The notes beneath the pieces were generated by a model. It worked only from the letters and a program-made list of their open reading frames with translations. It made no database searches and had not been told where the DNA came from. DNA of 34,202 nt from Bacillota bacterium (GTDB lineage Bacteria > Bacillota > SHA-98 > UBA4971), in contig DUVA01000025.1 of assembly GCA_012841305.1 (NCBI GenBank), positions 1 to 34,202 on the forward strand. Reading direction: 5' to 3'. The translations under genes and the position numbers were made by a program. Shown here in pieces: positions 1 to 34,202 of this stretch (positions are counted from its first letter, which is position 1; each line of letters opens with the position of its first letter).

Positions 1-48
1 ATTCTCTATAGTGAGGTGTTCTATATTCTACCCGCTTGAGGCATGATG

Positions 49-248
49 GTGGTTGATAATCTACCACTAATAGGCCTCGGGATGGTCGATTTCCGACCAC
101 GCAAGCCGTCGCTCCGAAAAATATGGTTGAAAATCGACCATTAACAAGACCTAAGGTGGTCGCTTCTCAACCATCCAGGCAATTACGCTGAAAAAGGTGG
201 TTGAAAATGAACTGCCAGAGAGCCTCACGGTGGTTGTTTTTCGACCAC
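49..248. repeat. Array of six 19-bp degenerate palindromes (consensus about RTGGTYGNWWWTCNACCAY) in a 74-bp higher-order tandem arrangement
   Basis: Copies read at 49-67, 82-100, 123-141, 156-174, 197-215 and 230-248. Centres 58, 91, 132, 165, 206, 239 are spaced 33/41/33/41/33. Confidence 0.8.
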
Positions 249-296
249 GCAGACTGTTGCCCCGCAAAAGCCGTGGAAAATCATGCAGCAAAACCG

Positions 297-321
297 GAAT
301 GGCTCTCCGGGCGAGCCATTC
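297..321. other. Perfect 9-bp inverted repeat (hairpin) GAATGGCTC-tccgggc-GAGCCATTC
   Basis: Read directly; no T tract follows it. Confidence 0.7.
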
Positions 322-651
322 GACTGAGACCCCCCTGTAAGGGAGCTTTGGGATGGTCAATAAGGCTTCCGCCTGGGTAGGTGAAAGGAGGCCGAAAAGG
401 AGGCCGGAAAGGGGGCCCTATGTGCTCTCTCATAGATGGGTAAGACTCCCATTTAATCTGACGGCCATAACTAGAGTGCTGATTCGAACGCATATCTATG
501 AATAGACATTTTGCACCGGAAAAACGGCGCTTGCGGAATTCCTGCAGGATGGTGTCAATGTCTTGATCCATGCGAAAATCCGTGCTATCGTGAGGCAAAG
601 GGTCTTACGATATGCTAGGCGCGAACATAATGTTTCTTTGTCGTTGACGAC

Positions 652-1773
652 ATGACGTACGTATTAAACAGGAAGGACTTGATTGAGCTGCAGCGCATGC
701 ATACGTCACTTTGGGGCAAACTTAGAAACCGGCACACCCTGGCAATTCTTGCAATACTCACTTGCACGATCCTGTGGGGATTGTCTTTCATTAGTGCAAA
801 ATCTCTGCTCATTGCAGGTTTAACGCCTATTCAGGTTAACTCCGCCAGGTTTATTCCGGCCACAGCAGTCTTCCTAATCCTGTATCTTGCCCGCCACTCT
901 CTGCGGCCTGGCAGCGTCGAGGATTCGGATTCCAATCCCAAACCACAACACTCTACTCGCGCATCCGGCCTCAGCCGGGAATTCCGGACGAAAGCCGGGC
1001 TGGCCGCAATAATGGGTATCCCTGTGTACTTCCTCCTAGAGACCATGGGCCTCAATTTCACATCTGCCGGCACTGCCTCACTTATAACAGGACTCTCTCC
1101 GATTATCAACGCAATTGCGCTCCTTATTTTCCTAAGAATAAGCATAGCGCGCATTCAGTGGATAGGCATAATCATGTCATGCTTCGGCGTATACGTGGTC
1201 GCGCAAGCTGATATCAGCCTCTCCGTGTCTCAAACAGCGATGTTAGGCAATCTACTCGTATTCCTGTCCGCCTGCTCATGGGTGGCATATACCATAATGA
1301 ATAAGCCTCTCATCGAAAAATACGATAACCTGACTCTCAATACATATCAACATCTGGTAGGGACGGCAGTTCTGTGGTTGGTTGCGTTTTTCAAAGAAGG
1401 CATCCCATTTGCCCGATGGAATCTCGTCATCTGGGCAAACATCCTCTATCTAGGCGTGTTTTGCTCTGCTCTCGCCTTTTTCCTCTATCTCTTCGCCCTG
1501 AAGAGCCTAAGTTCCACTGTGATTACAAGCTTCATAAATCTCGTTCCCTTTGTCAGCGTGCTGGGAGCAAGAATCTTCCTGGGTGAACCTGTGTCTTGGA
1601 CGAAGCTCCTAGGGGGAATTCTAACAGTCACAGGCGTGTACCTCGTCAGTTCTCAAGACATGCCTTCCACACAGGCGCCTTCCACCAAAGCATCACAAGC
1701 GAACAGAGGCAAGAACGAAGAAGAACTCCTCTATGACTGGAAAGACTCCTCTACAACTGGAAGAACTCCTTAA
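652..1773 (+). CDS. EamA/DMT-family multi-TM transporter
   Basis: About 10 hydrophobic segments; EamA-like ILWGLSFISAKSLL and GEPVSWTKLLGGILTVTGVYLV. The true start may be an internal Met (e.g. MHTSLWGK). Confidence 0.85.
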   Translation: MTYVLNRKDLIELQRMHTSLWGKLRNRHTLAILAILTCTILWGLSFISAKSLLIAGLTPIQVNSARFIPATAVFLILYLARHSLRPGSVEDSDSNPKPQHSTRASGLSREFRTKAGLAAIMGIPVYFLLETMGLNFTSAGTASLITGLSPIINAIALLIFLRISIARIQWIGIIMSCFGVYVVAQADISLSVSQTAMLGNLLVFLSACSWVAYTIMNKPLIEKYDNLTLNTYQHLVGTAVLWLVAFFKEGIPFARWNLVIWANILYLGVFCSALAFFLYLFALKSLSSTVITSFINLVPFVSVLGARIFLGEPVSWTKLLGGILTVTGVYLVSSQDMPSTQAPSTKASQANRGKNEEELLYDWKDSSTTGRTP

Positions 1774-2365
1774 TAAGAGGAAGTGCAGCCTTTAGTGCCA
1801 AAGCCCTGTGGCTCATGGCATTTTTCACATCTTGAGGCAGCGCTGCGAAGCTTCTGGTATGTCCAAGGGGAATGAAAACTGGGTCATATCCGAATCCACC
1901 GCATCCGTCCGGAGCAAAAGCTATCTTGCCTTCGCATACACCTTCAGCGAACCTGACTTTCCCGGATGGGTCCGCCAGCGCCACAACGCACCTGAACCTT
2001 GCAGTCCTTTCGGCATCTCCCACACCTTCCAACCGCGACAGAAGCTTCTCATAGTTAGCCCTATCCCGTTCCCGGCCGCGAGGGAGATCTCCTCCTGCAA
2101 ACCTCGCGGAGTGAACACCAGGCGCGCCACAGAGCGCATCGACCTCAAGCCCACTATCATCTGCAAGTGCCGGTTCTCCCGTTGCCCTTGCGATCACTCG
2201 CGCCTTACTGACAGCGTTGTCCCGGAATGTCTCACCGTCCTCCACAACGTCGGGAATGCCCCTGTAGGCAGAGCACGCCACAACTTCTATAGGAAGATGC
2301 TTCAGGATCTCTTTGATTTCCAGAACCTTTCCTGGGTTTTTCGTTGCCAGAACCAAGCGGGACAT
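1751..2365 (-). CDS. rdgB: XTP/dITP diphosphatase (HAM1/RdgB family)
   Basis: MSRLVLATKNPGKVLEIKEIL, ALADDSGLEVDALCGAPGVHSARFAG, GFGYDPVFIP. Start moved in from ORF position 2461 to ATG 2365. Confidence 0.93.
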   Translation of the reverse strand: MSRLVLATKNPGKVLEIKEILKHLPIEVVACSAYRGIPDVVEDGETFRDNAVSKARVIARATGEPALADDSGLEVDALCGAPGVHSARFAGGDLPRGRERDRANYEKLLSRLEGVGDAERTARFRCVVALADPSGKVRFAEGVCEGKIAFAPDGCGGFGYDPVFIPLGHTRSFAALPQDVKNAMSHRALALKAALPLIKEFFQL

Positions 2366-2366
2366 C

Positions 2367-3113
2367 TCAGTGTCCCACCTTCCGGACAAGCTCTCGCAAG
2401 ACCTCCTTCTGCGCATCAATGAGGCTCGCAATGCCGTCCTCTGCGACCTTAAGCATCTCATCTAACTGAGCCTTTGTGAAGGGGCTTCCTTCAGCCGTCC
2501 CTTGAACCTCAACAAGCTTTCCCTGTCCGGTCATGACTACGTTCATATCTACACCGGCGCGGGAATCCTCTTCAAAGGTCAAGTCCAGCATCACCTTGTT
2601 GTCAACAATACCTACACTGGTCGCAGCGATAAAATCCATAACAGGAAACGGCTTGTGATTCCATGAATTTCCGTTAGGATGCATGCTATTGACAGCATCC
2701 ACCAACGCCACAAAAGCACCGGTTATCGCACAAGTCCGTGTGCCTCCGTCGGCTTGTATAACGTCACAATCTATCCAAATAGTCCGTTCGCCGAGAGACT
2801 CAAGATTGACAACGGATCTCAGCGCCCGTCCTACCAGCCTTTGAATCTCGTATGTCCGTCCTGACCTGCCCTTTGCAGCCTCCCGCGGATTCCGCTCCCC
2901 GGTGGCCCGTGGAATCATACCGTATTCCGCGGTCACCCAACCCTTCTCCTGGCCTTTCAGAAACTGAGGCACCCTATCCTCAATTGAAGCTGTGCATACG
3001 ACCCTGGTGTCACCAACCTCAATCAACACAGAACCTTCCGCGTACTTAATGAAGCCTCTGGTAATCTTCACAGGCCTCATTTCCTTGCAGGTTCTTCCGT
3101 CGTGCCGTGTCAT
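2367..3113 (-). CDS. rph: Ribonuclease PH
   Basis: [71 protein letters not shown]. Confidence 0.95.
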
Positions 3114-3194
3114 GCCAACCTCACCTCCACTATCAGCCTATCATCCCCAGTTCGGGGCAGTCCAAACACAAAAAACAGATCGCGTTTAGCAATC

Positions 3195-4034
3195 TCAGCA
3201 AGATGTCCCCGCGCCCTTGCCCGACAAGTCTACTCGCCTGGCCTCAGTCAAGTCGTCGCCCAATAGCTTCCTGCCAACAGCAGCAAAGCGCACCGGGTCG
3301 CCACTTACCGCAAACTCATGCCACCCCGTTTTCTCCTGGCTTTGCAAGCCCAGTTCCTGAAGAGCTGCAGCCGTTACTGTAACCGTCTCGCTGGCAGGAT
3401 CCACAATCTCAACGCGTGGCCCGGCAATTCGCCTAATATGCTCAATCAGGTAAGGGTAGTGAGTGCACCCCAGGACCAGAACATCAATATCCTCGGCCAG
3501 CAAGGGGGCAATGTAATTATGGAGTGCGCGAATAGTCTCCTCTGAATTGATGTCACCCTTCTCAATGAGTGGGACAAGTTGTGGACAAGCCGCGCTAAAC
3601 ACCTGCCCGTCAGGCACATACTCCTTTATCGCCTTCTCATAGGCACCGCTCCGGATTGTCCCGGCTGTTGCCATAACACCGATTCTCCCGGTTCGTGTGG
3701 CCCTTGACGCAGCGTACGCCCCTGGACGCAGAACACCTATGACTGGGACATCAAACTCTTTTTTCACGTCTTCCAAGACTTGTGATGACGTGGTGTTACA
3801 TGCGGCAATAATGTACTTCGAACCTTGGTCTATCAAGAACTCAATGATTTCGCGGGAAAACCCAAGGAGTTCTTGGGCTGTCTTCTCCCCATAAGGAACC
3901 CTGGCAGTATCCCCAAAATAGACAACACGCTCCCAGGGCAGCTTGGAGGATATCTCACGGACAACGGTAAGCCCTCCCACTCCTGAGTCATAGACACCGA
4001 TGGGTCGCGAATTCAAGAACTTCACCTCCGGCAA
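3195..4034 (-). CDS. murI: Glutamate racemase
   Basis: IGVYDSGVGGLTVVREI, YFGDTARVPYG, AACNTTSS, VLGCTHYPYL. Confidence 0.95.
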   Translation of the reverse strand: MPEVKFLNSRPIGVYDSGVGGLTVVREISSKLPWERVVYFGDTARVPYGEKTAQELLGFSREIIEFLIDQGSKYIIAACNTTSSQVLEDVKKEFDVPVIGVLRPGAYAASRATRTGRIGVMATAGTIRSGAYEKAIKEYVPDGQVFSAACPQLVPLIEKGDINSEETIRALHNYIAPLLAEDIDVLVLGCTHYPYLIEHIRRIAGPRVEIVDPASETVTVTAAALQELGLQSQEKTGWHEFAVSGDPVRFAAVGRKLLGDDLTEARRVDLSGKGAGTSC

Positions 4035-4051
4035 CTGATGCTACGATGGTT

Positions 4052-4082
4052 ATTATATGTCATACCTCGGCCTATAGCTCAA
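4052..4082 (-). promoter_or_regulatory. Possible sigma-A-type promoter upstream of murI
   Basis: Minus-strand TATAAT (4052-4057) with TTGAGC (4077-4082) and a 19-nt spacer. Weak -35 and long spacer. Confidence 0.3.
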
Positions 4083-4241
4083 AAAAAAATAGCTTATCTC
4101 TTTCGGATCAAGCTGCGTTGCTTCGTCATTGCCCATCTGCTTGAATAGGCTTGGGTATAGTATATATTGTTCCCCGATTGGACCTGTGCCCTGAAGATTC
4201 CATTACCTTCAATAGACAGGGATGTCATATCCCCGGCCAGG

Positions 4242-6314
4242 CTAAGGCATGTCGTCAGGCCGCGACTCATCATCCGGCTCTGACAAATCTTCAGGGTGCA
4301 ACTGCTCCTCAGGTTGGGACTGGTCCACAGACTGAGACTGGTCCTCAGGCTGAGATTGGTCCCCGGACTGAGGCTGTTCCCCAGACCCAGACTGCTCTTC
4401 AGGTTGCACAACTTCCTTTGATTGGGCTCTATTATCTGCAGGCAAGATCGCATCATCCCTCGTTACGGGCAACTTCTCGTCCCGCCCTCCCGACACCTGT
4501 GATTGGCGATCTTTACGCCATTGGAAATAGGACATTATTCCGGTTGTGATGCCTTGGGCAGCCTTCTGCCGGAAAGCAGGGTCAAGCAGGAGCAGTTCCT
4601 CTTTCAGGTTGGACATGAAAACCACTTCCACGAGACATGCCGGACACTTGGCCTCCCGAATCACCATGAGGTCGTTCCTCTCCCGCGCCCCTCGGTCAAC
4701 TTGCCCAATCTGACTTACAAGAGCAGCCTGAACGGATTCCGCCAGGACCCTGCTCATAGAGACTGTACCTGAATACAGAGTCTCAGTGCCTGTAGGCTCT
4801 CCGGTTCTTGATGCATTTGCGTGGATACTGATAAACGCGTCAGCGCGCACGTTTGACGCGGCCTTCACACGCTCAGGCAAGGTAACACTCACATCATCCG
4901 AGCGGGTCAAGACAACCTCTGCCCCCATTGCCTGAAGCTGCGTGGCAACTTTCTTTGAAATATCAAGGACCACAGCCTTCTCCTGAAGACCTGTAGGGCC
5001 AATGGCTCCCGGATCCATCCCCCCATGACCGGGGTCTATCACTATCACCGTTTTCGCTATAGGCGACTTGAACACTTCGACTTTCGGCCCTCTTCCAGTC
5101 GGATCCACCGCGGTGGAATGTCCGGCATAGTAGTTTAGATCCAGCACTGCACGAACAGTCATAGGGCTGTGTTGTGCCAGGCGGATCCTCTCAACGACAC
5201 CGTCCCCCACTGGAATCACTCTTTCCGTTGTGTCCAAAGTCGAGTTTTCAAAGTCCATAACAATTCTGTGAGGAACAGCCAGCACCATGAACTTGACCTC
5301 CGGATTCCCGCTGGACACCACATCAACTGTTGTTGACTTTTCATCTCCTGAAAATTCAGCCCCCAGGATACGATAACCCAAATCAACAACGACTTCCCCC
5401 GGCCTGTCCGACGAGGTTGATACCGAGTAAGTCGTCGCTTTTACAAGGTCCAACACCACCCGGACTGTATCAGGCTGAAACTGACTTGCTCTGACACACG
5501 TCACCTGGGGATGAGAGACAGGCATCTCTATGGCGTCTGATGCAAGCACTGCTCCGGGTAAATCCACGACAATCCTGGGAGGGCCGGACAGGCTCAAAGT
5601 CTCGTACTGCAAGCTGCCCTCTCCGGAGATGACAGCTTCCGCCCGTCCGTCTCTCTCGAAGAACTCCACTCCGGTTACGCGCTTGGGGAAGGAGACGCAA
5701 ATAACGTCAGGCTTGTCCTCTGTTTGAACAACAGTATACGACGTAACTCTCGATAGGTCAAAAACAACCCTCACTATCGAAGGATTAAACTGACCCACTC
5801 TCACTCTGTGGATTATGCCGTCATTAATTAGGATCGGATCAGGCCTGGACTGAAGAACAGCGCCTTCTATGTCTAGCACAAGTCTCAACGGATCTGGCAG
5901 AGTAAATGAGCTAAAAGACGCCCTGCCACTAAGCGAAATCTCCACTGTAGTTGACCCGTCCTTGTCCGATGCGCTGATTTGAAGCACACTGACACGTTCC
6001 GCAGTGGCAAGCTGAGTAGCACCTGTCCCTGAAGACTGAGCAAAGGACACAGGAATCTCCGGATTAATATGTTGCTCTTCTGCCGCACTGATTTGGCCGG
6101 CACATGCACATACTGATAGGAAAATGACCCCCAGAACGACAAGAAAAGCACAGATGCTTGTCTTAGGACTTATCAATCGCAACCATGTACCCCCAGATAT
6201 TAGATAGCTGCTAAATCCTGTTTCGACTCTGTTTGCCAATTTCCTCTTCCAATTAGCAGGAAAGGCCCTGCATTTAATAATTTCAGTAAAAACCTTCCTG
6301 CCCCAAGTTGCCAC
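4242..6314 (-). CDS. N-acetylmuramoyl-L-alanine amidase with three AMIN-like domains and an acidic, Gln/Ser/Pro-rich C-terminal tail
   Basis: Amidase_3 motif VIVIDPGHGGMDPGAIGPTG...ISIHANAS; three AMIN-like repeats (RLVLDIEGAVL, RIVVDLPGAVL, RIVMDFENSTL); N-terminal membrane/signal segment. Confidence 0.92.
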   Translation of the reverse strand: MATWGRKVFTEIIKCRAFPANWKRKLANRVETGFSSYLISGGTWLRLISPKTSICAFLVVLGVIFLSVCACAGQISAAEEQHINPEIPVSFAQSSGTGATQLATAERVSVLQISASDKDGSTTVEISLSGRASFSSFTLPDPLRLVLDIEGAVLQSRPDPILINDGIIHRVRVGQFNPSIVRVVFDLSRVTSYTVVQTEDKPDVICVSFPKRVTGVEFFERDGRAEAVISGEGSLQYETLSLSGPPRIVVDLPGAVLASDAIEMPVSHPQVTCVRASQFQPDTVRVVLDLVKATTYSVSTSSDRPGEVVVDLGYRILGAEFSGDEKSTTVDVVSSGNPEVKFMVLAVPHRIVMDFENSTLDTTERVIPVGDGVVERIRLAQHSPMTVRAVLDLNYYAGHSTAVDPTGRGPKVEVFKSPIAKTVIVIDPGHGGMDPGAIGPTGLQEKAVVLDISKKVATQLQAMGAEVVLTRSDDVSVTLPERVKAASNVRADAFISIHANASRTGEPTGTETLYSGTVSMSRVLAESVQAALVSQIGQVDRGARERNDLMVIREAKCPACLVEVVFMSNLKEELLLLDPAFRQKAAQGITTGIMSYFQWRKDRQSQVSGGRDEKLPVTRDDAILPADNRAQSKEVVQPEEQSGSGEQPQSGDQSQPEDQSQSVDQSQPEEQLHPEDLSEPDDESRPDDMP

Positions 6315-6433
6315 AAAACCGTAAGCAACACACCGACTGCGCTAAGAGCAGTGTTTTACCCAGCCAGTACGCGCTGTGCGCTTCTTCACTTACACGCTGT
6401 ATGCTTGTAAGATTTACTCTAGAGGTGGTAACT

Positions 6434-6790
6434 GTGGGCGAAACCTTCGCTTCTGCAGGAGAGCGAATCAAGATATTAAGGCAGCATAAGCATCTCACCC
6501 AGGAGCAATTAGGAGAGCTCGCAGGACTAAATCCAAATTATGTTGGTCAAGTGGAAAGGGGTCAACGCATCCCGTCAGTACAGACAATTCATGCTCTGGC
6601 AGAAGCCCTCGGAGTAGATCCGGGGTTTCTTTTGTTGTCACCCGGCAAGTCTGATTCTCCTATCAGCAGTCTTATGGCCCTTGTCGCTATGGCCACACCT
6701 GAACAGGTTGAACTCATCACAAAGATCGCGGAAACCGTGGTATCCTCGGGGTACCGAGTCAGTGAAGATCGCGATGATGAGAGCCAGTGA
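6434..6790 (+). CDS. XRE-family helix-turn-helix transcriptional regulator
   Basis: ERIKILRQHKHLTQEQLGELAGLNPNYVGQVERGQRIPSVQTIHALAEALGV. Probable GTG start at 6434 inside the longer ORF 6308-6790, preceded by AGAGGTGG. Confidence 0.88.
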   Translation: MGETFASAGERIKILRQHKHLTQEQLGELAGLNPNYVGQVERGQRIPSVQTIHALAEALGVDPGFLLLSPGKSDSPISSLMALVAMATPEQVELITKIAETVVSSGYRVSEDRDDESQ

Positions 6791-6801
6791 TACTCCTTAC
6801 T

Positions 6802-7980
6802 CTAGGCAGTGTCAACAAGCTCTCTATAGAGATCTGCAGTCTGCCCCGCAATAGAATCCCAGCTGAAGAAGCGCTCAACCCTTTGCCTTCCCGCCTTCCC
6901 CATACTGCGGGATAATTCCTCATCACAAAGAAGCTTATTGAGAGCAGAGGCAAGCTCGCCTGATTGGCCCGGCTCAACTAGAAACCCTGTTTCACCGTCC
7001 ACCACAACTTCAGTTATCCCTCCCACTTTTGACGCCACCACCGGAGTCTCACATGCCATGGCTTCCAGATTAATGATGCCGAACGGCTCGTAAACAGACG
7101 GACAACAGAAAACCTGCGCATGGGAGTAGAACTCAATAATTTTATCCTTGGGTACCATTTCTCTTATGAGCCTTACGTTTGGCCATTTCGAAGCCGCCCT
7201 CACGACCTCTCGCTCGACTTCCGGAGTATCAGGTGCGCCTGCACACAGGACTATCTGCACATCCTCAGGGAGATCAGGAACTGCGTCAAGTAAGTGAAAA
7301 ATACCTTTCTGCCTGCTCATTCTACCCACAAACAGAATGTATTTCTCCCAGATTCCATATTCGTGTCTTGCTATGTCAGACTCTGTGCGCCTGTACTCAT
7401 CGAGGTCAATTCCGTTATGAATCACGCGCACTTTCTCTTCATCAATGTCATAGCACTTCAAGATGTCCTTTTTCATTTCCTTGGAGACTGCGATTACCCG
7501 GTCAGATGCCTCCACGCCGGTTTGCTCCATCCATCGGCTGAGGCTGTATGCGCTTCCCAACTGCTCCTCCTTCCACGGGCGCAAAGGCTCTAAGCTGTGA
7601 ATTGTCGTCACAAGGGGTTGTCCATAGAGTTTCTTTGCGTAAAAACCCGCCATAAACGTATACCATGTATGACAATGCACAACATCAGATGTTATCCGAT
7701 CTTTCATCATTGCCAGGCTGACTGACAGAGGAGAAAGAGCTTTGGCAAAACGCCTGTCATCTGCCTCTTCCATCGACTTCCATGGCTCATATGCCTTTAC
7801 CTCTACTCCCTCCGCACCGGGCCTGTCCTTACCGAAACACCTTACTTCAACTCCTATGATTTTCGCGAGAGACCGGGAAAGATAATCCACGTGAACCCCG
7901 GCTCCTCCGTAGATATCCGGCGGGAATTCGCGAGTCATCATTGTTACCCCGAAGCCTTCTTGCTTAAGCTCTGATGCCAT
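6802..7980 (-). CDS. GT4 glycosyltransferase, actinobacterial-type glycogen synthase (GlgM-like)
   Basis: TREFPPDIYGGAGVHV, VVHCHTWYTFMAGFYAKKLYGQPLVTTIHSLEPLRPWKEEQLG, CPSVYEPFGIINLEAMACETPVVAS. Start moved to ATG 7980. Confidence 0.88.
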   Translation of the reverse strand: MASELKQEGFGVTMMTREFPPDIYGGAGVHVDYLSRSLAKIIGVEVRCFGKDRPGAEGVEVKAYEPWKSMEEADDRRFAKALSPLSVSLAMMKDRITSDVVHCHTWYTFMAGFYAKKLYGQPLVTTIHSLEPLRPWKEEQLGSAYSLSRWMEQTGVEASDRVIAVSKEMKKDILKCYDIDEEKVRVIHNGIDLDEYRRTESDIARHEYGIWEKYILFVGRMSRQKGIFHLLDAVPDLPEDVQIVLCAGAPDTPEVEREVVRAASKWPNVRLIREMVPKDKIIEFYSHAQVFCCPSVYEPFGIINLEAMACETPVVASKVGGITEVVVDGETGFLVEPGQSGELASALNKLLCDEELSRSMGKAGRQRVERFFSWDSIAGQTADLYRELVDTA

Positions 7981-7987
7981 CAGATCA

Positions 7988-9601
7988 TCACTCTCCACAA
8001 TCGAAAGTTGACCGGATTTCGTTAATAGTATCGAGAGTCCCACGAAGTGCAATGCTAACCCACCTTGGCCTGTTACGAAGTTCATATCTTACCTCATAGA
8101 GGGCCTTCTCCAGTTTGAAACATAATAGAAGGAGCTGAAAGTTGCGAGAATCCCTGGGCAAAAGAAAAGCGCAGGACCCACGCATTGCCTCAAGGTACGC
8201 TTCAAGAAACTCCTCCCCTGTCCGTCTGCCCCACTCTCTTGCAAGTTCCATGAAATGCTCCTTCTGATCCGGAAAATCATCCATGCGAAATGCTGCGGAA
8301 TACCCTGAATAGTCAAAGGACCTTAGCATTCCCGCGACATCCCTCAGGGGGCTCGACTTTTTCAACCTCTCACAGACAGGACGCAAAGGTTCTCCTTCAA
8401 AATCGATTATGACAAAATCATGGGAAGACTTGTCCCTGACCTGGAGAAACTGGCCAAGGTGGAGATCTCCGTGAATCCGGATCTTCATACCGAGCTCATC
8501 AGCATTCGTGAGAACGTCCTCCACTTGACGCATACACTTGACAATAGCCTCTTCCTGTATGAACGCCTTATACACGCCGAATGTCTTTTCCAGCGCCCCA
8601 GAACCCGAGCTTGCCTGTGATAATTCCTCAATCGTTATAGGAATAGCGGAAATTATGTCGCCAACCAGGCTGACTACATCCTCAGGCCGCACAACTTCAG
8701 GAGTGAATGCTTCTTCCTTGACGCCTGACAATGCGCAATGCAAGCCTGCGGTAACCACGCCGAGACGACCTTCACGCAAGCCAAAATCGCCTCCGTATTC
8801 ATGGATACCGCATCTTTTCATAAGTTTCAGCGCGTCGCCGCACAGTATGTCCCACGCGTCTCCTTCATTTTCTATGAACTCTTGAATGAGGAAAGCAGGA
8901 CATGTCACGCCCTGGCGTGCCAAATAGACACCATGCCCTAAAAGACGCGGGATATTGGGAAAACCCGCCCGGTCCAAGCCTCTGCTTATCTCAATATCAG
9001 GAGACGTACCTGCTTGTAGCCTTCGATATACCTTTATCACCTTGGATGAGTCTACCATTATCACAGTGTTTGTCGTATCCCTGTCCTCAGTTACTACAGC
9101 TTGTACCTGTGAATCCCAAATGCCGGACCCTGCACGATCAAACCGGAAACAACCGCGCTCGGAGCAAAGCACTGCACCTGTCCTGACAGCGCTAAGCAAA
9201 GCGGTCGCAAAAGCCCTCGTACCGGTGGCATCACATACATACCCTTTGAAACCCGCCCCATTGATGACAACAAGGGGTTCGCTTCGCATACAAGGTTCCG
9301 ACTTGGTCAGAAGAAGCGGCACATTATACAAATCCTCATCTACCTGCTCGTACCATTCACCTTCTGCCCGGGAGCCTACTCCCCTGCCGAAGTCCACTGC
9401 AATTACGGCCACACCGACAACGGAGTCTTCGTCTTCAGACAGCGCAACCCAATCATGCAAAGTCACTTTCCTGATGGAGGCATCCTTCCTTTGAAGCCAT
9501 CTTGCATCTCTAAACCACTGTAAATCTATTAGCTGCACTATAGACGCCAGATCATAGATGACCTCATTGAAGGCGCGCTGAGTCCGCCACAATCCCGGCA
9601 C
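7988..9601 (-). CDS. Maltokinase-like phosphotransferase (Mak/Pep2 family)
   Basis: Catalytic IHGDLHLGQFL...FVIIDFEGEPLRPVCERLKKSSPLRDVAGMLRSFDY; kinase N-lobe NTVIMVDSSKVIKVYRRLQAGTSPDIEISRGL; N-terminal cap-like region. Confidence 0.82.
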   Translation of the reverse strand: MPGLWRTQRAFNEVIYDLASIVQLIDLQWFRDARWLQRKDASIRKVTLHDWVALSEDEDSVVGVAVIAVDFGRGVGSRAEGEWYEQVDEDLYNVPLLLTKSEPCMRSEPLVVINGAGFKGYVCDATGTRAFATALLSAVRTGAVLCSERGCFRFDRAGSGIWDSQVQAVVTEDRDTTNTVIMVDSSKVIKVYRRLQAGTSPDIEISRGLDRAGFPNIPRLLGHGVYLARQGVTCPAFLIQEFIENEGDAWDILCGDALKLMKRCGIHEYGGDFGLREGRLGVVTAGLHCALSGVKEEAFTPEVVRPEDVVSLVGDIISAIPITIEELSQASSGSGALEKTFGVYKAFIQEEAIVKCMRQVEDVLTNADELGMKIRIHGDLHLGQFLQVRDKSSHDFVIIDFEGEPLRPVCERLKKSSPLRDVAGMLRSFDYSGYSAAFRMDDFPDQKEHFMELAREWGRRTGEEFLEAYLEAMRGSCAFLLPRDSRNFQLLLLCFKLEKALYEVRYELRNRPRWVSIALRGTLDTINEIRSTFDCGE

Positions 9602-9645
9602 TATCCTACCTCCTCACGAAATTCACACACACGTAACCTACTGAT

Positions 9646-10254
9646 CTAGTTCTTCCCCGGATGCATACTCCGCGATACAGCAACTTCTCGTCCAACGCCA
9701 TACTTGAACCATGCAATGACCTGTTTTACTCCGAGCAGGAACCCCATGCCCAACCCAAAGAAGAAGTAATCCCAGGAGTGTTCGCACAGGCCTAGAAATA
9801 CCCCCACCGCTGAACAACTTACCACTGAGCTGAGATATTTGTGTCTAGTTATCATGTATGTAGCAGCCCAAAAGGCACCCATATACATAAGTGAACTTGT
9901 AGATAACACCAGCAATGCGCCCATAGATGTCGCCAATCCACCTCCTCCGTGAAACCCAAGCCATATCGGCCAATTATGGCCGACAATCGCGGCAAGAGCA
10001 GCGACAAAGTGCATAACGGTGGATTCCGGCGCGACTGCCTGAGCAAAGAGAACAGCGGCAACTCCCTTACCCAAGTCTCCTAAACCAGATAGAAGGCCTG
10101 GAAGAAGGCCGGACGACAAAATCACATTTGTAGTTCCTACATTCATGGAACCTACTTGCCTGATGTCAATCCCGCCAAACACCTTAGCCCAAATGTATGA
10201 AAACGGAATTGAACCCATACAATAACTCGTAGCTGCAACAGCAATTGCATTCAT
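9646..10254 (-). CDS. Divergent PlsY-like glycerol-3-phosphate acyltransferase
   Basis: GSIPFSYIWAK, GSMNVGTTNV, VGHNWPIWLGFHGGGGLATSMG; multi-TM. Motif substitutions noted in findings. Confidence 0.82.
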   Translation of the reverse strand: MNAIAVAATSYCMGSIPFSYIWAKVFGGIDIRQVGSMNVGTTNVILSSGLLPGLLSGLGDLGKGVAAVLFAQAVAPESTVMHFVAALAAIVGHNWPIWLGFHGGGGLATSMGALLVLSTSSLMYMGAFWAATYMITRHKYLSSVVSCSAVGVFLGLCEHSWDYFFFGLGMGFLLGVKQVIAWFKYGVGREVAVSRSMHPGKN

Positions 10255-10421
10255 GCAGTAATCACCCCACTATGTGCATTGGCTGTGCTGTCGTGGAAAT
10301 GCCAAATTCCTACGTCAACCATCACGGTATTACCTTTTTTATCTTCGCGGTTCGCCTCATGATCTCCTTCCTAGCCTCGTTCAATCGGCAATGACCCACG
10401 ACGCATCATCGCGAGAACCCG

Positions 10422-11444
10422 TCACCTTCTCTGAAAAGAAACACCTAGCATTCTGAGGACATTAGTTATCCGGTTATAGATGGTAGACCTGTTTGATCCT
10501 GCAAATAGGAGGCCTACCGCGTTCATTCCCTCATCCACAGCCACTGAGCCGGAATCGCCCCCTGCACCCATTTTGCCTGTAAGAATCTGATCCGTGAATG
10601 TCGCTGTCACGTCGTCAGAATAGACAACATTAACTGTGGCATCAACTACCTGTATCTCCCCTTCAGTCACTCCTGTCGTCCGTCCGCTCTTTCTTACACG
10701 AAGTCCCAAATCAGGCTCACGGGAACCTCTTATCTGGCCCAGTTCCAGAATTTCAGGGCTAATCAGCTTGGGACTCAACGGACGGGCAAGCGCGGCATCC
10801 ACCAGATTGGCAGAGTCCGCGAGAGACCTGGCCACTACCTCCACTCTAACCGGGGACCTGCTAACTGCCAGCCATTTATTCATCGCCAGCTCAACAGATC
10901 TGGTTGCAAGACACTTGGGAACCCGTCCGCTCATCTCAACAGGGATAAACCTCTCCAGATAGCCGATTTTGTCTCGTTCCGGCACACCCCCGTCAGCCGC
11001 CCCAGGCTGGAGAATCGGATCTCCCGGTCGAGCCTTGCCGTCCCGTCCGGATGTACCATTGGCTAACACGTGATTGTTGGACAAAATGAACGGTTCACCT
11101 GTCTTTTCATCCCAAACGACGGCTCCGAAAGTCCCTGCCGTGATCTGATAGTGTCCGCAACTCACCCCTGGTCGAGCAGGTCTCATCTGGGAGCATCTTT
11201 CATCGAGAAACCTAAGCTCACCGACTTCAATAACGTCTGTAGGCACACCCCGAACTTCACTGGGCACTAAATCCTCGCCTCTTACGAGAAGCCTGGGAAG
11301 TTTCTTCGTCACCATAACAACTATGCATTCAGAGGCAGTCCTAGTCCCCGCAGTAGTCTTGTAACCTCTGCCTACCCCTACAACGTTTTTCATGGACATG
11401 AGCTGCCATGTAGTATCCTTCAAGACATCAACGATTTCGTCCAT
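10422..11444 (-). CDS. Trypsin-like (chymotrypsin-fold) serine protease, no evident signal peptide
   Basis: FILSNNHVLA (His), LVDAALARPL (candidate Asp), MGAGGDSGSVAVDE (Ser). Confidence 0.82.
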   Translation of the reverse strand: MDEIVDVLKDTTWQLMSMKNVVGVGRGYKTTAGTRTASECIVVMVTKKLPRLLVRGEDLVPSEVRGVPTDVIEVGELRFLDERCSQMRPARPGVSCGHYQITAGTFGAVVWDEKTGEPFILSNNHVLANGTSGRDGKARPGDPILQPGAADGGVPERDKIGYLERFIPVEMSGRVPKCLATRSVELAMNKWLAVSRSPVRVEVVARSLADSANLVDAALARPLSPKLISPEILELGQIRGSREPDLGLRVRKSGRTTGVTEGEIQVVDATVNVVYSDDVTATFTDQILTGKMGAGGDSGSVAVDEGMNAVGLLFAGSNRSTIYNRITNVLRMLGVSFQRR

Positions 11445-11475
11445 GGTAAGCTACACTCCTTTCCAGGTCAAAAGA

Positions 11476-12675
11476 TCAGAGCCTGTTTTCTATTGCGGAA
11501 GCCACCGCCGCCCTGGCATTTACTAAACCTTCGCCTTGTTGGTCCCTGGGAAATCCGTTCATGGCTGTCGCTGTCTCACAAATGAGCTCCTCTAACTCTT
11601 TCGCCGACAACCCGGGAACCGCGGAGAGGATCAGCGCGGCAACACCTGTCACATGTGGACACGCCATGGAAGTCCCGGTAAGAGTCTTATACCGTTGACC
11701 TGCATACGTCGAGTAGATATCGGTTCCAGGCCCTGTAATGTCAACCTCCGGTCCGGAACTGCTGAATGCAGCGATTTGATCGTCTTGGGTAGAAGCCGCC
11801 ACTGCCACTACGTTAGGATCCCGCGCCGGATATAGGACGGTATTCTGTCCGCCTGTATTCCCGGAAGCAGCCACCAGGAGAACGCCCGCTTCAGCCGCCT
11901 TGCTAATAGCCAGTTCAAGGGCTTTGCCGGAATCGACAGTCCCAAAACTCATGTTGATTATGCTGACACCCTGATCTATACACCATGCGATACCTTGGAT
12001 GATATCGGAAGCCATGCCTTTCCCCTTTGAGTCAAAGGATTTCACTGCGTAAATATGAGCTTCCGGGGCAACCCCGACAACCCCGAACCCGTTATCGAGG
12101 GCTGCGATTATGCCTGCTACATGCGTTCCATGTCCATTGTCGTCTTCCACACCTTCAGTCTCCGAAATGGCGTCAAACCCGGCTTTTACGTTCACCGCCA
12201 AATCCGGGTGGCTCATGTTCACTCCCGTGTCCACCACCCCTACCCGGACTCCCTTCCCTGTAGCGCGCGCCCAGACTGAAGGAGCGTCAATCTTTGTCAC
12301 ACCCCATGGGGTTGTTTGCGTAGAGAACCCCGGACGCTTCACTCCGAAACATCGCACGCACTTCCTTACGTCTGGGGCCGGTGTATCCACTATCGCAAAG
12401 ACGGTGTCATCTTCTATCCATTTTACCTCTCCGTGGCGTGCAAGAAGCGCCATGGCTTGATCCTCTTCCCGAAACACGCAAGCAGCCGCGTTAATTAGAG
12501 GAAGTGCTTTCTTCACACATCCCCCGCAACTCTCCACTATGGAATCGTGCTTCCTGGGATCTGTGTCTGCGTCAAATATGACAATCTTCCGGTGATGTGA
12601 ATCGCAACCGGACTTGACAGCCCTACGAGCCAAAGAAGCAATTGCTATGATGTAGGCAATAACAAAGGAGAACAC
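11476..12675 (-). CDS. Subtilisin-like S8 serine protease with I9-like propeptide and N-terminal hydrophobic segment
   Basis: VGVVDTGVNMSHPDL, DDNGHGTHVAGIIAA, LTGTSMACPHVTGVAALIL. GTG start at 12675 with RBS AGGAGGGAGC. Confidence 0.95.
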   Translation of the reverse strand: MFSFVIAYIIAIASLARRAVKSGCDSHHRKIVIFDADTDPRKHDSIVESCGGCVKKALPLINAAACVFREEDQAMALLARHGEVKWIEDDTVFAIVDTPAPDVRKCVRCFGVKRPGFSTQTTPWGVTKIDAPSVWARATGKGVRVGVVDTGVNMSHPDLAVNVKAGFDAISETEGVEDDNGHGTHVAGIIAALDNGFGVVGVAPEAHIYAVKSFDSKGKGMASDIIQGIAWCIDQGVSIINMSFGTVDSGKALELAISKAAEAGVLLVAASGNTGGQNTVLYPARDPNVVAVAASTQDDQIAAFSSSGPEVDITGPGTDIYSTYAGQRYKTLTGTSMACPHVTGVAALILSAVPGLSAKELEELICETATAMNGFPRDQQGEGLVNARAAVASAIENRL

Positions 12676-12765
12676 TTGAAGCTCCCTCCTTTATGTCGAT
12701 TATCAGATGATAAATGATATTCCACGGGCTCATAATGCGTGAGTGGGTGCCTTTTAGCAGTTGAA

Positions 12766-12793
12766 GAGGCCACGACTTATCGGTCGTGGCCTC
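12766..12793. other. Perfect 11-bp hairpin gaggccacgac-ttatcg-gtcgtggcctc
   Basis: Perfect inverted repeat between the micro-ORFs and the S8 protease. No strong U tract on either strand, so terminator status is uncertain. Confidence 0.8.
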
Positions 12794-12833
12794 AGGTGTG
12801 AGGAGGCTGCGAGTTGGTAGCCAGTCCATGTTA

Positions 12834-12947
12834 TTACGTTTGAGGATAGAAACGCGTCACGACTAGCTTAGCAATACTGACAAGCTGCGGTATCATTAGT
12901 ATGAACAAGAAAACCACCAGCCACCAATTGTCCAGTTGAAGACTCAC
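12834..12947 (-). CDS. Micro-ORF 1: 37-aa membrane peptide VSLQLDNWWLVVFLFILMIPQLVSIAKLVVTRFYPQT
   Basis: Translated by hand (GTG start 12947, TAA 12834). RBS GGAGGAGG about 8 nt upstream. Shares the WW-hydrophobic-Pro pattern with the next two micro-ORFs. Confidence 0.65.
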   Translation of the reverse strand: MSLQLDNWWLVVFLFILMIPQLVSIAKLVVTRFYPQT

Positions 12948-12990
12948 ATTTTAGCCCTCCTCCCCTATATTCCCGCTCGCTGAGACAGCT

Positions 12991-13092
12991 TTACACCTTC
13001 TTTGACCAGATCGGGAAGAAGATTAGGAATATCGGAACGAGCAAGATGAAGAGCAGTATGATTATCCACCAGAATTCCAATTCCTGAGTCAT
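12991..13092 (-). CDS. Micro-ORF 2: 33-aa membrane peptide MTQELEFWWIIILLFILLVPIFLIFFPIWSKKV
   Basis: Translated by hand (ATG 13092, TAA 12991). RBS AAGGAGG. Paralogue of micro-ORF 3 with many synonymous differences. Confidence 0.75.
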   Translation of the reverse strand: MTQELEFWWIIILLFILLVPIFLIFFPIWSKKV

Positions 13093-13171
13093 TTAATTGT
13101 CCTCCTTTCACAGCATGCCTAGCGTTTATGATATACCGGGCTTCCATGAGTTTCGAGACGTGGGACACATC

Positions 13172-13258
13172 CTATATACACATGAAGATCAGGAACAACG
13201 GAACAAGCAACACAAAGAGAAATATGATTATCCACCAGAATTCCAGTTCCTGTGTCAT
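13172..13258 (-). CDS. Micro-ORF 3: 28-aa membrane peptide MTQELEFWWIIIFLFVLLVPLFLIFMCI
   Basis: Translated by hand (ATG 13258, TAG 13172). RBS GAGGAGGAG. Paralogue of micro-ORF 2. Confidence 0.75.
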   Translation of the reverse strand: MTQELEFWWIIIFLFVLLVPLFLIFMCI

Positions 13259-13351
13259 GAGAAACTCCTCCTCTCTTGATAACCCCAAACCCCGGAGAGG
13301 CTGTGGTCTGTACTATAATATGGAGTCATGCCGCACTTTGCTCCCGGAGTT

Positions 13352-13558
13352 TCACGGATCCTGCGTCCGGTCCCTTGTCCTGTCATTCATAGACCGTGTG
13401 TCGCATTCAGGGATAGTGGGGCCCGGGATGAAAAACACAAGGATAGCGCTTACAAGGAACAGAACACTCCCAATGAGATTCAGGATATCTACAATGGACG
13501 ATAAGTTGTTGGGGCTATCTCCGGCATAATGGATCGACCTCTTAGCGAGAACCATCAC
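13352..13558 (-). CDS. Small single-TM hypothetical protein (68 aa)
   Basis: Hydrophobic helix LNLIGSVLFLVSAILVFFIPGP; GTG start with upstream GGGAG; co-oriented with neighbours. Confidence 0.55.
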   Translation of the reverse strand: MMVLAKRSIHYAGDSPNNLSSIVDILNLIGSVLFLVSAILVFFIPGPTIPECDTRSMNDRTRDRTQDP

Positions 13559-13606
13559 CTTGTCATCTCCCTATGAGCATGCCCGGGAGACCCGGGGAAT
13601 CGGCTG

Positions 13607-13969
13607 TTATGCTTTATCCTCAGACTTACCGGGATTTCCGAAAGCATCATGGGATGTCTCAAGAAACTTACGAATTTCAGGCGGGACTTCCCCAAGTTCC
13701 AAGCCGGACAGAGCCTCAATTGCCATATTCATGATGTGCTCTCGAGTCTCGTCAGGCATTGACGCCAAAAACTCCTGGGCTATCCGCGCCATCTGGTTCA
13801 CGTCTTCCAGTTGGGTATCAGTGTAACCAAAGTCTTGTAGCATTGAACGGATTTTCTCAGCATCTCCGGTGGATACGCCGAACTCGCGAACCAACTCGTC
13901 AAGCGACGCATTGTCTGGTTTGTCTCTTCCGGCGAGAAACTCAGACAGCAGATCATCAAATCCACTCAT
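13607..13969 (-). CDS. Hypothetical acidic helical protein (120 aa)
   Basis: Soluble, protein-like composition; co-oriented with neighbours; no family recognised. Confidence 0.7.
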   Translation of the reverse strand: MSGFDDLLSEFLAGRDKPDNASLDELVREFGVSTGDAEKIRSMLQDFGYTDTQLEDVNQMARIAQEFLASMPDETREHIMNMAIEALSGLELGEVPPEIRKFLETSHDAFGNPGKSEDKA

Positions 13970-14215
13970 GGGTCTTATGTCCCACCTTTCAGATGTCCTC
14001 TTGAGACTAATGCCCCGGGCAACCCGATGACATCAAGGTCATATGTTATCGATAGATCTTATTCCGATTAGGTTTCCTTGGTGATTTCCGCATTCTGTAG
14101 TCAGACGGCAGGTTACGTAAATTGGTCTTGCCCGGCACGGAATCGCAAACTGGGGTCATATAATATAATGCTAATTGAGACTTATAGTCCCCAATTTTGA
14201 CTGTGGGGTGGTCTT

Positions 14216-14818
14216 ATGGACTTACAAGCAATCCATGACGCAATATCCGAGCAGAAATTGATCATGCAGAGACTCGAACGCAATATGAGACGGATCGAGG
14301 ATTCATATGGCCGTGTGTCCTCGAGACTTGATGCACTGGAAACCAAGGCTGAGATGCCGCCTAAGGATACCAGCGACAGTCCGAGGTTCAGAAGGGCGCA
14401 TACCGGCGCTGTTCCTCAGAGGGAACAAACCGAAGGCACTGAAAAGGTAGACGAAAAGGTAGACGACAAACCAGAAGGCACACCAGATGATTCTGTCGAA
14501 AAGAAAGAGAGAGCCACAGCATTGACTGCGCGTGTAAAATCGGCTATTCGAAGCTCTCTTCAAGACGGCAGTGTCAATGACGCACTGGATAAGTTTCAGG
14601 CATCAGTGAAACTGACAGACGAGGCTACCGGCGCACTCTCAGAAATTGCGTCCCTTGTCAAAGCGTCCTTGGATCAAGATCAGGGCGTCATGAAACTGGG
14701 CTCAATGCCTGTTCCCGGAGGCTCGCTTAGCCTGCTCTTGGAGATGGCGAAAACACCGCAGTTTCAGCGGTTTATCGCAAATGTAGTAGCGCAAGCACTT
14801 AAGGAAGCTGAAGCTTAG
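14216..14818 (+). CDS. Hypothetical coiled-coil protein (200 aa)
   Basis: N-terminal heptad-like helix, charged linker, helical C-terminus; GTGGGGTGGT upstream of ATG; no family recognised. Confidence 0.7.
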
Positions 14819-14826
14819 GAAGGTCG

Positions 14827-14900
14827 TAGGGTGGCAGGTGTTGCGTCTCGGGAACGGCCTAATTACGGCGCGCCCAGTCACGCAACCACCTGTCACCCTA
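14827..14900. other. Long imperfect inverted repeat (about 20-bp arms, about 33-nt loop) between convergent genes
   Basis: Left arm tagggtggcaggtgttgcgt (14827-14846); right arm acgcaaccacctgtcacccta (14880-14900); one mismatch and one bulge. Confidence 0.75.
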
Positions 14901-15016
14901 AGTATAAGTTCATTAGTTTTCGCCGGTCTTGGGTGGCCCCGCACGGTACGTACACTTTCCGGAACCGGCGTTACCTATGGTGATCTACTTAGCCTCAAAA
15001 CCGATATTGAGCTGCA

Positions 15017-15889
15017 TCAAAGCATCCCGGCTATCATATCCACAACCTCGTTTACCGTGTCTGCCACAGGAACGCCTGCTTCCATAAACGCCTTTACCTT
15101 GGACTCAGCTGTCCCCATGGAACCTGATACGATGGCGCCTGCATGCCCCATTCGTTTTCCAGGAGGAGCAGTGCGACCGGAAACAAAGGCCACAACAGGT
15201 TTTGTCATATTACGGATGAAAGTTGCGGCTTCTTCTTCATCGCGTCCTCCGATTTCGCCTATTAACACCACGGCTGAAGTGGCATCGTCTTCCTCAAACG
15301 CTTCGAGACAATCCACGAAAGTCGTGCCGATTATCGGGTCGCCCCCAATCCCAATACAAGTTGATTGTCCGATCCCGCGGGATGAAAGGAGGCCAACTAC
15401 CTCATAAGTGAGGGTGCCGCTCCTTGAGATTACTCCGACAGGTCCGGGCTGGAAGATCTGACCCGGCATGATTCCACAAGACGCTTCCCCGCATGTGATA
15501 ATGCCTGGGCAGTTTGGCCCAATGACCCTGCACCTCGACCCTTCATTCTTAGCCCGGTCCAACATATCAATGACATCAAGGGTGGGAATACCTTCAGTGA
15601 TACATACTGCAAGTTCGATTCCGGATGCGAAGGATTCCACAACTGCGTCTCCGGCAGCTCTTGACGGCACGAAGATACACGACGTATTTGCCCCTCGTTG
15701 TTCCACTGCCTCAGCCACGGTATCAAACACAGGGATGCCTTCCACGTCTTGCCCGCCTCTCCCGGGAGTCACTCCTGCAACTACCGTATCAGGGTTGTAG
15801 TCTCTCATGCGGAGCGCATGGAATCTACCCTCGCGGCCTGTGATACCTTGAACAACGATCCTCGTGCGCTTATCTACGAATATACCCAT
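15017..15889 (-). CDS. sucD: Succinyl-CoA synthetase (ADP-forming), alpha subunit
   Basis: [69 protein letters not shown]. Start moved to ATG 15889 (MGIFVDK). Confidence 0.95.
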
Positions 15890-15890
15890 C

Positions 15891-17030
15891 TTACATCCCT
15901 CCCCCTGCAATTGCCACAATGCGCCGGGCAGCGTCAACCATGGTATCTGCTGTCACCACAGGTGTATCGCGGAGGAGAGCCCGTCCTTCCTTCTCTCTGG
16001 TGCCAACCAACCGCACAACGACCGGAAGATCCAGGTTTACGCTTTCAATAGCTTTAAGGAGGCCTTGCGCTACCTCATCACAGCGAGTTATACCGCCGAA
16101 TACATTGATGAGGATTGCCTTAACACCTTTGTCCATGAGGATAAGTTCCAAGGCGTTTTGGACTACTTCCGCCCTTGCACCTCCACCAATATCAAGGAAA
16201 TTCGCAGCTTCTCCGCCTTCAGCCTTGATAGCGTCAATTGTCGCCATCACGAGGCCTGCCCCGTTTCCGATAACCCCTATATCGCCATTGAGCTTCACAT
16301 ATGTAAGCCTTCTCCTCCTGGCCTCCTGCTCTAAGGGGTCATCGCCTTCCGCCTCCCAGAGGCCCCCGTACCCGGGATGCCTGAAAAGAGCATTGTCATC
16401 TAAGGTAATCTTGGCATCAGCAGCAACTACTTTTCCATCCTTTGTCAGCATGAGAGGGTTGATTTCAGCAAGCTCAGCGTCTTCCTCTACAAACAAGCGG
16501 AACAAAGAAGAAAAGTACCCGCCAACCTGAGCAACTGCGCTTCCGTCAAAACCCGCTGCCAAAGCTAAGGCCCTTGCCTGCCACGGCATAAAGCCTTCTT
16601 TCGGAGTCGACCATACCTTAGCGATTTTCTCAGGGGTCTTGGCAGCGACTTCCTCAATGTCGACCCCGCCTTCACTGCTGGCTATGATCGCAATTGATTT
16701 TCGTGACCTGTCAATCGTCACTCCCAAATAGTACTCCTTCACCGCTTCGACAGCCTGTTCCACCAGGACTTTCCGGACAGTAAGCCCCTTTATGTTCATC
16801 CCGAGAATCCGCGAAGCCGCGTCCCTGGCTTCCTCGGCGGTCTTCACCACACTGATGCCGCCTGCCTTACCCCGCCCACCGACGTGGACCTGGGCTTTCA
16901 CTACAGCATGTCCTTGCAGCTCAGACGCGATTTCATAAGCCTCATCCGGGGTCTCTGCAACCCTTCCGTGAGGAGTAGCAATTCCGTAGCGCCGCATAAT
17001 CTCCTTTGCTTGATACTCATGTAGTTTCAT
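15891..17030 (-). CDS. sucC: Succinyl-CoA synthetase (ADP-forming), beta subunit
   Basis: [64 protein letters not shown]. Start moved to ATG 17030. Confidence 0.96.
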
Positions 17031-17583
17031 GTCTAGCTCTTGCCTCCCTCCCCTTTTCGAGGCCGACATTGAATGCCTTCATGTTCAGCTCTTCAGTGCC
17101 TCGCGGGACTCTGGCGAGAATTGCCTGCTCCATCGCTTCAGGCGTCACCACGCCGGTTGCCCCCACAAGCGCGCCGAGGGCTACGACATTAGCCACTACC
17201 TGCCTACCCACATCATGTCTTGCGATTTCGGTAATGGATAGAGTTACAACGGCAGCGCCTTCCACAGAGGGTATGGAGCTCACGTTAGTATCGTCCACAA
17301 GGACGATCCCGCCTGGCCTCACCTGGTGCCCGTATCTGTCGCATGCCTGCTGAGACATGACTAGAACAACGTCAGGGGAAGTGACTTTAGGGTAGTCTAT
17401 TGCGTCATCCGAGATTATTACCTCAGCCCGGCTGGCGCCTCCGCGCGCCTCAGGCCCGTATGACTGTGTCTGGATCACCTCATGGCCGTCATAGACACCT
17501 GCAGCCTCAGCCAGGATTATGCCTGCGAGAATCAAACCTTGTCCTCCGGTTCCTGAAAGCCGAATTTCCTTATACATTGTCAT
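17017..17583 (-). CDS. korC: 2-oxoacid:ferredoxin oxidoreductase, gamma subunit
   Basis: EIRLSGTGGQGLILAGIILAEAAG, QSYGPEARGGASRAEVIIS. Confidence 0.92.
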   Translation of the reverse strand: MTMYKEIRLSGTGGQGLILAGIILAEAAGVYDGHEVIQTQSYGPEARGGASRAEVIISDDAIDYPKVTSPDVVLVMSQQACDRYGHQVRPGGIVLVDDTNVSSIPSVEGAAVVTLSITEIARHDVGRQVVANVVALGALVGATGVVTPEAMEQAILARVPRGTEELNMKAFNVGLEKGREARARHETT

Positions 17584-18400
17584 CAGTCTCCTTGGTAGCG
17601 GCTTCGATTATCGCCTCGTAGCGCTTAGTATATTCAGGCCTGATCCTTGTTCCAATCTCGCCGATAATGAACTTGTCAGCCATTTCCTCAGGTGAGAGCC
17701 GGGACGCAGCCTTCTTTGTCACCGCATGCTCTTTTTGCCAGTCCAACATAACCAAAGCATTTCTCATCTTGTTGCGGCGTCCGAAATATGTAGGACACTG
17801 AGAGACAGCCTCCACAAACGCAAACCCGTCTGTGGCTATCGCCTTAGCTATCAACCGTGAAAGGGGCCCGGCATGGTACGCGGTTCCTCGTCCCACAAAA
17901 CTAGCGCCCGCAGCAAACACCAGATCGCACAAATCAAAAGGCTCCTCTATGTTGCCGTAAGGTGCAGTCGTTGCCATTTTCCCGGTGGGAGTCATAGGGG
18001 AATACTGGCCGCTTGTCATCCCGTAGATGCTATTATTGAAGCATATTGTTGTAACGTTGATATTCCGCCTGGCTGCATGTATTAGGTGGTTCCCGCCGAT
18101 TGCAGCAAGGTCCCCGTCCCCAGCCAGCACAATCACGTCAAGGTTAGGCTTCATCATTTTGATGCCTGTCGCAAAAGCCAACGCCCTGCCATGAGTTGTG
18201 TGGAGGGTATCAAAATCAAGATAACCCGGAGCTCTGGATGCGCACCCGATCCCTGATACTACACAGACATTGTTCTTATCCAGATCCAATGAATCAATGG
18301 CCCGAAGGACCGCGCCCATCACTATCCCGTGGCCACAGCCTTCACACCAGATATGCGGCATTTTATCCGCTCTGAGATAGTAGGTAATAGGTCTTGCCAT
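17570..18400 (-). CDS. korB: 2-oxoacid (probably 2-oxoglutarate):ferredoxin oxidoreductase, beta (TPP-binding) subunit
   Basis: WCEGCGHGIVMGA, VSGIGCASRAPGYLDFDTLHTTHGRALAFATGIK, LAGDGDLAAIGGNHLIHAARRNINVTTICFNNSIYGMTSGQYSP. Confidence 0.94.
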   Translation of the reverse strand: MARPITYYLRADKMPHIWCEGCGHGIVMGAVLRAIDSLDLDKNNVCVVSGIGCASRAPGYLDFDTLHTTHGRALAFATGIKMMKPNLDVIVLAGDGDLAAIGGNHLIHAARRNINVTTICFNNSIYGMTSGQYSPMTPTGKMATTAPYGNIEEPFDLCDLVFAAGASFVGRGTAYHAGPLSRLIAKAIATDGFAFVEAVSQCPTYFGRRNKMRNALVMLDWQKEHAVTKKAASRLSPEEMADKFIIGEIGTRIRPEYTKRYEAIIEAATKETDDNV

Positions 18401-18403
18401 GTT

Positions 18404-19546
18404 CTATACCTCCTTCAGCGCAGTGAGGATTTGGTCCGGGGAAATGGGCTCTGCATCGACCCTGGTAAGGCTTATGACTTTCGTCTTGCCCTTGGAAGCC
18501 CGCTCAACCTCACGGACTAATTGCCCCATGTTCATCTCAGGGACAATTATTGCTCTCACTTTTGACGCGATTCTTTCCACATGTTCTTCTGGAAATGGCC
18601 ATAATGTCTTCGCTTTTAGGAGGCCTGCCGAGATTCCCAAAGCCCGTGCGTCCCGTACCGCCTTCGCGCCTGCACGGGCAGTAATGCCATAGGCGAATAC
18701 TGCGATATCCGCATCTTCAGTCAGGACCTCGTCAACAAAGGTCACCTCTTGTTTCGCCTTATCTATCTTGCTGCACAGACGCCTTATCAGAGCATCCACC
18801 TCAGGCCTTTTCGTCGTAGGGAAGCCTGTCCGGTCGTGGGTCAGGCCGGTTAAGTGGTACCTGTACCCTGTCCCGAAATCCGCCATAGGCGGGACCACGC
18901 CATCCCCTGCATCAGCGTCAAACGGGAGGTAATCTTCAGGTTTACAGGTAGGACGCAGCCTGTTGACTATCTTTAACTCACCGGAATCAGGAATCACAAC
19001 CTTCTCACGCATGTGTCCGATGCCTTCATCCATAAGGAATACTACAGGAATTCTCCATCGCTCCGATATATTAAATGCCTCAACTATCAAAGTATAAGTC
19101 TCTGCAACGGATGTCGGACACAAGACAACAACAGGATGGTCCCCGTGTGTTCCCCACCTGGCTTGCATGACATCTGCCTGGGAGGGAGCAGTGGGGACTC
19201 CGGTACTTGGCCCGACCCTCATAACATTCACAATAACGCATGGGACCTCTGCGATAGCGGCAAACCCAATACTCTCCTGCTTAAGAGAAAACCCAGGCCC
19301 GCTCGTGGCAGTCATTGATTTCACTCCTGTGAGTGAGGCCCCGATTATCGCTGATATGCTTGCGATTTCATCTTCCATCTGTATAAACTTCCCGCCGACT
19401 TTCGGGAGTATCGCCGCCAATTCCTCCGCAATTTCCGTTGAAGGAGTTATGGGGTACCCGGCAAAGAACCGGAGGCCTGCTGCAACAGCCCCTTCGGCGC
19501 ATGCCTCATTACCTTGCATCAATCTTATCTTCGTCTTACTTTCCAT
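18404..19546 (-). CDS. korA: 2-oxoacid (probably 2-oxoglutarate):ferredoxin oxidoreductase, alpha subunit
   Basis: LMQGNEACAEGAVAAGLRFFAGYPITPSTEIAE, QMEDEIASISAIIGASLTGVKSMTATSGPGFSLKQE. Start moved to 19546. Confidence 0.94.
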   Translation of the reverse strand: MESKTKIRLMQGNEACAEGAVAAGLRFFAGYPITPSTEIAEELAAILPKVGGKFIQMEDEIASISAIIGASLTGVKSMTATSGPGFSLKQESIGFAAIAEVPCVIVNVMRVGPSTGVPTAPSQADVMQARWGTHGDHPVVVLCPTSVAETYTLIVEAFNISERWRIPVVFLMDEGIGHMREKVVIPDSGELKIVNRLRPTCKPEDYLPFDADAGDGVVPPMADFGTGYRYHLTGLTHDRTGFPTTKRPEVDALIRRLCSKIDKAKQEVTFVDEVLTEDADIAVFAYGITARAGAKAVRDARALGISAGLLKAKTLWPFPEEHVERIASKVRAIIVPEMNMGQLVREVERASKGKTKVISLTRVDAEPISPDQILTALKEV

Positions 19547-19826
19547 CGACACTACCTCCCCGGGTACCGGATCTCTCTTTCTTCCTGTCACCGGCAGGCA
19601 CCACTTGGATAGCTAAATCCGGACACATAATCTCACAGATTCCACATCTCGTACAGTCTTCCTCACGCGCTACCTGCGCCTTTCCCCCCTCAGGCCTCTC
19701 CAACACATTCTTCGGACAGAACGAGACGCAAATATCGCATCCCTTGCACCATGTGTCGTTGATAATCACCGGCCCGCTGTTTCCATTCACAGCCGGACCG
19801 GCATTACCTGACTTTTGCATTAACAC
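19536..19826 (-). CDS. korD: 2-oxoacid:ferredoxin oxidoreductase, delta (2x[4Fe-4S] ferredoxin) subunit
   Basis: CKGCDICVSFCPKNVL and CTRCGICEIMCPDLAI, immediately upstream of korA. Confidence 0.9.
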   Translation of the reverse strand: MLMQKSGNAGPAVNGNSGPVIINDTWCKGCDICVSFCPKNVLERPEGGKAQVAREEDCTRCGICEIMCPDLAIQVVPAGDRKKERSGTRGGSVDGK

Positions 19827-19862
19827 TCGCCACCTTTGTTTTATGATTCAGAGACACTTATC

Positions 19863-21563
19863 TCAAACTGCCGGATCAGCGCCGGGAACAGATTGGTAAC
19901 GCGTGTAAGGAGGCAAGAGCATAGGTGAGATCTTGTCTTTCGCAAGCCCTGCTTCCTCCAGTTCCTTGTGATACCTTGATACATGAGCCAGCGAGAGAAG
20001 CCCGGGTTTCACATGTCGTGCCCTCTCCGAGGCAGCGATACCTGCTCGCCTGCCGAATACCACGACGTCAAGGAGAGAGTTCCCCATGAGCCGGTTCCGT
20101 CCGTGGACTCCGCCGGAAGTCTCACCTGCAACGAATAAATTCTCTACTGTAGTGACTCCGGTGTCATCCCTTATGTCGACCCCGCCATTTTGATAATGCA
20201 ATGTAGGGAAGACTATGATAGGTGTTTTTCTCATGTCAATGCCAAACCTTGCATACTGGCGATACATGGCAGGCAAGGATCGGAGAATCGTGCCCTCCCC
20301 GTGAATCTTCTCTATCATGGGAGAATCCAACCACACCCCGGGCTGTCCGGTTTCTGTGACAATCCCCTTCTTCCTCTCAAGGCACTCACGAATTATGGCG
20401 CTTGAAACCGCGTCTCTGGTCTCTAAGGGGTACACGAACTGCTCACCGTAGGTATTAACCAGTTGTGCCCCGAGGCCCCGCACCTTCTCAGTAATGAGAA
20501 GGCCGACAATCTGCTCAGGGTAAGCAGCACCCGTTGGATGGAACTGAGTCGCGTCAAGGAAAACTAAGCGTCCGCCTAATCTATAAGCCATAACCAGTCC
20601 GTCTGCAGTCGCGCCATAGTGATTGGTGGTCGGGAAATCGTCAATATGAAGCCGTCCGAACCCACCTGTAGAAACCACAACGGTCTTGGCACGGACCACA
20701 AAGAATTCCTTGGTTTCGAGATTCATAAGGACCGCCCCTCGGCACGTGCCTTCACCGTCAGACAAAAGCTCTACAGCAGGGGAGAATTCCAATACAGGGA
20801 TTTCCCTGTTTCTCACTTCGTCCCTCAAAGTGCGCATTATTTCTGCGCCCGAATAGTCCCTTGCAGCGTGCATGCGCTTTCTACATGTGCCGCCGCCGTG
20901 CTGGGTGACCATGGTTCCATCAGGTTCTTTGTCGAACATGCACCCCAGGTCTTCAAGCCACTTTATTACCAACGGAGCGTCATAGACAAGGGCCTTCACA
21001 AGCTCCGGCTTGTTGGCGAAACCTCCTCCGCCCATTACGTCAAGATAATGAAGGTTCGGCGAATCATGGGCCTTATCTGCAGCCTGAATCCCGCCTTGGG
21101 CCATCATGGTATTGGCGTCACCGAGCCTCAGTTTCGTCGCCAATAGGACGTTTGCCCCACAAGCATTCGCCATGAGCGCAGCAGATGCGCCTGCACCGCC
21201 TCCGCCTATGATCAGCACATCAACATCGTAATCTATCTTGTCTAAGGGAAACTTGTCCGGATCCAGCCTGCTCCAGGATTCTAAAACGTCTACAAGCTCA
21301 TGAGGCATGACTGCTCCCCTAGAGACACCGACCTTGATGGGACGCATTGTATCAGGACGATAGTCCGGATGAAAGTTCTCAAGAAGCTGTTGCTTTTCTT
21401 CAGGGGTGAGTCGTGCGTGCCTTTCATCATACCGTCTCTGCCGGGTGGCTTCCACAGCCTGGATCAACTCGTGCATTTTCGGGGTATAAGACACATTCAT
21501 CCCCTCCCTACTCAGGCTCGATGTCCCTCTGGTTATAGAGGGCTTCAAGTTCTGCCCGGTCAA
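19863..21563 (-). CDS. Fumarate reductase/succinate dehydrogenase-type flavoprotein, soluble
   Basis: VDVLIIGGGGAGASAALMA, MMAQGGIQA, QFHPTGAAYPE, VAGETSGGVHGRNRLMGNSLLDVVVFGRRAG. About 110-aa N-terminal extension before the FAD motif. Confidence 0.9.
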   Translation of the reverse strand: MTGQNLKPSITRGTSSLSREGMNVSYTPKMHELIQAVEATRQRRYDERHARLTPEEKQQLLENFHPDYRPDTMRPIKVGVSRGAVMPHELVDVLESWSRLDPDKFPLDKIDYDVDVLIIGGGGAGASAALMANACGANVLLATKLRLGDANTMMAQGGIQAADKAHDSPNLHYLDVMGGGGFANKPELVKALVYDAPLVIKWLEDLGCMFDKEPDGTMVTQHGGGTCRKRMHAARDYSGAEIMRTLRDEVRNREIPVLEFSPAVELLSDGEGTCRGAVLMNLETKEFFVVRAKTVVVSTGGFGRLHIDDFPTTNHYGATADGLVMAYRLGGRLVFLDATQFHPTGAAYPEQIVGLLITEKVRGLGAQLVNTYGEQFVYPLETRDAVSSAIIRECLERKKGIVTETGQPGVWLDSPMIEKIHGEGTILRSLPAMYRQYARFGIDMRKTPIIVFPTLHYQNGGVDIRDDTGVTTVENLFVAGETSGGVHGRNRLMGNSLLDVVVFGRRAGIAASERARHVKPGLLSLAHVSRYHKELEEAGLAKDKISPMLLPPYTRYQSVPGADPAV

Positions 21564-22197
21564 GTTTCGTCATTTCGTCGAGGCTTTGGTCAAATGCCCC
21601 ATCCAGGATCTCCCCGACCCGGGACGCGAGATGCTTTGCCCTTGGCGCCACATGCCTCGCGTAGAGTCTTCTTGTAAGGATCGCAATGTTATACTGGACA
21701 GTCTCCGCCGGGCAGCGCGCTGCGCACAAACCACACATTAAACAGTCAAAAGACATGTCTGCAGCTCTGGTAATGTCTCCTCTCATTGCGGCTGCCATAT
21801 AATTCATGACATCCAGGTCTTGGGGGCATGCCTTGGTGCAAGTATTGCACCCTAGGCATCGTGTAAGCTCAGGATATAGTTTTACTACATCGCTCAGGAC
21901 AGGACGGAGCTTCTCCACGTCATAGGTAGCCTTATTCGCAGGGAAAACAGGTATTTGAGTCAGGTACATGCCGTCCTCTACCACTGTCTGGCATGCCAGC
22001 CCCACCAGGAGCCTGTAGTCGTCAGGCATTCGGTAGACAGTGCCACATGCGCCGCAGAACCCTCCGCGGCATCCACAACCGCGGATAAACTGATAACCTG
22101 CATACTCCATGGCCTTCATTATTGTAAGGCCTTTTGGAACCTCATAAGCCTTGCCCATAATGAAGATTCTGACTTTCTCTTCTTCCATCCCCCTCAC
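21508..22197 (-). CDS. FrdB/SdhB-like iron-sulfur protein ([2Fe-2S] plus two [4Fe-4S]-type motifs)
   Basis: GCGCRGGFCGACG...C, CLGCNTCTKACPQD, CLMCGLCAARCPAE. Alternative start MEEEKVR at 22188. Confidence 0.87.
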   Translation of the reverse strand: MRGMEEEKVRIFIMGKAYEVPKGLTIMKAMEYAGYQFIRGCGCRGGFCGACGTVYRMPDDYRLLVGLACQTVVEDGMYLTQIPVFPANKATYDVEKLRPVLSDVVKLYPELTRCLGCNTCTKACPQDLDVMNYMAAAMRGDITRAADMSFDCLMCGLCAARCPAETVQYNIAILTRRLYARHVAPRAKHLASRVGEILDGAFDQSLDEMTKLDRAELEALYNQRDIEPE

Positions 22198-22202
22198 CCC
22201 CT

Positions 22203-23309
22203 CTACCTGGGCTCAAGCTCTTCTTCCCTAAATGTCGTGAACGGGAGCTGATCCTCTTGGCTTCTGCCGGGGACATACTGAAGAAGGCCTTGGGTCCTTC
22301 CGGCCACCCCGGCAAATAGCGGAAACAACTTAATATTCACAGGGCACGCATCTTCGCACATACCACATGCCACACAAGACAGGGACATATGGTTCATACG
22401 CGTCAAATGATAAAGGAGCGTCTCTCCGGGAATCTTCAGGCCACCCTTCCTGCCTGCCCGCCCCAGGATCTGCCTTGTCTCATAATCAAAGACATCCCCG
22501 TCAAAAATACACTCCCTGCAATAACAAACCGGACATGCCACCCTGCAATTGCGGCAGCCTGTGCATGCTGCCAAAAGCTTGGCGACACCTCCAATTCCTT
22601 CGCCGTCCAGTTCAGCACGGGCCTTCTCGAAAAACTCCCGGTATGCCTTGTCACGCTCTTCCTTAAGCGTGGCAAGAGCGGATTGGCGCTTGCCGGCTAA
22701 GGCATCTCCATTTTCAAATCCCAGCTCTTCTATGACTCCTGCTATACCAGGGTCTAGTTCCGGAGAGAGAGAAACCAGCAAGCCACTTTCATCATCAAGG
22801 CCTATGTGTCCTATGTTGATACCGGGGAAAGCTATGTCAGGCGGGCAAGGATTCAAGCATACCTTGCATGCGTCGCGAAACTGAAGCCTGCCTACGTCAG
22901 AATAGGCTTCTTTGTATTCGTCTCTGTCAACCGTCCCGACACAATCAATACCGATAACCAAAAGATTGTCAGCCTCAGCTTGCTTGAGTTTCACAAGTTC
23001 GACAAGGGCACGGATCTCACACGGTTTGAGCAGGGCGCCGATTCTGCCTCGAGGTTTCTTTGAGACAGCTCGGGCTACAGGAGAAGCTCCGTTAACCGGC
23101 ATCACTCGTGCAAACGGTTCAGCCCTCTTTCTAATGAGCTCCGGATCTTTCGCCATCAGGTACGTGATAACCCCTGGCACAGGCATTACAGGGACAACCA
23201 TAGCATCCACTACGCCGAGCTCGAGCACTTTTGCGAGAAACTCGCCAAGCGCTCTGGCCCTACCTTCTTCTCCGACAGGGATCACAAGGTTATTCATGGC
23301 TGACGTCAC
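22203..23309 (-). CDS. FrhB/FdhB-like oxidoreductase with [4Fe-4S] motifs
   Basis: RIGALLKPCEIRALVELVKLKQ, VIGIDCVGTVDRDEY, CTGCRNCRVACPVCYCREC, CVACGMCEDACPVNI. Confidence 0.82.
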   Translation of the reverse strand: MTSAMNNLVIPVGEEGRARALGEFLAKVLELGVVDAMVVPVMPVPGVITYLMAKDPELIRKRAEPFARVMPVNGASPVARAVSKKPRGRIGALLKPCEIRALVELVKLKQAEADNLLVIGIDCVGTVDRDEYKEAYSDVGRLQFRDACKVCLNPCPPDIAFPGINIGHIGLDDESGLLVSLSPELDPGIAGVIEELGFENGDALAGKRQSALATLKEERDKAYREFFEKARAELDGEGIGGVAKLLAACTGCRNCRVACPVCYCRECIFDGDVFDYETRQILGRAGRKGGLKIPGETLLYHLTRMNHMSLSCVACGMCEDACPVNIKLFPLFAGVAGRTQGLLQYVPGRSQEDQLPFTTFREEELEPR

Positions 23310-23336
23310 ACCCCGATCTGGTCATCCGGACCGCTT

Positions 23337-23768
23337 TCACGTAAACCATATAGCCTTTGCAGGATTGGGACCCAGTGTCTTTAGAGAATCAACCATCTCT
23401 CTGACGGTTTCTGCAAACAGCGCGCCTTCACTTGCGCTGATGAACCTAAACCACACTCTCTCGCTGCCGATACCTAATTCATCCAAAACTTCTCGCAAAA
23501 CCGCCAAACGGCGTCTGGCTTTGTAGTTCCCGTTAACATAATGGCAGTCACCTGAGTGACATCCACCCACCAGGACTCCGTCCGCACCATCAAGCAGCGC
23601 CTTGAGGATGTACATGGGATCTACTGATCCCGAGCACATGACTCGGATCGGACGTATGTTTGAAGGGTATTGAATCCTCGATACCCCCGCAAGATCAGCC
23701 CCGGTATAAGTGCACCAATTGCACAAGAAAGCGACAATTCTCGGCTCGAAGTCTACGGAAGCCTCCAT
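23337..23768 (-). CDS. mvhD: MvhD-family iron-sulfur electron-transfer protein
   Basis: [62 protein letters not shown]. Start moved to ATG 23768 behind a GGAAGAGGGGG RBS. Confidence 0.92.
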
Positions 23769-23808
23769 CTCGGTTCCCCCTCTTCCAATCCTCATCTGCC
23801 CTCTTGTA

Positions 23809-26800
23809 TCACGAAAACGCCACATCCAGCGCGGCCAGGAGCCTCAGCGCTTCAAACCCAAGATGTTCCGCTGCCCCTCCCGGACAAGCTACCTGGCAAG
23901 CTCCACACCCCTGACACCGAAACTCATCCACAACCGCAACGCGCAAGTCTTCATCAAGCGACCTGGCATCATACGGACATACTTCCACACAGATTCCGCA
24001 TCCTCTGCAAAGCCTGGCCCTTACATTTGATGTATTCTCTCTTGAATGCTCCACTCCTCTCCGCAGTCTCACCGCTGCCCTCACAGCGGCTGCCTCCGCG
24101 GAAATCAAGGCCTCCCTTACCGCAGTCGGAGCTCTTGCAGTCCCGCATACATATACTCCTGGTGTGAGAAAATCTGTAGGCCGCGCCTTTATATTGGCTT
24201 CCGTATAAAACCCCTGTGAGTCGAAGTCTATCCCTAGTCCTGAAGCCAAATCCGCGTCACCTGAACCTTCAACTCCGACGGATAACACTGCAAAATCTGC
24301 GGGAATGTGAAGGAGTTCGCCAAGGCCTTCATCATAAACCTCCACCAAAACGGGCTTTCCACTATCACCGGGCAACAGTTGGGGCACAGCATTCTCCGGA
24401 TACCTTATGAATACCACACCCATCTCCCTGGCTTGTTCGTAGAAAAGCTCATAAAACCCGGGCGCCCTCATATCTCGGTGCAGGATATATACTTCCGTTT
24501 CGGGACGGCAGGTCTTCATGCGAATAGCGTTCTTCAAGGCCTGCAAGCAGCATACCCGGCTGCAGTGAGGCCTTTCGGCATCTCGTGAGCCCGCGCATTG
24601 TATCATTACTACAGTTCTAATCTCACCCGGCAAATCCTCTAACCTAAGGCCTGCTTGATCAAGCTCAGCTTCAAACTCTGTTTGTGTGACAACCCCTGAC
24701 ACAACCTGGCCGGTAAAGGCCTTAGGAGGCTCAGCCTCAGTGCCGCCGGTAGCCAGGATAACCACTCCGCACTCACTTTCCCCTCTGGGGGTCTGGGAAC
24801 CGGCCTCGCGACTCTGAATCGTTGCCCGAAATCCTCCGTCAACACGGGATATGCGGGAAACCTCAGACGATACATGCACTTCAATGAGAGGATCTTGCCT
24901 AACTTCTTCACTTAGCTTATTGACCAGGGCCTGGACGTCCATGCCCGAAAGAGAACGCTTCACGGAGCAGGCCCTCCCTCCAAGAACAGGCGCCTTCTCC
25001 ACCAAGCTTACCTTATGGCCTAAGTCAGCCAAGGCTTTAGCTGCCCTCATTCCTGCGATACCCCCACCGATTACCAATGCACCTTCCGGGATAGGCCGTG
25101 CCTTTTGGGTTAGGGGTTTTCCGTGGCGTGTTTGCTCTATCGCCATTGCTACAAGATCCAAGGCTTTTTCCGTAGCGGACTCATCATCCATGTGTGGCCA
25201 CGCGCATTGCTCACGAATGTTAGCAACTTCTAAGAAGCCTTTCTTTATCCCAACCTCTTGAAGCCCTTCCTCCACGAGTAAGGCCACGTCTCTTGGTGAG
25301 CATCCGGCTATAATTACTTTGTCCACAGGATCTTGCTTAATGCCGGCCAGCAGCGCTTCAACACCCCGGTCCATGCACATATCCGGGATCTCCATTGCAG
25401 TTACGACTTGGTCTTGCTCCTTTGCCCATTTGACAATCTTGTCAATATCCAGGCCGTCCATGGAGGGTTTGCACCTGCACACAAAAACGCCGATTCTCTC
25501 TTCGTCCGGCTCGCGTTCATCTGATTCAACGTCATCTGCGATCTCTATGGGTCCTGGCTTTGGCATCGGAGTAGCCTCACGCGCACAAGGAGACCCTGCC
25601 GTAGTCAGTACATCTTTCAACGCGTGAAACGCGCACGCCCCGGACCACATGATTGCAGTTGGAATATCCTGCGGCTCAACACCTCCGCCGCATACGTATA
25701 TTCCCTCCCTCTCTGTGGCAACCGGGGAAAACCCGGTAACATCTGAACCAAGATACCCAAACAGTCCCTTCTCAATCCCTAAAGCCTGTGACAACTCGTC
25801 TATTCCGTCAGGCGGGGTAAAACCCGTTGAGAGCACAGCCAAATCAAATTCCTCACGGGACACCGCCCCATCCGTCTCCACCGAGACATAAACATGTTCA
25901 TTTCCCGGCTCAACACACGAGACTCTACACGGCACAAACTCCACACCCAGGCCTTTGGCTTTTTCGTAGTACTCCTCGAACCCTTTCCCACACGCCCTTA
26001 TATCTATGAAGAAGACCTTTACAACTGCGTCAGGCATCAACTCCTTGAGTTTCATAGCTTCCTTAATCGCGTACATACAGCACACAGCTGAGCAATACGG
26101 AACCTCACCCGCCCTATCGCGAGAGCCAATACATTGGACAAAAGCTATTCTTCGTGGAATCCTACAGCCAGGCCCACGGATTAGCCTGCCTCCTGTCGGG
26201 CCGGACGGGCTGAGAAGCCTTTCCAGTTCCAGCCCGGTAATGACGTTTTCAGTGCAACCGTATCCGTATTCCTTGCGGGTCAGAGGGTCATAATGCCCCA
26301 GGCCCGGGCCGGCAATTACTGCGCTTACCGACACCTCAACGTCGCAAGGCTTGGCGTCAAGATTGATAGCGCCTCGGGGACATGCCTCTACGCATTTCCC
26401 GCACCTGTCGCAAGCGCTGTCGTCCAAGACGAAAACACCGGGAAGGCTCCGGTGGCCCGGCCGGTATATTGCTTTGTGGGGAAGCATGCCGGTGTGAGCA
26501 GGCACATCTACCTCAACAGGGCAGACTGCCTCACACTTCCCGCAAGAATCGCAAAGCGCCCGCCGGACGTATTCGCCCTTTTGCCCTACAGCAACTGTGA
26601 AATTACCTGCTTCCCCTTGTACACTCTTTACGCGACTATCAGTCATAAGAGTTATCAAAGGGTGGCGCGAGACCTCTATCATCGGGCAGTAAGCCTGCTC
26701 ACTGATGGCCATATTACAGACCCCACAACTCGCAGTGGGGAATGTCCTGTCCAACAGTGTGACCAGCCCACCGCATGTGGGAGATGAGTCCACAAGAAAC

Positions 26801-26907
26801 ACGTTGACCCCTGCTTCCGCCAGGGTCAGTGAGGCATGCATTCCGGCGACTCCGCCTCCCACGACCAAAACCGCACTGGCATTATTTGCGCGTCCTACTT
26901 CCAGCAT
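23809..26907 (-). CDS. HdrA-family double-module fusion (two FAD modules plus multiple [4Fe-4S] motifs)
   Basis: Two FAD motifs ([21 protein letters not shown] and [21 protein letters not shown]), internal HdrA N-terminal-like domain IGVFVCRCK...[11 protein letters not shown]-terminal [14 protein letters not shown] / [14 protein letters not shown]. Likely start ATG 26907. Confidence 0.9.
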
Positions 26908-26936
26908 AACTCTTTTCACACCCTTGCTCGAGTAGG

Positions 26937-28898
26937 TTATATCACAGCATCTATCATCGACATTACCTGAGCCGTGTCCATATTCCTCTGACATGTGGCG
27001 CCGCTGGGACAGGCAACCTGACATGCGCCGCATCCCTCACAGAGGACTTCGTTTACCACAGCTAAACTGCGCCGTGCGTCAAGAGTCCTTGCGTCGTAGG
27101 CGCAAACGTCAATACACATGCCACAACCTGTGCACAGTTCTTCATCAACAACTGCAACTTCAGGTGTATGGGAAAGCGTGTCAGAGGAGAAAAGCGCGAG
27201 AACCTTCGCTGCAGCGGAGCCGGCCTGTGTCACCGAATCCGGGATATCTTTGGGCGCCTGGGCGCACCCGGCAATGTAAATACCCCTGGTAAGGCTTTCA
27301 ACCGGCCGCAACTTGGGATGGGCTTCAGACAAGAAGCCCCACTCGTCAGTGGAAATCTTGAGGAGCCTGGCAAGCTCCGTTTGGCCACGAGCCGGAACAA
27401 TGGCTGTTGCCAGGACCACCATATCCGCATGGATCTCGACTTTCTTATTGGAAAGCGTGTCAACACCGAACACTACTGTCTTACCGTCTTCTTCAAAGAC
27501 CCTGGACACCCTGCCCCTGAGGTAAAGGACGCCTTCTTCCTCAGTGGCACGCTGCACAAACTCCTCGTACCCTTTGCCTCCTGCTCGAATATCCATGTAA
27601 AATACGTACGGTTGCCCATCCGGGACTTTATGCTTATACAGGCGGGCATGTTTTGCCGTATACATACAGCAGATCTTTGAGCAATAAGGGTACCCGTTCT
27701 CTTGATCCCGCGACCCGACACACTGGATGAATACAACCTCTTTGGGTATCTTGCCGTCTGAAGGACGCCTGATCTCGCCTTGGGTAGGGCCTGAAGCTGA
27801 GTTCAACCTTTCGAATTCCAGCCCGTCTATTACGTCCTTTGCCACTCCGTATCCGTATTCTCCCACTTTAGTCTTGGGATGAAGATCGTAGCCTGTAGCG
27901 ACTACCACTGCCCCGACTTTCCGGTCAATGAAGGTGTCTTCTTCTTTGAAATCGATGGCCCCGACCGGGCATACTTTCTCACAGACCCCGCATTTTCCCT
28001 GAGTAAAGTGCCTGCATACTTCGGAGTTGATTACAGGCCTGTTTGGCACAGCCTGGGGAAATGCAATAGAGATAGCTTTTGTTTTCGCAAGCCCCAATTC
28101 AAAATCGGAATCTGTCTTCACGGGGCACTTCTCCATACAAAGCCCGCAGCCATTGCATACATCCCAGTTCACATACGCTGCCTTTCGTCTTATTGTCACG
28201 TCGAAGTTACCTACGTACCCGGAAATCGAATGGATTTCGCTGTTTGTGAAAAGGTCTATGTTTGGATGGGATCCCACTTCTGAGGATTTCGGTGTCAGAA
28301 TACATTGGGAGCAGTCCAGAGTCGGGAAAGTCTCTGAGAGTTGCGCCATGTGGCCTCCTATATAAGGAAGCCGATCTACAAGGGAAACTCTATACCCGGC
28401 ATCAGCGATATCCAAAGCAGCTTGCATCCCTGCAATTCCTGCGCCGATCACCAAGGCTTGCCTGGTAACAGGTATCGAGAGAGACGATAACTCTTGGTTC
28501 TTCCTAACTTTCTCCGCGGAAGCCTTGATAATCTCCAAGGCCTTTTGCGTAGCCTTCTCCGGCTCACCCCTGTGAGGCCAACTGCACTGTTCACGTATGT
28601 TGGCCATCTCACATCTAAACGGATTCAGGCCTGCAGCTTCAGCGGTTTTCCTAAAAGTAGACTCATGCATAGCAGGGGAACATGCAGCAACTACCACACC
28701 GGTAAGGCCCTTATCACGTATAGCGTCCTTGATTAGCTGTTGGCCGGGGTCAGAGCACATATACCGGTAATCCGTTACGTATCCGAGACTGTCATAACCG
28801 GAGAGATCCTCAAGGACTTTGGGGATATCAACAACTCCACCGATATTCAAGCCACAGTGACAGATAAAAACACCGGTTTTCATGTCAAGCCACCACAT
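26937..28898 (-). CDS. hdrA: Heterodisulfide reductase subunit A-like protein
   Basis: GVFICHCGLNIGGVVD, NIREQCSWPH, ALVIGAGIAGMQAALDIADAGYRVSLVDRLPYIGGHMAQLSETFPTLDCSQCILTPK, C-terminal CTGCGMCIDVC / [11 protein letters not shown]. Confidence 0.94.
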   Translation of the reverse strand: MWWLDMKTGVFICHCGLNIGGVVDIPKVLEDLSGYDSLGYVTDYRYMCSDPGQQLIKDAIRDKGLTGVVVAACSPAMHESTFRKTAEAAGLNPFRCEMANIREQCSWPHRGEPEKATQKALEIIKASAEKVRKNQELSSLSIPVTRQALVIGAGIAGMQAALDIADAGYRVSLVDRLPYIGGHMAQLSETFPTLDCSQCILTPKSSEVGSHPNIDLFTNSEIHSISGYVGNFDVTIRRKAAYVNWDVCNGCGLCMEKCPVKTDSDFELGLAKTKAISIAFPQAVPNRPVINSEVCRHFTQGKCGVCEKVCPVGAIDFKEEDTFIDRKVGAVVVATGYDLHPKTKVGEYGYGVAKDVIDGLEFERLNSASGPTQGEIRRPSDGKIPKEVVFIQCVGSRDQENGYPYCSKICCMYTAKHARLYKHKVPDGQPYVFYMDIRAGGKGYEEFVQRATEEEGVLYLRGRVSRVFEEDGKTVVFGVDTLSNKKVEIHADMVVLATAIVPARGQTELARLLKISTDEWGFLSEAHPKLRPVESLTRGIYIAGCAQAPKDIPDSVTQAGSAAAKVLALFSSDTLSHTPEVAVVDEELCTGCGMCIDVCAYDARTLDARRSLAVVNEVLCEGCGACQVACPSGATCQRNMDTAQVMSMIDAVI

Positions 28899-29761
28899 CC
28901 CCCTACCCCGACAGACTGAAATATCAGTCCTGGGGGAACAATGTGTCCGTCAAACTCAAGAACCTCCTCGCCAAGCCCGAGAGCGACAGCCAAAAGTTGA
29001 GTGAAATAAACAACAGGAACAGCATTTTCGCCTCGCTCAACACTACCGGATTGCGCATAATCCAAATTGAATTGACACAACGGGCAACTCGTGACAATAA
29101 CCTTGGCGCCTCGGGACTTTGCTGATTCCACCACGAGCCTGCTGGGGCTCACAGCCGGTTCTCCGGGTTGGAGCACCACATAGCTCCCGCAGCACTCTGT
29201 CTTGTAAGGATACTCCACCGGATCGCATCCGAGAGCAGAGAGAAACTCCTCCAGAACACTGGGAGATTCAGGATCATCGATTCCCACCTCTTCAGGGGGG
29301 CGAAGCAAGAGACATCCATAGTACGCTGCAACAGGAAGCCCGGCAAAAGGCGAAACAACCTTCCGGGCCAGTGATTCGAACCCTATCTCGTCTCTTAGAA
29401 TCTCGAGAAGATGCAGGACTTCCACTTCGCCTGAATAGTCCTCTTCGATGAAAGCGCACACCTTCTCCCGCTTGTCAAGGTCTTCACGTATTACATGATT
29501 CGTCCGCTTAAGCACGTTCAAGCAAGCTGAGCACAAAGTAACAAGCTCACGTCCTGCCTTCTTGGCTGAAGCGAGGGTACGAGTAGGGGATACCAGAGGG
29601 AAGGAATTGTCAATCTGTAGGGGAAAGGTGGCGCCGCAGCATTGCCATTCCTCCAGTTCCTCCAGACACACACCTAGAACCTCACAGGAAGCAAGGGTTG
29701 AGGACTCAAACCCCTTTGCCTTAGCCCGAAGTGTACAGCCGGGGAAGTACGAGTAAACCAC
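28880..29761 (-). CDS. hdrB: Heterodisulfide reductase subunit B-like protein (two CCG domains)
   Basis: FPGCTLR...WQCCGATFPL...LCSAC and YYGCLLLRP...ECCGSYVVL...SCPLC. Confidence 0.93.
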   Translation of the reverse strand: MVYSYFPGCTLRAKAKGFESSTLASCEVLGVCLEELEEWQCCGATFPLQIDNSFPLVSPTRTLASAKKAGRELVTLCSACLNVLKRTNHVIREDLDKREKVCAFIEEDYSGEVEVLHLLEILRDEIGFESLARKVVSPFAGLPVAAYYGCLLLRPPEEVGIDDPESPSVLEEFLSALGCDPVEYPYKTECCGSYVVLQPGEPAVSPSRLVVESAKSRGAKVIVTSCPLCQFNLDYAQSGSVERGENAVPVVYFTQLLAVALGLGEEVLEFDGHIVPPGLIFQSVGVGGCGGLT

Positions 29762-29838
29762 AGGAGTTCACCCTCCAGACTGCCGCAATTATAGGATGGC
29801 GGCAAAACAAGTCATGGAATCGTAACAAGGCTGCTGCG

Positions 29839-30237
29839 TTATGTGTACTTTCGAAATGCTGCTACTAAAGCTTGTTCCGGGACTATTTCCAGTAGTTCGT
29901 AAGGAATTTCAGCAGGGTTCAAGCATCTGTCCCCAGGACGAAGGAATGTTGACCTTAAGGATTCCATTACGTTCGCAAGACTCATGCCTCTGGGACAACG
30001 GGCACTACATGCAAGGCACGACGCGCACACCCAGATGGTTTTCGAATCCAAGGCCTCTTGTACCTGCCCTAACTGCAAGAGTCTTATGACCTGATGGGGA
30101 AGGAGATCCATAGCTGAGGTCATAGCACATCCTGCAGAACACTTACCGCACTGGTAACATGACAGAATCTCTTCCCCGCTGATATCCTGGAGCTTGCGCT
30201 TATCCTCGGTATGGATTACCTCTCGTGATAGCTTCAA
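29839..30237 (-). CDS. hdrC: Heterodisulfide reductase subunit C-like ferredoxin
   Basis: CYQCGKCSAGCAM and CASCLACSARCPRGM, directly upstream of hdrB. Confidence 0.9.
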   Translation of the reverse strand: MKLSREVIHTEDKRKLQDISGEEILSCYQCGKCSAGCAMTSAMDLLPHQVIRLLQLGQVQEALDSKTIWVCASCLACSARCPRGMSLANVMESLRSTFLRPGDRCLNPAEIPYELLEIVPEQALVAAFRKYT

Positions 30238-30350
30238 ACCCCATCTCTCCTCTACTCATAAACCTACTTGTCAGGTTCGGGCCTCACACGTCACAAAGCT
30301 CTTCGACAAAACCTTTGCAATTCCTTTAATATTGCGTCATGTCTCTCGGA

Positions 30351-32342
30351 TCAAGCAGACGCGATGGTTTCAGGGCGTTTCCGTGCTACGCGCACTTTTT
30401 GCATGAAGTATACTGCACCTATGAACACAAGTCCGATAACATCCGTAGTTACGCTGGGATGAATAAGAGAGAGACCGCCTACGAGAAGAAGGAGCCGTTC
30501 AATACCTGTGGTGTTCGTAATCAACCATGCCTCCACACCTGCGCCCAACCCCAGCATCCCTAAGAGCGCACCTCCCACCACTCGGAGCGTGTGGGTCCAT
30601 GGCACATTCCCGAGGAGCAAGAGAGAAGGAGAATACACGAAGAAATACGGCACCAAGAATGCCGCGATTGCAAGTTTTGTAGACTCAACAGCGGTTTTCA
30701 GGGGATTCGCCTTTGCTATCCCTGCGCCTGCCATGGCTGCAAGAGCTACAGGCGGGGTCAGATCAGCGACTATGCCGAAATAGAACGCGAACATATGAGC
30801 AGCGATAGCCGGAACCCCCAACTTCAGGAGCGCAGGGGCGGCTATTGTTGATGTTATCACATAGTTGGCTGTAGTAGGCGCTCCCATACCAAGCACAAGG
30901 GAAGTCAACATAGTAAATATCAAGGTCGGTAAGAGCTGCCCACGGGCGAGTTCTATCAGACCATTGGCCAGTTTAAGTCCAAGCCCGGTCAGGGTCACGG
31001 TTCCGACTATCATACCTGCAGCCGCGCAAGCGATTACTACTCCTAAAGCATTTCGGGCTCCCATTTCCAGGGCAGATATGATATCCCCCCGCTTCATCCT
31101 GGTAGCGCTTGATAGGAAGCTGGAGAGCACAGCGACGACAAGTCCCCAGAGAGCGGCCTTCATCGGAGTGCTGCCTGTAACAAGCAAATAAACGATGATC
31201 ACAAGCGGGAGAAAGAGCTGGCCCCGCTCGCGCATGATCTTCCAAAACCTAGGCAGCTTATCCCGTTCCAACCCTTTCAGGCCTGTTTTCTTTGCCTCAA
31301 GGTGAACTACAATAAAGACACCGGCAAAATAAAGGATCGCGGGGATAACTGCGGATTTTACTATTTGAAGATAAGGAACCCCAATGAATTCCGCCATCAA
31401 AAACGCTGCAGCACCCATAATAGGTGGCATTATCTGCCCACCGGTTGAAGCAGATGCCTCTACTGCGCCTGCGAACTCCGGCCTATAGCCTAATCTCTTC
31501 ATCATGGGAATAGTGAAGCTTCCTGACCCCACCGTGTTCGCTACTGAGCTCCCTGACACAGTCCCTTCGAACGCACTGGTGATGACAGCAACCTTCGCAG
31601 GCCCTCCTGCGGCATGCCCTGCAATCGAATTGGATATGTCAATGAAGAACTGGCCGATGCCTGTCTTTTCAAGAAACGCCCCAAACAATATGAAAAGGAA
31701 TATGAATACAGAGGACACTCCCAGAGGAATACCAAATATTCCTTCAGTAGTATAAAACATATGGCTTACAAGTCTTTGCAGAGAAGCTCCCCTGTGCTGA
31801 AAGAAACCAGGTATGTAGCGTCCGAAGTAGCAATAAGCCAAAGCGACGCTTACCACTACGAGGATGGGTATACCAACAACTCTCCTTGTGGCCTCCAGCA
31901 CAACCAGGATTCCAATTGCACCGATTATTATATCCAGCCTGGTATAGGCCCCTGCCCTAATAAGCAGAGGATGAAAATTCCATACAGGATAGCTCATGAC
32001 AAAGACAGCCAGCACAGCAAGGGCAACATCGTACCAGGCAAGCTTATGCGCGCCTTTTCGTGTCGCAGGATAAAGGAGATATGTCAAAGCAAGGCCGAAT
32101 CCTAGATGAACAGCTCTCTGTATCTGCGCCGGAAGCACCCCAAAGGCTGCAGTATATAGATGAAACAGCGAAAATGCGATTGCAATTACGGAGACTACTA
32201 TAGAAAACATGCCCGGGATCCTTCGATAAGCTGATTCCCTGTCATACTTCATCAGAATCTCTTCAATTTCCTCATCACTTACGACTTCGTAAGCGCCTAC
32301 CTCTACAGTTGTGGTGTTCTTTAGTTCTGTCTTCTCATCCAC
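30351..32342 (-). CDS. TRAP transporter fused permease (DctQM-like, TAXI type)
   Basis: Many TM segments; FEGTVSGSSVANTVGSGSFTIPMMKRLGYRPEFAGAVEASASTGGQIMPPIMGAAAFLMAEF. Confidence 0.94.
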   Translation of the reverse strand: MDEKTELKNTTTVEVGAYEVVSDEEIEEILMKYDRESAYRRIPGMFSIVVSVIAIAFSLFHLYTAAFGVLPAQIQRAVHLGFGLALTYLLYPATRKGAHKLAWYDVALAVLAVFVMSYPVWNFHPLLIRAGAYTRLDIIIGAIGILVVLEATRRVVGIPILVVVSVALAYCYFGRYIPGFFQHRGASLQRLVSHMFYTTEGIFGIPLGVSSVFIFLFILFGAFLEKTGIGQFFIDISNSIAGHAAGGPAKVAVITSAFEGTVSGSSVANTVGSGSFTIPMMKRLGYRPEFAGAVEASASTGGQIMPPIMGAAAFLMAEFIGVPYLQIVKSAVIPAILYFAGVFIVVHLEAKKTGLKGLERDKLPRFWKIMRERGQLFLPLVIIVYLLVTGSTPMKAALWGLVVAVLSSFLSSATRMKRGDIISALEMGARNALGVVIACAAAGMIVGTVTLTGLGLKLANGLIELARGQLLPTLIFTMLTSLVLGMGAPTTANYVITSTIAAPALLKLGVPAIAAHMFAFYFGIVADLTPPVALAAMAGAGIAKANPLKTAVESTKLAIAAFLVPYFFVYSPSLLLLGNVPWTHTLRVVGGALLGMLGLGAGVEAWLITNTTGIERLLLLVGGLSLIHPSVTTDVIGLVFIGAVYFMQKVRVARKRPETIASA

Positions 32343-32845
32343 TCATATCTCCTCCCTAGAAAAGGTGCAACAAGAGGTTCACGCACCACTCTTATCCGAA
32401 GGCCGGTCCCTGGTTTGGCAATGCTTGCTAATACTACTTCTTCTCCTCCTACAGTAAGGACATGGCCTGGAACAGGGCTCACAGCAACCAGGAATGGTTC
32501 AATTTCCCGGCGCATTCCGGTAATACGGATCTTTCCGCCTTCGACCACTGACTTCGCTCCTTCATCCGGCATAGTGGGCAAGCCGGCCCCGAAGGATTCA
32601 TATTCTGTCTCGACAAGGTATATCTTGCCGTCTCCTTCAATCCTAAAGATTTCTTTAACAGGTGTCCTTTCAATGGAGTGGACAAACTCCAAAGTGAATT
32701 TATCTCCCTCTTTCGCCGGCACCTGATATAAACGGACTCCGGAACGCATCTCCTCAACCCTAAAGGCCAGGCGCGGGGAAAAGAGGGAAATCAAAAGGAT
32801 AGCTCCCACGGTAATTACAACAATAATTCGTCTTAGAATCCTCAT
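32321..32845 (-). CDS. DUF1850-type membrane-anchored protein of a TRAP operon
   Basis: FTLEFVHSIERTPVKEIFRIEGDGKIYLVETEYESFGAGLP; overlaps the permease start by about 22 nt. Confidence 0.8.
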   Translation of the reverse strand: MRILRRIIVVITVGAILLISLFSPRLAFRVEEMRSGVRLYQVPAKEGDKFTLEFVHSIERTPVKEIFRIEGDGKIYLVETEYESFGAGLPTMPDEGAKSVVEGGKIRITGMRREIEPFLVAVSPVPGHVLTVGGEEVVLASIAKPGTGLRIRVVREPLVAPFLGRRYEWMRRQN

Positions 32846-32879
32846 GACATTATGACAGATGCGGCGCTCGTTCCGACAA

Positions 32880-32914
32880 CCGGGCGTGCCTGGTAATTAT
32901 CTGTGCACGCCCGG
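32880..32914. other. Intercistronic hairpin, perfect 10-bp stem ccgggcgtgc / gcacgcccgg, 15-nt loop
   Basis: Perfect inverted repeat between the TAXI receptor stop and the DUF1850 start. Confidence 0.8.
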
Positions 32915-32981
32915 CTAATGACCGCGGTCTCCTCCAGATTCCACAGTACATCTTGGCGTATAGATTCGATGCTATACGCTC

Positions 32982-33944
32982 CTACTTTACAATACCCTTC
33001 TCCCTGAAGTACTTCTCAGCGCCGGGGTGTAGAGGTGTGCTGACTCCGGTCAGCGCGCCTTCCAAGCTGATTTCTTTGCCTTTGGCATGACTTGTGGCAA
33101 GCTCAGGAAGGTTATCGAACAAAGCGGCAGTCATCTTGTATACAGCATCGGTATCCAGGTCTCGTCGTGCGATAAGCACAGCTTGCACAGCGACGGTCTG
33201 GACAAGCTCAGTCTGGTTAATATAGCAATCTGCCGGAATTGTGGCTTGACCATAGAACCCATACGTGCTATGTAACTTCTTGAACATCTCATCAGTGACA
33301 AAGAGGACCTTTATCTTATGCATCGTAGCGGTATCCTGTATACCTGCGTTGGGTATACCTGCAGTAACAAAAAACGCGTCAATGTGTCTGTCCTTGAAAG
33401 CCTCTGCGGATTCTGCGAAGCTCAAGTACTGCACCTGTCCTAGGTCCTTATATGCAAGGCCATAAGTCTCCAAGAGCTGCCTTGCGTTAGCTTCAGTCCC
33501 GCTGCCGGGAGCGCCTACGGAAACCTTCTTGCCCTTCAGGTCAGCGATGGAGTCAATTCCGGATTCCTCCCGTACCACGACTTGGATCAACTCGGGATAC
33601 AGGGACGCTATAACCGCGAATTTCTGCAGCTTCCCGCCGTCCTTAAACATCTCAGTCCCGTTCCACGCATAGTCTGCGATGTCAGTCTGTACTAGAGCCA
33701 GGTCAACCTCTCCGTTTTCGATCATCCTGATATTCGCGACAGAAGCCCCTGTGCTCTGAACGCTGACACTGACATCCTTTACTTTTGAATTGATAATCTG
33801 AGACATTGCCCCGCCCAGGGGATAGTAAGTGCCTGCAGTGCCACCTGTAGCCATGACTAGTTGAGCGGTGGCAGCCAAGGAGGGAACAGCCATAATAAGA
33901 ACAAGACACACAACAACACCTGACAGTAGAAGCCTTCTCATCAT
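32982..33944 (-). CDS. TAXI-family TRAP transporter solute-binding protein
   Basis: Signal peptide; LVMATGGTAGTYYPLGGAMSQIIN, VSVQSTGASVANIRMIENGEVDLALVQTDIADYAWNG, KVSVGAPGSGTEANARQLLE. Confidence 0.94.
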   Translation of the reverse strand: MMRRLLLSGVVVCLVLIMAVPSLAATAQLVMATGGTAGTYYPLGGAMSQIINSKVKDVSVSVQSTGASVANIRMIENGEVDLALVQTDIADYAWNGTEMFKDGGKLQKFAVIASLYPELIQVVVREESGIDSIADLKGKKVSVGAPGSGTEANARQLLETYGLAYKDLGQVQYLSFAESAEAFKDRHIDAFFVTAGIPNAGIQDTATMHKIKVLFVTDEMFKKLHSTYGFYGQATIPADCYINQTELVQTVAVQAVLIARRDLDTDAVYKMTAALFDNLPELATSHAKGKEISLEGALTGVSTPLHPGAEKYFREKGIVK

Positions 33945-34202
33945 CTCAACCTCCTAATTCTTCTACATTCTAAGTCTTTTCCATTGACCACTGTTTACCA
34001 TTGCATTCTGATAATACATCGCATTCGTGCAATTACAATTTTTACATTCGACAACTCTGTATGAATTCCTTCCTTGCGTCTACTATCTTACTCCCTTCCC
34101 TCTTACGCATCCGGCCGCCGGCCCTTATTCAGAGCCTTGCCTTGGAGCGACCTAAATGTTAGTATTTGCTTATAGCGGGTATTGTCTCATGTATTGATGA
34201 TA

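Follow-up and report, generated by a model that had tools for sequence, protein, structure and literature searches.

YjcZ-type proteins are tiny sporulation proteins of Bacilli that are very short, single-span and hydrophobic and occur in tandem copies. SpoVM is an amphipathic surface helix, and CmpA is a short protein made in the mother cell that acts in assembly of the spore coat or cortex. Single-helix peptides are also often small subunits of membrane complexes. yjcZ of B. subtilis belongs to the sigma-K regulon (PMC517825), YjcZ is listed among the frequent membrane-associated proteins of up to 50 aa (PMC11796252), and SpoVM, a short mother-cell protein, takes part in assembling the spore coat or cortex (PMC5607322; PMC7911427). 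Here we describe an array of three WW peptides that are likewise very short and hydrophobic, are predicted to be single-span, and are alike to YjcZ in size and apparent regulation, without detectable homology.

The window, i.e., the whole 34,202-nucleotide stretch of DNA that was analysed, corresponds to contig C180 in a draft genome of 2.48 Mb that is fragmented into 278 contigs, the close relatives of which include the Bacillota MAGs UBA4981 and UBA5449. The features of the locus are given below in descending order of position:

14216..14818, plus strand: p200, a helical protein with a conserved C-terminal PEFQ/PQFQ helix
14157..14165, plus strand: CATATAATA, mother-cell-type -10 box of p200
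13607..13969, minus strand: p120, a helical protein, marker of the module
13352..13558, minus strand: tm68, a small membrane protein, upstream of the WW peptides
13337..13344, minus strand: GGAGCAAA, conserved, candidate -35 region that precedes the -10 box by 14 nt
13314..13322, minus strand: CATATTATA, mother-cell (sigma-E/sigma-K) type -10 box of the peptide operon
13172..13258, minus strand: WWa, ATG start, 28-aa hydrophobic micropeptide MTQELEFWWIIIFLFVLLVPLFLIFMCI, Shine-Dalgarno site AGAGGAGGAG
12991..13092, minus strand: WWb, ATG start, 33-aa micropeptide MTQELEFWWIIILLFILLVPIFLIFFPIWSKKV, Shine-Dalgarno site AAAGGAGGAC
12834..12947, minus strand: WWc, GTG start, 37 aa, WW and PQ motif, Shine-Dalgarno site GGGGAGGAGGG
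12800..12817, minus strand: 18-nt element CCAACTCGCAGCCTCCTC / CCAACTCRCAGCCTCCTC, just 3' of WWc
12766..12793, minus strand: hairpin closing the peptide operon, terminator-like with a weak U tract
11476..12675, minus strand: S8 subtilase with an N-terminal hydrophobic segment and a propeptide region

All three micro-ORFs have the translations that the first-pass annotation had given them, and all lie on the minus strand. The strong ribosome-binding site that had been claimed for each copy was recovered as a GGAGG-type site a few nucleotides 5' of WWa, WWb and WWc. A near-identical pair with mostly synonymous differences, which had been described as copies 2 and 3, does exist, but in transcription order it is WWa and WWb; the two are 82% identical and differ by 7.0 synonymous changes (15.3 sites) versus 4.0 non-synonymous changes (56.7 sites). 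WWc is a distinct paralogue of this pair (32% identity to WWa).

A tandem WW array with two or three copies is present in 10 of the 13 genomes of the window's family (f1). Using a profile of the three peptides, the set was found in three more genomes of the same genus, with three copies each, and in six of the sister genus, with two to four copies (E ~1e-18 to 1e-8); just two copies were detected in G012. Orthologues of WWa occur in G002, G005, G006 and the sister genus, those of WWb are 73-97% identical within the genus and 71-80% in the sister genus, and those of WWc occupy the last place of the array in every relative. Between the two genera WWa and WWb retain 71-87% identity, whereas p120 retains 31-36%. 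Pooled pN/pS is 0.16 for WWa, 0.25 for WWb and 0.38 for WWc. These values, well below 1, and the homologous arrays in relatives uphold the earlier proposal that tandem WW membrane micropeptides are under selection. A reading of WWa-WWb-WWc as chance ORFs was ruled out by the conservation and pN/pS. The three genes are protein-coding, selected and tandem, and make up a compact operon that is preceded by a promoter-like element and closed by a hairpin.

The peptide operon is part of a wider conserved multi-gene module that had gone unnoticed in the first-pass annotation. Within the family the gene order is fixed: sucCD, p200, p120, tm68, the WW array, the subtilase, a NAL1-like gene and plsY. 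Homologues of tm68 were found in g1 and in G007 and G010 of g2, as well as adjoining p120 in f15, f23 and f93, but not in every sister-genus genome, and G011 has a WW block with no detectable p120. In G001 the entire block is absent while the flanking genes are kept, with 216 bp from sucD (end at L052:5033) to the next gene (start at L052:5250), so that this genome represents a clean loss of the whole block; it is the only case of conserved flanks without homologues, which had been named as an observation that would speak against the peptides. G003 and G004 were left out of the absence count, since their contigs end just after sucC/sucD. The NAL1-like neighbour (10422-11444), which has a weak likeness to the N-terminal domain of plant NARROW LEAF 1 (Pfam 2.5e-4, below the cut-off), is kept in G001 despite the loss of the module.

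The region 3' of WWc is structured as well. The stretch from 12745 to 12833 folds with -32.2 kcal/mol (z -5.2), and relatives have hairpins at the same position with z from -2.7 to -6.5. The 18-nt element at 12800-12817 is kept with few changes in 10/10 genomes of both genera and includes the anti-Shine-Dalgarno sequence CCTCC, which could pair with the Shine-Dalgarno sites of the peptide genes.

No meaningful match to the WW peptides was found in Pfam, NCBIfam, PHROGs, PDB or Rfam, and a literature search returned no description of the WW peptides or of the p120 cluster. Similarly, p120 has no curated family in Pfam or NCBIfam and p200 has no NCBIfam match; none of the WW peptides, p120 and p200 is covered by a curated family in the libraries searched. 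The AlphaFold models of p120 (helical, pLDDT 56) and p200 (helical, pLDDT 69, pTM 0.28) were both too poor for a fold search. Membership in the YjcZ family, one of the analogies first offered, was not borne out in Pfam or NCBIfam: hmmscan at E<=10 gave no YjcZ family for the window peptides or their distant relatives, although proteins this short may be lost at the HMMER filters. To our knowledge, neither the pattern of WW belt and proline nor the neighbourhood of p120, p200 and subtilase has been described for YjcZ. The family scans gave no sequence match of SpoVM or CmpA to the WW peptides either, and the surface helix of SpoVM differs from their fully hydrophobic span.

The length and hydrophobicity of the WW peptides are shared by type I toxins (Ldr, Ibs, Fst and TxpA/BsrE kinds), i.e., hydrophobic, membrane-depolarising peptides repressed by antisense RNAs, and their tandem copies and strong ribosome-binding sites would also suit such toxins. 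However, no toxin family of Pfam or NCBIfam matches the peptides, Rfam gave no antisense match, sigma-70-like sites on the opposite strand are at chance level (4 versus 2.3, sd 1.7), and the genes form a syntenic block that is conserved vertically over families and has a shared putative promoter of sporulation type. A function as type I toxins, which the first-pass annotation had raised as an analogy, is disfavoured by these findings and appears very improbable.

The promoter-like elements point to sporulation. In Clostridioides difficile, CATATTAT has been called a canonical -10 box of the sigma factors active in the mother cell, and CATATAAT, together with AC, has been described as a sigma-K promoter (PMC3789822). 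In the window's family, CATATNATA lies 5' of the lead peptide gene in nine of ten arrays, and CATATAAT is located 59-66 nt 5' of p200 in 10/10 genomes; a broader form of the box is found upstream of p200 in 15/20 cases versus 3.3 expected. Across all 47 WW clusters, which are not independent but correspond to roughly six to nine lineages, CATANNNTA occurs within 200 nt upstream of the lead gene in 30, versus 1.84 expected from shuffles; among control genes it is found in 4/87. The sequence and spacing of GGAGCAAA are kept in most arrays of the family, and in several lineages the box is preceded at constant spacing by an ACC or TCAC element. As a -35 region, however, GGAGCAAA agrees poorly with the ATA or AC consensus, which counts against a role in sporulation. 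Furthermore, no mother-cell-type box was found upstream of p120, tm68 and most subtilase genes of f1, and a genome search with GCAAA-N13-15-CATANNNTA gave eight sites in the window's own genome (two in the reversed control) and eight in G005 (six in the control), with no clear regulon. Since the peptide operon and p200 both have -10 boxes that fit those of mother-cell sigma factors, we infer transcription by one of these, sigma-E or sigma-K.

The subtilase belongs to Pfam PF00082 (Peptidase_S8; E 1.2e-63, 215.6 bits versus a cut-off of 21.8) and aligns with the solved subtilisin E (3whi) over residues 38-391. Like the Csp-type germination subtilases, it is an S8 protease, and the Csp enzymes are linked to spores; its match to CspBA is weak, however (E 1.9e-10, 39 bits versus a curated cut-off of 1250), and among solved structures ordinary subtilisins are closest to it. 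The presence of a protease in one module with hydrophobic, multi-copy peptides that have a putative mother-cell-type promoter would fit a mother-cell lysis device, in which late, holin-like peptides let the mother-cell membrane break or set the subtilase free as sporulation ends. Yet one weak match to a PHROG endolysin family among 20 peptides (E 0.007) is not meaningful, and we consider such a device distinctly unlikely.

The module extends beyond the family. The phylum sample comprised 399 genomes, ~387 of them outside the window's family, and was searched with a peptide profile trained on f1 peptides only. The two best outside matches, in G231 (E 8e-6) and G334 (E 8e-4), are short WW peptides (e.g. 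MTETIGFWWIFILLLVIFLPLLLIFFIPLSTSK), and both adjoin a p120 homologue and a subtilase; the G334 locus has p200 and two peptide copies in addition. This link is non-circular, since the p120 and subtilase neighbours played no part in the peptide search. With the p120 profile, 34 outside genomes from seven families were found (E ~1e-7 or better; f15, f23, f30, f39, f93, f109 and f122). WW-type peptides lie beside p120 in six of these (f15, f23, f30, f93, f109, f122), as exemplified by MTQELLWWFIIIIPVIIIIPIIFLFFLFPLNAK and MGGHGFNFWWLFIPIIVIIIIPIFFIFFIPLSAANA in f15, often also with a subtilase or p200. Among the p120 neighbourhoods inspected, those of f39 hold p200 and the subtilase but no WW peptide within a few kb, and some in f15 and f30 likewise lack one. 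Homologues of p200 adjoin p120 in f15, f23, f39, f93 and f122, and the subtilase is a partner in f1, f15, f39, f93, f109 and f122. The neighbourhood of p120, p200 and subtilase, often with tm68, is thus conserved beyond f1, in seven or more other families of the phylum. By contrast, the neighbours outside the module vary by family (MCP and his genes, PFK, ComEC, adenine deaminase, a permease). This bears on the idea that the peptides are small subunits of a membrane complex of vegetative cells, e.g. a transporter or oxidoreductase with an accessory helix: the window is indeed rich in membrane and redox genes, but no partners other than p120, p200, tm68 and the subtilase are conserved, so that we regard a vegetative subunit as unlikely.

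Related WW peptides are also present at further loci, distant from p120. L165-L171 (g2) and L173-L177 (G014, G016) hold further families of WW micropeptides, e.g. MAEITKP...WWWIIII...FFLFP; those at L165-L171 have GTGTCAC/T-N-CATATGATA promoters, and one copy of G014 lies ~2 kb from spoIVA. At L033 (G008:C19, 7859-7957) a single WW peptide gene with CATATCAT upstream forms a separate locus and adjoins a gene resembling a pyridoxamine-phosphate-oxidase-type flavoprotein, as judged by eye from its translation. In f93 (L128 and L129), the subtilase/p200 pair is flanked by two MTQTVFWIWLII... peptides that are almost the same; both have GTGTCACC- or GTGACACC-N14-CATATTATA, and they are scattered rather than tandem.

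Of the three analogies first offered, that with small spore proteins fits best, given the mother-cell-type -10 boxes and the spore genes in every carrier tested. Spo0A and SpoIVA are each found in 17/17 genomes of the class, and SpoIVA in 34/34 p120-positive genomes outside the family. Since 40/46 p120-negative genomes carry SpoIVA too, its co-occurrence with p120 discriminates only weakly. G001 retains SpoIVA without the module, which is therefore dispensable for keeping a sporulation gene set. We favour, with a probability of about 0.6, that the WW peptides are micropeptides that span the membrane once, are expressed in the mother cell and belong to a new sporulation module. As judged from sequence, the peptide operon would be transcribed in the mother cell by sigma-E or sigma-K, and each peptide would form one membrane helix with the WW belt at its N-terminal edge and a proline in mid-helix. 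The topology is likely N-out/C-in, the N-terminus being acidic and the C-terminus often basic. The peptides would insert into the mother-cell or outer forespore membranes and, present in many copies, might act there as a membrane scaffold for the spore envelope or as a factor in its assembly. More speculatively, p120 and p200 may act with the peptides on the cytosolic side, and the subtilase may mature or trim a component of the module. A structural or assembly role at the membrane surrounding the forespore would be the most economical proposal. Only tentatively, and at less than even odds, can this be extended to a widespread Bacillota sporulation module of WW peptides, p120, p200 and a membrane-anchored subtilase that builds, remodels or opens the membrane surrounding the spore; the peptides would then be either the part of the module embedded in the membrane or substrates that the protease cleaves.

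Annotation routinely omits genes as short as 28-37 codons, and the WW peptides are among the best conserved parts of the module in many spore-forming lineages, including single-contig genomes. The peptide operon, its promoter, its partners and the natural loss in G001 provide a precise test set. If the peptides do act in sporulation, a conserved membrane and protease module would be added to spore formation outside the Bacillus model.
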